DNA of 64,000 nt from Dyella dinghuensis (lineage in GTDB: Bacteria; Pseudomonadota; Gammaproteobacteria; Xanthomonadales; Rhodanobacteraceae). The translations under genes and the position numbers were made by a program. The notes beneath the pieces are model-generated. The model did no database searches. It was given only the letters and a program-made list of their open reading frames with translations, and was not told where the DNA came from. The stretch spans positions 311,214 to 375,213 of the forward strand of contig NZ_RYZR01000002.1 of the NCBI RefSeq assembly GCF_003977615.1, written 5' to 3'. This document shows, one piece after another, positions 1-64,000 of the stretch. Within the stretch, counting starts at the first letter, position 1. Each line of letters starts with the position of its first letter.

Positions 1-46
1 TCTTAATTGATGCCATGCCGTGATTCGTTTGGGCCTGAGTTTTTGA

Positions 47-604
47 ATGTCGAGAGATAGTGTGAATTTGCAGCAGGACTTGTCGGACTACGCGAATCGT
101 TACCCTGGCGACTTTCATGCGAGTGCGTGTCTGTCGTTTCTGACGAAAGCGTCGCTTCCTTTTCATCGCGAGCACGCAGAAGGGCATTTCACGGGATCGG
201 CGTGGCTTGTCGATGCGAGCGGCGCGCGTGTTCTGCTTACACATCACCGCAAGTTGAATAGGTGGCTGCAGCTGGGTGGCCACGCTGATGGCGATAGCGA
301 CCTCTCAGCCGTCGCCTTACGAGAAGCTGAGGAAGAATCGGGTATTTCCGGTCTCAGCGTCGAGCGCGACATTTTTGATGTCGACCGCCACTGGATTCCC
401 GAGCGTTACAACGAGCCCGGACATTGGCATTACGATGTGCGTTATGTCGTGCGCGCTGGGGCGAACGATACATTCGCGGTCAGCGATGAGTCCCTGGAAC
501 TCGCCTGGGTTTCGATTGAGGCTATCGCGACAGCGAACGACACCGATGAGTCGCTGCGCCGCATGGCAAAAAAATGGCTCGAACGCGAAGCGAATAGCTT
601 CTAA
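47..604 (+). CDS. Nudix hydrolase
   Basis: This 185-residue protein is a Nudix-fold hydrolase, a family that cleaves nucleoside diphosphates linked to another moiety. The Nudix box lies around residues 77-99 and ends in REAEEESGI, which supplies the metal-binding glutamates. The box begins GGHADGDS, so the first glutamate of the consensus (G-x5-E) is a serine. The GGH.D.D variant of the box occurs in other family members, so activity is not excluded. The substrate cannot be told from sequence. The stop codon overlaps the end of the convergent dioxygenase gene by four bases. The true upstream neighbour is outside the window. Confidence 0.85.
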
Positions 605-1122
605 CCGTAACGCGCTGGTGCCGGGTTGAGATGGCCACACACCTTGCATGTGCGTGCGTCGTGAGAGGCATAGAAGCGATCGAACACCGGCGGGAAGTCG
701 GTTTCAATGTTGTCTAACGTGAAATATTCTTCGTAAAGCTTGTTGTTGCAGCGCTCGCAGAACCACATCAGGCCATCTTTCTCGGAGCCGAGGCGACGGC
801 GCTCGATCACCATGCCGATGGAATCAGGCATCCGCTGAGGCGAATGCGGAACGCGCGGAGGAAGATAAAAAATCTCGCCGGCGCGGATCGGAATATCCCG
901 CGCCTGCCCATCGTCCTGCACCTTCAACACCATCTCGCCTTCGATCTGGTAGAAGAACTCCGGACCTTCGTCATGGTGATAGTCAGTGCGCGCGTTCGGG
1001 CCACCCACGATCATGATGATGAAATCGCCATCGACGATGCACTTGTTGCCTACCGGCGGCTTGAGCAAATGGCGGTGTTCATCAATCCAGCGTTGAAGAT
1101 CGAAGGGCGGCACGAGCGCCAT
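601..1122 (-). CDS. nbaC: 3-hydroxyanthranilate 3,4-dioxygenase
   Basis: The 173-residue product matches bacterial 3-hydroxyanthranilate 3,4-dioxygenase, which opens the ring of 3-hydroxyanthranilate in the kynurenine route to quinolinate and NAD. It is a cupin. The expected iron ligands are visible as His49, Glu55 (in HHDEGPE) and His93 (in RVPHSPQR). The C-terminus carries two cysteine pairs (CERC and CKVC) that form the rubredoxin-like metal site of the bacterial enzymes. No other kynurenine-pathway gene is present in the window. It ends tail-to-tail with the Nudix gene, overlapping by four bases. Confidence 0.93.
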
Positions 1123-1205
1123 GGTAGGAGTCCGACAGGAAAAGACGGCTTACCTTAGCGCCGCCGCTGTACTAAATGAAGCCTCCGGCCCGAGTGGCAC
1201 GCCAA

Positions 1206-1949
1206 TCAGGAGGCCGGCATGACGGCCTGCACGGGGATGAATTGCAGAAACTGGCCGCCAACGAAGCTTTGCAGATAATTGATGGCAGAGCGTCGATATT
1301 TTTCTGCGGTGAATTCCGCGACTAAATCGGTGCGGCCGACAATGCCGCCGAAGAGGCGCTCGAAACTGAGATTGCGGTCATGTTCGGACAGTTCATTCGA
1401 AACCAGCAGTGGCTGACCCTGCGAATCTTTGCTTTGCGCCAGCCTCCACATGGCAATCTCAACATTGCGCGCGGCGTTGTAGACGCGTTGGGCGTCAAGG
1501 CCATCAAGGAGGTACAGATTCTGCTTGCCGCCATGCGCGGTGACCAGCATGTCGGCCGTCCCATAGATCAGCGCGGCGACGCGGTCGCCCTGGAAGTCTG
1601 GATCAAGGGCGCGCGACATTGCTTTGATATCGCGTAGTTCGCCGAGACCGGGCAGCGGTTTGCGGTGATCGATGGCATCACGCACTTGCGCCTCGGCGGC
1701 TTCACGGCTTACCGCACCTGATTTTGCCCATTGGTGCGGATTGCGCTTGTAGAGTTTGTCCATCAAAAGATAGAGCGCGGCGAGGTTGTCGCGTAGTTCA
1801 AGCGTGGCCATGCGATTGGGGTCTGACTGTGCGAATTGTCCGCCAGTGAGATGCGCTTCGGGCACCACATGACCGTTGACGGGCGGTGTCGATTTGCAAC
1901 CCGCAATGACCACCACCAATGGCAGCCCTATCCACGCAAAAATTTTCAT
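1206..1949 (-). CDS. Putative lipoprotein of unknown function
   Basis: I do not recognise the family. The reading frame opens upstream, but the start at 1949 gives a clean lipoprotein signal: MKIF, a hydrophobic stretch, then the lipobox IAGC with the acylated cysteine near residue 18. The mature part, about 230 residues, is rich in helix-forming residues with no transmembrane segment. It is probably periplasmic and membrane-anchored. It contains no enzyme motif I can name. It sits between the dioxygenase gene and parE on the same strand, with 71 bases to parE, so it could be transcribed with parE. Confidence 0.7.
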   Translation of the reverse strand: MKIFAWIGLPLVVVIAGCKSTPPVNGHVVPEAHLTGGQFAQSDPNRMATLELRDNLAALYLLMDKLYKRNPHQWAKSGAVSREAAEAQVRDAIDHRKPLPGLGELRDIKAMSRALDPDFQGDRVAALIYGTADMLVTAHGGKQNLYLLDGLDAQRVYNAARNVEIAMWRLAQSKDSQGQPLLVSNELSEHDRNLSFERLFGGIVGRTDLVAEFTAEKYRRSAINYLQSFVGGQFLQFIPVQAVMPAS

Positions 1950-2071
1950 GCCGAACGTTTCCATCCATGGATGCAAAACGCGCCGCTCGTGGCGGCGCAT
2001 ACATGGCTAGTATCCCAGCGGAGCGTCTCAGCAATGCCTTCAATGGCTGAAGGCAAACGCCATCAATGTGC

Positions 2072-3961
2072 TCAGACTTCGAGTGTGGCGAGGTCGCCTT
2101 TTTCTTCCAGCCAGCTCTTGCGGTCGCCTGCACGTTTTTTCGCCAGCAACATATCCATGAGCTTGGTCGTGCCTTCAGCATCATCGACAGTAAGCTGCAC
2201 CAGGCGACGTGTGTCCGGATAAATCGCCGATTCGCGCAACTGCGAGGGGTTCATCTCGCCCAGGCCCTTGAAGCGCGTGACGGTGACCTGGCCTTTGATC
2301 TTTTCGCGCTCGATGCGTTGGAGCATCGCGGCTTTTTCGTTTTCGTCCAGGCAATAGAACACTTGCTTGCCCACGTCGACGCGGAACAATGGCGGCATCG
2401 CAACGAAGACGTGGCCGTCGCGCACCAGTGTGGGGAAGTGACGCAGGAATAGTGCGCTGAGCAATGTGGCGATGTGCAAGCCGTCGGAATCCGCATCGGC
2501 GAGGATGATGACTTTGCCGTAGCGCAAACCGCTCAAATCATCCTTGCCAGGATCGCAGCCGATGGCGATAGCCAGATTGTGGACTTCCTCCGACGCGAGT
2601 ACGGACGTAGATTCCACTTCCCACGCGTTGAGGATCTTGCCGCGCAGCGGAAGAATGGCCTGAAACTCTTTGTCGCGTGCCTGCTTCGCGCTGCCGCCTG
2701 CGGAGTCGCCTTCGACGAGGAACAGTTCGGTGCGCGTGAGGTCGGTTGCGGTGCAATCGGCTAGCTTGCCGGGCAGGGCAGGGCCTTGCGTGATCTTTTT
2801 ACGCACCACTTGCTTGGCAGCTTTCAGTCGTGCACTGGCGCGTTCAATCGCCAGCTGTGCAATGCGTTCGCCAAGATCGACGTGCTGGTTGAGCCAAAGG
2901 CTGAAGCCATCGTGTGCAACGCTTTCGACTAGAGCGGCTGCGTCACGTGAAGAGAGACGTTCCTTGGTCTGGCCGGCGAATTGCGGATCCTGCAGCTTGA
3001 CGGACAGCACGAACGCCAGGCGTTCCCACACATCTTCAGGTGCCAGCTTCACGCCGCGCGGCAGAAGATTGCGGATATCGCAGAACTCGCGTACGGCGTT
3101 GGTAAGTCCGGTGCGCAGTCCGTTGACGTGCGTACCACCTTGTACGGTAGGAATGAGGTTGACGTAACTTTCCTGGACAAGCTCGCCTTCAGGCAGCCAT
3201 GTCAGTGCGACGTCCAAACCTTCTTTCTCGCGCGCGATGTGATGCACGAACAGCTCGGCAGGAAGGCATTCGGCACCGTCGAGTTCGCCGCGCAGGTAAT
3301 CGCGCAGGCCGTCTTCGTAGTACCACTCGCTCACTTCACTGGTCGCTTCATCGGTGAGCTTGACGCTAAGCCCGGCACACAACACCGCTTTCGCGCGTAA
3401 GAGATGCTTGAGTTTGGGCAGCGAAATCTTCGGCGAATCGAAATATTTAGGATCGGCCCAAAAGCGAACCGTCGTACCGGTTTTCTTTTTCGGCACGGTG
3501 CCGATGATCTTCAGATCGCTGGAGCGATCGCCATTGGCGAAGCCCATGGTGTATTCGTTGCCGTCACGGCGAATGGTCACAAGCACCTTGGTCGACAGCG
3601 CATTCACCACCGATACGCCCACGCCGTGCAAACCGCCGGAGAAGTTGTAGTTCTTGCCGGAGAATTTGCCGCCTGCGTGCAGGCGCGTGAGGATCAATTC
3701 GACACCGGGGATACCTTCGTCCGGGTGAATGTCTACCGGCATGCCGCGGCCGTCGTCGCTTACTTCCACCGAGCCGTCGGTATGCAGGATCACTTCAATC
3801 GACTTGGCGTGGCCGGCGAGCGCCTCGTCTACCGAGTTGTCGATGACTTCCTGCGCCAGATGGTTCGGGCGCGAGGTGTCGGTGTACATGCCCGGGCGGC
3901 GTTTGACCGGGTCAAGGCCGGAAAGGACTTCGATATCGGCGGCGTTATAGCGACTGCTCAT
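2072..3961 (-). CDS. parE: DNA topoisomerase IV subunit B
   Basis: This 629-residue protein is the ATPase subunit of topoisomerase IV, which separates linked daughter chromosomes. The N-terminal GHKL ATP-binding domain shows EVIDNSVDEAL with the magnesium-binding Asn, followed by the DDGRGMPVD and GGLHGVGVSVVN motifs. The TOPRIM domain shows EGDSAGG and the acidic DADSDG, as in Escherichia coli ParE rather than the DADVDG common in GyrB. The length suits ParE and lacks the long insert of enterobacterial GyrB. The partner parC is not in the window. Confidence 0.95.
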   Translation of the reverse strand: MSSRYNAADIEVLSGLDPVKRRPGMYTDTSRPNHLAQEVIDNSVDEALAGHAKSIEVILHTDGSVEVSDDGRGMPVDIHPDEGIPGVELILTRLHAGGKFSGKNYNFSGGLHGVGVSVVNALSTKVLVTIRRDGNEYTMGFANGDRSSDLKIIGTVPKKKTGTTVRFWADPKYFDSPKISLPKLKHLLRAKAVLCAGLSVKLTDEATSEVSEWYYEDGLRDYLRGELDGAECLPAELFVHHIAREKEGLDVALTWLPEGELVQESYVNLIPTVQGGTHVNGLRTGLTNAVREFCDIRNLLPRGVKLAPEDVWERLAFVLSVKLQDPQFAGQTKERLSSRDAAALVESVAHDGFSLWLNQHVDLGERIAQLAIERASARLKAAKQVVRKKITQGPALPGKLADCTATDLTRTELFLVEGDSAGGSAKQARDKEFQAILPLRGKILNAWEVESTSVLASEEVHNLAIAIGCDPGKDDLSGLRYGKVIILADADSDGLHIATLLSALFLRHFPTLVRDGHVFVAMPPLFRVDVGKQVFYCLDENEKAAMLQRIEREKIKGQVTVTRFKGLGEMNPSQLRESAIYPDTRRLVQLTVDDAEGTTKLMDMLLAKKRAGDRKSWLEEKGDLATLEV

Positions 3962-4040
3962 TCGGAGGCGATGACTTCAAGGTAGGTTAAGCGCGGAAGA
4001 ATGGGTTGCGTCGTCGAGCGGGTCAAGCGTCGCATGGTTT

Positions 4041-5840
4041 TCAAAGCGGTGCGCAATGTTTTTCCAGCCACGCCAGATCGGCGTCTTCCAGCAGAGGGCT
4101 CAGCGCTGCGCGTACATGGGCGTGGTAGTCGTCCAGCCATGCTCTTTCTTCCGGATTCAAAAGGCCCGGCTCCAAAGCGCGGCGGTCGAACGGGCAGAGC
4201 GTGAGCGTTTCGAAGGCGTAGAACTCGCCGAATTCGGTCTGATCGGCTTCCACCACCACTGCGAGGTTCTCGTGGCGAATGCCGTGGCGTGCAGGCTTGT
4301 ACAAGCCGGGCTCGATCGACGTGATCATGCCGGGCTCGAGTGGTACGAGTGCGCCGCCGTTGACGGGCGGGCGAATGCTTTGCGGGCCTTCGTGCACATT
4401 GAGGAAGTAACCCACGCCGTGACCGGTGCCATGACCGTAGTCCATGCCGGACGCCCACAGCGGCGCGCGCGCGAGTGCATCCAGTTGCGGGCCGCTTGCG
4501 CCTTTCGGGAAACGTGCGCGGGATAGCGCGATCATGCCCTTCATCACCAGCGTCGCGTCGCGCCGTTGTTCGGCTGTGGTGGGTCCCAGCGCTAGCACGC
4601 GCGTGATATCCGTGGTGCCGCCCAGGTATTGGCCGCCGGAGTCGATCAACAGCAGACCATGACGCTGCAGCGTATTGTGCGATTCCTGCGTCGCGCGATA
4701 GTGAGGCAGCGCGCCGTTTTCCATGTAACCGGCAATGGTCGAAAAACTTTCGCCGACATAGTTGGGTTGCGCGGAGCGTTCTTCGCGCAGCAGGCTGTCG
4801 ACATCCAGCTCTGTCTGCGTCATGCCCGCGGTGAGGCGTTCTTCCAGTCGGCGGAAGGCACGCGCAAGCGCGGCGCCGTCGCGGCGCATGACTTCGCGGA
4901 TATGTGCGAGTTCGTCCTTACTCTTGTTGGCCTTAAATGCTGTCGAAGGATTGGCGCCTTCGAGGAATTTTGCCTTGGCGCCGACCTTTGCCAGGATAAC
5001 GCTGACCACGCGACCCGGATCAAACAATAATGTGTGGCTAGCGTTGAGTTCGTTCAACACGTCGCCAACTGTCGCGTAATTTGCAATCTGGACGCCGTCA
5101 TTGGCGAGCGCAGCCACCAACTTGTCGTTGAGCTTGGTGCGATCCACAAACAGTGTCGCCGAACCTTCGGTTTCAATCAGAAGATGCGCAAGGAATACCG
5201 GATTGCACTCGACATCGCTGCCGCGAAGATTGGTCAGCCAGGCAATGTCATCAAGACTGGATACGAGATGATGCGTTGCGTGCTGTTTGCGCAATGCCGT
5301 GCGCAGCTTGTCGAATTTATCGGCGCGGGGTGTGCCGGCGAACATCGCCGGATGCTCGACAACGGGAGCATTGGGCAGAGCAGGGCGATCGTTCCAGATC
5401 ACGCCGGGCAGATCGAGGTCTACGCGCAGCTTGATGCCGACCCCACCCAGCTGACGTTCGATTTGTCGTTGCGCCGCCACCGACACGCTGTCGCCGGCGA
5501 CAGCGATCACATCACCCTGATGCAGATGCTGCTGCAGCCACGTCAGGTGCTCGGGCGCATGCGATACGCGCTGCTTCATCAAGGCGACGCCGGTGCCCGC
5601 GAGCTGCTGTTCGGCTTGCGAGAAGTAACGCGAGTCTGTCCACACGCCGGCCTCGGTCGCCGTAACCACCAAGGTACCCGCGGAACCGTCGAATCCCGAG
5701 AGCCATTGGCGTGCTTGCCAATGAGCAGGCAGGTATTCCGACAGATGCGGATCGGCAGTCGGAACGATGCACGCAGCGACGCCATGTTTGGCCATGGCAT
5801 CGCGCAGGGCGGCGATTCGGGCGGGGATGGGTGTGCTCAT
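4041..5840 (-). CDS. Aminopeptidase P family protein (Xaa-Pro aminopeptidase, M24B)
   Basis: The 599-residue protein belongs to the long, three-domain form of aminopeptidase P, which removes an N-terminal residue preceding proline. Two creatinase-type N-terminal domains precede the pita-bread catalytic domain. The five dinuclear metal ligands can be placed: Asp in LLIDSGGQY, Asp in GTTDITR, His in GHGTGHGVG, Glu in SIEPGLY and Glu in RHENLAVV. The long form resembles eukaryotic cytosolic enzymes and their bacterial homologues, rather than the 440-residue PepP of E. coli. It starts divergently from the quinol oxidase operon. Confidence 0.92.
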   Translation of the reverse strand: MSTPIPARIAALRDAMAKHGVAACIVPTADPHLSEYLPAHWQARQWLSGFDGSAGTLVVTATEAGVWTDSRYFSQAEQQLAGTGVALMKQRVSHAPEHLTWLQQHLHQGDVIAVAGDSVSVAAQRQIERQLGGVGIKLRVDLDLPGVIWNDRPALPNAPVVEHPAMFAGTPRADKFDKLRTALRKQHATHHLVSSLDDIAWLTNLRGSDVECNPVFLAHLLIETEGSATLFVDRTKLNDKLVAALANDGVQIANYATVGDVLNELNASHTLLFDPGRVVSVILAKVGAKAKFLEGANPSTAFKANKSKDELAHIREVMRRDGAALARAFRRLEERLTAGMTQTELDVDSLLREERSAQPNYVGESFSTIAGYMENGALPHYRATQESHNTLQRHGLLLIDSGGQYLGGTTDITRVLALGPTTAEQRRDATLVMKGMIALSRARFPKGASGPQLDALARAPLWASGMDYGHGTGHGVGYFLNVHEGPQSIRPPVNGGALVPLEPGMITSIEPGLYKPARHGIRHENLAVVVEADQTEFGEFYAFETLTLCPFDRRALEPGLLNPEERAWLDDYHAHVRAALSPLLEDADLAWLEKHCAPL

Positions 5841-6086
5841 TGGCGCATGGTAGCAGGGTGTCGAGCGGTCGCTTCATGTGCCTAAAAATCAGGCGTTTTA
5901 CGCGCGTATGACGGTCCGGTTTCGAATCGCGCACGCGCAGGGCTTGCGATGTTCGTGCGAGGGATGCTATGCGCCGAATTTCAGCGCGGCATTATGTCTC
6001 GGACTGTTCAATGTATGTTGCGGCGCGATATCCTATGCAGGTCGTCCCCACGACACTCCCCATCAGTCTGTCGAGTAGAGTCGTAC

Positions 6087-7013
6087 GTGAACAAGCGTTC
6101 TCTCTGTGCGTTGCGCTGGTCTTGCGCAAGCGTCGCCGTGTTCCTCGGCGGTTGCAACATGGATGTCCTCTCGCCCAAGGGCGATATCGGCATCCAGGAA
6201 AAGTCCCTCATTCTGATCGCCATGGGTTTGATGCTGGTTGTGGTGATTCCGGTCATCGCGATGACGCTGTACTTTGCGTGGCGCTATCGGGCTTCCAATA
6301 CCAAAGCTACGTACGCACCGAAGTGGTCGCACTCGACCGCGATCGAAGCGGTGGTGTGGACGATTCCCTGCATCATCATCGCGATTCTGGCGACGATCAC
6401 GTGGCGCACCTCGCACACGCTCGATCCGTACAAGCCGCTGCAGTCCAACGTCAAGCCGATCACCATCCAGGCGGTGGCGCTTGATTGGAAGTGGCTCTTC
6501 ATCTATCCGGACTACGGCGTGGCGAGCGTCAACGAAGTGGCGTTCCCGGCGGGTACGCCGGTGCACTTCGAGATCACGTCCGATTCGGTGATGAATGCGT
6601 TCTTTATCCCGCAATTGGGCAGCCAGATCTACGCCATGGCCGGCATGAACACCGATCTGAACCTGATGGCGAATGAGTCGGGCAAGTTTGAGGGTCTCTC
6701 GTCGAACTACAGCGGCGAAGGGTTCTCCGACATGCACTTCATGGCAGTCGCGACGTCGCAGCAGGGGTTCACCGATTGGGTGAACAAGGCGAAGGCCAGC
6801 GCGAGCCCGCTTGATGCACAGACGTATCACGCGCTGGCACAGCCGAGCGAGAAACAGCCGGTGTCGTACTACACATCCGTCAAGCCGGATCTCTACAACG
6901 ACATCATCAAGCAGTACATGGGCGATATGAATATGGGCCGCATCGGCGAGCCGTCGCCTTCGCAAGCGAGTGCGGTTCCCTCGCCCAACGATCACGCCAA
7001 AGCGTCGGAGTAG
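6087..7013 (+). CDS. cyoA: Cytochrome bo-type quinol oxidase subunit II
   Basis: Subunit II of a heme-copper ubiquinol oxidase. A GTG start at 6087 gives a lipoprotein signal with lipobox LGGC. Upstream in-frame ATGs would put non-signal sequence ahead of it. Two transmembrane helices follow, around residues 40-65 and 85-105, then the periplasmic cupredoxin domain. The CuA-binding cysteines and histidines of cytochrome c oxidases are absent: the region around MNAFFIPQLGSQIYAMAGM carries no cysteine. This identifies a quinol rather than cytochrome c oxidase. It is the first gene of cyoABCD and ends three bases before cyoB. About 245 bases upstream are shared with the divergent peptidase gene. 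Confidence 0.93.
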   Translation: MNKRSLCALRWSCASVAVFLGGCNMDVLSPKGDIGIQEKSLILIAMGLMLVVVIPVIAMTLYFAWRYRASNTKATYAPKWSHSTAIEAVVWTIPCIIIAILATITWRTSHTLDPYKPLQSNVKPITIQAVALDWKWLFIYPDYGVASVNEVAFPAGTPVHFEITSDSVMNAFFIPQLGSQIYAMAGMNTDLNLMANESGKFEGLSSNYSGEGFSDMHFMAVATSQQGFTDWVNKAKASASPLDAQTYHALAQPSEKQPVSYYTSVKPDLYNDIIKQYMGDMNMGRIGEPSPSQASAVPSPNDHAKASE

Positions 7014-7016
7014 GCC

Positions 7017-9029
7017 ATGTTCGGAAAACTTTCTTTATCGGCCATTCCTTTCCATGAGCCGATCATTATGGGCACCCTGCTTATGGTGTGCCTGGGCGGT
7101 GCAGCGCTGCTTGGCTGGGTGACTTATCAGCGCAAGTGGGGCTATCTGTGGAGCGAGTGGTTCACCACGGTGGACCACAAGCGCATCGGTATCATGTACG
7201 TCATTCTTGCGCTGGTCATGCTGCTGCGCGGCTTTGCAGACGCCATCATGATGCGTGCGCAGCAGGCGATCGCTTCGGCTGACGCCGCTGGCTATCTCCC
7301 GCCGCATCATTACGATCAGATCTTCACCGCGCACGGCGTGATCATGATCTTCTTCGTGGCGATGCCGTTTGTGGTCGGCCTGATGAACCTGGTCGTGCCG
7401 CTGCAGATTGGTGCCCGCGACGTCGCTTATCCGTTTCTGAACTCGCTCAGCTACTGGCTCACCGCATCGGGTGTGGTGTTGGTCATGCTGTCGATGTTCG
7501 TGGGTGACTTTGCTGCAACAGGTTGGCTGGCGTATCCGCCGCTGTCGGAGTTGAAGTTCAGTCCTACGGTTGGTGTGGACTATTACATCTGGGCTCTCCA
7601 GCTATCAGGCCTTGGCACAACGCTGAGCGGCATCAACTTCGTTGTGACCATCCTGCGCATGCGTACTCCAGGCATGAAGCTGATGCAGATGCCAGTGTTC
7701 ACGTGGACGGCGCTGGTCACCAACATTCTGATCGTGGCCGCATTCCCGGTGCTGACGGTGGCTTTGGCGCTGCTGGCGGCCGATCGCTACCTGGACATGC
7801 ACTTCTTCACCAATGAGCTTGGCGGCAACGCCATGTTGTACATCAACTTGATCTGGATCTGGGGTCACCCAGAGGTGTACATCCTGATCCTGCCGGCGTT
7901 CGGCGCGTTCTCCGAGATCGTTGCAACCTTCTCTGGCAAGCCGCTGTTTGGTTACAAGTCGATGGTGTACGCCACCGCGGGCATCGGTGTGCTGTCCTTC
8001 CTTGTGTGGTTGCATCACTTCTTCACGATGGGTTCGGGCGCTGACGTCAATGCGTTCTTCGGCATCACGACGATGATCATCTCGGTGCCGACGGGCGTGA
8101 AGTTGTTCAACTGGTTGTTCACCATGTATCGCGGCCGCATTCGTTTCACATTGCCGATGATGTGGACCGTCGCTTTCATGGTGACCTTCACCATCGGCGG
8201 CATGACGGGCGTGCTGATGGCGGTGCCGGGTGCCGACTTCGTGCTGCACAACAGTCTGTTCCTGATCGCCCACTTCCATAACGTGATCATTGGCGGCGTG
8301 TTGTTTGGCATGTTTGCTGCCGTCAATTACTGGTTTCCCAAGGCGTTCGGCTTCAAGTTGGAAGAGCGTTGGGGCAAGGCCTCGTTCTGGTGCTGGGTGG
8401 TCGGTTTTTACATGGCCTTCATGCCGCTCTACGTGCTCGGCTTGATGGGCATGACGCGCCGTATGAACCACTATGCCAATCCCGCCTGGCAGCCTTACCT
8501 GATCGTCGCCGCAGCTGGCGCTGGCATCATCGCGCTCGGCATTGGTTTCATGGTGCTGCAGTTTGTGGTGAGCATTCGCAATCGCGCCGAGAACCGCGAT
8601 CTCACGGGTGATCCGTGGGGTGGCCGCACCCTGGAGTGGTCCACCAGTTCTCCAGCGCCGTTCTACAACTTTGCCGTGCTGCCGCAGGTTGAAGAGTTGG
8701 ATCAGTTCTGGGCGGATAAAGAACACAAGCGTGCATACAGGCGCCAGGAGCGCTATGCGGACATCCATATGCCGCGCAACACAGGTGTCGGCGTGTTCAT
8801 GGCGGCGTTCGGCACCGTGCTGGGTTTCGCGATGATCTGGCACATCTGGTGGCTGGCCGTTGCGGGTTTGCTCGGCATGGTCGGGTCGTTCATTACGCGC
8901 GCCTATGACACCGACGTCGATTACTACGTGCCGGGTGCTGAGGTCGAGAAGATCGAACGTGCACGCCTGATTCCGCAGCCCGGTATCGATCACGTGGATC
9001 CGGCCAAGGCCGGCCAGAAGGTGGCTTAA
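7017..9029 (+). CDS. cyoB: Cytochrome bo-type quinol oxidase subunit I
   Basis: This 670-residue catalytic subunit carries heme b, the heme-copper centre and the proton channels of a quinol oxidase, which reduces oxygen and pumps protons across the inner membrane. Diagnostic motifs are TAHG (low-spin heme ligand), WGHPEVY (copper-B histidine and cross-linked tyrosine), LHHFFTMG (two further copper-B histidines) and HFHNV (both hemes). The chain has about 15 hydrophobic helices, as in E. coli CyoB (663 residues). A GGAG ribosome site lies seven bases before the start and overlaps the end of cyoA. Confidence 0.97.
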
Positions 9030-9032
9030 GTT

Positions 9033-9650
9033 ATGAGCAACGTTATTACTGCCGACCACGGCACCGTCGCGCACGGTCACGACGAACATCACGACGACGG
9101 TTCCAAGACCCTGCTCGGGTTCTGGATCTATCTGATGAGCGACTGCCTGATCTTCTCAGCGCTGTTCGCTACATTCGCTGCGCTTGCGAACGCCACCGCG
9201 GGTGGTCCGACCGGCAAGGAGTTGTTCGACCTGCCTTATGTAGGTGGTGAAACGCTGCTGCTGCTGGTCAGCAGCTTCACCTTCGGCGTGGCGATGCTCA
9301 ACATGCACGCGGGCAAGCGCAATAAGGTGATGGCGTGGCTATTCATCACGTTCCTGTTCGGTGCTTCGTTCGTGGCGATGGAAGTGCACGAGTTCGCGCA
9401 TCTGATTAACGAGGGTGCCGGTCCGAGCCGCAGCGCGTTCCTGTCGTCTTACTTCACGCTCGTCGGTACGCACGGTCTGCACGTGACCTGCGGACTGATC
9501 TGGATCGTCGTGATGATGGATATGGTGCGTCGTTTCGGTTTGAACGATGCCGTCACGCGCCGTCTTTCCTGCCTCAGCCTGTTCTGGCACTTCCTGGACG
9601 TGGTCTGGATCTGCGTCTTCACCATCGTTTATCTGCGAGGAGTGCTGTGA
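9033..9650 (+). CDS. cyoC: Cytochrome bo-type quinol oxidase subunit III
   Basis: This 205-residue protein has five hydrophobic helices, matching subunit III of bo-type oxidases (204 residues in E. coli). A histidine-rich N-terminal stretch (about residues 7-20) precedes the first helix [10 protein letters not shown]. Subunit III stabilises the complex and has no redox centre. It begins three bases after cyoB and its stop overlaps the cyoD start by one base. Confidence 0.95.
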
Positions 9651-10027
9651 TGTCCAGCCAACACGCTCATGCGCTTGCTGCCGATCACCAGCACGCCAAT
9701 CACGGCAGCCTGAAGTCGTACATCGTCGGTTTCATCCTGTCGATCGTTCTTACCGCCATGTCGTTCGGCTGTGTGATGTCGGGCGCCGTGCCGCACGATT
9801 TGATCCTGCCAGGCATTGTGGTGTTGTGCGTGGCGCAGGTCTTGGTGCAGCTGATCTTCTTCCTGCACCTGAGCGCCAAGCCGGGCCAGCGGGACAACCT
9901 GTCGATCGGCGTCTTCACGTTGCTGATCATCGCCATCGTAGTGGTCGGGTCGCTCTGGGTGCTGCACAACATGAATGTGAACATGATGCACCCGGTGCCG
10001 ACGATGTCGTCGGGCAGCATCGGCTGA
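9650..10027 (+). CDS. cyoD: Cytochrome bo-type quinol oxidase subunit IV
   Basis: A small 125-residue membrane subunit with three predicted helices. A GTG three bases upstream is in frame, but the ATG at 9650 overlaps the cyoC stop as TGATG and lies eight bases after GAGGAG, so it is the likelier start. The sequence shows the CyoD core, with FILSIVLTAMSFG and QLIFFLHL. Subunit IV assists assembly of the oxidase. The operon ends here with a terminator. The heme O synthase gene cyoE is not adjacent. Confidence 0.92.
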   Translation: MSSQHAHALAADHQHANHGSLKSYIVGFILSIVLTAMSFGCVMSGAVPHDLILPGIVVLCVAQVLVQLIFFLHLSAKPGQRDNLSIGVFTLLIIAIVVVGSLWVLHNMNVNMMHPVPTMSSGSIG

Positions 10028-10071
10028 TCGTCCGCCAGTGGCCGGAGACCGCCCCGGCACGCACTTCCCGC

Positions 10072-10099
10072 AACGCCCGGCCTTCGCGCCGGGCGTTTT
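10072..10099 (+). terminator. Rho-independent terminator of the cyo operon
   Basis: A perfect 10-bp stem (AACGCCCGGC with GCCGGGCGTT) and a six-base loop are followed by TTTT, 45 bases after the cyoD stop. Confidence 0.85.
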
Positions 10100-10180
10100 G
10101 CGTTCCGATGTTGAAAAGCGGAAAAGGCCGGTGATGCCTGAATTATTTTCCCTATTGTCGCCGCAGCATCTCGCGGCTAG

Positions 10181-12729
<2,549 letters not shown>

Positions 12730-12780
12730 CGTGCCCCGCGCGGCGCGCGCATCGATAAACCCTCACTTCAACTCCCTTGA

Positions 12781-14091
<1,311 letters not shown>

Positions 14092-14100
14092 GGTAGCGCA

Positions 14101-14368
14101 AGAGCCTGAGTAGGGTTTCGGCGTGGCCCGCGCCGAGATCTGTTTGCCTGGCGGGCAAGGAGGAACGAAGGCGTGTATGTCGATACACAACTGAGTGAGG
14201 ACGCAGCCCGGCGGGCAAACAGATCCGGCCCTTCGGGTTGCCACGGTGCGGCCGTCATGCGGCAGCGCGCGGCTTGGCTTGCCAGCCAGGCAAGCGCTGC
14301 GCCGCGCACCACCACCTGTCGGCCGCACCGTGGCAACGCGGGCTACGCCGAAACCCTACTCAGGCTCT
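14101..14368. repeat. Nested inverted-repeat element between eno and ftsB
   Basis: A 268-bp element bounded by 32-base terminal inverted repeats (14101-14132 and 14337-14368) that match at 31 positions; the one difference would be a G-U pair in RNA. Inside lie two further hairpins. Hairpin I has 12-bp arms at 14137-14148 and 14214-14225, and encloses a small stem GTGTAT-GTCG-ATACAC at 14173-14188. Hairpin II has perfect 18-bp arms at 14237-14254 and 14320-14337, and encloses stems at 14262-14268/14294-14300 and 14277-14283/14289-14295. No coding pattern is apparent. The right arm ends four bases before the ftsB start, so it would cover the ribosome site. I see no target-site duplication. It may be a miniature mobile element or a structured leader. 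Confidence 0.85.
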
Positions 14369-14372
14369 GATC

Positions 14373-14702
14373 ATGTTGCGTTGGGTCGCCTTGATCCTGC
14401 TGCTGATACTGATTGGACTGCAGCTGAAACTGTGGTCCAGTCACGGCGGCATGTCCGAGGTGGCCAGCTTGCGCGTTGCCGTGAAAAAGCAGAGCGACGA
14501 AAACGACAAGCTGGTCCAGCGCAATCAGGCACTCGCTGCCGACGTGAACGATCTCAAGCACGGTGAGCAGGCCGTCGAGGCGCGTGCGCGTGCGGAGCTG
14601 GGGTTGATCAAGCCGGGTGAGACCTTCTATCAGGTGGTCGAGAAACCCGCCAACGGTTCAAGCGCCGCTGCACCTGCGACTCCTGCAAGCAGCGGCAATT
14701 GA
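14373..14702 (+). CDS. ftsB: Cell division protein FtsB
   Basis: A 109-residue bitopic membrane protein of the divisome. A short N-terminus and one helix (about residues 4-20, WVALILLLILIGLQ) precede a periplasmic coiled coil around residues 30-75. The motif ARAELGLIKPGETFYQ is typical of FtsB, which forms a complex with FtsL and FtsQ. The frame is open well upstream through the inverted-repeat element, but homology begins at MLRWV. No clear Shine-Dalgarno site lies outside the repeat arm. The next gene is truD, not ispD. Confidence 0.93.
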   Translation: MLRWVALILLLILIGLQLKLWSSHGGMSEVASLRVAVKKQSDENDKLVQRNQALAADVNDLKHGEQAVEARARAELGLIKPGETFYQVVEKPANGSSAAAPATPASSGN

Positions 14703-14772
14703 TTCGATCGTGGTGTCGTTGCGACCGGCAACACACCGTACATAACGCCGCCACTGAAACCGATCGAGCCGA

Positions 14773-15798
14773 ATGTCCGACCCATCCGCTACCGACATCG
14801 AATTGCCCCACGCATACGGAACACCGCCACTCAAGGCAGAGCTCCGCCGCACCCCTGAAGATTTTCGCGTCGATGAAATCCTCGGCTACGACGCCGACGG
14901 TGAGGGCGAGCATGCCTTGCTTTGGGTCGAAAAGCGCGGCGCCAACACCGATTGGGTGGCGAAGGAGCTGGCACGTTTTGCAGGCGTTCCGCCGCTCAAT
15001 GTCGGTTATGCAGGATTGAAAGATCGCCACGCCGTCACGCGCCAAGCATTCACCGTGCAATTGCCCGGTAAAGCCGACCCCGACTGGAGTGCTTTTCCGC
15101 ACGACGAGGTGAAGGTGCTCGCGGCGACACGACACAAACGCAAGCTCAAGCGCGGTGCTTTGCGCGGCAATCGTTTCGTGCTGGTGTTACGCGATGTCAG
15201 TGGCAATAAAGCGCGCGCCGAAGAAGTGCTGCATGCCATCGCCACGCGCGGGGTTCCGAATTATTTCGGCGAGCAACGCTTTGGCCGCGAAGGCGGAAAT
15301 ATTGCGCAGGCGCGTGCGATGTTCGCAGGCCGTCGCGTGGATCGCGACAAGCGGTCGATGCTTCTCTCTGCCGCACGTTCGCATATCTTCAATAGCGTCC
15401 TGGCCGCACGTGCTGAGCGCGATGCGTGGGATAAACCGCTTGAAGGCGAAATCTGGTCGTTGGCGGGTTCTCGCTCGTGGTTCGGACCCGAGCCGTTTGA
15501 CGAAAAGCTCGCCGCACGACTAGCGCAAGGGGATATTCATCCTTCCGGCCCGCTTTGGGGCGATGGCGAACCGCCGACCGCTGCCGAAGCGGGCGATCTG
15601 GAGCGCAGCATTGGTGCTGCCAACAACGATTTGGTGGAAGGCTTGGCCAAAGCTCGAATGGAACAGGAGCGTCGCCCGTTACGCCTGATGCCCAAAGACT
15701 TGCGGTGGCGCTGGCTGGACGACGAAACGCTGGAGCTCGCGTTTGAGTTGCCCGCAGGCGCTTACGCAACCGTCGTCGCGCGTGAGTTGATCGGCTAG
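14773..15798 (+). CDS. truD: tRNA pseudouridine(13) synthase
   Basis: This 341-residue enzyme converts uridine 13 of tRNA-Glu to pseudouridine. The family's catalytic aspartate is in GYAGLKDRHAVTRQ (near residue 85). The later NYFGEQRFG motif is also characteristic of TruD. It lies in the conserved ftsB-truD-surE-pcm neighbourhood, but with an opposite-strand Smr gene between truD and surE, and without ispD-ispF before it. It converges on the Smr gene with only three bases between the stops. Confidence 0.96.
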   Translation: MSDPSATDIELPHAYGTPPLKAELRRTPEDFRVDEILGYDADGEGEHALLWVEKRGANTDWVAKELARFAGVPPLNVGYAGLKDRHAVTRQAFTVQLPGKADPDWSAFPHDEVKVLAATRHKRKLKRGALRGNRFVLVLRDVSGNKARAEEVLHAIATRGVPNYFGEQRFGREGGNIAQARAMFAGRRVDRDKRSMLLSAARSHIFNSVLAARAERDAWDKPLEGEIWSLAGSRSWFGPEPFDEKLAARLAQGDIHPSGPLWGDGEPPTAAEAGDLERSIGAANNDLVEGLAKARMEQERRPLRLMPKDLRWRWLDDETLELAFELPAGAYATVVARELIG

Positions 15799-15801
15799 CA
15801 A

Positions 15802-16347
15802 TCAACCCTTGAGCAATACCACGACGGCGCCGGTGCCGCCCTGCGTCGGGCGTGCGGATGCAAACGCAATCACATCATCACGTCGGCGCAGCAATCGATC
15901 CGTCAGCGTTTTCAACACCGGGCCCGCTGCTTTGGAGCGCAAGCCCTTGCCGTGAACGATACGCACACACCGCAATCCGCGCTCCGATGCCTCGGCCAGA
16001 AACGTGGCGATCGTTGACTGCGCCGCCGAGGCATTCATGTGATGCAGATCGATCTCGTCCTGCACGCTGTACTGACCGCGTTTTAGATGGCGCAGCAATT
16101 TCGGCGGGTAGCCGTCGCGCAGGTAGCTCAATTCCTCGCCGACTTCCATCAGCGCCGGATCGAAGGTCATATCCAGCAACTCGCCGGGCACGGCGGCCTC
16201 GTCCGCTTCCAGCATGTACGGGTGCGGCTCGGGTTTGGGCATCGCAGGCGGCGGTGCGACGGGGTCAAGTTTGCGCACGTCGCCGATAGCGTCGCGGAAC
16301 AGGCGGCTATCGTCGTCGCTAACCGTGGCGGGCGGGCGGCGTTTCAT
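15802..16347 (-). CDS. Smr-domain protein
   Basis: This 181-residue protein carries a C-terminal Smr domain (about residues 98-180), with the signature EIDLHHMN and the loop RIVHGKGLRSK. Smr domains in small bacterial proteins bind or nick nucleic acids; SmrB-type proteins cleave mRNA at collided ribosomes, but I cannot assign that role here. The proline-rich region around residues 30-45 is a linker. The start at 16347 was chosen because AGGA lies about nine bases upstream; the frame opens further out. It is divergent from surE. Confidence 0.88.
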   Translation of the reverse strand: MKRRPPATVSDDDSRLFRDAIGDVRKLDPVAPPPAMPKPEPHPYMLEADEAAVPGELLDMTFDPALMEVGEELSYLRDGYPPKLLRHLKRGQYSVQDEIDLHHMNASAAQSTIATFLAEASERGLRCVRIVHGKGLRSKAAGPVLKTLTDRLLRRRDDVIAFASARPTQGGTGAVVVLLKG

Positions 16348-16514
16348 GGAAATCATCCTAGCGAATGCGAAACCGCTCCGGTATGGGTTCGGCCAGAACT
16401 TGCGTGGTGTATGGCGGTGAAACCGCCGGTCCGCTCGGTTAGACTCCAAGGTTCGGGGAACGTGTGGATTCGCCTTGCGGCCGCACGTCGAACATTGGCT
16501 TTCTACGGATCATG

Positions 16515-17306
16515 ATGCGAGTTCTTGTCAGCAACGACGATGGCGTGGATGCACCGGGCATCCGCGTGCTCGCCGAACGCCTTGGTGCGGTCGGCCAGGT
16601 TACGGTGGTAGCTCCGGATCGCGATCGTTCCGGAGCAAGCAACTCTTTGACGCTCGACGCGCCGATTCGCGCGCTACGCATGGATAACGGTTATTACCGC
16701 GTCGCGGGCACACCGACGGACTGCGTGCATTTGGCGCTGGCTGGCATGCTCGACTACGAGCCGGATATCGTCGTGTCGGGCATCAACAACTCCGCCAACC
16801 TGGGCGACGACGTGATCTATTCCGGCACGGTGTCGGCGGCGATGGAAGGGCGTTTCCTTGGATTGCCGGCGATTGCTGTATCGCTCGTCAGCAAGGATCA
16901 CAAGGGCGAGCACTACGATTCCGCTGCCAAAGCGGTGCTGCTGCTGATGGAACGTCTGCTCGTCGATCCGCTTCCGGCCGACACGATTCTCAACGTCAAC
17001 GTGCCCGATCGTCCGTGGGAAGAAATTAAAGGTTTCGAAGTGACGCGCCTTGGCAAACGCCATCGCTCCGCGCCGTGTATCAAGCAGACCGATCCGCGCG
17101 GCAAAACGATCTGGTGGATCGGCCCCGCAGGCGATGTCGATGACGCAGGTCCCGGCACCGATTTCCACGCCGTGCACCGCGGCTTCATTTCCGTCACGCC
17201 GATCCACGTTGATCTCACGCGTTTCCAGGCGCTGGAGAAAGTCAGCAGCTGGGTGCATACGCTCAGTGATGGCATGAGTAGCAACCCCGACGGAAAGGCA
17301 GCTTGA
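16515..17306 (+). CDS. surE: 5'/3'-nucleotidase SurE
   Basis: This 263-residue protein is SurE, a metal-dependent nucleoside monophosphate phosphatase linked to stationary-phase survival. The N-terminus [16 protein letters not shown] carries the metal-binding Asp-Asp pair, and [22 protein letters not shown] contains further ligands. A second ATG three bases upstream (16512) is equally possible. It is followed one base later by pcm, the conserved stress-survival pairing. Confidence 0.97.
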
Positions 17307-17307
17307 G

Positions 17308-18003
17308 ATGGCCGTGCATCCGCTTCCACCGTCGGCACTGAAAGGCGAGGGGATGACATCCCAGCGCGCGCGCGATCGCCTTATCGCCAAATTGAAAGAA
17401 GAGGGCATCCAGGACAAGCGTGTGCTGGATGTGATGCGCAATCTTCCGCGTCATCACTTCATCGATCAGGCGCTGCACTCGCGCGCTTACGAGAACACCG
17501 CGTTGCCGATTGGTCACGGTCAGACCATTTCGCAGCCGTGGGTGGTCGCGCGCATGACCGAGGCGTTGCTTGAGCCCTTCGACGCCAAATCCGGGCGTCC
17601 GCAGAAAGTGCTGGAGATCGGCACGGGTTCGGGTTATCAGGCCGTGGTGCTGGCCAGTTTGGTGCCGCAGCTTTATACGGTCGAGCGCATCGAAGAGTTG
17701 CTGCGACAGGCACGCCGCCGTTTCCGCCAACTCGGTATCGAGAACATTCGTTCGCGGCACGATGACGGCAAACTCGGCTGGTCGGCCGAAGCCCCGTTCG
17801 ACGCCATCATTCTGACCGCAGCGGGCGATGCGATTCCCACGCAGGTGCTCGATCAACTAAGCCCCGATGGTGTGCTAGTCGCACCGGTTGGCTCACCCAG
17901 CAGTCAGACCTTGATCCGCATGCGCGGTGACGGCAAAGGCGATTTTGTGCAGGAAGAACTCGCGTCAGTCAGTTTCGTTCCTTTGCTGGGTGGCATCGGC
18001 TAA
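17308..18003 (+). CDS. pcm: Protein-L-isoaspartate O-methyltransferase
   Basis: This 231-residue enzyme methylates isoaspartyl residues in damaged proteins so they can be repaired. The SAM-binding motif is [16 protein letters not shown] (around residues 100-115), and the substrate-side motif is [12 protein letters not shown]. The N-terminal 15 residues precede the conserved [10 protein letters not shown]. Starting there is possible, but the upstream ATG sits immediately after surE and homologues with this extension exist. It overlaps the next gene by one base (TAATG). Confidence 0.96.
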
Positions 18004-18611
18004 TGCAACTTTTTGGAAAGCTTTACGCGCGTGTTCTGGTCTGGGCGCGCGATCCCCGAGCGGTTTATTACCTGTGCGGACTGAGCTTCATCGAAGCCTT
18101 CATCTTTCCGATCATGCCGGAAGTGATGTTGGCGCCGATGATGCTGGGAAAACGGCATCGCGCGTTTTTCTACGCCAATATCAGCCTGCTTTTTTCGCTG
18201 CTCGGCTCACTGGTCGGTTATGCGTTGGGGCACTGGGCATTTCATGCACTCACGCCCGTGCTGCAATCGCTGCATCTCTACGATTCGATTGAGCGCGGCG
18301 TCGAAAGTCTTCGCACCGAGATGAATCAGCATTGGCTCGAGATGTTGCTCGTGCTGATGCTGGCAGCGTTGCAGCCTGTCGTGCCGATGAAGTTCGTCAC
18401 GTGGGCGTCGGGTATTGTCGGCGTGCCGATCATTCCGTTCCTGGTTTGCATCCTGCTCGGTCGTGGCAAGCGCGTGTGGCTGCTTGCGTTGCTGGTTCGT
18501 CTTTTTGGCGAACGCGCCGAGCGCATCCTGCACAAGAACATCGAATGGATCGGATGGGTGGCGCTCGCGTTGCTCGTTGCGCTGGGAGCCTGGTGGCTGT
18601 TGCGGCACTGA
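18003..18611 (+). CDS. yqaA: YqaA family inner membrane protein (DedA/VTT-like)
   Basis: A 202-residue membrane protein of the VTT (SNARE-associated/DedA-related) family. The region FIFPIMPEVMLAPMMLG corresponds to the re-entrant loop carrying the family's acidic residue. Later, LMLAALQPVVPMKFVTWASGIVG carries the second re-entrant motif. Four to five hydrophobic segments are visible. YqaA's exact transport activity is not established; DedA relatives move lipids or affect the proton gradient. It is coupled to pcm and precedes nlpD. Confidence 0.85.
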   Translation: MQLFGKLYARVLVWARDPRAVYYLCGLSFIEAFIFPIMPEVMLAPMMLGKRHRAFFYANISLLFSLLGSLVGYALGHWAFHALTPVLQSLHLYDSIERGVESLRTEMNQHWLEMLLVLMLAALQPVVPMKFVTWASGIVGVPIIPFLVCILLGRGKRVWLLALLVRLFGERAERILHKNIEWIGWVALALLVALGAWWLLRH

Positions 18612-18675
18612 ATACATGCTGGCGCGTGCGGCGGACCCGTATGAAAACGCTCTCAGTCCCCGCTATGCTCATGCC

Positions 18676-19578
18676 ATGAATGGATTGATGCGATCGTCTG
18701 CCGCTATCTCGATGGCATTACTCGTGGCCGGATGCACTACGACCGTGGTGCAAGAGCCACCCGCCAGACCTTTCAGCCCGCCACCGGTTGTGCACCCGAG
18801 CGCACCGGGTAACAGCTATACCGTTGTAAAAGGCGACACGCTTTATTCCATCGCTTTTCGCAATGGGATGGACTTCCGTCAGCTGGCGCAGATGAATGGC
18901 ATTGCCGCGCCGTACACGATCTGGCCGGGGCAGGTGTTGGCATTGTCGGGGCACGCGCCGCGCAATCCACCGCCTGTCATCGCCAAGGCACCGCCGCCGT
19001 CAATACCTCCGCCGCCGCCTTCACCGCCAAGTGGTGGTTTCCAGAGTGTCACCCCGGGCGCTGTCGTAACAACACCGGTTCCACCGCCGGCGCATCCGGC
19101 GACCGTCGCGCCTGCAGTGTCTGCGGCACCGCCGCCGGCTGTCCCGCCGACGCCCCCACCGGCCGCAACGCCTGTCATCGCAGCAAGCGGTGGCTCGCGC
19201 GCAGCGGGCGGTGTGAAGTGGCGTTGGCCCGCATCAGGTTCGGTCGTGGGTCGATTCCAAAGCAGTGCGGCCATTCCCGGTATCGATATTGCGGGCAAGG
19301 AAGGCGATCCCGTCGTCGCAGCCGCCGATGGTGTAGTGGTTTACAGCGGCAACGGTCTAGTCGGTTATGGCGAGCTGGTGATCATCAAGCACAACGACAG
19401 TCTGCTGTCTGCTTATGGCCACAACCGCAAACGACTTGTGACGGAAGGGCAGCAAGTCAAAGCCGGGCAGCAAATTGCTGAAATGGGATCAAGCGGTTCG
19501 TCGCGCGATGAACTGGAATTCCAGATTCGCAAGGACGGCAGCCCCGTCGATCCGCTCGATTATTTGCCTAGCCGCTGA
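18676..19578 (+). CDS. nlpD: Murein hydrolase activator NlpD (LysM + degenerate LytM lipoprotein)
   Basis: This 300-residue lipoprotein starts at 18676, giving a signal with lipobox VAGC. One LysM domain (SYTVVKGDTLYSIAF, residues about 45-90) binds peptidoglycan. A long proline/alanine linker follows, then a LytM (M23) domain from about residue 180. The M23 zinc ligands are not intact: the first motif reads IPGIDIAG without the His, and the final HxH is LEFQI. This fits NlpD/EnvC-type proteins, which activate amidases rather than cut themselves. In E. coli and Pseudomonas rpoS follows nlpD; here the next genes are on the opposite strand. Confidence 0.92.
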   Translation: MNGLMRSSAAISMALLVAGCTTTVVQEPPARPFSPPPVVHPSAPGNSYTVVKGDTLYSIAFRNGMDFRQLAQMNGIAAPYTIWPGQVLALSGHAPRNPPPVIAKAPPPSIPPPPPSPPSGGFQSVTPGAVVTTPVPPPAHPATVAPAVSAAPPPAVPPTPPPAATPVIAASGGSRAAGGVKWRWPASGSVVGRFQSSAAIPGIDIAGKEGDPVVAAADGVVVYSGNGLVGYGELVIIKHNDSLLSAYGHNRKRLVTEGQQVKAGQQIAEMGSSGSSRDELEFQIRKDGSPVDPLDYLPSR

Positions 19579-19956
19579 TCAACTTGTCGGAAGAATGAAA
19601 GCCGCGACGACGCGGCGCCCTTCGCTTGCCAGTAAGTCATAGGTGCGCGCAGCCGCTGCGTTGTCCATCACTTCGATGCCGATGCCGCGGCGAAGAAAGC
19701 CGGCCATGAATGCCGCGGGCGGAAAGTACTGACGCGTGCCTGTACCGAGCAGCACCAACTCCGGTTTCAGTTCGAGCACGTTTTCGACGTGGCCTTCGTC
19801 CAGATGGGCAGCGCTGGAAACCGGCCAGTCTTCAATGGCGCGTTCGGGCGACAGGATGAAACTGGTCTTCAGCTCGCGATCGACCACCGTGATGGCATGC
19901 GGCGCCACGCGTCGAACGAATAAATAGCCTTCCGGCCGATCAAGCGACAGGTCCAT
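19579..19956 (-). CDS. Mth938-like domain protein (DUF498)
   Basis: This 125-residue protein matches the DUF498/Mth938-like fold, related to the mitochondrial complex I assembly factor NDUFAF3. The signature region is ELVLLGTGTRQYFPP, followed by GIGIEVMDNAAAARTYDLLASEGRRVVAAFIL. No catalytic residue is established for the family. It is convergent with nlpD with no gap and shares a strand with yhbY, which starts upstream of it. Confidence 0.85.
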   Translation of the reverse strand: MDLSLDRPEGYLFVRRVAPHAITVVDRELKTSFILSPERAIEDWPVSSAAHLDEGHVENVLELKPELVLLGTGTRQYFPPAAFMAGFLRRGIGIEVMDNAAAARTYDLLASEGRRVVAAFILPTS

Positions 19957-19965
19957 GACGATGAC

Positions 19966-20262
19966 TCAGCGCGGCAGCGCCAGACGAGGGTCTTCCTCGT
20001 TGCGGCGGAACAGCACCACGATATGGCCGATCTGCTGGATGCTTTCCGCGCGGGTGCCGTCGATCAGGAATTTGATCTGCTCGTCGCGCTCGTCCTTGTC
20101 GCCGCCCGACAGCTTCACCTTCACCAACTCGTGGTGAGAGAGCGCCAGATCCAGTTCTTTGACGACAGCCTCGGTCGCGCCCTTGGCGCCCAGCAGAATC
20201 ACCGGGTGCAGATCGTGGGCGAGGCTACGCAGGTAGCGCTGTTGCGAGGGGGAAATGGCCAT
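19966..20262 (-). CDS. yhbY: RNA-binding protein YhbY (CRM domain)
   Basis: A 98-residue single CRM (CRS1-YhbY) domain that associates with pre-50S ribosomal subunits. The GxxG loop is visible as LGAKGATE, and the rest matches YhbY in length and order. It is transcribed divergently from rlmE-ftsH, the arrangement found in many gammaproteobacteria. The 44-base spacer must hold both promoters. Confidence 0.93.
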
Positions 20263-20306
20263 GCGTTCAGTCTCGGATTCGCGGCGAGGGGATCGTAAAG
20301 GTTATC

Positions 20307-20983
20307 ATGTCAGCCCCATTTCCCGGCCGTGGCCGCATGTCCCGCAGCAAAAGCAGCTCCCGCTGGTTACGGGAGCATTTCGACGATGTCTACGTCAAAA
20401 AGGCCCAGGCCGAGGGTCTGCGTTCGCGTGCCGTTTTCAAGCTGGAAGAGCTGATCGATCGCGATCGCCTGCTAAAGCCCGGCATGCGGGTGGTCGATCT
20501 GGGGGCGGCCCCCGGCGGCTGGTCGCAATTGGTTCGTCAGCGCCTGGGCGATAGTGGTACCGTGGTGGCGCTGGATATCCTGCCGATGCAGGGCATTGGC
20601 GGGGTGGATTTCCTGCAAGGCGACTTCCGTGAAGAAAGCGTCTTGCGTGAACTGGAATCGCGCTTGGACGGCCAACAGCTCGATCTTGTGCTGTCGGACA
20701 TGGCCCCCAATATGAGTGGTGTGGCACTGGCCGATCAAATTCGGGCGATGGACTTGGCGGAGCTCGCGCTTGATTTCAGCCGGCACTGGCTCAAACCTGG
20801 TGGAGCGTTTCTAATCAAGCTATTCCAGGGAACGGGCTTTGACGATTATTTGCGAAGCTTGCGTGCGGAATTCTCGCGCGTGAGCATGCGTAAACCGAAG
20901 GCCTCACGCGCGCGTTCGCGTGAGGTATACGCGCTGGCTACCGGGTTCCGACCGGGTGGCCGGCAAAATGGCGAGAACCGCGC

Positions 20984-20987
<4 letters not shown>
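20307..20987 (+). CDS. rlmE: 23S rRNA (uridine-2'-O)-methyltransferase RlmE
   Basis: This enzyme (FtsJ/RrmJ) methylates U2552 of 23S rRNA. The SAM site is [13 protein letters not shown]; the catalytic K-D-K-E tetrad can be placed at the Lys of VFKLEEL, the Asp of LSDMAPN, the Lys of LIKLFQG and the Glu of SREVY. I chose 20307 because AAAGG lies about six bases before it. Homologues usually begin at the [13 protein letters not shown] (20337), so the shorter product is a real alternative. Its stop overlaps the ftsH start (ATGA). Confidence 0.95.
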
Positions 20988-22921
<1,934 letters not shown>

Positions 22922-22951
22922 TCTCCAAAGAGCAGTATCCAGCTAAAAGAA

Positions 22952-22976
22952 AAGCCGCCCTTGGGCGGCTTTTTTG
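22952..22976 (+). terminator. Rho-independent terminator after ftsH
   Basis: The stem AAGCCGCCC with GGGCGGCTT is followed by a run of Ts, 30 bases after the ftsH stop. Confidence 0.92.
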
Positions 22977-22992
22977 TTGGGATACAAAATAT

Positions 22993-23046
22993 TTACCCGG
23001 GTAATATTGATATCACAATTTCATCCGGGTATTATTTATTTACCCG
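22993..23046 (+). promoter_or_regulatory. Palindromic operator cluster (TTACCCGGGTAA) upstream of the DUF2239 gene
   Basis: An AT-rich stretch contains the perfect 12-bp palindrome TTACCCGGGTAA at 22993-23004. It is followed by a second, spread-out inverted pair: CGGGTA at 23027-23032 and TACCCG at 23041-23046, separated by an AT-only spacer. The four half-sites share the core ACCCG/CGGGT. They lie 21-74 bases before the start at 23067, where an operator overlapping a promoter would be expected. The regulator is not identified. Confidence 0.6.
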
Positions 23047-23066
23047 CCCGACCATGGCTGTCCGCA

Positions 23067-23669
23067 ATGAATCCCGTTCTCGCGCATACGTACTCCAGCT
23101 TTCAGGGTCATCGGCTTATCAAATCGGGTCCGTTGGCCGCCGTTGCACTCGCTGTAAAGCACGCTGTGGAAGCCGGTTCCAACGACCCGGTTCTTATTTT
23201 CGATGACCGTACGGGCCGATCTATCGATATCGATACGCGGGGCACCGATGCGGATGTGCTAGCCCGGTTCGCTACCAACGATGCGTTCGATGGCGCAGAT
23301 GACGCCAAGCCCGACGCAACGGAGTCGCGCGGAAGAGGGCGCCCCAAGTTGGGTGTGATTGCACGCGAAGTAACGCTGTTGCCACGTCATTGGGAATGGC
23401 TGGCTGCGCAACCCGGCGGTTCATCCGTCGCGTTGCGCAAGCTCGTCGACGAAGCGCGCCGCACGAACAGCGAACGCGATGGCACGCGCGCAGCACAAGA
23501 GCGTGCGTATTACTTCATGTCTGCCATGGCCGGCGATATGCCCGGTTTTGAAGAGGCAAGCCGTGCTTTGTTTGCGAACGACACATCCACGTTCAACGAA
23601 CGCATCGCTGCGTGGCCCGTCGACGTACGCACTCATGCGGCGTGGTTGGCTTATTGTGACAATGCCTGA
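23067..23669 (+). CDS. DUF2239 family protein
   Basis: A 200-residue protein recognised as DUF2239 by the opening TYSSFQGHRLIKSGPLA, the strand LIFDDRTGRSIDID, and the C-terminal block GRPKLGVIAREVTLLPRHWEWL followed by LRKLVDEARR. The latter part looks like a ribbon-helix-helix or HTH-like DNA-contacting segment, but function is unknown. The start at 23067 excludes an in-frame extension that would cross the ftsH terminator. It is preceded by the palindromic operator cluster and is a single-gene unit. Confidence 0.8.
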   Translation: MNPVLAHTYSSFQGHRLIKSGPLAAVALAVKHAVEAGSNDPVLIFDDRTGRSIDIDTRGTDADVLARFATNDAFDGADDAKPDATESRGRGRPKLGVIAREVTLLPRHWEWLAAQPGGSSVALRKLVDEARRTNSERDGTRAAQERAYYFMSAMAGDMPGFEEASRALFANDTSTFNERIAAWPVDVRTHAAWLAYCDNA

Positions 23670-23686
23670 TCGAAAGCGCGGTCGGT

Positions 23687-24031
23687 CTAGAGAATGTCGA
23701 GCACTTTTTCCGGTGGCCGACCGATTACCGCTTTGCCATGAGCAACGACAATCGGTCGTTCGATCAGGCGAGGGTGTTTGGTCATCGCATCTATCAAAGC
23801 GTTGTCGTCAAGCGACGCGTCGTCCAGATGCAGTTCTTCATAGACATCTTCGCCGGTGCGCAGCAACTGCCGCGCCGGGATACCAAGTTGTGACAACAAT
23901 GCTTTCAGCTCGCCGGCACTTGGTGGCGTTTCGAGATAGTTGATGATCTCGAACGGCTGGCCGTGTTCTTCAAGCAGCGCAAGTGCGCTGCGTGATTTCG
24001 AGCAGCGGCTGTTGTGGTAGATGCGAATCAT
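23687..24031 (-). CDS. arsC: ArsC family (glutaredoxin-dependent) arsenate reductase
   Basis: A 114-residue ArsC/Spx-fold protein. The active-site cysteine is in HNSRCSKSRSA (residue 10), matching the HNPxCSKSR motif of glutaredoxin-coupled arsenate reductases. The conserved arginines appear in LRTGEDVYEE and RLIERPIVV. No arsR, arsB or acr3 gene is adjacent, so a stress-related or housekeeping role is possible. It lies downstream of rluB on the same strand with a 29-base gap, so it may be the last gene of the scpA-scpB-rluB unit. Confidence 0.88.
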   Translation of the reverse strand: MIRIYHNSRCSKSRSALALLEEHGQPFEIINYLETPPSAGELKALLSQLGIPARQLLRTGEDVYEELHLDDASLDDNALIDAMTKHPRLIERPIVVAHGKAVIGRPPEKVLDIL

Positions 24032-24060
24032 GCTTCGTGCGTTCTAAAGCGCTGCACGTC

Positions 24061-25539
24061 TCAACGATTGCCCGAACGATTTCCGCCGCCACCGGGACGA
24101 CCACCACCGTGAGGACGACCACCGCCTTGCGGGCGATTGCCACCACGACCCTGTGGGCGACCACCTTGACCCTGACCGCCACCACCCGGACGACCGGCGC
24201 CCCCGGAACGACTGCCACCGGGACGATCACCGCCGCCAGGACGGCCACCACGGCTGTTACGGTTGGCGTTACCGCCGCCGAAACCGCCGTACGGATTTGC
24301 ATTGGCGTGAGCGGAACCACCACCAGCGCCTGCACCGCCGCCGCGACGATTGCCCGCCGGGTTGCCGGACGGATTGCCACCGCCATGACGACGACCGCCT
24401 TCGCGGCTTTCGCCCGCAAACCAGGTGCGTGCGGGTGGCAGTTCCTGACCAGGCGCAACGCGCTTTTTATTGTTCCGATTCGGTCCCTTCGGACGATCCG
24501 GCCTGTCGACGTTGCCGTTCACTTCGCGATTCGGGTTGGCGCCACGGCGACGTTGCTGTTGCTTGCCGCGCGTCGGCTCTTCGCGAATGCGATCGAATGC
24601 GCGCAGTTCGCGGGCTTCGTCCTGATAACCGCCGCTCCACGATGTACCGGCGCCTTTCTCGGGGCGATATTCGGTGACATTGCGCGGTGCGCGGCGCTGA
24701 TGCAGTACCGGGCTCAGCGTCAACACCGGTTGCGGTGCGCCGAGGCCGGCGATCTTGCGCAGATCCTTCACCGTCTCTTCGTTGAGCGCTTCGCAATCGC
24801 TGCGACGTAGCATGCGCGGCAGTTCGATGTTGCCGTAACGGATGCGCTTGAGCCGGCTCACCAGGAAACCCTGCGAGTCCCACAGACGGCGCACTTCGCG
24901 ATTACGGCCTTCGCGGATCACCACACGGAACCAGCTATGGCTGCCGCCGCGGCTGATGATGGCGATTTCGTCGAAACGGGCGGGGCCGTCTTCGAGTTCC
25001 ACACCGGCTTTCAGTTTTTCGATCATTTCATCCGGCACTTCACCGTGCACACGGCACAGGTACTCGCGCTCCAGACCGCTGCGCGGATGCATCAGCGCGT
25101 TGGCGAGTTCGCCGTCGGTGGTGAGCAACAGAAGACCGGTGGTGTTGATGTCGAGACGGCCCACGGCGACCCAGCGCGCGCCTTTGAGTCGCGGCAGCTG
25201 TTCGAACACGGTGGGGCGACCTTCGGGATCTTCGCGGGTGGTCACCACGCCTTCGGGCTTGTGGTAGACCAATACTTCGGCGTCGTCGCGGCTGTCGGTG
25301 CTTACGACGAATTGCTTGCCATCGATGACGACGCGGTCGCCAGCGCGGACGCTCGCGCCAATGTTGGCGGCGGCGCCATTTACTTCCACTTCGCCGGCCT
25401 GGATGCGTTGCTCCAGCATGCGGCGGGAGCCGAGACCGGCGTTGGCGAGCACCTTGTGCAGGCGTTCTTCGATGGCGGGCGCGTTTTCAGGCGGCGCGGC
25501 GCGTTTGAGGCTCAATACGGATTTTTGTGGCGCATTCAT
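24061..25539 (-). CDS. rluB: 23S rRNA pseudouridine synthase RluB with long Arg/Gly tail
   Basis: The first 270 residues form an RsuA-family pseudouridine synthase: an S4 domain (RLHKVLANAGLGSRRMLEQ), then the catalytic core with the active Asp in GRLDINTTGLLL. RluB modifies U2605 of 23S rRNA. The last roughly 200 residues are a low-complexity tail full of Arg, Gly, Asn and Pro, which is strongly basic and resembles RGG-type RNA-binding tails. RluB of E. coli is about 290 residues, so this extension is unusually long. The start overlaps the scpB stop by four bases. Confidence 0.93.
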   Translation of the reverse strand: MNAPQKSVLSLKRAAPPENAPAIEERLHKVLANAGLGSRRMLEQRIQAGEVEVNGAAANIGASVRAGDRVVIDGKQFVVSTDSRDDAEVLVYHKPEGVVTTREDPEGRPTVFEQLPRLKGARWVAVGRLDINTTGLLLLTTDGELANALMHPRSGLEREYLCRVHGEVPDEMIEKLKAGVELEDGPARFDEIAIISRGGSHSWFRVVIREGRNREVRRLWDSQGFLVSRLKRIRYGNIELPRMLRRSDCEALNEETVKDLRKIAGLGAPQPVLTLSPVLHQRRAPRNVTEYRPEKGAGTSWSGGYQDEARELRAFDRIREEPTRGKQQQRRRGANPNREVNGNVDRPDRPKGPNRNNKKRVAPGQELPPARTWFAGESREGGRRHGGGNPSGNPAGNRRGGGAGAGGGSAHANANPYGGFGGGNANRNSRGGRPGGGDRPGGSRSGGAGRPGGGGQGQGGRPQGRGGNRPQGGGRPHGGGRPGGGGNRSGNR

Positions 25540-26444
25540 GCGCGGTACTCCTTGGTGTCTTGCTCGGCAGAGCCGTCTTCGGCGTCCGCACTATCCGCTG
25601 CCTCGTCGGCAGTGGTGAGATGGGTTTCGACGTTTGCATCCGCGTCGTTCGCGGGTTCGTCGTGATGATGTTCGGTGTCTTCTTCGGTGTGGTGCTGCGA
25701 TTCGGCGCCGTCGGCCTGATGTTCGTCGTGCGGGGCTTCCGACTCGTGTTCGCTCAGTTCTTCTTCGAGATGTTCTTGTTCGGTGCTTTCATGTTCCGCA
25801 TGTTCCTGCTCGTCGTGCGCTTCGAGCTCGTCGGCTTCTTCCGCATCGGGATCGATCGGAAGGTCGCGGACGACGCGCGGCGGGAACGGATCGTCATCCA
25901 GACGAAGCTGCGGGTCTTCCAGGTCGCGGATTTCCGCCAGCGAGGGCAGTTCGTCCAGCGATTTGAGGTTGAAGTAATCGAGGAAGGCACGGGTGGTGCC
26001 GAACAGCGCCGGTTTGCCGGGGACGTCGCGGTGGCCGACAACGCGGATCCATTCGCGTTCTTCCATCGTTTTGATGATGTTGGATGAGACCACCACGCCG
26101 CGGATTTGTTCGATTTCCGGTCGCGTGATGGGCTGGCGGTAAGCAATCAGCGCCAGCGTTTCGAGCAATGCGCGCGAGTAACGGCTCGGCTTTTCGCTCC
26201 ACATGCGCGACACCCATGGGTGCACGTCCTGGCGAACCTGATAACGGAAGCCGGAAGCCACTTCCTTCAGCTCGATGCCGCGGCCTTCGCACGCTTCGGC
26301 CAGCTGCTCCAGCGCCATGGCGATCTGGGCGCGGTCGACGTCGTCTTCCTCCACGAACAGCTCGCTAAGTTGCGCGACGCTCAATGGCTGGCTGGCGGCG
26401 AGGAGGGCGCCTTCGATAATCGGTTTCAGTTGGTCGATCTGCAT
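25536..26444 (-). CDS. scpB: Segregation and condensation protein B with acidic tail
   Basis: This 302-residue protein is ScpB, the winged-helix kleisin-interacting subunit of the SMC-ScpAB condensin. Tandem winged helices occupy about residues 1-175; the region LETLALIAYRQPITRPEIEQIRGV is diagnostic. From about residue 190 onward it is a highly acidic tail rich in Glu, Asp and His. ScpB is normally 180-200 residues, so a third of the protein is extra. It sits between scpA and rluB, and no smc gene is in the window. Confidence 0.93.
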   Translation of the reverse strand: MQIDQLKPIIEGALLAASQPLSVAQLSELFVEEDDVDRAQIAMALEQLAEACEGRGIELKEVASGFRYQVRQDVHPWVSRMWSEKPSRYSRALLETLALIAYRQPITRPEIEQIRGVVVSSNIIKTMEEREWIRVVGHRDVPGKPALFGTTRAFLDYFNLKSLDELPSLAEIRDLEDPQLRLDDDPFPPRVVRDLPIDPDAEEADELEAHDEQEHAEHESTEQEHLEEELSEHESEAPHDEHQADGAESQHHTEEDTEHHHDEPANDADANVETHLTTADEAADSADAEDGSAEQDTKEYRA

Positions 26445-26494
26445 AACCTTAGGATCGGTCCATGGCGGGTTGCGCTTGTATGGGTGCCGGTTTG

Positions 26495-27418
26495 TTAGGT
26501 GCCGGACGCGGAATTCTGTTCGTCGAACGCATCATCATCAGCGGCCAATTCGGCTTCTTCTTCGGCCGAGTTGGCGTTGGCCTTGACGTAAATCGCAGCC
26601 AGCGGTTCTTCCTGCACGATGTTGATCAAAAACTCCTTGGCCAGCTCCAGCATGGCCAGGAAGGTCACCACCACGCCAAGCCGTCCTTCGGTGACATCGA
26701 ACAGGCTTTCGAAGCGGTGAAACTGGTCGTCGTCCAGACGGCTGAGCAACTCGCCCATGCGCTGGCGCACACTCAGCGCCTCGCGCTTGATGGCGTGATG
26801 CCCGAACAACTCGGCCCGATGCATCACATCCTTGAGGGCCAGCAGCATTTCCTTGAGGTCCAGCGGCGGCGGCAGCTTGATGACGTTGCGCTCGCCGGTG
26901 TCGGCCTGCACGGCTACCGTGTCGCGTTCCATGCGGGGGAGGGCTTCGATGTCCTCCGCGGCTTTCTTGAACCGCTCGTACTCCTGCAAGCGCCGCACCA
27001 ACTCCGCGCGGGGGTCTTCTTCCAGGCCTTCTTCCGTCGGTGGCCTTGGCAGCAGCAGGCGCGATTTGATCTCGCCCAGGATCGCTGCCATCAACAGGTA
27101 TTCGGCAGCCAGCTCCAGACGCATCACATCGCGCATCATGTCGATGTATTCCATGTATTGCCGGGTGATTTCGGCAATCGGAATATCGAGGATGTCCAGG
27201 TTCTGCCGACGGATCAGGTAAAGCAGAAGATCCAGCGGTCCCTCGAATGCTTCCAGAATGACTTCCAGGGCATCCGGCGGAATGTACAGATCCTGCGGCA
27301 TCTGCAGGATGCGCTCGCCGCGCACGATTGCCAGCGGCATTTCCTGCTGCTGGGGAACCCCCGCAAACGCGTCTTGCGTTGCTTGTATAGGCTGAGACTC
27401 GTTTGGCTCAGTGCTCAT
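26495..27418 (-). CDS. scpA: Segregation and condensation protein A
   Basis: This 307-residue kleisin bridges the SMC heads in bacterial condensin. The core motifs are FEGPLDLLLYLIRRQNLDILDIPI and EYLLMAAILGEIKSRLLLP. The N-terminal 45 residues are an extension relative to Bacillus ScpA. The ATG at 27418 was taken over the TTG one codon upstream. It is the first gene of scpA-scpB-rluB, with 50 bases to scpB. Confidence 0.94.
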   Translation of the reverse strand: MSTEPNESQPIQATQDAFAGVPQQQEMPLAIVRGERILQMPQDLYIPPDALEVILEAFEGPLDLLLYLIRRQNLDILDIPIAEITRQYMEYIDMMRDVMRLELAAEYLLMAAILGEIKSRLLLPRPPTEEGLEEDPRAELVRRLQEYERFKKAAEDIEALPRMERDTVAVQADTGERNVIKLPPPLDLKEMLLALKDVMHRAELFGHHAIKREALSVRQRMGELLSRLDDDQFHRFESLFDVTEGRLGVVVTFLAMLELAKEFLINIVQEEPLAAIYVKANANSAEEEAELAADDDAFDEQNSASGT

Positions 27419-28144
27419 CAATGCATGTCGTTGGGCCGCCCGGCATGGGCTGGCAATTCGTTCTGTTGACGATCAAAACCTATCCCGACCCTAACCGGAG
27501 GAGGTTCATGCCCGGAATGCCTGGTTGATAAGGCCATTCCCTTAAATCCGATATCCACGATGCTCAGCCAAGGCTTGCGGGTTTCCCGCTTGATCAACGT
27601 CCCGATGAAGCCGCGCTACGCGGGTTCGGTCAGGTGGGCGGTCGCTGGCGCCAGAGTCGTGACAGGGTAACGATCAGGCAGGAACCAAGCGTGACGCCGC
27701 CGGCGTCGCCCGCGATTCGTAAAGTCGGCTGAATGCATCGGGTGGAAGCCACCCCGACCGGGGCTCCCGGCGGGTATCCATGTGTGGTTCCACACGCGGG
27801 TTACAGATTAGCGGCAGTACGACGGCATGTCCAGCAAGGGCTTCAGCTCCCGTAGGGGTTTGTTTGCTGCGCCGATGCTGCATTCATGCGCCGCGCGGCA
27901 ACTTGTGACCTACTACGTCTATCGACCTGCCCGGCGATTCTTTGAAATACACGTCATTTCTGCGTGAAACGTAGTTGTAGCAGTGGCATGTGCCTTGCTT
28001 CATGATACGCAGCTAACCGGGGTATCGGCAGGTGTGCCGGTATGGGAAAACAGTGTCACCTTTGCCGATGGAAGGCATCTGGCATCGTTGCGATACAGGG
28101 GCAGGCGTGTGGTGGCAACACCGCGCGGGAGGGAGATGAAAGGC
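27419..28144. other. Long intergenic region without a recognised gene
   Basis: About 725 bases separate scpA from the PilZ gene. I find no convincing coding region. A minus-strand frame at 27674-27883 (69 codons) has no recognisable family or ribosome site. Several short GC-rich hairpins are visible, for example GGGTGG-AAG-CCACCC near 27740 and a stem at about 28024-28042. The promoters for the divergent scpA and PilZ genes must lie here. A small RNA is possible but not demonstrated. Confidence 0.5.
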
Positions 28145-28531
28145 ATGACGACAATGGGTGGTGACGCCATGGACGGTTCCGATAGCGAGCATTTGCGCCC
28201 CGCGCGCATGCGCATCAAAACCACGGTGTTGATGAGTCACGGAGACGAGTCGCATCCCACAGACCTGATCGACATTTCTGCGACGGGCGTATTGCTGCGC
28301 CGTCCGCGAAACTGGGGCGGTCAGGCGGGCGAGAGCTGGGTGCTGGACATGATCTTCGGTCATGACCTGCACATTCACCTGGAAGCGAAAGTCGCGCGCC
28401 TGTCGGAGAAGCACATTGGTTTCGCGTACACGATGATCCCGGAAGACAAGCAGGTGCCGCTCTGGAATCTGCTGGGCGGCTACGCGGATATCCTCGAGAT
28501 GTGGCACGACGAAGAGCCGCCGCACAAATAA
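28145..28531 (+). CDS. PilZ domain protein
   Basis: A single-domain protein of about 128 residues with PilZ features: an arginine cluster RPARMRIK followed by DLIDISATGVLL, which fits the D/NxSxxG c-di-GMP motif. The first RxxxR motif is imperfect (R-x3-K), so binding strength is uncertain. GGGAGGGAG ends nine bases before 28145 and directly abuts an alternative ATG at 28136; I chose the better-spaced start. The frame is open further upstream but shows no conserved sequence. A bidirectional terminator follows. Confidence 0.8.
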   Translation: MTTMGGDAMDGSDSEHLRPARMRIKTTVLMSHGDESHPTDLIDISATGVLLRRPRNWGGQAGESWVLDMIFGHDLHIHLEAKVARLSEKHIGFAYTMIPEDKQVPLWNLLGGYADILEMWHDEEPPHK

Positions 28532-28551
28532 GCGCCATCGTCGTCGCATAA

Positions 28552-28582
28552 AAAAACACCCCGTCAGAAGCGGGGTGTTTTT
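28552..28582. terminator. Bidirectional terminator between the PilZ gene and fadD
   Basis: The stem AAAAACACCCCG with CGGGGTGTTTTT is A-rich on one side and T-rich on the other, so it can serve both convergent genes. Confidence 0.9.
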
Positions 28583-28606
28583 GTTTCAGTCTTCAGGAAG
28601 CACGCT

Positions 28607-30295
28607 TCAATGTGCCGCAACGGCCTTCTTCTCGTCGCGCAATTCGCGGCGCAGGATCTTGCCCACGTTGCTTTTGGGCAACGCATCGCGGAATTCGATG
28701 ACCTTCGGGCGCTTGTACCCCGTCAGGTTTTCGCGGCAGTACTCCTTGAGCTTTTCTTCCGTGAGCGCCGGATCTTTCCTCACCACGAAGATTTTCACTA
28801 CTTCGCCCGAGTGCTCATCGGGAATACCGATGGCAGCCACTTCGGCAACGCCAGGGCACTTCATGACGATATCTTCGATTTCATTCGGATAAACGTTGAA
28901 ACCGGATACCAGAATCATGTCTTTCTTGCGGTCGACGATGTAGACGAAACCCGAATCGTCGATGCGGCCGATGTCGCCAGTGCGCAGCCAGCCATCGGGG
29001 CTCAGCACCTTGGCCGTCTCGCCGGGCTGGTTCCAGTAGCCCTTCATGACCTGTGGGCCCTGGATGCAGATTTCACCGACTTCGCCGAGAGCCAGCTGTT
29101 TGCCGTCTTCGTCCTGGATGCTGATGGACGTGGACGGAATTGGCAGGCCGATCGAACCGTTGAAGCGCGCGCCATCCACCATGGGATTGATCGTGGCGAC
29201 GGGCGAGCTTTCGGTCATGCCATAGCCTTCGATCAGCGCACAACCGGTGAGTTTTTCCCACCGCTCGGCCACCGCACGCTGCACAGCCATACCGCCGCCG
29301 AAACTCATGCGCAGCGGCGAGAAATCGATCTCGTCGAAGCCTGGCGTGTTCAACAATCCGTTGAACAGCGTATTGACGCCGGTGATGGCGGTGAAGCGAA
29401 TCGACTTCAGCTCCTTCACGAACGCCGGCATGTCGCGCGGATTGGTGATCAGTACGCTACGTCCGCCGAAGCGCAAGAAGATGAAGCAATTACAGGTCAA
29501 CGCGAAGATGTGATACAGCGGCAACGCGGTGATGATGGTTTCTTCGCCGGGCTTGATCTTCGAACCGAACCACGCGCCGGCTTGCAGCATGTTGGCGATC
29601 ATGTTGCCGTGCGTAAGCATCGCGCCTTTCGCCACGCCCGTCGTGCCGCCGGTGTACTGAAGAAAAGCAACGTCGTCATGCACCACCGTGGGCTTGGGTA
29701 GTGGGTGACTCGCACCGCGGCGGAGCGCTTCCTCAAAGCGCACGGCATGCGGCAGCTGGTACGGCGGAATCATCTTCTTGACGTGCTTGACGACGAAGTT
29801 GATCACTGCGCCCTTGAGGCCGACAAGATCACCGGTGCCAGTGGTGATGATGTGCTTGACGCCGGTTTCCGCCACAACTTGCTGCAGCGTGGCGGCGAAG
29901 TTGTCGAGCACCACAATGGCCTGCGCGTCCGAATCGATAAGCTGATGTTTCAGTTCGCGTGCGGTGTAGAGCGGGTTGGTATTCACCACGATCATGCCGG
30001 CGCGCAGCGCGCCGAAGAGCGCGATCGGGTACTGCAGGACGTTAGGCATCATGATCGCAATGCGATCGCCCTTGCTGAGCTTCAGCTCACCGGTCAGATA
30101 GCCGGCGAACTGCGCGCTGAGTTTGTCGATCTCCCCGTAGGTCAGGCCCTTGCCGAAATTCGTGAACGCAACGCGCTGGCGGTAACGCTCGAACGCTTCG
30201 TCCAAGACCGCGACAACGGAGGAATATTGATTGATGTCGATCTCTTCAGGTACGCCATCCGGATAGTGACTCAGCCATGGACGCTGATTGCTCAT
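28607..30295 (-). CDS. fadD: Long-chain acyl-CoA synthetase
   Basis: This 562-residue adenylate-forming enzyme activates long-chain fatty acids to acyl-CoA. The AMP-binding P-loop is YTGGTTGVAKGA, the A5 motif is GYGMTESSP, and the linker/hinge motif is GWLRTGDIGRID, followed by YIVDRKKDMI. The C-terminal catalytic lysine is in LPKSNVGKILRRELR. The ATG at 30295 has GGA about eight bases upstream; a TTG four codons earlier is in frame but less likely. No other beta-oxidation gene is adjacent. Confidence 0.94.
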   Translation of the reverse strand: MSNQRPWLSHYPDGVPEEIDINQYSSVVAVLDEAFERYRQRVAFTNFGKGLTYGEIDKLSAQFAGYLTGELKLSKGDRIAIMMPNVLQYPIALFGALRAGMIVVNTNPLYTARELKHQLIDSDAQAIVVLDNFAATLQQVVAETGVKHIITTGTGDLVGLKGAVINFVVKHVKKMIPPYQLPHAVRFEEALRRGASHPLPKPTVVHDDVAFLQYTGGTTGVAKGAMLTHGNMIANMLQAGAWFGSKIKPGEETIITALPLYHIFALTCNCFIFLRFGGRSVLITNPRDMPAFVKELKSIRFTAITGVNTLFNGLLNTPGFDEIDFSPLRMSFGGGMAVQRAVAERWEKLTGCALIEGYGMTESSPVATINPMVDGARFNGSIGLPIPSTSISIQDEDGKQLALGEVGEICIQGPQVMKGYWNQPGETAKVLSPDGWLRTGDIGRIDDSGFVYIVDRKKDMILVSGFNVYPNEIEDIVMKCPGVAEVAAIGIPDEHSGEVVKIFVVRKDPALTEEKLKEYCRENLTGYKRPKVIEFRDALPKSNVGKILRRELRDEKKAVAAH

Positions 30296-30431
30296 GTTCG
30301 ATTCCAAGCTCCAATGTAGACAGGCGGATGGTGACGTTGACTGGCATCAGGCAAGATGCCGACGAGGCATTGGAGCATACGCCCGCGTATAGCGGCAAGC
30401 CGCGCCGCAACGAGAACCGGACAGGCCAACC

Positions 30432-30869
30432 ATGAAGCTGACCACCCGCATCGCCGTCCTGTTGCTCGGTGTAGTAATAGGCCTGCTTGTGTACCACCGC
30501 ACGCCGGACGAGAAGCGGATTCGGCAATCCATCGACGCGGCTGTTCAGGCGACAGAGCGGGCGGACGCCTCGGCGCTGTCCGAGCAATTGACGGACGATT
30601 TCGACGGCAACAGTGGCGTCATGTCGCGGCAGGACATTGCCAATGTGTTGCGCGTGGCGCGATTGCGCGGTGAAACCTTGCACGTGGTGGTGGGGCCGGT
30701 CGATGTCGAGAAACGAGGCGAGCGATACGTTGCCGATTTCACCGTAACGCTCACCAGCGGCGGCAAAGTGTTTCCCGCTCAGCTGGGTGTGTACAAAGTG
30801 GAGGCCGCGTGGCGCAAGGATGGCCGCGACTGGCGTTGTTACGAAGCCACCTGGACGCAACAGCTTTAG
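30432..30869 (+). CDS. Membrane-anchored NTF2-like protein
   Basis: A 145-residue protein with an N-terminal hydrophobic segment (about residues 6-20), probably an uncleaved anchor, then a compact alpha+beta domain that looks like an NTF2/SnoaL-like fold (DAAVQATERADASALSEQLTDDF). I identify the fold only by general pattern and cannot name a substrate. It begins 136 bases from the divergent fadD start and is followed by the palindromic repeat downstream of acnA. Confidence 0.65.
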   Translation: MKLTTRIAVLLLGVVIGLLVYHRTPDEKRIRQSIDAAVQATERADASALSEQLTDDFDGNSGVMSRQDIANVLRVARLRGETLHVVVGPVDVEKRGERYVADFTVTLTSGGKVFPAQLGVYKVEAAWRKDGRDWRCYEATWTQQL

Positions 30870-30910
30870 ATACTTCACCAAAGCAATAATTACGAGTTGT
30901 ACCAAGTGAA

Positions 30911-31050
30911 TCCCTCTCCCCCCCGGGAGACGGTGCCGGCAGGCGGGTGAGGGTGCGGGCGAAGCGTGATATTGATTTCTTGCGTGAGTCTTTGGCGTCG
31001 CGTTCCAATCGAACCCTCACCCCAACCCCTCTCCCGACGGGAGAGGGGCT
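30911..31050. repeat. Palindromic intergenic repeat, copy A
   Basis: About 140 bases made of two outer hairpins of the CCCTCTCCC...GGGAGAGGG type and an inner inverted pair, GTGAGGGT with ACCCTCAC. It shares its layout and most of its sequence, including GCGGGCGAAGCG after the first inner arm, with copy B at 36816-36949. It lies directly after the acnA stop, in the space shared with the NTF2-like gene. Confidence 0.85.
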
Positions 31051-31057
31051 TCTCGCA

Positions 31058-33802
<2,745 letters not shown>

Positions 33803-34196
33803 GGGGATAGCTCCTGTTGCTTGAAGTCTGGCGGATACGCGGGGCGTAAGCAGGGGAATGCTAGAGCAGTAAACGTTAGGGGAATTGCAAGAAGACCCTT
33901 GTGACGTTGGGCATACCGCAAAGTTTGGGACAACCGGGCGGGGGCGCAAGTCACTTTCGGGGCATTTCGCTACGAGCACATTGCAAGATTTCGAACGCAG
34001 GCGGAAACGCCTTGTTGGATTGCGGCGCCCGTGCCGCAACTGGCAAAATATGCAGCTGAAATAACGCCCGAAACGGCATAAGGACACGCCCTCCGGCGCG
34101 TCTGGCCCAGGCAGCGGCCATGCCGAAACGAATCGACGGGACGTATCCGCTTTATCGGCGGAGGCTTCCGTTTTGCCAGCCAAAGGACGAGATCAC
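33803..34196. promoter_or_regulatory. Divergent acnA/acnB regulatory region
   Basis: This 394-base spacer holds no gene. A perfect 7-bp inverted repeat, TTGCGGC-N6-GCCGCAA at 34020-34039, overlaps a candidate -35 (TTGCGG) that is 18 bases before CAAAAT, both directed at acnB. A second hairpin, GACACGCC with GGCGCGTC, lies at about 34083-34102. I cannot name a regulator. The acnB ribosome site AAGGA lies about nine to ten bases before its start. Confidence 0.5.
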
Positions 34197-36803
34197 ATGC
34201 TCAACGCCTACCGCCAACATGTCGCCGAGCGCGCTGCGCTGGGTATTCCCCCGCTGCCGCTGTCGGCCCCGCAGACCGCCGATCTGGTTGAATTGCTGAA
34301 GAATCCGCCGGCTGGCGAAGAGGCTGCTCTTGAAAGGCATTTCCTCGTCGATCTGATCACGTATCGCGTGCCCGCCGGTGTCGACGATGCGGCAAAGGTC
34401 AAGGCGTCGTATCTCGCCGCCGTCGCGTTCGGTACCGAGAAGTGCGCGCTGATCACGCGCGAGAAGGCGACTGAACTGCTCGGCACCATGCTGGGCGGTT
34501 ACAACATCCATCCGCTGATTGAGCTGCTCGACGATGCGCAGGTCGGCGTCATTGCCGCCGATGCGTTGAAGAAAACGTTGCTGATGTTCGACTCTTTCCA
34601 CGACGTGAAAGAGAAAGCCGACAAAGGCAACGCCAACGCGAAGGCCGTGCTGCAAAGCTGGGCCGATGCCGAATGGTTCACCAGCCGTCCGGAAGTGCCG
34701 CAGAGCCTCACCGTCACCGTGTTCAAGGTGCCGGGCGAAACCAACACCGACGATCTGTCTCCGGCGCCCGACGCCACCACGCGCCCGGACATTCCGCTGC
34801 ACGCCTTGGCCATGCTGAAGAACAAGCGCGACGGCGCGCCGTTCCAGCCGGAAGAAGACGGCAAGCGCGGCCCGATCCAGCAGATTCTCGATCTGAAGAA
34901 CGCCGGTCACCTCGTTGCCTATGTGGGCGACGTCGTCGGCACCGGCTCCAGCCGCAAGTCCGCCACCAACTCCGTGCTGTGGTGGACGGGCGAAGATATT
35001 CCGTTCATTCCGAACAAGCGCTTCGGCGGCGTCTGTCTGGGCAGCAAGATCGCGCCGATCTTCTACAACACGATGGAGGATGCCGGTGCGCTGCCGATCG
35101 AACTCGACGTTTCCGCGATGGAAATGGGCGACGTGATCGAATTGCGCCCATACGAAGGCAAGGCACTGAAGAACGGCAAGGTCGTCGCCGAATTCCAGGT
35201 GAAGTCCGACGTGCTGTTCGACGAAGTGCGTGCCGGTGGCCGCATTCCGTTGATCATCGGCCGTGGTCTGACGGGCAAGGCGCGTGAAGCGCTCGGTTTG
35301 CCGCCGTCGAATCTGTTCCGCCTGCCGCAGAGTCCGGCCGATACCGGCAAGGGCTACACACTGGCGCAGAAGATGGTCGGCCGCGCATGCGGTCTGCCGG
35401 AAGGCAAGGGCGTTCGCCCGGGCACGTATTGCGAACCGAAGATGACGTCGGTGGGTTCGCAGGATACGACTGGCCCGATGACGCGCGATGAGCTGAAGGA
35501 TCTCGCATGCCTTGGCTTTTCCGCCGATCTCGTCATGCAGTCGTTCTGCCACACCGCTGCTTATCCGAAGCCGGTGGACGTGAAGACGCATCACGATTTG
35601 CCTGCGTTTATCTCTACGCGCGGCGGTATCAGCCTGCGCCCGGGTGACGGCGTGATCCACTCGTGGCTTAACCGCATGCTGCTGCCCGATACCGTCGGTA
35701 CCGGCGGCGATAGCCATACGCGTTTCCCGATCGGCATTTCGTTCCCGGCCGGTTCCGGTCTGGTGGCGTTTGCCGCTGCTACGGGTGTGATGCCGCTGGA
35801 TATGCCCGAGTCGGTGCTGGTTCGCTTCAAGGGCGAATTGCAGCCGGGCGTCACGCTGCGCGATCTCGTCAATGCGATTCCGCTCTACGCGATCAAGCAG
35901 GATCTGCTCACCGTTGCGAAGCAAGGCAAGAAGAACATCTTCTCCGGCCGCATTCTGGAAATCGAAGGCTTGCCGAATCTGAAGGTGGAGCAGGCATTCG
36001 AACTTTCCGATGCGTCTGCGGAACGCTCGGCGGCCGGTTGCACCGTGCATCTCAACAAGGAACCGATCATCGAGTACCTCAACTCGAACATCACCTTGCT
36101 GAAATACATGATCGCGCAGGGCTATCAGGATGCACGCAGCCTGCATCGCCGCATCAAGGCGATGGAAGCATGGCTCGCCAGCCCGCAATTGATGGAGCGC
36201 GATGCGGATGCCGAATACGCCGCCGTGATCGAGATCGATCTGGCCGACGTGCATGAGCCGATCGTGGCCTGCCCGAACGATCCGGACGACGTGAAGACGC
36301 TGTCAGACGTCGCCGGTGCGGCGATCGACGAAGTGTTCATCGGTTCGTGCATGACCAACATCGGTCACTTCCGCGCCGCGTCGAAACTGCTGGAAGGCAA
36401 GCGCGATATCCCGACGCGCCTGTGGGTGGCTCCGCCGACCAAGATGGACCAGAAGCAGCTTACCGAGGAAGGTCATTACGGCGTACTCGGTACGGCCGGT
36501 GCGCGGATGGAAATGCCGGGCTGCTCGCTGTGCATGGGCAACCAGGCGCAGGCGCGCGAAGGTGCGACGGTGTTCTCGACCTCGACCCGCAACTTCCCGA
36601 ACCGTCTGGGCAAGAACACCAACGTGTACCTGGGTTCGGCCGAACTGGCTGCCATCTGCTCGCGTCTTGGCCGCATTCCGAGCAAGCAGGAGTACATGAC
36701 CGACATCGGCGTGATCAATGCCAATGGCGACAAGATTTATCAGTACATGAACTTCGACAAGATCCAGGACTTCAAGCAAGTCGCCGATACCGTCGAAGCA
36801 TAA
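34197..36803 (+). CDS. acnB: Aconitate hydratase B (bifunctional aconitase / 2-methylisocitrate dehydratase)
   Basis: This 868-residue AcnB has the family's distinct domain order, with the HEAT-like domain and the swivel domain first ([20 protein letters not shown]) and the catalytic cluster domains last. Cluster cysteines are visible in SCMTNIGHF and GCSLCMGNQ. The ATG at 34197 is preceded by AAGGA; a TTG eight codons upstream is in frame. It is transcribed away from acnA and followed by repeat copy B and a hairpin terminator. Confidence 0.97.
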
Positions 36804-36815
36804 GCACGCGCCTTT

Positions 36816-36949
36816 TCCCCTCTCCCGTTGGGAGAGGGGTAGAGGTGAGGGTTCGGGCGAAGCGCGATGTTGAGTTCTCACGCAAGCTTGTGTTGGTACG
36901 CTCCGATCGTACCCTCACCCCAAACCCCGCTCCCAATGGGAGAGGGGCT
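36816..36949. repeat. Palindromic intergenic repeat, copy B
   Basis: About 134 bases with a 5' hairpin (CCCCTCTCCC-GTT-GGGAGAGGGG), an inner inverted pair GTGAGGGT / ACCCTCAC, and a 3' hairpin (GCTCCCAATGGGAG within). It is homologous to copy A at 30911-31050 in the same orientation. It begins 12 bases after the acnB stop. Confidence 0.85.
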
Positions 36950-36955
36950 TAAAAA

Positions 36956-36984
36956 ACGAAGCCCGGCCTTGTGCCGGGCTTCGT
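36956..36984. terminator. Hairpin terminator between acnB and the LysR gene
   Basis: A perfect 12-bp stem (ACGAAGCCCGGC with GCCGGGCTTCGT) has a five-base loop. The strong T-run is on the minus strand (six As precede the stem on plus), while the plus side has only CGTTTA. It may stop acnB readthrough, antisense transcription from the right, or both. Confidence 0.7.
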
Positions 36985-37023
36985 CGTTTATGCTTGGCGA
37001 AAGCGGCAATGGCAGGCACACGG

Positions 37024-37926
37024 ATGATTTCCACCCACTTATCGGTAGTTTCGCTACGCGACCTGATTTTGGTGCAGGCCGTGCGCCGGTATGGGAGCTT
37101 CAACAGTGCGGCGCGGGCGATGCATATCAGTCCGTCGGGTTTGTCGCATCAAGTGCAGAAAGTGGAGCAGGCGCTCGGCGCACCTTTGTTCGAGCGCGGC
37201 GGCCGCCGCGTTGTACCGACGGCGGGCGGTCAGCGTTTGCTGGAACAGATCGATGCCGTGCTGCTGGCTGCCGAACATCTGCAGCAAGCGGCGCGTGCCG
37301 GCGAAACGGCGTTTGGCGGCGAGTTGCGATTAGGCGTGCTCGCGACGTTGGGCCCTTATCTCTTGCCTCATCTCATTGCACCGTTCCCGCAGCATTTTCC
37401 CGGTGCGAAGCTGAGTCTTTCCGAAGGAAAGCCACGCGGCTTGTTGCGCCGTCTGCAGGAAGGCGAGCTCGATGCGGTGCTCGCACCGCCAACGACTGCA
37501 GTCAGCGGCATCGCCGTGCGCCCGTTGTTCTTTGAACCTTGGGAAGTCATGTTGCGTGCAGATCATCCACTCGCCGGTAAACGCACGATTTCGCTGGATC
37601 AGCTCGACGATGGCGAAGCCATTCTCATGGCGGAAAGTCACGCCGATGAAAAAGGCTATGTGCAGGACGTGAGTCTGGAAAGTCTCGCCGCGCTGGTGAC
37701 GCTGCGCGGCGGCCACGCGTTATTTCCCGCGCTTGCGCATGACCGGCTCGCCTCGATGCCGAATATCGTGCTCGCAAAGGTCAAAGGCGAAGCAACCGGG
37801 CGCGAGATCGCGCTCTATTGGCGCGAGGCGTCACCTTGGCACGTCGAGCTGCAGGCTTTTGCCGATCTGCTGCGCCGCCTGGCACGCCAACGGCCGGGCC
37901 TGCGTGTGATCGACGTGGGAAAGTAA
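37024..37926 (+). CDS. LysR family transcriptional regulator (OxyR-like, cysteine-free)
   Basis: A 300-residue LysR regulator. The N-terminal winged HTH (VQAVRRYGSFNSAARAMHISPSGLSHQVQ) is followed by a periplasmic-binding-like effector domain. The effector region GELRLGVLATLGPYLLPHLI and the later ESHADEKGYVQDV resemble OxyR-type proteins, but the chain has no cysteine at all, so it cannot be a thiol peroxide sensor. The start is uncertain; an ATG at 37009 is also in frame. Its stop is one base from that of the convergent hflD. The target is unknown. Confidence 0.85.
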   Translation: MISTHLSVVSLRDLILVQAVRRYGSFNSAARAMHISPSGLSHQVQKVEQALGAPLFERGGRRVVPTAGGQRLLEQIDAVLLAAEHLQQAARAGETAFGGELRLGVLATLGPYLLPHLIAPFPQHFPGAKLSLSEGKPRGLLRRLQEGELDAVLAPPTTAVSGIAVRPLFFEPWEVMLRADHPLAGKRTISLDQLDDGEAILMAESHADEKGYVQDVSLESLAALVTLRGGHALFPALAHDRLASMPNIVLAKVKGEATGREIALYWREASPWHVELQAFADLLRRLARQRPGLRVIDVGK

Positions 37927-37927
37927 A

Positions 37928-38569
37928 TCAGCGATTGTCGAGCGTGGTGCCAGTGAGCAATCCGCGCGCCAGCATGCTGCATTGACGACGATGCATCAGC
38001 AGTTGCCACTGACGGCCACCGACCTGTCGCCACAACACGGCAGAGCGCACCGCCGCCAACAACGCGGTGCGCACGCGTTCCACGAGTGCCGGTTGCTGCA
38101 ACCATTGCGGATTGCCCGTCACCATCACGCGCGGGCGCAATGTCGAGAGCGTGCCCGCATAAAGTTCAGCCATGCGACTAAAGACTTGTGGTGAGTTTTG
38201 ACCGAAGTGGTCTACCTGACGCTTCGCAGCCACGATGCCTTGCTGCAATTCTTCAAGCAGGTCCTTGTGGCGCCCCAAGCTACGCTCCAGGCGCATCACC
38301 GTTACAACCATGCGTGTTATCGCCATGTCGCGGCTGTTCTCGTCCAGTTGCGCGATCAGCGTGCGCAGGCCCAGGCGGACGCCGGAGACGCTGCCGTACA
38401 CGCCTACGACCGATGGTGAGTCGATGCGAAACACGCTCGCCATGCTGGCGTCGAGCGCCAACTCATCGCAGCGCCCTTCGTTGGCAAGCTGATGGGCCAG
38501 GGCGGATGCCTGGAACAATCCGGCGAGTGCCAGAACGCGTTCTTCATTGATCGCAAAAGCTTCAAACAC
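37928..38569 (-). CDS. hflD: High frequency lysogenization protein HflD homologue
   Basis: This 213-residue helical protein matches HflD (YcfC), a membrane-associated protein that in E. coli antagonises lambda CII. Recognisable segments are [34 protein letters not shown] and the C-terminal [16 protein letters not shown]. It overlaps the end of mnmA by eight bases, the conserved mnmA-hflD pairing. The usual following gene purB is not here. Confidence 0.92.
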
Positions 38570-39686
38570 GTGCTGTCACTCTAGTTGCCTCGTTGTGTAA
38601 ACCGCCAAAGGCGGCATCGGTCGCGGAGATCACGGCACCGCCGAGACACTCCTGTCCGTCGTAGAACACGACGGACTGTCCCGGCGTCACCGCGCGCTGC
38701 GGATCGTCAAACCGCACTTCTACCTGATCTTTGTGTAAGGAGACCACGCAAGCCTGATCGGGCTGGCGATAACGGGTCTTGGCGGTACAGCGGAATTCTG
38801 TGGCTGGCGCCTTTCCGCTGATCCACGTGGACGATTCGGCGACCAGCCGCTGCGAATGCAGCCATTGGTTCTCGCCGCCCTGCGCAACATACAGCACGTT
38901 AGTGGCGACATCCTTCCCCACCACGTACCACGGTTCGCCGCCTGCGTCCGTACGACCGCCGATGCCGAGCCCGTTGCGCTGGCCCAGCGTGTAATACATC
39001 ACGCCCTGATGCTCACCGATCAAACGGCCATCGGGACTGCGCATGTCGCCCGGCCGGGCAGGGATGTACTGCGACAGAAATTCCCGGAAATCGCGCTCAC
39101 CGATGAAGCAGATGCCGGTGGAATCTTTTTTCGCATGCGTCGGCAATGCTGCGTCACGCGCGATCTCGCGCACGCGTGTTTTTTCGATTTCGCCGACCGG
39201 AAACAGCGTGGATGCAAGCTGCTGCTGACCGATCGCGTGCAGGAAATAGGTTTGATCCTTGCTCGTGTCGACAGCACGAAGCAGGCGGAAGCGTCCATCG
39301 AACTCGTCCACGCGCGCGTAATGACCGGTGGCGATTTTCTCCGCACCCAGCGCGCGGGCTTCATCCAGAAATGTCTTGAACTTGATCTCGCGATTGCACA
39401 GCACATCCGGATTAGGCGTGCGGCCAGCGCGATATTCGGCGAGGAAGTGCTCGAACACACCATCCCAGTACTCAGCCGCGAAGTTGCGGGAGTAGAACGG
39501 AATGCCCAGCCGGCCGCAGACGGCCACGGCATCTTTGCGGTCCGTGTCGGTCGTGCAGGGGCCGCTGCGGTCGTCCTCCTCCCAGTTCTGCATGAACAGG
39601 CCTTCGACCTCATGACCGGCCTGCTGCAGGAGCAGGGCGGCGACCGAGGAGTCGACGCCCCCGGAAACGCCCAGCATCACTTTCAT
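38562..39686 (-). CDS. mnmA: tRNA 2-thiouridylase MnmA
   Basis: This 374-residue enzyme puts sulfur on U34 of tRNA-Lys, -Glu and -Gln. The PP-loop is [13 protein letters not shown] at the N-terminus. The catalytic cysteines are in the segment DRSGPCTTD and in [12 protein letters not shown]. The C-terminal beta-barrel follows. The start at 39686 was chosen because the frame's 83-codon upstream extension only overlaps the nudJ gene. Its ATGA overlaps the nudJ stop. Confidence 0.96.
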
Positions 39687-40174
39687 GGCACGCCGCCGTC
39701 CGGCATCAGGTTGCCGACGATCGACAGCGGCAGCCGTTGGCCGGCCAGCCAGTCGTCGATGCTCATCAGCACCATGGGGCTGCGCAGGCGCTCGCCCAGG
39801 TCCGCAATCTCGCGGCGAGTGAGCCAGAGCGCCCGGCGAACGCCCGAATCCAGCGGTTGGCCCGGATCGTGGCTGACCGGATTCGCGGCGTAGGTAAAGC
39901 GGACCACCACGTCGCCATGTTCGCTGCTGCGCCACTGGTGCACGCCCACCAGGTGGGTCAGGGCCACCGTCCAGCCGGTCTCCTCGCGCGTTTCGCGCAC
40001 GGCGGCATGTTCCAGGCTTTCCAGGTCATCCAGGTGCCCGGCTGGCTGGTTGTAGGCGAGGCGGCCGCTGACCTCCTCTTCAACCATGAGGTAACGGTCG
40101 CCGTCGGCGACCACACACGCCACGGTGACGTGCGGGCGCCAAACATCATTCTTGGAGTCGGAAGCTTTTGTCAT
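39683..40174 (-). CDS. nudJ: Nudix hydrolase NudJ-like phosphatase
   Basis: A 163-residue Nudix protein. The box is intact: GHLDDLE, seven residues, then RETREETGW (about residues 45-67). NudJ (YmfB) removes phosphate from thiamine pyrophosphate precursors and nucleotides. The conserved position immediately before mnmA, with a four-base overlap, supports the name. The start at 40174 gives [19 protein letters not shown]; the 64-codon upstream extension is not conserved. It is divergent from clpS across 127 bases. Confidence 0.88.
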
Positions 40175-40301
40175 GAAACGATCACGGCCCGGGGTTGGGC
40201 ACTGGAAATGGCGGTATTGTGCCATTACCTCAAGCGCAGCCGCCCGAGAGCCGAATCTGCCTCGGCGTATAATCAAGTTGAACGAGCGCGAAACGGAACG
40301 C

Positions 40302-40631
40302 ATGGCGAACGAAAACGAACAAGAACAGCACGGCGGTGGACATGGTCTAACCGTCGAAGTATCCAAGCCTGAAGTGGCACGGCCGCCGCTATTTCAGGTT
40401 TTGTTGCTAAATGACGATTTCACACCTATGGACTTCGTGGTCGAGGTATTGCGTAGTTTCTTCGGCATGGACCAGGAGAAAGCCGTACAGATCATGTTGC
40501 ACGTACATACCCGCGGTAAGGGCGTGTGCGGGGTGTTTACCCGGGAAGTGGCCGAGACAAAGGTCACCCAGGTAAACGAATATTCACGTGCCCACCAGCA
40601 TCCTCTGTTATGCACGATGGAAAAGGTTTGA
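40302..40631 (+). CDS. clpS: ClpS adaptor
   Basis: This 109-residue adaptor delivers N-degron substrates to ClpAP. The unstructured N-terminus (about residues 1-30) precedes the core with [16 protein letters not shown], the Asn-Asp pair that reads the N-terminal residue. The His ligand is in [23 protein letters not shown]. The start at 40302 gives MANENEQEQ. It is 109 bases before clpA. Confidence 0.96.
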
Positions 40632-40740
40632 AGAGTCTGCTAAACGCTATATCGCAAGGAGATATTGATCAGACTTTTTTGGCCCCCATCTTGCATTCAA
40701 CGCGGTAAGCCGCCCAACAATTGCAGTGGAGTAGGTCCGG

Positions 40741-43011
40741 ATGTTCAGCAAGGATCTCGAAGTCACCATAGGCCAGTGCTACAAGCAGGCCCGAGAACAA
40801 CGCCATGAGTTCATGACGGTCGAGCATTTGTTGCTCGCCCTCACCGAGAACCAGTCGGCGCTTGGAGCCCTGCGAGCCTGCGGAGCGGATCTTCCGCGTC
40901 TGACGCATGAGCTGGAAAAAATCATCGCCGAAACCGTGCCGGTACTTCCGCACGGCGACGAGCGCGATACCCAGCCAACTCTAGGTTTCCAGCGCGTGCT
41001 TCAACGCGCCGTGTATCACGTACAGTCTTCCGGTCGCAAAGAAGTGACGGGCGCGAACGTGCTTGTCGCGATCTTCGGCGAAAAGGATTCACACGCCGTG
41101 TATTTCCTGCATCAGCAGGAGATCACGCGCCTGGACGTGGTCAATTACATCTCCCATGGCATCGCCAAGATCGGCGATGAACCTTCGTCTGGCATTTCCG
41201 GCGGCGACCGCGAGTCGGAAGAGAGCGGCGAAGGCAAGGGCAATCCGCTCAGCGAATACGCCTCCAACCTCAACGAACTCGCCCTCGAGGGCAAGATCGA
41301 TCCGCTGATCGGCCGCCAGGACGAAATCGAACGCACCATCCAGGTGCTCTGCCGCCGTCGCAAGAACAATCCGCTCTATGTCGGTGAAGCAGGCGTCGGT
41401 AAAACGGCGCTGGCTGAAGGCTTGGCGAAGCGCATTGTTGACGGTGAAGTGCCTGAAGTGCTGGAAAACGCGACGATCTGGGCGCTCGATCTGGGTGCGC
41501 TGGTCGCCGGTACCAAATATCGCGGCGACTTCGAGAAGCGCCTCAAAGCAGTGATCGGGCAGCTGAAGAAGCAGCCTGGCGCGATTCTGTTTATCGACGA
41601 GATCCACACCATCATCGGTGCGGGTTCTGCATCGGGCGGCACAATGGATGCCAGCAACCTCATCAAGCCGATGCTCGCATCGGGTGAGTTGCGCTGCATC
41701 GGCTCCACCACGTTCCAGGAATTCCGCGGCATCTTCGAGAAGGATCGCGCGCTGGCTCGCCGCTTCCAGAAGATCGACGTCGTCGAGCCGACCGTGGCCG
41801 AGAGTTTCGAGATTCTCAAAGGCCTGAAGTCGCGCTTCGAAGAGCATCACAGTGTCATCTACACATCCGAAGCCTTGAAGGCTGCGGTGGATCTGTCGGT
41901 GAAGCACATTCCCGATCGTCTGCTGCCCGACAAGGCTATCGACGTGATCGACGAAGCGGGCGCGCGTCAGCGTCTGCTGCCTGTCGATCAGCGCACCGGC
42001 AAGGTCGACGTGCCGGAAGTGGAATACATCGTCGCCAAGATGGCGCGTATTCCGGCCAAGCAGGTGTCGGCGTCGGACCGCGATGTGCTCAAGAATCTGG
42101 AGCGCAACCTCAAGATGGTGGTGTTCGGTCAGGACGCGGCCATCGAGGCGCTCGCGGCGTCGATCAAGATGGCGCGTTCGGGTCTTGCCGATCCGTCCAA
42201 GCCGATCGGCTGCTTCCTGCTTGCCGGCCCCACGGGCGTGGGCAAGACGGAAGTCACCAAGCAGCTTGGGATGCAGCTGGGTATCGAGATGATTCGCTTC
42301 GACATGTCCGAGTACATGGAAGCGCATTCGGTCTCGCGTCTGGTTGGCGCACCTCCGGGCTATGTCGGTTTCGATCAGGGTGGGCTGCTGACGGAAGCGG
42401 TCACCAAGCATCCGCATGCGGTACTGCTGCTGGATGAAATCGAAAAAGCGCACCCGGATGTGTTCAACATCCTGCTGCAGGTGATGGATCGCGGTGTGCT
42501 TACCGATACCAATGGCCGCGAAGCCAACTTCAAGAACGTGGTGGTAGTGATGACTACCAACGCGGGCGCGCAGCAGGCATCGCGTCGCGGTATCGGCTTC
42601 GTGAAGCAGAATCATCAGATGGACGCGATGGAAGTGATCCGCCGTTCCTTCACACCGGAGTTTCGCAACCGTCTGGACGCAATCATCCAGTTCAACGCGC
42701 TGGACTTCGACCACATTCTCCGCGTGGTGGACAAGTTCCTGATCGAGCTGGAATCGCAGCTCAGCGAGAAGCATGTGGCGCTGGATGTCCACGCCGATGC
42801 TCGCCGCTGGCTGGCCGAGCATGGTTTCGATCCGCAGATGGGTGCGCGTCCCATGGCTCGCGTCATCCAGGAGAAGGTGAAGCGTGTGCTGGCCGACGAG
42901 TTGCTGTTCGGCAAGCTGGCCGATGGTGGCAAGGTCATGCTGACCGTCCGCGAAGGCGAGCTGCAGGTCGATACCGAGGCTGCCGAGCCGGTGCCGGCGG
43001 CGGTCTCCTGA
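40741..43011 (+). CDS. clpA: ATP-dependent Clp protease ATP-binding subunit ClpA
   Basis: This 756-residue AAA+ unfoldase works with ClpP. The N-domain ([20 protein letters not shown]) binds ClpS. The first AAA module has Walker [10 protein letters not shown] and the second GPTGVGKTE. The ClpP-docking loop should lie in the second module near ASRRGIGFV, whose IGF-type motif is visible. The length matches E. coli ClpA (758). A bidirectional terminator follows. Confidence 0.97.
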
Positions 43012-43035
43012 GCTCGCCAGGGAGTGAGCAAACAA

Positions 43036-43063
43036 AAAGCCGCGCTTGAAGCGCGGCTTTTTT
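43036..43063. terminator. Bidirectional terminator between clpA and infA
   Basis: The stem AAAGCCGCGCT with AGCGCGGCTTT and a three-base loop is flanked by an A-run and a T-run, serving convergent clpA and infA. Confidence 0.92.
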
Positions 43064-43085
43064 CATACCTTACACGCGAGGCAAT

Positions 43086-43304
43086 TTACTTCATGCGGTA
43101 GGTGATGCGGCCCTTGGTCAGGTCGTAAGGCGTCATCTCCACCTTGACCTTGTCGCCGGTGAGAATACGGATGTAGTGCTTGCGCATGCGGCCCGAAATA
43201 TGGGCAATCACAATGTGGCCGTTTTCCAGCTGCACGCGAAACATGGTGTTAGGCAGGGTCTCGACCACCGTGCCTTCCATTTCAATGACGTCGTCTTTGG
43301 CCAT
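43086..43304 (-). CDS. infA: Translation initiation factor IF-1
   Basis: This 72-residue S1/OB-fold factor matches IF-1 exactly in length. The start at 43304 gives [19 protein letters not shown]; an upstream in-frame codon would add seven residues. It shows the conserved [27 protein letters not shown]. It is convergent with clpA, the usual gammaproteobacterial order clpS-clpA//infA. Confidence 0.98.
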
Positions 43305-43385
43305 GCGATCCGGGTTAGCGCGCAAGCCACCATGGCCGCGTAAGCCCTCGATTATGCCACGGATTGGGGTGGGGTCAAAGAAAAG

Positions 43386-43661
43386 TTAAGCGAAGTGCTC
43401 GTCCAGCTTGCGTCGAATTTCCTGTTCGATCATGCCCTTGAGCGGGGAAAACAGCATTCCGAGCTGGGCTGTGACGTGAATTTCATCGGGTCCCACGGCG
43501 ATCTTTCCGCTGATTCCCGGCCGTTCGAAGGCCAGCGTCTCGTTCTGCCACTCTGTCTTCACCTCGAACTTTTCGCGCATGCGCGCGGCGACCCGATCGA
43601 TCAGGGCATGTGCCTGGTCATGGGAAAGTTGATGAGGGCGGCGGATATCGATGCTCGGCAT
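43386..43661 (-). CDS. Polyhydroxyalkanoic acid system family protein
   Basis: A 91-residue protein similar to the small proteins annotated as polyhydroxyalkanoic-acid granule system members. The pattern is RRPHQLSHDQAHALIDRVAARM at the start and MIEQEIRRKLDEHF at the end. The N- and C-terminal helices flank a beta-rich middle. No phaC, phaP or phaR is nearby, so a link to polymer granules is only by family name. It lies upstream of infA on the same strand, with an 81-base gap. Confidence 0.72.
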   Translation of the reverse strand: MPSIDIRRPHQLSHDQAHALIDRVAARMREKFEVKTEWQNETLAFERPGISGKIAVGPDEIHVTAQLGMLFSPLKGMIEQEIRRKLDEHFA

Positions 43662-43760
43662 GGTCGAACTCGTGCGGCGGGCTGAACATGATAAAGCCTT
43701 ACTGCTGCCGATAGTTCCTGCGCTCTGTTAGAGTCGCGCCGTCACGTCGTCGGTCACTAC

Positions 43761-44531
43761 ATGCGCATCGAGTTTCCCCAATCCAGCCGCGCGGGTTTCC
43801 CATGGAACCAGGCGCAGTTGCGCGTTGGAAGCGAGCCCGATAACGACTTGGTACTCGCTGCGGGACAGGCTGCTGCCCATCACCTTCGCATCGCGATCGA
43901 TCGTCGCGGTTGGGTGCTTGAAGTATTGCCAGATGCTACGCGCGTCTACGTCAACGCACGGCCCGTGCGTGAGCGAGCGATTCTGCGTCCGGGCGACATG
44001 CTCAGCGTTGGCGATTGCCGCATGTTGCTGTGCGCGGACGAGGCGCCAGAAGGCCGCTCGTCTCCGGAAATGCCTGAGCAGGAGCGTTGCACGGTCGCGT
44101 TGCGTGCGGTCGCTGGCCCGCTTTCGGGGCATGTGCTGTCGATTGCCGATCGTCTCGAACTGGGTCCTCACGGGCGCATGCCGCTTGATTTACCGCAAGG
44201 TGAGACGGCGACACTCGCCATCGTCTGGCGCGATGGAAAACTCTGCCTGGAAACCGATCAAACGATCGATGCGCGTTATCCGGCGCGCGTCAACGGAACG
44301 GTGGTGCAGCAAACGGTGCTGTTACCTGGCGATCAGATCGGCATCGGCATCCACCGTTTCCTCATCGATGCCCCGGGACTCGAACCCGAGCCCGAATTCG
44401 TTATGCCAGAACCGCCACCCGAGCCGTTGCCGGAAGATGCTGCCGGTCCGCGCGGCGAAGTATGGTGGCTGATTGCCACGGCTGCTGTGCTGGCGCTGGG
44501 TATTGCCGTGCTCCTGTTCGTGCATTTCTGA
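43761..44531 (+). CDS. FHA-like domain protein with C-terminal membrane helix
   Basis: A 256-residue protein with two FHA-like beta-rich halves. The first shows LRVGSEPDNDLVL and HHLRIAID, then VYVNARPV and LRPGDMLSVGD, the general FHA pattern (G-x-D...H...N...LxxGD). The second half (about residues 112-205) repeats the pattern more loosely, with VNGTVVQQTVLLPGDQIGIG. A proline-rich linker leads to a single C-terminal helix (about 236-254), so it is probably tail-anchored. The conserved serine of the phosphothreonine site is not obvious. Partner kinases are not adjacent. Confidence 0.75.
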   Translation: MRIEFPQSSRAGFPWNQAQLRVGSEPDNDLVLAAGQAAAHHLRIAIDRRGWVLEVLPDATRVYVNARPVRERAILRPGDMLSVGDCRMLLCADEAPEGRSSPEMPEQERCTVALRAVAGPLSGHVLSIADRLELGPHGRMPLDLPQGETATLAIVWRDGKLCLETDQTIDARYPARVNGTVVQQTVLLPGDQIGIGIHRFLIDAPGLEPEPEFVMPEPPPEPLPEDAAGPRGEVWWLIATAAVLALGIAVLLFVHF

Positions 44532-44621
44532 CAAATACGAGGCAATCGTTTTGCATCCCGTTGACGATGTGTTGCTGCGGCGCGGCATAATGCATCGGTC
44601 ATCCAAGATGGGAAGCGGCGC

Positions 44622-45707
44622 GTGAGCAGGGTATGGAATTTCAGCGCAGGTCCGGCGGCACTTCCGTTGCCGGTGCTTGAACGTGCGCAGCGCGAGCTGC
44701 TCGACTGGAACGGCAGCGGTGCCTCGGTGATGGAGCAATCGCATCGCGGCAAGCGATTTATCGCGATGGCCGCGCAAGTCGAAGCGGATTTGCGCGAGCT
44801 GATGAACATTCCATCCGATTACGCCGTGCTGTTCGAGCAGGGCGGGGCGACGCAGCACTTCGCACAAATACCCATGAATCTTGCGGGCGAGGGCGACACC
44901 GCCGATTACATCGTCACCGGGCACTGGAGTGAAAAAGCCGCAAGCGAAGCCGCAACGTATGTGGGCGTGAACATCGCCGCCAACAGCAAATCCGAAAACT
45001 ATCTGCGCATGCCGCCGCGCGAGTGGTGGAAGCTGAATCCCGGCGCGGCTTATGTGCATATCGCTACAAATGAAACCATCCACGGCGTGGAGTTTCAGGA
45101 CGCGCCCGATGTCGGCAGCGTCCCGCTGGTCGCGGACATGTCGTCCGACATTCTTTCTTGTCCTATCGATGTCAGCCGCTTTGGTTTGATTTACGCCGGC
45201 GCGCAGAAAAATATCGGGCCGTCCGGCTTGGTGCTGATCATCATCCGCCGAGACTTACTTGAACGGCCCGTTCGGCCAATGGCTCGCATCTTTCGTTACG
45301 CCGAACACGCGGCGAACGATTCCATGCTCAACACACCCAATACGTGGGGTTGGTATCTCGCCGGCCTCACGTTCGAATGGTTGAAGGAGCGTGGCGGCTT
45401 GAGCGCCATGGCTGAGGAAAACCGCAAGAAATCCAGCGCGCTGTATGCGGCTATCGATAACTCCGGCGGCTTCTACAGTAATCCCATCGATACTCCCGTA
45501 CGTTCGCGTATGAATGTGCCGTTTACACTGCATGACAGCGCTCTCGATGCCGCGTTTTTGCAGGAATCGGAAGCCGCCGGCCTGATGGCATTGAAAGGGC
45601 ACAAGGCAATCGGTGGCATGCGGGCCTCGCTCTACAACGCCGTACCTTACGAAGCCGTCGAAGCGCTTATTGCATTCATGCGCGACTTTTCCCAGCGACA
45701 CGGCTGA
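44622..45707 (+). CDS. serC: Phosphoserine aminotransferase
   Basis: This 361-residue PLP enzyme makes 3-phosphoserine for serine and also acts in pyridoxal phosphate synthesis. The GTG start at 44622 gives the family beginning MSRVWNFSAGPAALP. The PLP lysine is in YAGAQKNIGPSGL. It is the first of serC-pheA-aroA, with 91 bases to pheA, an arrangement common in gammaproteobacteria. Confidence 0.96.
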   Translation: MSRVWNFSAGPAALPLPVLERAQRELLDWNGSGASVMEQSHRGKRFIAMAAQVEADLRELMNIPSDYAVLFEQGGATQHFAQIPMNLAGEGDTADYIVTGHWSEKAASEAATYVGVNIAANSKSENYLRMPPREWWKLNPGAAYVHIATNETIHGVEFQDAPDVGSVPLVADMSSDILSCPIDVSRFGLIYAGAQKNIGPSGLVLIIIRRDLLERPVRPMARIFRYAEHAANDSMLNTPNTWGWYLAGLTFEWLKERGGLSAMAEENRKKSSALYAAIDNSGGFYSNPIDTPVRSRMNVPFTLHDSALDAAFLQESEAAGLMALKGHKAIGGMRASLYNAVPYEAVEALIAFMRDFSQRHG

Positions 45708-45798
45708 CCCGCAACTCCCGCCAGATACGGACTTTCTGGCCGATTTCAGGCACTATGCCGTTTGAAATCAGACTTCTTTACGCTTGGACATCCAAATC

Positions 45799-46887
45799 AT
45801 GAACGACCCCAAGTCATCGCTGACGCAGGTGCGTGACCGCATCGACAGCATCGACCGGCAGATCCAGGAACTGATCTCCGAACGCGCCAACTGGGCACGC
45901 GAAGTGGCCCGCGTGAAAGGCGAGGGGCTTTCAGCCATCGATTACTATCGACCCGAGCGCGAAGCACATGTGCTTCGCATGGTGGTCGACCGCAACCACG
46001 GTCCGCTTTCGGATACGGAAATGGTGCGATTGTTCCGCGAAATCATGTCGTCCTGTCTCGCGCAAGAAGATCCACTCAAGGTCGGTTACCTCGGTCCGGA
46101 AGGCACGTTCAGCGAGCAGGCCGTGCGCAAGCACTTCGGTCATGCCGCTTATGGCTTGCCTCTTGGCAGCATCGAAGAAGTGTTTCAGGAAGTCGCTGCA
46201 GGTCACGCCGACTTTGGCGTCGTGCCGGTGGAAAATTCCGGACAAGGCATGATCCAGATCACGCTGGATTTGTTCCTTACCTCCGAAGCGCGCATCTGCG
46301 GCGAAGTAGAGCTGCGCGTCCATCAATGCCTGCTATCGCAGCGCGAATCGCTGGAAGGCATCAAGCGCGTCTATGGTCACGCGCAATCGCTGCAACAGTG
46401 CAAGACATGGCTGCGCGTCAATTTGCCGAGTGCCGAATGCATTGCGGTAAGCAGCAATGCGGAAGGTGCACGTCTGGCGCGTCATACCGATGATGCCGCC
46501 GCTATTGCAGGCGCCGCTGCCGGAAAGGTCTACGGCCTTAAGACTGTGGCTGATGCGATTGAAGATCGCGCCGATAATACGACGCGCTTTCTCGTCATCG
46601 GGCGCTCGCTGTTCCCGCCTTCGGGCAACGATCGCACATCGTTGCTGATCACCGTGAACGACAAACCTGGCGCGCTTTACGATGTGTTGAGTCCCTTTGC
46701 CAAACGCAATGTCAGCATGAACCGCATCGAATCGCGCCCTGCGCACACCGGTAAGTGGCAGTACGCGTTCTTTATCGATGTCTCCGGCCATATCGACGAT
46801 GAGTCGCTGCAGGCCGCGCTGAAAGACATGGGGCCTGTCGCAGAGCAAGTGCGTGTTCTCGGTTCCTACCCGGTAGCTTTGCCGTGA
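45799..46887 (+). CDS. pheA: Bifunctional chorismate mutase / prephenate dehydratase (P-protein)
   Basis: A 362-residue fusion for phenylalanine synthesis. Chorismate mutase (AroQ) occupies residues 1-90 (RDRIDSIDRQIQELISERA), prephenate dehydratase about 95-270 (VGYLGPEGTFSEQAV, with the active-site TTRFLVIG), and the ACT domain the rest, with ESRP binding phenylalanine. The ATG at 45799 was chosen over an in-frame TTG five codons upstream. It overlaps aroA by four bases (GTGA). Confidence 0.96.
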   Translation: MNDPKSSLTQVRDRIDSIDRQIQELISERANWAREVARVKGEGLSAIDYYRPEREAHVLRMVVDRNHGPLSDTEMVRLFREIMSSCLAQEDPLKVGYLGPEGTFSEQAVRKHFGHAAYGLPLGSIEEVFQEVAAGHADFGVVPVENSGQGMIQITLDLFLTSEARICGEVELRVHQCLLSQRESLEGIKRVYGHAQSLQQCKTWLRVNLPSAECIAVSSNAEGARLARHTDDAAAIAGAAAGKVYGLKTVADAIEDRADNTTRFLVIGRSLFPPSGNDRTSLLITVNDKPGALYDVLSPFAKRNVSMNRIESRPAHTGKWQYAFFIDVSGHIDDESLQAALKDMGPVAEQVRVLGSYPVALP

Positions 46888-48200
46888 GCGGTGTGCAACG
46901 TTTGGATTGGATCAGCCACCCCGCCGGTGCGCTTCATGGCGATGTCGTCGTGCCGGGCGACAAGTCGGTGTCCCATCGTTCGATGATGCTGTCGGCTATC
47001 GCCGAAGGCACGTCGCACATCCGCGGATTTCTTGAAGGCGAAGACACTCGCGCAACGGCTGCCGTGCTCGCGCAGTTAGGCGTTTCCATCGAATCGCCCT
47101 CGGCCGGTGAACGCGTGGTACGTGGTGTCGGTTTGCATGGCTTGCGCGGCTCTTCCAAGCCGCTCGATTGTGGCAACGCGGGAACGGGCATGCGCTTGCT
47201 TACCGGCTTGCTTGCAGGTCAGGCATTTGACAGCACCCTGATTGGCGACGAATCGCTATCCAAGCGTCCGATGCGCCGCGTTACCGATCCGCTGACCAAG
47301 ATGGGCGCGCAGATCGACACGCTCGATGGCTTGCCACCGCTGCACGTCCATGGCGGCAAGACATTGCATGGCATCCGCTATGAATTGCCAGTGGCCAGCG
47401 CGCAGATCAAATCGGCGTTGCTGCTCGCGGGCTTGTACGCAAAAGGCATTACCGAAGTCATCGAGCCTCATCCCACTCGCGATTACACCGAACGCATGCT
47501 CGCGGCATTTGGCTGGCCGATCGAGTTTTCACCCGGACGTGCGAAGCTGGAAGGCGGTCATCGTCTGAAGGCGACAGGCGTAGTGGTGCCGGCCGACTTT
47601 TCCTCGGCGGCATTTTTTCTGGTCGCAGCTAGCATCGTTCCCGGCTCGATCGTGCGTCTGCCCGCAGTCGGTCTCAATCCACGGCGTACGGGATTGCTTG
47701 AGGCCCTGCGTTTGATGGGCGCCGATATCCAGATCGAAAAGCAAAGCGAGAGCGGCGGCGAGAAGGTGGGCGACATCGTCGTGCGTCACGCGCCATTGCA
47801 CGGCATCGAATTGCCCGAAACGCTGGTGCCGGACATGATCGATGAATTTCCCGCGCTGTTCGTCGCAGCGGCTATCGCCAAGGGGCGCACGATCGTCCGC
47901 GGTGCAGCGGAGCTGCGCGTCAAGGAGTCCGATCGCATCGCCACGATGGCAGCAGGCCTTCGGGCGTTGGGGGTGCGTATCGAAGAAACGCCGGATGGCG
48001 CGATCATCGACGGCGGCGCGATCGAGGCCGGAGCGGTCGATAGCCACGGCGATCACCGTATCGCCATGAGCTTCGCCGCCGCTGGGTTAGTCGCCAAAGG
48101 CGAGGTGGTTATTCGCGATTGCGCCAACGTCGCGACATCCTTTCCAGGGTTCCTGGAACTGGCCAATAGCTGCGGATTTGCGTTAGGGCTGGCACCCTGA
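46884..48200 (+). CDS. aroA: 3-phosphoshikimate 1-carboxyvinyltransferase (EPSP synthase)
   Basis: This 438-residue shikimate pathway enzyme joins phosphoenolpyruvate to shikimate 3-phosphate. It starts with GTG overlapping the pheA stop. The family motifs are [27 protein letters not shown] and the C-terminal [10 protein letters not shown]. The NAGTGMR segment reads Gly-Thr-Gly-Met. In the class II enzymes a conserved glycine here is replaced by alanine, so this enzyme may belong to the glyphosate-sensitive or -insensitive class; I would not decide from this alone. Confidence 0.96.
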
Positions 48201-48255
48201 CTCGTCTGCGGACGCCGTAACAGGTACGCTTGCGCGCGTCCGCATCGAGGCCGCC

Positions 48256-49035
48256 ATGTCAGCCACTCCGCCCAGTTTCATCGTCGCCATTCCCGCGCGT
48301 TACGGTTCGACGCGTCTGCCTGCCAAGCCGTTGCGTTCCATCGGCGGCATTCCGATGGTCGTGCGTGTCGCGCAGCGAGCGTTGATGGCAGGAGCGTCGC
48401 AAGTGGTGGTGGCGGTCGACGATCAGCGCATTGCCGATGCCTTGCAGGGGCAGGGCGTCGACGTGTGCATGACGCGCGGCGATCACGCATCCGGCAGCGA
48501 TCGTCTCGCCGAATGCGCCGCGCACTACGGCTGGGCCGCCGATGCCATCGTCGTCAACCTGCAAGGTGACGAACCCTTTGCTCCGCCTGCAGGCATTCGC
48601 GAAGTCGCACGCGCGCTGGCTGAGGACGATGCGCCCATGGCGACACTCGCCACACCGATCACCGATGCATACGAACTCTTCGACCCCAACGTCGTGAAGC
48701 TTGTGCGTGCATCGAACGGTCGCGCACTATATTTCAGCCGCTCGCCACTCCCTTGGGCGCGCGATGCATTCGCTACCAGCAAAGACGCGCTGCCTGCAGG
48801 GCTGCCGTTTCTTCGGCACATCGGCATCTATGCCTATCGCGCGGGATTCCTGCAGACCTACACCGGTTTGTCGCGCACGCCACTGGAACAAGCCGAATCG
48901 CTCGAACAACTGCGCGTGCTGGAACACGGCTATCCCATTGCCGCGCGCCTCACACCCGAGCCTTTCCCGCCAGGCATCGATACCGAAGACGATGTTCACC
49001 GCGCCGAAGCTTGGTTGAATCAGCAGCACCTATGA
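48256..49035 (+). CDS. kdsB: 3-deoxy-manno-octulosonate cytidylyltransferase
   Basis: This 259-residue enzyme activates Kdo with CTP to give CMP-Kdo. The nucleotide loop is [15 protein letters not shown], and [10 protein letters not shown] carries the magnesium-binding residues. It completes with KdsA (11.9 kb) two Kdo steps present in the window. It overlaps the phosphatase gene by four bases. Confidence 0.97.
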
Positions 49036-49496
49036 TTCAGACCATTTTGTTCGTGTGCATGGGCAATATCTGCCGCTCGCCATTGGTCGAGGCGGTGGCG
49101 CGCAAGCATCTCGCTGATGCGGGATTGCAGGTCGAGGTTGCATCATGCGGCACGGGTGGCTGGCATGCGGGTGAAGCGGCCGATCCACGCATGCGGGAGG
49201 CCGCCGCATCCGCGGGTTACAACCTCGATCGTCATCGCGCCCGACAACTGCGGTCGACGGATTTTGACCGCTACGATCTTCTGCTCGCCATGGATCGGGA
49301 CAATCTCAGCGAGATGCAGCGTGTATCCGGCTCGGCTTCCAGCGACCGCTCGGCCTTGTTTCTGGAATGGTCCGGTCTGCCGTCGCCGCTGGAATTTCCC
49401 GATCCATACTATGGCGAACGCGCCGGTTTCGCCGATTCGGTCATCCTCGCGGAGCAGGGCGTGCAGGGCTTGATCGAACGCCTGCGCCACGGCTGA
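49032..49496 (+). CDS. Low molecular weight protein-tyrosine phosphatase
   Basis: A 154-residue LMW-PTP. The P-loop is [10 protein letters not shown] with the nucleophilic Cys near residue 9, and the general acid Asp is in FPDPYYGE. The upstream frame extends into kdsB, but the ATG at 49032 overlaps the kdsB stop as ATGA, and homology starts there. Bacterial members often act with exopolysaccharide tyrosine kinases, but no kinase is nearby; the kdsB-LMWPTP pair is itself common in Xanthomonadales. Confidence 0.93.
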
Positions 49497-49550
49497 ATAC
49501 GCGCCCGCCCAAGGGCATAAGAATCGCACCAAACGGGCTAGAATTACCTC

Positions 49551-51377
49551 ATGCAGCCCGCTCCTTCGCAGGCCTTCGATGGCAAGGCCTTTGTTCGCAC
49601 ACTCACCACGTCGCCTGGCGTCTATCGTTACTTCGACGAGGCCGGCGAGTTGTTGTACGTCGGCAAGGCCGGCAATCTAAAAAAGCGCGTCAGCAGTTAT
49701 TTCCTCAAGCCCCGCATGGAGCCGCGCATTGCGGCCATGGTGGCGCAGATTGCGCGCTGCGAGATCACCATCACGCGTACCGAAGGTGAGGCGCTGCTGC
49801 TGGAATCGCAGCTCATCAAGGCGCTCAAGCCGCGCTACAACATTCTGCTGCGCGACGACAAAAGCTATCCGTACATTTACCTCTCGGGTAACGAAGAATA
49901 TCCGCGGCTCGCCTTTCATCGCGGCGCCCGCAATCAGCCGGGGCGTTACTTCGGGCCATTCCCTAGCGCCTTTGCCGTGCGTGAAAGCCTCAATCTCATG
50001 CAGAAGCTCTTTAAGGTGCGGCAGTGCGAGGACAGCTTTTTTCGCAATCGCTCGCGTCCGTGCCTGCAATACCAGATCGGCCGCTGCACGGGACCCTGTG
50101 TCGGATTGATCACGACGGACGATTATCGTAGTGACGTGCGCCATGTCGAGATGTTTCTGGAAGGCCGCAGCGGCGCAGTGATCGATGAGCTCGTCACATC
50201 GATGGAGCAGGCCAGCGCATCGCTGAATTTCGAACGCGCCGCGGCCGTGCGCGATCAGGTGGCGACGTTGCGCAAGCTGCACGCGCAAAACCACGTGCAG
50301 GGCGCCACGGCAGATATGGACGTCGTCGCGTGCCGCATCGAATCGGGCATCGCGTGCGTCAGCGTGCTGTTCTTCCGCAACGGCATCAGTCTGGGTACAC
50401 GCGATTTCTTCCCGCGTCTTCCGCTCGACGCCGAGCCTGCCGACGTACTCGCGCAGTTCATCGCGCAGTACTACCTTGATCGCCCCGTGCCGCGCGAAAT
50501 CATTCTCGGCGAAGACATTGCCGATATGGGCATTCTCGGCGAAATGCTCGCGCAGCAATCGGGCCACGCCGTCGATATCAAAACCCGAGTACGCGGTGAG
50601 CGTGCACAGTTCCTGCAGATGGCTGAGCGCAACGCGCAGGCGTCGCTGACATCGCGCATTGCCAGCCGTCAAACCTTGGGCACGCGCTTTGAGGATCTGC
50701 AAAACCTGCTGGGCCTCGACGAACCGCCGCGCCGCATCGAATGCTTCGACATCAGCCACACCCGCGGTGAAGCTACTGTGGCCTCATGCGTGGTCTTCGG
50801 TCCGGAAGGTCCGGAAAAATCGCACTACCGCCGCTTCAATATCGCGGGCATCACGCCCGGCGACGATTACGCAGCGATGCATCAGGCGCTCACTCGCCGT
50901 TTCCGCAAGGTGGCGGAAGGCGAGGGCGTACGCCCGGATGTTCTGCTCATTGATGGTGGCACCGGCCAAGTTAATCAGGCGCTCGATGTGCTGCGCGATC
51001 TGGGTATCACGGGCATCGAAATAATTGGCGTCGCCAAGGGCCCGGGGCGTCGCGCCGGCGAAGAAACGCTGATCCTGGTCAGCGCCGGTCGCGAGATACA
51101 TCCCGGATCCACCTCCCCGGCATTGCATCTGGTGGCTGCCGTTCGCGACGAATCGCACCGGTTCGCCATCAGCGGTCACCGCAAGCGCCGCGAAAAGGCC
51201 CGTGAGCGCAGTGTGCTGGAAGACGTGCAGGGCGTTGGCGCGCGTCGCCGCACGGCACTCCTCAAGGCATTCGGCGGTTTGGCCGGGGTCGAGGCTGCGG
51301 GTGTCGAAGAATTAATGCAGGTCAAAGGGATTGATCGCGGGCTGGCCGAACGCATCTATGACGCACTGCACGCCTGA
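49551..51377 (+). CDS. uvrC: Excinuclease ABC subunit C
   Basis: This 608-residue nuclease makes both incisions in nucleotide excision repair. The N-terminal GIY-YIG domain shows GVYRYFDEAG and LLYVGKAGNLKKRVSSYF. A cysteine cluster CLQYQIGRCTGPC follows, then the UvrBC motif, the RNase H-like domain (ECFDISHTRGE and LLIDGGTGQ) and two C-terminal helix-hairpin-helix repeats. It is followed by pgsA, as in many gammaproteobacteria. Confidence 0.97.
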   Translation: MQPAPSQAFDGKAFVRTLTTSPGVYRYFDEAGELLYVGKAGNLKKRVSSYFLKPRMEPRIAAMVAQIARCEITITRTEGEALLLESQLIKALKPRYNILLRDDKSYPYIYLSGNEEYPRLAFHRGARNQPGRYFGPFPSAFAVRESLNLMQKLFKVRQCEDSFFRNRSRPCLQYQIGRCTGPCVGLITTDDYRSDVRHVEMFLEGRSGAVIDELVTSMEQASASLNFERAAAVRDQVATLRKLHAQNHVQGATADMDVVACRIESGIACVSVLFFRNGISLGTRDFFPRLPLDAEPADVLAQFIAQYYLDRPVPREIILGEDIADMGILGEMLAQQSGHAVDIKTRVRGERAQFLQMAERNAQASLTSRIASRQTLGTRFEDLQNLLGLDEPPRRIECFDISHTRGEATVASCVVFGPEGPEKSHYRRFNIAGITPGDDYAAMHQALTRRFRKVAEGEGVRPDVLLIDGGTGQVNQALDVLRDLGITGIEIIGVAKGPGRRAGEETLILVSAGREIHPGSTSPALHLVAAVRDESHRFAISGHRKRREKARERSVLEDVQGVGARRRTALLKAFGGLAGVEAAGVEELMQVKGIDRGLAERIYDALHA

Positions 51378-51434
51378 TCGCGATTGATCAGAACATCCCT
51401 TCTCATGCGACACTGACGAAAACGGAAGAGGTTC

Positions 51435-52049
51435 ATGCGCCGTATCAACCTGCCCACGTGGCTGACGCTGTTCCGCGTAGCGTTGCTGCCGGTGATGGTG
51501 CTGGTTTTCTACTTGCCGTTCAAAGGCCATAACCTCACCGCTGCCGTGGTGTTTGCCCTTGCTGGCGTCACCGACTGGCTCGATGGTTATCTGGCCCGCC
51601 GCCTGAACCTGACCTCAAAATTCGGCGCCTTTCTCGATCCGGTCGCGGACAAGCTGATGGTGGCCGTGACGCTCTTCATGCTGGTGGCCGATCACAAGGG
51701 GGATTGGTCGGGCATCGTTATGGCCATCACGTCGGCAGTCATTGTCGGACGTGAAATCAGCATTTCCGCGCTGCGCGAGTGGATGGCCGAAATCGGAATG
51801 CGCGCCACCGTGCGCGTGGCCTTTCTCGGCAAACTGAAAACGGGAATGCAGATCTTTGCCCTCATCGTGCTGATTCTTCAGCACGAAAAAGACGCCGAAG
51901 CGTTGCGGCTCTATCACATCGGCGAAGGGCTGCTGGTGATCGCCGGCATCCTCACCATCTGGTCGGGCCTGTACTACCTGCGTGCCGCGTGGCCCGCATT
52001 GCATGGGGACGACCCGGTTCTCACGCCCCAGCAGGATCGAAACGCTTGA
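51435..52049 (+). CDS. pgsA: CDP-diacylglycerol-glycerol-3-phosphate 3-phosphatidyltransferase
   Basis: A 204-residue membrane enzyme that makes phosphatidylglycerophosphate. The CDP-alcohol transferase motif D-G-x2-A-R-x8-G-x3-D-x3-D is intact in DGYLARRLNLTSKFGAFLDPVAD. Several hydrophobic helices are visible. Its stop codon (52047-52049) lies inside the -35 box of the following tRNA-Gly promoter. It ends the uvrC-pgsA pair. Confidence 0.96.
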   Translation: MRRINLPTWLTLFRVALLPVMVLVFYLPFKGHNLTAAVVFALAGVTDWLDGYLARRLNLTSKFGAFLDPVADKLMVAVTLFMLVADHKGDWSGIVMAITSAVIVGREISISALREWMAEIGMRATVRVAFLGKLKTGMQIFALIVLILQHEKDAEALRLYHIGEGLLVIAGILTIWSGLYYLRAAWPALHGDDPVLTPQQDRNA

Positions 52050-52073
52050 CGATCCCGTTACACACGTTAAAAT
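52046..52073 (+). promoter_or_regulatory. Sigma-70 promoter of the first tRNA-Gly gene
   Basis: TTGACG (52046-52051), a 16-base spacer and TAAAAT (52068-52073) lie 14 bases before the tRNA. The -35 overlaps the pgsA stop codon. Confidence 0.75.
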
Positions 52074-52086
52074 GCGCGGCTCCGAT

Positions 52087-52162
<76 letters not shown>

Positions 52163-52172
52163 GATTCCAGAC

Positions 52173-52199
52173 AGGCCCCAGGCGAAAGCCCGGGGCCTT
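52173..52199 (+). terminator. Hairpin after the first tRNA-Gly
   Basis: AGGCCCC and GGGGCCT enclose GGC-GAAA-GCC, giving a long stem with one A-C mismatch and a GNRA-type tetraloop. There is no strong T-run after it, so it may be a processing signal rather than a terminator. Confidence 0.55.
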
Positions 52200-52251
52200 G
52201 TCGTATATAAAGCTTTAAGAAAGTGCGGCAACTCGCTTAATTTGCTGGAAA

Positions 52252-52296
52252 AATAGCCAAGAAGGCTATTCACATCCCAGGCGATTCTGCTATAGT
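52252..52296 (+). promoter_or_regulatory. Promoter of the second tRNA-Gly with an overlapping inverted repeat
   Basis: TTCACA (52269-52274), a 16-base spacer and TATAGT (52291-52296) precede the tRNA by 13 bases. A perfect inverted repeat AATAGCC-N5-GGCTATT (52252-52270) abuts and overlaps the -35 by two bases. Confidence 0.65.
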
Positions 52297-52309
52297 TACA
52301 CGCTCCGAT

Positions 52310-52385
<76 letters not shown>

Positions 52386-52393
52386 GTTTCACG

Positions 52394-52425
52394 CAAAGCC
52401 TCGGCGCAACCGGGGTTTTGTTTTT
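52394..52425 (+). terminator. Terminator after the second tRNA-Gly
   Basis: AAAGCCTCGG and CCGGGGTTTT form a stem with G-U pairs, followed by TGTTTTT. Confidence 0.7.
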
Positions 52426-52465
52426 AGGGGACGCGTGATCCGCTAAGATCGTGAATCCTAGCAAT

Positions 52466-52539
52466 GGCCGGGTGGCAGAGTGGTCATGCAGCGGCCTGCA
52501 AAGCCGTGTACGCCGGTTCGATTCCGACCTCGGCCTCCA
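52466..52539 (+). tRNA. tRNA-Cys(GCA)
   Basis: A 74-base tRNA with encoded CCA. The acceptor stem GGCCGGG pairs with CTCGGCC (one G-U), the anticodon loop CTGCAAA presents GCA, and the T loop is GTTCGATTC. A TAAGAT element lies about 17 bases before it. Confidence 0.95.
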
Positions 52540-52550
52540 TTGCGAACGTT

Positions 52551-52577
52551 GAAAAAGCGCCCTTGCGGCGCTTTTTC
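52551..52577. terminator. Bidirectional terminator after tRNA-Cys
   Basis: GAAAAAGCGC pairs with GCGCTTTTTC. It can end the tRNA-Cys transcript and the convergent regulator gene. Confidence 0.88.
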
Positions 52578-52602
52578 TTTGTGTATCAGGGACAGTCCGT
52601 GC

Positions 52603-53436
52603 CTAACTACGTGACATCCACTTTCCATGGAAGACTTCGGTTTCCTCATCCGCAGGAAACATCGATTCGACGCGAAGCTCTTGTGCGGCGACACTTTGTG
52701 GTGCGCCAACACTGGTCACCATCGAAAAATAGCTAAGAATCGTGCCGTCTTTATTAAACGCCATGGGAATCATCGGCAGATTCGGAGCCGATCCGACCGA
52801 TCCGTGCAGCCGCCACGACGCATCAACACCGGGGTAGGCGAACAATTCATCGAGTAACGCATTGGTTTGTTCGTCGAGCACGCGCCCAACGGTTTCGCGA
52901 TAGACGCGCTGGATGAGGCTTCTGGCTACCGTTTCCCAATCCACGACGAATGGCCGCATGCCGTCGGGATCAAACATGAGATGCAGCATATTGCGCGGCT
53001 CGGTACGCGCGGCCATGTCGATGAATGATCCAAAAAAACGTGGCGATGATTCGTTCGTGTTCAGTACGTTCCAATAGCGATCCATGACGATGGCGGGAAA
53101 TGGATCGTGCTGGCGAAGCATGCGATCGAGTGCGCGGGTAATACCCTGCATCTCCTGCGCATTCCACGGCGCCTCCGAATAGACTGGCGCATATCCGGCG
53201 GCGAGGAAGATCGCGTTTCGCTCGCGTAGCGGAACATCCAGCGACTGCGCGATGCTGGACAGTGTCTGGCGGCTTGGCGCACTTCGGCCGCTTTCAATAA
53301 AGCTCAGGTGCCGCTGCGAAATGCCGGCATCCAGCGACAAACCCAACTGACTGGCGCCACGTACCTCGCGCCAGTGACGCAGGAGTGCCCCCAATTCATC
53401 GGGGAGATGTTTCTGGTTCGTACGAACAGTGCCCAT
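52603..53436 (-). CDS. XRE family regulator with MmyB-type ligand domain
   Basis: A 277-residue regulator. An N-terminal XRE helix-turn-helix (LGALLRHWREVRGASQLGLSL and ISQRHLSFIESGRSAPSRQTL) is followed by the MmyB-like PAS-type domain that in relatives binds fatty-acid-like ligands. GGAG lies seven bases before the ATG at 53436, which decides the start; the frame is open 12 codons further. It lies downstream of the AhpD-like gene on the same strand, 137 bases away, and may control it. It is the first gene after the tRNA cluster. Confidence 0.88.
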   Translation of the reverse strand: MGTVRTNQKHLPDELGALLRHWREVRGASQLGLSLDAGISQRHLSFIESGRSAPSRQTLSSIAQSLDVPLRERNAIFLAAGYAPVYSEAPWNAQEMQGITRALDRMLRQHDPFPAIVMDRYWNVLNTNESSPRFFGSFIDMAARTEPRNMLHLMFDPDGMRPFVVDWETVARSLIQRVYRETVGRVLDEQTNALLDELFAYPGVDASWRLHGSVGSAPNLPMIPMAFNKDGTILSYFSMVTSVGAPQSVAAQELRVESMFPADEETEVFHGKWMSRS

Positions 53437-53573
53437 TTGACTCTCCATTGCACGTGCATCGCACGATATCAACGATGGTCGTCGTGTATATGAGATGCGC
53501 CTGTTGCCCAGAGATCAACTGTCCCGAGCGGCCGCTTGTAATAGCGGCCTCCCGGTGACGATCAGTCAAGGGC

Positions 53574-54131
53574 TCAGGCTGCCGGTGCTTGCCAACGATA
53601 AGCCTGAAATGCTGCTTCCAGCGGCGGGTTGGTGACACTGCCCGTGTAGTTGGTGATGGTGGATGCGGCGACGATGCCGACAACCTCCAGAAGGTGATCC
53701 TTGCCGAAACCGGCGTCGAGGAATGCCGACATATCCTTATCGTTGAGATGCCCACGCTTTTCGATGAGCGTCCGTGCAAGCGTGGACAGGGCGGCATTCT
53801 TCGCATTCTTGGGAGTGCGCCGTTCGCGAATGGCGTCGACATCCGCCTCATCAACACCTTCTTTCACAGCCAGGAAGGAATGAAATGCCACGGCCCAGGA
53901 AGATGCATTGGTGACGGCATTGGTAAGCAAGACGATTTGAACTTGCTCTTCGGTAAAGCTGCCGCCGTGAACCTTGCCGAACAGTCCGACCAGGCTGCCA
54001 ATCAGGACAGGCGACGTAGCCATGGCACCGACAAGATTCGGGATGATGCCAAACGTATTCTCCAGCGCATCGAGCGACGGCTTGGATTGTGCGGGGGCGG
54101 ATTCGATGGTGTGAACGGGGAAGGCTGACAT
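53574..54131 (-). CDS. Carboxymuconolactone decarboxylase/AhpD-like protein lacking the CxxC
   Basis: A 185-residue AhpD-like helical protein. The pattern NAVTNASSWAVAFHSFLAVKEG corresponds to the CxxCxxxH active site of AhpD-type peroxidases; the His is present, but the two cysteines are replaced by Ser and Ala. The protein therefore cannot do the known thiol peroxidase chemistry. GAGG lies seven bases before the ATG at 54131, which decides the start. The neighbouring XRE regulator suggests a regulated single function. Confidence 0.8.
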   Translation of the reverse strand: MSAFPVHTIESAPAQSKPSLDALENTFGIIPNLVGAMATSPVLIGSLVGLFGKVHGGSFTEEQVQIVLLTNAVTNASSWAVAFHSFLAVKEGVDEADVDAIRERRTPKNAKNAALSTLARTLIEKRGHLNDKDMSAFLDAGFGKDHLLEVVGIVAASTITNYTGSVTNPPLEAAFQAYRWQAPAA

Positions 54132-54409
54132 GGGGATGTCCTCGATGAATGAGCGCATCGGAATTGATGGCGTATACGAAAGATATTCATGCGAGTACCG
54201 CGCGCCAATTACCTGAGAGGTAATAAGCCGGCCGATTCCGGGCTCGGCTACTTCAGCGCTGATCCGGGCTCTAGCGCCAACATCAAGTAAGCACCCATTT
54301 GGCACACTTTTTTTTCCGCGGATTGGGGTAACTCACAAAAGTTGCTATGTTCTCTGCCGATAATCGAAGCAACCGCAAAAACTGACGAATATAGCCAAGG
54401 ACATGCAAC

Positions 54410-55162
54410 ATGCTGGAAAAATTATGCGCGAGCGTGATCGCTGTTGTTCTGATTGGCGGCATCGTTCCGTCGCTGGCCCACGCGCAAGAAGCCAATACGT
54501 TGACTGCGCAGGAAAAGGCACAAGGTTGGCAGTTGTTATTCAACGGAAAGAATTTCGACGGCTGGCATTCCTACCTCCAGAAATCGCCCGGCAAAGATTG
54601 GAGGATCGACGATGGCGCCATCATGCTGGAACGCTCGCGCACCGGTGACGAGAAAGATTTTGCCGACCTGGTGACGGATGCCGAATACAGCAATTTCGAT
54701 TTGAAGCTGGAGTGGAAGATGACACCCTGTGCAGACAGTGGCGTGATGTTCTACGTGCACGAGTCGCCCAAGTATCGAGAGACGTACGAAACAGGCCCGG
54801 AGATGCAGATTGCCGATCTGGTCTGCACCAAGCCCGACAGTCAGGTTCTTTACGAACGCTCGGGTGATCTGTTCGATCTCATGTCATCGGATGTCGAACG
54901 CGTGCATGAGGCGGGCAATTGGAATCAGTTCGAGATCATCGCCGATCACGGGCACATCCAGTTCTTCCAGAATGGGCACAAGGTGATCGACACCTATTTC
55001 TGGAACGACGACTGGCGAAAACTGATTACTCGTACCAAGTTTGCCCAATGGCCGGATTTCGGCACTTTCAAGACGGGGCATATTTCGTTGCAGGGAACCG
55101 AAGACAAAGGTGATCTGCCGATTCGCCTCTGGTTCCGGAATATCAAGTTGCGGCAGCTGTGA
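54410..55162 (+). CDS. Secreted DUF1080 (3-keto-disaccharide hydrolase-like) protein
   Basis: A 250-residue protein with a signal peptide (about residues 1-25, ending SLAHA-QE). The rest is the DUF1080/PF06439 beta-sandwich: GWQLLFNGKNFDGWHSYLQK, then DLKLEWKMTPCADSGVMFYVHESP, and GHISLQGTEDKGDLPIRLWFRNIKL. Some members of the family act on 3-keto sugars, and others are periplasmic carbohydrate-binding proteins of uncertain role. About 278 bases upstream of it hold no gene. The plus-strand cupin follows 110 bases later. Confidence 0.85.
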   Translation: MLEKLCASVIAVVLIGGIVPSLAHAQEANTLTAQEKAQGWQLLFNGKNFDGWHSYLQKSPGKDWRIDDGAIMLERSRTGDEKDFADLVTDAEYSNFDLKLEWKMTPCADSGVMFYVHESPKYRETYETGPEMQIADLVCTKPDSQVLYERSGDLFDLMSSDVERVHEAGNWNQFEIIADHGHIQFFQNGHKVIDTYFWNDDWRKLITRTKFAQWPDFGTFKTGHISLQGTEDKGDLPIRLWFRNIKLRQL

Positions 55163-55272
55163 CGAATACGGTTACCGGAAATAACAGGTTTTAGCTCAAG
55201 CCGTATTCTATGTTTGCAGCTTAAGTTGTTCGTGCAACGCCCGTGTATCAAATGAGAAGTGGAGTCTGCTAG

Positions 55273-55734
55273 GTGAAGCAACCCAAAGAGCTATTGAAAG
55301 CCGCCGATATCGAGGCGATGAGCGTCACACGTGCGGTCCATACCTTGAATCCCAACGCCATTCGACTCAGAAAGTCAGTGGGTGATGTCGTTGGTTTGAC
55401 GCAACTCGGGGCTCACATCATCACCCTGATGCCTGGCCATGACTCCTCCGAATATCACCGGCATCTCTATGAGGAGGAATGTTTATACATTCTTTCCGGA
55501 AATGGCGAGGCACTTATCGACGAACAAGTTTGCAACGTAAGTGCTGGCGACTTTCTGGGCTTTCCCCGCAGAGGGGCTGCCCACGTCATTACCAACGCAG
55601 GCAGCGAACCTCTCGTGTTCCTAGTTGTTGGGCAACGGCTGGAACACGATGTCTGTGATTACCCACATAAGGGGGTGAGGCTTTACACGGCGGGCAAGGA
55701 CGAGGCGTACACAAAACTCAAGGATAGTGATTGA
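55273..55734 (+). CDS. Cupin domain protein
   Basis: A 153-residue single-domain cupin. The first motif is SSEYHRHLYEEECLYILSGNGEA with the expected histidines and glutamate; the second is GDFLGFPRRGAAHVITNAG. It starts with GTG nine bases after GGAG. It could be a sugar-phosphate isomerase-like or sensory cupin; the metal and ligand are unknown. It is on the same strand as the DUF1080 gene. Confidence 0.8.
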   Translation: MKQPKELLKAADIEAMSVTRAVHTLNPNAIRLRKSVGDVVGLTQLGAHIITLMPGHDSSEYHRHLYEEECLYILSGNGEALIDEQVCNVSAGDFLGFPRRGAAHVITNAGSEPLVFLVVGQRLEHDVCDYPHKGVRLYTAGKDEAYTKLKDSD

Positions 55735-55797
55735 CGATAAAGCTCGCGAGCGGCTCACGCGAGGAACCCCGAGCTTATCGCCCGCCGGTATTGCGCT

Positions 55798-56343
55798 TTA
55801 CCTCGGTGGATATGCCGTGAAGATGTAATCCTGCGAAGCAACGGCTGTGTGACATGCATACCCGCATTCCGGGCCGCTCACCGCCGGCTTGAGCATTTGC
55901 GTAGTTGGATCGTTCGAGAACTTCGCATAGGCCCATCCGTGGGTGTTCGGGAATCTCTTCGAGTCCTTCTCGATAAATGAAAGCGTCGCCAGGGTGTCCG
56001 GCACTTCAACGAAATAAGGCGACTTCGGATTCACCTTCTTGAGCCACTCGATTTTGACGATCTTGGACCCTTCGGGAAAAGGCTTTCCGTTACCTGGAAT
56101 GCCGTCCTTATAGGCCTGAATCATGATGTCGTTTGCCAGAATCGCCTTGACGCTGGTTTTTGTTTCACTCACCGCAACGTCTTGCCACGACTCATAGCCC
56201 TTGAAGTCGGAGAACGCGAGTCCTCCGTTAGGTATCTTGAGTGTGGATCTGTCTTGCTCATCGTGCGCTGCAATCGTGACGCCTCCAACGATGCCTAACA
56301 ATGCAACAAGCAATACGGCTATTCGAACGCTCTTGGGCCTCAT
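55798..56343 (-). CDS. Cytochrome P460 family protein
   Basis: A 181-residue protein with an N-terminal signal or anchor (about residues 5-26) and a P460-type beta domain (FSDFKGYESWQDVAV, then EGSKIVKIEWLKK and GWAYAKFS). The heme-attachment region near the C-terminus reads ECGYACHTAV, so the spacing is C-x3-C-H rather than the usual C-x2-C-H. P460 cytochromes oxidise hydroxylamine or hydrazine-like nitrogen compounds or act in NO metabolism, but some relatives of this type are simply c-type cytochromes. AGGAG lies about nine bases before the ATG. Confidence 0.8.
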   Translation of the reverse strand: MRPKSVRIAVLLVALLGIVGGVTIAAHDEQDRSTLKIPNGGLAFSDFKGYESWQDVAVSETKTSVKAILANDIMIQAYKDGIPGNGKPFPEGSKIVKIEWLKKVNPKSPYFVEVPDTLATLSFIEKDSKRFPNTHGWAYAKFSNDPTTQMLKPAVSGPECGYACHTAVASQDYIFTAYPPR

Positions 56344-56484
56344 CACAACTATCTCCTATCTGGTTCGCAAAGGTCGAACGATGGAGCGTACGCAGCGAGG
56401 CGGCGTCGATGCGCGGACGTTGGCTATAACACGCTAAGAGTTAACGACATGTCGCAGCGAGTGAAAAGGCTATTAAGTGCGATC

Positions 56485-57279
56485 TCAAATAATCGATCGC
56501 ACAACACCACCATCGACGCGCACAGCAGCACCGGTAGTGGCTGATGCTTGTTCCGACGCAAGATACACACTCAGATTGGCTACTTCCTCCACCGTTGCCA
56601 GACGCTTGATCAACGATGTCGGTCGATGCGTCGCGATGAAGTCGCGTTCGACGTCTGCTTGTGTCACGCGTTTCTCGGCGGCGATTTTGCCGAAAAAGTC
56701 ACCGACGCCTTCCGAACGCGTGGGACCAGGCAGGATTGCGTTGACTGTGACGCCGGTTCCAGCCAGCGTTTCTGCAAGACCGCGTGAAACGGCCAGTTGT
56801 GCAGTCTTGGTAGTGCCGTAATGCACCATCTCCGGTGGAATCTGCACGCCCGATTCACTGGATATGAACTGGATACGGCCCCAGCCGCGCTTGGCCATAC
56901 CTTGTGCGTAATGACGCGACAGTCGAACGCCGCTCAGCACATTTACTTCGAAGAAGCGAAGCCATTCTTCATCAGGGATGTCGAAGAAGGCCTTCGGTTC
57001 GAAAATTCCCAGGTTGTTGACGAGGATATCGGTATCCGGCACCGCAGCGATCAATTGCTCGGCGCCTTCGCGTGTTCCAAGGTCGCCGGCTATACCTGAC
57101 ACTTTCGCATTCGGTACATCCTTCGCAATGGTTGCGAGTGCGGTATCGACGCGAGCCTGAGTGCGGCCAGTAACGACGACATGCGCGCCGCTGGCTGCCA
57201 GTCCGCTTGCAATGGCAAGACCAATGCCGGCTGTAGAGCCGGTGACGATGGCCGTTTTGTTGTGGAGTTCGATTCGCAT
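56485..57279 (-). CDS. Short-chain dehydrogenase/reductase (first)
   Basis: A 264-residue classical SDR. The cofactor motif is VTGSTAGIGLAIA, the structural motif is VNNLGIFEP (in place of NNAG), and the catalytic residues are the Ser of ISSESG with the Tyr-Lys pair in HYGTTK. GGAA lies just before the ATG at 57279; a TTG four codons earlier is in frame. The substrate cannot be told. The second SDR gene starts 219 bases further on the same strand. Confidence 0.9.
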   Translation of the reverse strand: MRIELHNKTAIVTGSTAGIGLAIASGLAASGAHVVVTGRTQARVDTALATIAKDVPNAKVSGIAGDLGTREGAEQLIAAVPDTDILVNNLGIFEPKAFFDIPDEEWLRFFEVNVLSGVRLSRHYAQGMAKRGWGRIQFISSESGVQIPPEMVHYGTTKTAQLAVSRGLAETLAGTGVTVNAILPGPTRSEGVGDFFGKIAAEKRVTQADVERDFIATHRPTSLIKRLATVEEVANLSVYLASEQASATTGAAVRVDGGVVRSII

Positions 57280-57498
57280 AGAAAATTCCAATCTGCGTGA
57301 TGGAAAAAAAGAGGCCGAACGTGTTTCAGATAGTGATCGTTCGGCCTAATTAAAGTGGGTGCGAGTTGCTGCGCGGTTTTGTCCGGAACATCACGAGGAC
57401 TCAAATGGCTCGGTTGGACGCTTCTTCATCGGCTAGTGTCCGCTACCCGGAATGATCACAGCGTCTAAATCGGAGGCACTCAGAACAATGGTTCCAGT

Positions 57499-58248
57499 TC
57501 AAAGCTGGCTCATGCCGCCGTCGACAATCACTTCGGTGCCGACGATGAACGCCGACTCCAGCGCCGTCATATGCAATACCGTGGTTGCCAGCTCCTCGGG
57601 GGTGCCAAACCGGCCTAGTGGTACCTGGGCCTGTATCTGCTTGGCAGTGGCGTCCAGCGAAGTTTCATCCAGACCCAACTTGCCATAGATCGGCGTGCTG
57701 ATCGGGCCAGGACTTACGACGTTCACGCGAACGCCTTGCGGCAACAGCTCAGCCGACAACGTTTTGGCGAGCGAAATCAATGCCGCTTTGCTTGCGGCAT
57801 ACACACTCGACGCCGGCATGCCAATGTGCGCGTTGATCGAACCGTTGATGACGATTGCTGCGCCTTTGTTGAGGATGGGCAATAGCGCCTGGATCTGGAA
57901 GTACGCGCCCTTCGTGTTGATGTCGAAGATCTGATCCCACAGTGCTTCATCCACATCAGCGAATGGGGCAAATTTCGCGATTCCGGCGTTGATGAAAACG
58001 GCATCGAGGCGGATACCTTTCTGGTTCAACACCTCAGCCAGATGCTTGGCGTCATGCAATGACGCCGCATCGCTGCGCAGTGCGACGACGTCGGTCGCGA
58101 TCTCTGCAGCTGCCTTTTCCAGGGTTGCGGTATCACGGCCGGTGATGACGACGCGTGCACCTTCGGCCGCATAGGCCTTTGCAGCTGCCAGGCCGATGCC
58201 ACTGTTGCCGCCGGTAACGAGTACGGTTTTGCCGTTGAAGCGATTCAT
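57499..58248 (-). CDS. Short-chain dehydrogenase/reductase (second)
   Basis: A 249-residue classical SDR with TGGNSGIGLAAA, FINAGIAKF and the catalytic Ser in NGSINAH plus VYAASK. It is divergent from a LysR gene (58352), the usual setting for a LysR-controlled reductase. A 103-base spacer separates them. The substrate is unknown. Confidence 0.9.
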   Translation of the reverse strand: MNRFNGKTVLVTGGNSGIGLAAAKAYAAEGARVVITGRDTATLEKAAAEIATDVVALRSDAASLHDAKHLAEVLNQKGIRLDAVFINAGIAKFAPFADVDEALWDQIFDINTKGAYFQIQALLPILNKGAAIVINGSINAHIGMPASSVYAASKAALISLAKTLSAELLPQGVRVNVVSPGPISTPIYGKLGLDETSLDATAKQIQAQVPLGRFGTPEELATTVLHMTALESAFIVGTEVIVDGGMSQL

Positions 58249-58351
58249 GGTGTGCCCCTTTGAGGGAAGTGGTTGGGATGGACGTATCCTGCGCGCTCAT
58301 TCCCGACTTGCCGTACCATCGCTTCGACGCACTCGTTCGAAGGTATCGAAC

Positions 58352-59269
58352 ATGTTATCCGACGAAGAATTGGCCTTGATTCAGGCGATTAGCGATAGCG
58401 GAAGCCTCACTCGGGCTGCCAATGCCTTAGGCAAAGCGCCATCAACCGTTTCGCACGCCGCCCGGCAGTTGGAGGCGCGCTTCGATGCGTTGCTGTTCGA
58501 CCGTCGACGCTACCGATTGCAACTCACGCCGGCCGGCCAGTTGTTGGCACAGGAAGCGCAGCGATTGGCCCTGGATGTCTCGCGGCTCACTCGCCGCGTC
58601 AAGCAAGTGGCCAGCGGCTGGGAAGACCGGTTATGGATCGTGACGGACGAAATCCTGGAATTCGATACCTTCGTGCCGGTGATCCGCGCATTCGATACGT
58701 TGCAATCGGGTGTCGCGCTGCGCATCACGCATGAAGTTTTGAACGGCACGTGGGAGGCTCTACGCGATGGGCGTGCGGATCTGGTGATCGGCGCCACCAA
58801 CGAACCTCCAGCCATCCCGAAGTTGCGATGGTTCGAACTGGGCGTTATGGAATGGGTGTTCGCGGTGTCACCGCGTCACCCTCTGGCGAAAGTCCGCGAA
58901 CCACTGCAACAGGAACAACTGCTTCCTTATCGCGCCGTGGTCGTGGCCGACTCATCGCGCACCGTCGACCGTCGCGGATACGGTTGGTTGTCAGGCCAGC
59001 AGACCATGGCCGTACCCAGCATGCATGCCAAGATACGTTTACAGTGCGAGGGCCTGGGGATCGGCTGGCTGCCGCGCCGGCGCGTGCAGTCGTTACTCAA
59101 ACAAGGGGAGCTGGTCGAAAAACGCGTCGCCGATGAGCGCGAACCCAATGTGCTTTATGTCGCCTGGCGCAGCGATCATGTAGGCCGCGCGATGGAATGG
59201 TGGCTATCACAGCTGCGGCAACCGCGACTTGCACAACGCTTGGTTCACGGTATAGATCGGCTGCAATAA
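58352..59269 (+). CDS. LysR family transcriptional regulator
   Basis: A 305-residue LysR regulator. The winged HTH is IQAISDSGSLTRAANALGKAPSTVSHAARQLE, followed by an effector domain with a pattern similar to those of quinone/flavodoxin-type regulators (ADLVIGATNEPP). AAGG lies eight bases before the ATG at 58352; a longer frame upstream is not conserved. Divergent to the second SDR gene, it probably controls it and itself. Confidence 0.9.
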   Translation: MLSDEELALIQAISDSGSLTRAANALGKAPSTVSHAARQLEARFDALLFDRRRYRLQLTPAGQLLAQEAQRLALDVSRLTRRVKQVASGWEDRLWIVTDEILEFDTFVPVIRAFDTLQSGVALRITHEVLNGTWEALRDGRADLVIGATNEPPAIPKLRWFELGVMEWVFAVSPRHPLAKVREPLQQEQLLPYRAVVVADSSRTVDRRGYGWLSGQQTMAVPSMHAKIRLQCEGLGIGWLPRRRVQSLLKQGELVEKRVADEREPNVLYVAWRSDHVGRAMEWWLSQLRQPRLAQRLVHGIDRLQ

Positions 59270-59499
59270 CAGCCGTAAAGGGGGCTTCGATGTGGCTCGA
59301 ATTGCGCTAGGTGAATGCTACGCAACTCTATGATTTTAAATATTAAATGAATGCTTCTATCAGCCCTTCGAGCGCAAGGTTACCAAACCGCAACAAAGTA
59401 TCCGCTAAGCCAACGCCGCTAGCCTTTAGGCGATACGGCAATAGGGCTATAGGCGTGCAGGTACGGTTGGTCAAGGCTTGGCTACATCGCGAGATAATT

Positions 59500-60864
59500 T
59501 TGAACGCACGCATGGCCTGCGCGATAGTGAGCGCGATGCTGGTTGCCGGCTGCGCAACGTATTCGCCGTTGCCGTTGGGTGACGGGCGGGGCGCGCAGGA
59601 CGTTTCGCATCTTTCGGTCAATGTGGCCGACATGCCGTTGCCCGCGTTGCGCGAACATCGTTTCGACCCGTCGATGGGGCTCGATTCGACTGATGTCGCC
59701 ATGCTCGCCGTCGCCAATAATCCCGACCTTCGCACTCAGCGCGATCAGTTGGGTATCGCTCGTGCGCAGGTATTTGAAGCCGGCTTGTTGCCCGACCCGC
59801 AGATTTCCGCAGGCAAGGATTTTCTGGCACATAAGCAGCCGGGGTTCACGAGTGCCTACAACCTCGGCATCAGCGAAGACATAACCAGTTTGCTGCTGCG
59901 TTCCACCCGCAAGGCCGCTGCAAAAGGGCAGGCCGAACAGGTTAATCTGGATCTGTTATGGGCCGAGTGGCAGACGGTGGCGCAATCGCGTCTGCTATTC
60001 AATCAGGTCATGTCGCTGCGCGCGCAGTACACGCAGTTGGCCGCTGAGCAGAACGCTTTGGCGCCGGTGGATGCGGATGTGCGCAAGGCGTTGCAACAGG
60101 GAAACCTGACGTACGACAGCGCGAGTGCTGGACTGAATGCTTATGCCGATGCCAGCAAGCGGTTGTCCGATTGCACCATTCAGTTGCATCAGGCGGAACA
60201 TGATTTGCGCGTATTGCTGGGTTTGGCGCCGAATGCGCCACTCGATCTGGTCGGCGAACCTTACGTGACGTCGGCAACGCCGGAACAGGTGCAGCAAGCA
60301 CTGGATGATCTGCCGCGTCGGCGTCCGGATCTTCTGGCCTTGCAAGCAGGATACAAGGCGCAGGAAGACACCTTGCGTGGCGCCATACGTGCACAGTTTC
60401 CGGCCTTGACGCTTGGTGTCGATCGTCAGCGCGATACGAGCGATGTGCTCACCAACGGTTTCACTCTAGGTTTGACATTGCCGTTGTTCGATCGCAATCG
60501 TGGCAACATCGCCATAGAGAAAGCGACGCGCCAACAGCTCAAGGATGATTACGAGGGCCGCGTACTCACCACGCGCAACGACATTCAACAATTGATGGCA
60601 GATGAGGAAACGCTGCAACGTCAACGCGACCTGCTGGATTCGCAGTCCAAGCGCCTGGACGAGGCACGCCGCGCCGCAGAAGTTGCGTGGCAAAAAGGCT
60701 TGCTGGACTGGCCGACGTATCTTTCCATTCGTGCAAATGCACTTTCCGCCGACATGGACTTCATCGCCGTACGCGATCAGCAATCGCAACAGGCGATCGC
60801 ATTAGAAACCTTGCTCGGAAGTACCGAGCTGCAAACACCCAACGCCACAGCATCCACGCCATGA
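59500..60864 (+). CDS. Outer membrane factor (TolC-family lipoprotein)
   Basis: An outer-membrane channel lipoprotein of about 454 residues. The lipobox is LVAGC. Starting at the TTG (59500) gives a basic N-terminus ahead of the hydrophobic stretch (MNARMACAIVSAMLVAGC); the ATG at 59512 would leave a signal without a positive charge. Two TolC-type helical repeats follow. It overlaps the next gene by ATGA. With the adaptor and the RND pump it forms a tripartite efflux system. Confidence 0.8.
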   Translation: MNARMACAIVSAMLVAGCATYSPLPLGDGRGAQDVSHLSVNVADMPLPALREHRFDPSMGLDSTDVAMLAVANNPDLRTQRDQLGIARAQVFEAGLLPDPQISAGKDFLAHKQPGFTSAYNLGISEDITSLLLRSTRKAAAKGQAEQVNLDLLWAEWQTVAQSRLLFNQVMSLRAQYTQLAAEQNALAPVDADVRKALQQGNLTYDSASAGLNAYADASKRLSDCTIQLHQAEHDLRVLLGLAPNAPLDLVGEPYVTSATPEQVQQALDDLPRRRPDLLALQAGYKAQEDTLRGAIRAQFPALTLGVDRQRDTSDVLTNGFTLGLTLPLFDRNRGNIAIEKATRQQLKDDYEGRVLTTRNDIQQLMADEETLQRQRDLLDSQSKRLDEARRAAEVAWQKGLLDWPTYLSIRANALSADMDFIAVRDQQSQQAIALETLLGSTELQTPNATASTP

Positions 60865-61937
60865 TTCGATCCTTTCCCACGCGTATCGCGCTCGTCACGC
60901 TGTGTCTTTGGCTGTCCGGATGTGCAGCCGGTGGTGCTGGCGATGACGACGACAAGCCCGACGTCAGCGGTCAAGTGCTCGTGACCACAGCGGCGCCGGT
61001 AAACCAGACATTTCATGACACGATCGAGGCGTGGGGGACGGCGGCGGGTGATCCGCACCGCGCCACGGTGATCAGTCTCGGCCACGGCGGTCAGGTGACG
61101 GGTCTGGACGTAGCGGCCGGTCAAACCGTGCAGCGCGGTCAGGCACTGATTCATATTGCGCCCGATCCGGCAGCGCGTAACGCCTATCGGCAGGCGCAAA
61201 GCGCCATGGATCTTGCGAGCGGCGAATTGAAGCGCACCGAGCAGTTGGTGTCCCAGCATCTAGCAACGCAGTCGCAGCTGGCAACCGCACGCAAAGCATT
61301 GGACGATGCGCAGGCCGGGCTTGAAGCGCAGCGCGCATTGGGTGGCGGTTCTACGGACGAAGTGATCAGTGCACCAGCCGACGGCGTCGTTGTTGCGCTG
61401 AATGTGAATCTTGGCGATCGCTTCCAGGCTGATGCCGCGCTGTTGTCCTTTACTCCTTCTCACGGATTGATCGCGCGCTTGAGTGTGCAGCCTGACGATG
61501 CCGCAAAACTTAAAACAGGCATGCCGGTGCAGGTCGAAGGCGTGTATGGGGACGCCGATGCGTTGACCGGCCATGTCACGATGGTTGGACGCGCCGTCGA
61601 TGCACAAACGCATCTGTTGCCACTCCAGGCCGATCTGCCGTCCAATGCGGGCGAAAGCCTCGTCGCAGGCTCCGCAGTGCGCGCAACGATTGAGACTGCC
61701 AGTTACAGCGCCTGGGCATTGCCGCGCGAAGCGGTATTGCATGACGACAAGGGTGATTATGTTTTTGCCGCGGATCACGATCACGCTAAACGTATCGACG
61801 TCACCGTAAAGCATCCCGAGGGAGACACGGTGGGTGTAGTAGGTCAGCTCGACGGCAAGACGCGCGTGATTGTGCTTGGCAGCTACGAACTTGACGACGG
61901 CGATGCCATCCGGGAGCAGCAGGAGTCGTCCAAGTGA
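60861..61937 (+). CDS. RND efflux periplasmic adaptor (membrane fusion protein)
   Basis: A 358-residue membrane-fusion lipoprotein: signal with LSGC lipobox, a DDDDK acidic patch, then barrel, lipoyl and hairpin regions (GGQVTGLDVAAGQTVQRGQALIHI) and the returning lipoyl half (ISAPADGVVVALNVNLGDRF). It overlaps its neighbours on both sides by four bases (ATGA and GTGA), so translation is coupled through the operon. Confidence 0.9.
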   Translation: MIRSFPTRIALVTLCLWLSGCAAGGAGDDDDKPDVSGQVLVTTAAPVNQTFHDTIEAWGTAAGDPHRATVISLGHGGQVTGLDVAAGQTVQRGQALIHIAPDPAARNAYRQAQSAMDLASGELKRTEQLVSQHLATQSQLATARKALDDAQAGLEAQRALGGGSTDEVISAPADGVVVALNVNLGDRFQADAALLSFTPSHGLIARLSVQPDDAAKLKTGMPVQVEGVYGDADALTGHVTMVGRAVDAQTHLLPLQADLPSNAGESLVAGSAVRATIETASYSAWALPREAVLHDDKGDYVFAADHDHAKRIDVTVKHPEGDTVGVVGQLDGKTRVIVLGSYELDDGDAIREQQESSK

Positions 61938-64000
61938 GTGTCACTGCATGGATGCAACGCCATCGGCGTTCGCTGTTGTTTCTGGTTTTGATGTTGGCGA
62001 TAGGCGGCATCGCAAGTGCCGTTTACATGCCGGTGGCATTGTTTCCGAACGTCGCCTTTCCGCGTGTGCAATTGACGATCGATGCTGGCGACCGTCCAGC
62101 CGATCAGATGGCGATTGCAGTCACCACGCCTATCGAAGATGCATTGCGACGCGTGCCCGGTGTGCGCGACGTGCGTTCCACCACCAGCCGCGGCAGTGCC
62201 GATATCGAAGTCACCTTCGATTGGGGCACGGACATGAGCCGTGCGTTGGGCGATGTGAATGCGGCGGCCAGTCAGGTTCTGCCCGAGCTTCCCGCGGGTA
62301 CGCAGCTCAGCAGCCGGCGCATGGACCCGACCACGTACCCGATGCTTGCGTACAGCTTGCGCTCGCATACGGTGTCACCGAGCGCGCTGTACGATTTGGC
62401 GCAGTATCAGTTGCGCCCGTTGCTCAGCAGTATCCCTGGTGTTGCGCACGTCGGCGTGCAAGGTGGCGAAGTCGCCGAGTTTCACGCTGACGTCGATCCA
62501 GATCGCCTGCGTGCGCAGGACCTGAGCCTGACCGATGTCGCCAACGCCGTCAGTCACGCGGCGACTATCGAGGCGATGGGTCACGTATCTGATCACTACA
62601 AGCTGTATTTGCTGCTGGCTGAAAATCAGCCTTCCACTATTGCCGCGTTACGCGGCATCGTGGTTCGCGCGGATAGTCATGGCGTTGTACGGCTTGGCGA
62701 TATTGCCGATGTGACGCTCAGCCACGTTCCACAGTGGATTCGCGTCACGGCCGACGGTCAGGACGCCGTGCTGATGCAGATCTTTCAGCAGCCTGATGGC
62801 AACAGCGTACAGATCGCGAGCGACGTCAAGCAGCGCCTGCACGATTATGCGGCGCAGATGCCCGCTGGCGTGCAGGTCGCCAACTGGTATGACCAGTCGC
62901 AGCTGGTGACGGGCGCGGCCGGAAGTGTGCGAGACGCGATTCTCGTCGGTATCGTGCTGGCCGGTCTGGTGCTTTTTGTCTTCTTGCGCAATACGCGCGT
63001 GATCATCGTTGCGATGCTCGTCGTGCCAGCAGTGCTGGCCATCACCGTCTTGCTGCTTCATGTGCTCGGCATGAGCTTCAACATGATGACGCTGGGTGGC
63101 ATGGCGGCCGCGGTTGGCTTGATCATCGACGACGTCATCGTGATGCTTGAGCACATCATGCGGCGCCTGCGTGATGTGCGAGGCGAAGTCAGTGAACGTA
63201 TCGCGCATGCGGCATGGGAATTCACACGGCCGCTGACGGGTTCCAGCGCTGCGACGGTCGTGATCTTTCTGCCGTTGGCATTTCTCACCGGTGTCACCGG
63301 TGCGTTCTTCAAGGCGCTGTCGTTGACGATGGCGAGTGCGCTGGTTATTTCGTATCTGCTGACATGGGTGGTCGTGCCCCTGCTTTCCGAGCGATTGCTT
63401 GACCGCAAGCATGTCGCCGATCATGCGCCAGGCAAATTCTCACAGCGTGCGATGACGCGGTATCAAGGCACCTTGCAACGTTGGCTCAAGCAACCGGTGT
63501 GGGTGTTGGTGATTGTCATTCCCTTGCTGGTTGTCGGTGTACTTGCATACAACCGTGTCGGTACCGGCTTTATGCCTGCAATGGACGAAGGCGGTTTCAC
63601 CTTCGACTACATTTCCAAGCCCGGTACATCGCTGGAAGAAACCGGGCGTTTGCTCAATCAGGTCGAAGCGATCATTCGCGCCAACCCGTATGTGGACACC
63701 TATTCGCGTCGTACCGGCTTGCAGTTGGGCGATGGCCTGACCGAGGCCAACACAGGCGATATCTTCGTGCGCCTGAAAAATGGCTCGCGTCCGTCTACCG
63801 AAGATGTGATGAACGATATTCGCAAGGAGGCCGAGCAAAAGGTGCCGGGTCTCGATGTGGATGTATCGCAGCTGATGGAAGACATGATCGGCGACTTGGT
63901 TGCCGTGCCCGAGCCGATCGAAATTCAGCTCTACAGCGACAACGCAGATGAACTGAATGACACGGCACAGCATGTGGCCGACGCGCTTGGCAAGATCAAT
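61934..64000 (+). CDS. RND family efflux pump permease (partial, runs off the window)
   Basis: The first 689 codons of an inner-membrane RND pump are seen; the gene continues beyond the window. It starts with GTG overlapping the adaptor stop. The first helix (SLLFLVLMLAIGGIASAVYMPVALFP), the periplasmic porter domain and helices from about residue 330 follow. The proton-relay pair is intact in GLIIDDVIVMLEHI. The pattern FDWGTDMSRALGDVNAA resembles metal-type and hydrophobe-type RND pumps, so the substrate is open. It is not covered by closed frames because it lacks a stop in the window. Confidence 0.9.
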   Translation, partial: MSVTAWMQRHRRSLLFLVLMLAIGGIASAVYMPVALFPNVAFPRVQLTIDAGDRPADQMAIAVTTPIEDALRRVPGVRDVRSTTSRGSADIEVTFDWGTDMSRALGDVNAAASQVLPELPAGTQLSSRRMDPTTYPMLAYSLRSHTVSPSALYDLAQYQLRPLLSSIPGVAHVGVQGGEVAEFHADVDPDRLRAQDLSLTDVANAVSHAATIEAMGHVSDHYKLYLLLAENQPSTIAALRGIVVRADSHGVVRLGDIADVTLSHVPQWIRVTADGQDAVLMQIFQQPDGNSVQIASDVKQRLHDYAAQMPAGVQVANWYDQSQLVTGAAGSVRDAILVGIVLAGLVLFVFLRNTRVIIVAMLVVPAVLAITVLLLHVLGMSFNMMTLGGMAAAVGLIIDDVIVMLEHIMRRLRDVRGEVSERIAHAAWEFTRPLTGSSAATVVIFLPLAFLTGVTGAFFKALSLTMASALVISYLLTWVVVPLLSERLLDRKHVADHAPGKFSQRAMTRYQGTLQRWLKQPVWVLVIVIPLLVVGVLAYNRVGTGFMPAMDEGGFTFDYISKPGTSLEETGRLLNQVEAIIRANPYVDTYSRRTGLQLGDGLTEANTGDIFVRLKNGSRPSTEDVMNDIRKEAEQKVPGLDVDVSQLMEDMIGDLVAVPEPIEIQLYSDNADELNDTAQHVADALGKIN

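Follow-up and report, generated by a model that had tools for sequence, protein, structure and literature searches.

Several families of short bacterial repeats resemble the element described here in part, and are compared on the basis of the accessible portions of the cited sources. Correia/NEMIS elements of Neisseria are likewise short, end in inverted repeats (TA-terminated, 24 bp, in elements of 107 or 155 bp) and form cotranscribed folds, for which cleavage by RNase III has been reported (PMC10969869, PMC2229807). ERIC and YPAL/RU-2 elements of enterobacteria are palindromic and intergenic, can affect transcript stability and have open reading frames listed for them, and a ribosome site with a coupling frame goes unmentioned in those portions of their descriptions. 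BOX elements of Streptococcus pneumoniae are modular repeats with frames on both strands, some of which supply the stop codon of the preceding gene; their transcribed-strand frames, checked in that source, were without a good Shine-Dalgarno sequence, and translation was thought unclear (PMC3049150). Miniature inverted-repeat transposable elements (MITEs) derived from IS5-family elements are non-autonomous and multicopy. Among host genes, the small intergenic frame mgtQ precedes mgtB in Salmonella as an example of frames acting on a folded start, and its translation promotes that of the next gene (PMC8092293). Translational coupling is most efficient at a spacing of −4 to +3 according to a 2025 review (PMC12548453), in whose accessible text the words 'transposon' and 'insertion sequence' are absent, and unidirectional gene pairs are most often spaced −4 or −1 (PMC10666635). 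Searches of one open-access library found no paper linking miniature inverted-repeat transposable elements with Dyella, and nothing joining translational coupling, miniature inverted-repeat elements and operons.

The window analysed here, a stretch of 64,000 nucleotides from the soil bacterium Dyella dinghuensis (contig NZ_RYZR01000002.1, positions 311,214 to 375,213), contains between the core genes eno and ftsB an element that is, judged by sequence comparison, one copy of a MITE family of Rhodanobacteraceae of about 266 bp. By the same comparison it is non-autonomous and of IS5 type, and like other MITEs derived from IS5-family elements it is multicopy; its interior differs from that of the IS5-family insertion sequences in being a two-hairpin body, not a deleted transposase gene. 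By the ends and sizes described for them, Correia/NEMIS, ERIC and BOX elements differ from it: at 266 bp, with TNA/CTAG targets, three stems and, in one subfamily, a leader frame, the family contrasts with Correia/NEMIS, and sizes, ends and target rules differ from those of ERIC and YPAL/RU-2. Unlike BOX elements, the copies of that subfamily (subfamily A) lie, between codirectional genes, in sense orientation only, with a strong ribosome site and a stop that meets the next start. With mgtQ-type frames and translational coupling generally (PMC8092293, PMC12548453, PMC10666635) the element shares a small frame that would promote the next gene; those frames are fixed host features, whereas the coupling frame of the MITE travels.

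The element between eno and ftsB

The gene eno (12793..14091, plus strand; TIGR01060 match over the last 260 aa) is followed on the same strand by ftsB (14373..14702; NCBIfam PRK00888.1, score above cut-off), with a complete MITE copy of 266 bp, GAGCCTG...CAGGCTC, of subfamily A and sense to ftsB, at 14102..14367 between them. Terminal inverted repeats had been placed at 14101-14132 and 14337-14368 in the initial annotation, and were found there with 31 of 32 positions complementary (97%). The inverted-repeat structure is real; of the 268-bp extent proposed for it only the outermost bases had to be given up, as the comparison of copies set the ends at 14102 and 14367 (left arm 14102..14132, right arm 14337..14367, plus strand) and assigned 14101 and 14368 to the target flanks. 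The two enclosed hairpins with perfect outer arms of 12 bp (GATCTGTTTGCC/GGCAAACAGATC) and, in the second, 18 bp (GTTGCCACGGTGCGGCCG/CGGCCGCACCGTGGCAAC) were both located in the letters as had been described. Hairpin 1 (14137..14225, plus strand), delimited by inverted repeats, fold and copies, has a conserved asymmetric apical loop with a Shine-Dalgarno sequence. Hairpin 2 (14234..14340, plus strand) is given at the extent of the inverted repeat found, so that it shares a few outermost bases with the right terminal arm; its stem is hypervariable among copies, with pairing retained. The predicted fold had −208 kcal/mol at z = −15.2, and none of 200 shuffles was equally stable. A search of the element against Rfam gave four matches, all under the gathering scores and three of them to microRNA families, and a simple consensus scan of 13901-14700 found neither a sigma-70 promoter nor an intrinsic terminator.

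At the eno-ftsB junction the element was absent in 15 of 15 same-genus relatives, where the genes are 4-20 nt apart, and it was also absent behind eno in the stretch read from 14 more distant genomes. The exact insertion place in one relative (G008) reads GGTAGCGC-TTA-TCC-ATG, i.e. a TNA target. Of the 15 same-genus relatives, 13 have a GAGGT motif in the gap that separates the two genes; in the window it stands at 14090..14094 (plus strand) and is parted from the ftsB ATG by the insertion. The element is not a conserved ftsB leader, and the proposal of a leader that sets FtsB levels is unsupported as far as a conserved device is meant, with none of the 15 same-genus junctions holding it.

Copies, partner insertion sequence and target sites

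The window's own genome has five full-length copies, and matches were obtained in 27 of the 60 relatives searched, two of these 27 lying outside the host's taxonomic family with weak single hits near the threshold; copy numbers in relatives are lower bounds, because at most 12 first-look candidates were scored per genome. An exact-pattern genome scan matched 115 DNA stretches, and the 80 matches listed with taxa came from Dyella, Rhodanobacter, Fulvimonas, other Rhodanobacteraceae and one 'Proteobacteria' MAG. In total 228 loci were scanned, giving 203 distinct copies with both ends, of which 166 (260-270 bp) were aligned (95 in a first pass); copies without recognisable ends were left out (14 of 140 in the flank comparison). 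Subfamily A was defined as the 28 copies, from genus genomes, whose identity to the window copy is 82% or more; the smallest tree node with all of them contains 29 copies. Five short forms, L105, L112, L310 and L322 (158 bp each) and L103 (159 bp), have lost hairpin 2; other near-perfect palindromes replace it in L055, L098, L063 and L050, and a small hairpin of the CCCCTGCTTTCGCAGGGG type is nested in its tip in L073, L082 and L102. Three family copies (L255, L257 and L306) lie within about 9 kb of genome G003 (C1, 1618058-1627225), two of them being subfamily A copies at nuoK-nuoL and nuoL-nuoM of the nuo operon.

The family is short, multicopy, bounded by terminal inverted repeats and without a transposase gene, and its ends are common to autonomous-type elements. 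They match those of L189, a degraded insertion sequence of 855 bp in G013 with flanks TAA/TTA, and of eight insertion-sequence copies in G031, where TNA stands on both sides in 8 of 8 copies and is identical in 6 of 8; these IS5-family (DUF4096 + DDE) insertion sequences of Rhodanobacteraceae share the ends GA(G/A)CCTGTT...AACAGGCTC and the TNA-type flanks with the MITE. The G031 transposase, which matches the IS5 family, has DUF4096 and DDE_Tnp_1 across two frames; four further genomes yielded pieces only of this insertion sequence. No MITE copy was found in G031 even though the insertion sequence is there. In the window's genome there was no match to PF01609, PF13340 or the G031-type insertion sequence, so the copies there are probably stranded now. 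In the small genome G003 PF01609 matched 41 times, with near-equal scores for more than 20 of the matches, which is an insertion-sequence expansion.

The base left of the element is A in 113 of 125 copies and the base right of it T in 119 of 126. Among the 203 copies the flanks were identical TNA in 41, TA/TA (mostly CTA/TAG) in 41, differing TNA in 19 and neither in 102. The TA/TA class predominates in genomes with near-identical copies (G007 10/12, G006 7/12, G015 10/11), which points to recent movement. Target-site duplication is seen at the level of the family; the window copy is flanked by CAA on the left (14099..14101), which is not TNA, unlike the family consensus, and by TGA on the right (14368..14370), which is TNA, without an exact duplication. 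Empty sites were also found elsewhere: nuoI-nuoJ lacks the element in 14 of 15 genus genomes read, and leuS-lptE in 15 of 16. The earlier suggestion of a miniature mobile element was thus supported by multiple copies, defined ends, target-type flanks, empty sites in relatives and an insertion sequence whose ends match. A search of this genome and its relatives, comparing copies for covariation, had been proposed for deciding between mobility and a regulatory RNA at one conserved site; it returned a multicopy element with family-level target duplications, and compensatory changes that are not at one conserved ftsB site. Likewise, of the observations named beforehand as speaking against the proposed reading, a single copy with unconserved stems did not materialise (five full-length copies, stems paired among copies), while conservation at ftsB was indeed lacking.

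Gene contexts rest on a rough script that uses codon usage; in subfamily A, NCBIfam supported them by naming the genes on either side at 16 of the 20 junctions checked, several of these matches being partial or below cut-off. Gene calls were available for 184 copies, and codirectional genes flank 136 of these. A stop codon faces 174 element ends, at a distance of −2 to +1 nt in 76 and of no more than 20 nt in 126; since TAA, TGA and CTAG are natural TNA/TA targets, the element tends to land exactly on stop codons. The named subfamily A junctions are eno-ftsB, fliP-fliQ, flgK-flgL, nuoI-nuoJ, leuS-lptE, bolA-murA, parA-parB, sdhA-sdhB, nuoK-nuoL, nuoL-nuoM, RND adaptor-permease, flgI-flgB, uppS-cdsA, glnS-deaminase, flgF-flgG and rapZ-PTS IIA. 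While one fliP-fliQ junction holds the element, 4 of 11 related junctions in relatives hold other inserts (L389, L392, L393, L399), at least three of them with hairpin-forming repeats; the fliP-fliQ-like genes compared there are about 72-76% identical, so that orthology is uncertain and another export system may be involved.

Leader frame and orientation of subfamily A

The initial annotation had stated that no gene is carried, which proved too strong. A Shine-Dalgarno sequence, AAGGAGG (14157..14163, plus strand), is followed 9 nt downstream by a GTG that opens a frame of 65 codons (14173..14370, plus strand), and its stop is the TGA of the right target flank (14368-14370), 2 nt ahead of the ftsB ATG at 14373. 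At sequence level the attributes of a coupled leader, i.e. a ribosome site, a start and an open frame that ends near the next start, are therefore all present. In subfamily A the motif GGAGG occurs in 28 of 28 copies, and most other copies have AAGGAAG. Of the 28 subfamily A copies 27 have the leader frame open, vs 11 of 131 others, and the remaining forward frames of subfamily A are open in 0/28 and 1/28; the frame-preserving length (a multiple of three) is kept in 27/28 vs 85/131. In a rough neutral simulation, with the substitutions of each copy shuffled over the consensus, 16.5 of 26 open frames were expected and 26 observed, with a P of about 4 × 10−6 that is optimistic because a star tree and independent changes were assumed.

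The predicted leader peptide is, from these comparisons, not clearly conserved at the protein level. Its pN/pS was 0.71 in frame vs 0.68-1.18 in the other frames, and in four orthologous pairs pN exceeded pS in two and fell below it in two; Pfam gave no match and NCBIfam a single one (E 0.017), far under the cut-off. Weak amino-acid constraint is what would be expected if being translated counts for more than the product. At one orthologous site L003 and L023 differ at 27 positions of the frame, and both are open with TAG one base before the ATG. Exceptions within the subfamily are L002 (frame broken), L021 (exit at 66 nt), L014 (convergent) and L003 (left neighbour divergent).

Orientation was counted with orthologous sites merged. 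Subfamily A loci were sense in 22 cases, antisense in 0, divergent in 1 and convergent in 1, and no antisense locus appeared at identity cut-offs from 0.80 to 0.88; the other copies were sense in 35, antisense in 44, divergent in 24 and convergent in 17. Of 26 copies that face a gene start, 21 have the leader stop no more than 18 nt from the element end, compared with 4/26 and 3/26 for the other frames. Eleven exits fall at +3, where the targets themselves are stop codons, and do not count as 11 independent facts; with these target-supplied cases removed, in-phase exit stops remained in 10 of 15 subfamily A copies vs 4 of 34 others (Fisher p 2 × 10−4). The spacing from stop to ATG was −4 to +3 in 14 of 28 copies (−4, ATGA, in eight; −1 in one; 0 to +3 in five); 11 lay outside this range and three had none. 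Outside the best coupling range are five copies spaced +9 to +13, four spaced −10 to −13 and L250/L251, an orthologous pair, at about +19. Some sites retain an AGGA/GGAG-like motif in the stretch from the element to the ATG and may therefore do without coupling.

The reading that we regard as probable is that the window element is a MITE carrying a translated leader that couples to the downstream gene. Ribosomes would load at the AAGGAGG, which the loop of hairpin 1 exposes, translate outward via hairpin 2 and the right terminal arm, thereby opening the 31-pair terminal duplex, stop at the TGA 14368-14370 and re-initiate at the ftsB ATG 2 nt further on. The element would thus stand in for the native spacer, whose GAGGT it has displaced from the ATG, and the cost to the operon would be lowered; antisense or frame-broken subfamily A insertions in such operons would be polar and hence lost. 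The proposed locking of the ftsB start by the right arm would then apply to naked RNA only, since with a ribosome site in the loop and a frame through the right arm, translation would open the terminal duplex.

The strongest alternative, which we consider unlikely, is an ordinary MITE whose frame is untranslated, with the open frame and the sense orientation explained by a founder effect and by selection against polar antisense insertions. Subfamily A copies are at least 83.5% identical to the window copy, so that a frame open in the ancestor could have lasted; there is little constraint on the peptide, many of the +3 exits are explained by stop-codon targets, and the complementary frame of other copies is often open in any orientation, so that openness alone proves little. 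Against this stands the ratio of 35 sense to 44 antisense among other copies between codirectional genes, by which antisense insertion as such is tolerated. A founder effect is also at odds with the fixed GGAGG of subfamily A, with its frame-preserving length and with the excess of in-phase exits beyond +3, and L023, 20% diverged from the window copy, has still kept the frame.

For the other copies a leader on the complementary strand was considered. That frame is open in 46 of 50 antisense, 26 of 35 sense, 22 of 24 divergent and 14 of 17 convergent copies, and a ribosome-like motif with start and open frame occurs in 30/50 antisense vs 15/35 sense; as the frame is mostly open but not tied to orientation overall, such a leader was not adopted and is kept as a lead only. 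Clusters 15 and 19, chosen post hoc and with orthologous copies unmerged, have 26 antisense to 7 sense copies in codirectional contexts (p 0.001), opposite to subfamily A, and cluster 9 has 9:11; older lineages of the family may, by the first of these counts, do likewise on the opposite strand.

Pairing and covariation of the arms

In the first-pass set of 95 copies the pair cells comprised 8554 Watson-Crick, 185 G.T, 183 A.C and 96 other combinations, and hypervariable stem positions showed 54% identity between copies with 95% Watson-Crick pairing within a copy. On the tree of 166 copies, 710 double Watson-Crick changes were counted vs 155 changes to G.T and 203 to A.C. By part, changes to G.T and to A.C numbered 57 v 71 in the terminal arms, 66 v 35 in hairpin 1, which leans to G.T, and 32 v 97 in hairpin 2, which leans to A.C. 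Because the two hairpins lean oppositely, the set is not explained by any single RNA strand; arm copying gives no explanation for these leanings either. Eleven orthologous full-length pairs (nine sites) had 51 double Watson-Crick differences and, as single differences, 25 A.C, 19 G.T and 14 other; L017/L254 have three adjacent compensated pairs. At orthologous sites the tip of hairpin 1 (alignment columns 56-112) diverged by 4.5%, the tip of hairpin 2 by 9.0% and the flanks by 16.7%, so that the tip of hairpin 1 may be under constraint. An insert of about 20 nt is present in both arms of L051, L080 and L104 and in one arm only of L096. In subfamily A the column pairs 27/255, 51/119 and 102/109 are G.T in 22-25 of 28 copies, and are fixed mismatches uncorrected by arm copying.

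These counts bear on the view that the element is a cis-regulatory RNA leader of ftsB, with its pairing under RNA selection, its right arm hiding the start and RNase III cutting the duplex, which we judge very improbable. Its fold is very stable and its stems covary, RNase III cleaves transcribed Correia elements at the terminal repeats according to the accessible text of PMC10969869, and raw cells on the transcribed strand of codirectional copies show 111 G.U v 82 A.C. The corresponding tree events were only 114 v 104, the events within sense-only subfamily A 28 v 36, and A.C likewise exceeded G.T over all copies, in the terminal arms and at orthologous sites; a cis-regulatory RNA would favour G.U above A.C mismatches on its transcribed strand, and no such preference was found. 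The empty site in 15 of 15 same-genus relatives largely refutes a conserved regulator; RNase III processing as such may still occur. RNA-level selection for pairing was accordingly rejected on the mismatch spectrum, the raw-cell excess being noted. The initial annotation had seen in the single arm difference weak evidence for such selection: the difference was correctly read as G-U compatible, but it is not tied to ftsB, G.T standing there in 60 of 95 full-length copies, and a family trait of this kind is silent on selection at ftsB. Without a consistent G.T excess over A.C mismatches the argument itself falls.

Copying between arms at the DNA level fits the alignments better than RNA selection. 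The stems covary, orthologous sites included, the arms change in blocks, and there is no consistent G.T/A.C strand preference; together the last two favour arm copying. Judged from these copies, the pairing pattern is the footprint of template switching between the arms, which in DNA replication would be the main process upholding arm pairing in the long term, in place of RNA-level selection. Template switching has been described as a mechanism for RNA hairpins by Monttinen and Loytynoja, where, in the portion accessible, G-U is involved in 78.5% of two-step compensations (PMC8794818).

Least probable of all is a structure-bridged ribosome site, in which the closed stem puts the displaced GAGGT beside the ftsB ATG and the native signal still works: in the window GAGGT closely precedes the element and the ATG comes 5 nt past its end, and in L306/L307 CAGGA/GGAGGA precedes the element, with the ATG 4 nt past its end, but a Shine-Dalgarno-like motif occurs in the 20 nt before the element in only 13 of 57 start-adjacent codirectional copies, about chance by a rough estimate and with some doubtful start calls in that list, so that bridging is unsupported as a general rule.

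If the coupled-leader reading is true, a transposable element has solved the polarity problem of operon insertion with a coupling device that it brings along. This would account for the presence of a 266-base palindrome within nuoI-nuoJ, sdhA-sdhB or leuS-lptE without the downstream gene being cut off, and the copies would form a natural set of portable coupling modules. The wider proposition, of a class of mobile elements that is translationally transparent in core operons through one-way landing on stop codons and a coupling-restoring ribosome site with leader, we hold to be evenly balanced between true and false. As a by-product of it, the family would be a natural record of palindrome template-switch repair without RNA selection. 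Since double Watson-Crick changes dominate and the mismatch intermediates have no RNA-strand preference, the family also carries a warning that strong covariation, usually taken to prove a functional RNA, can come from DNA-level copying from arm to arm.
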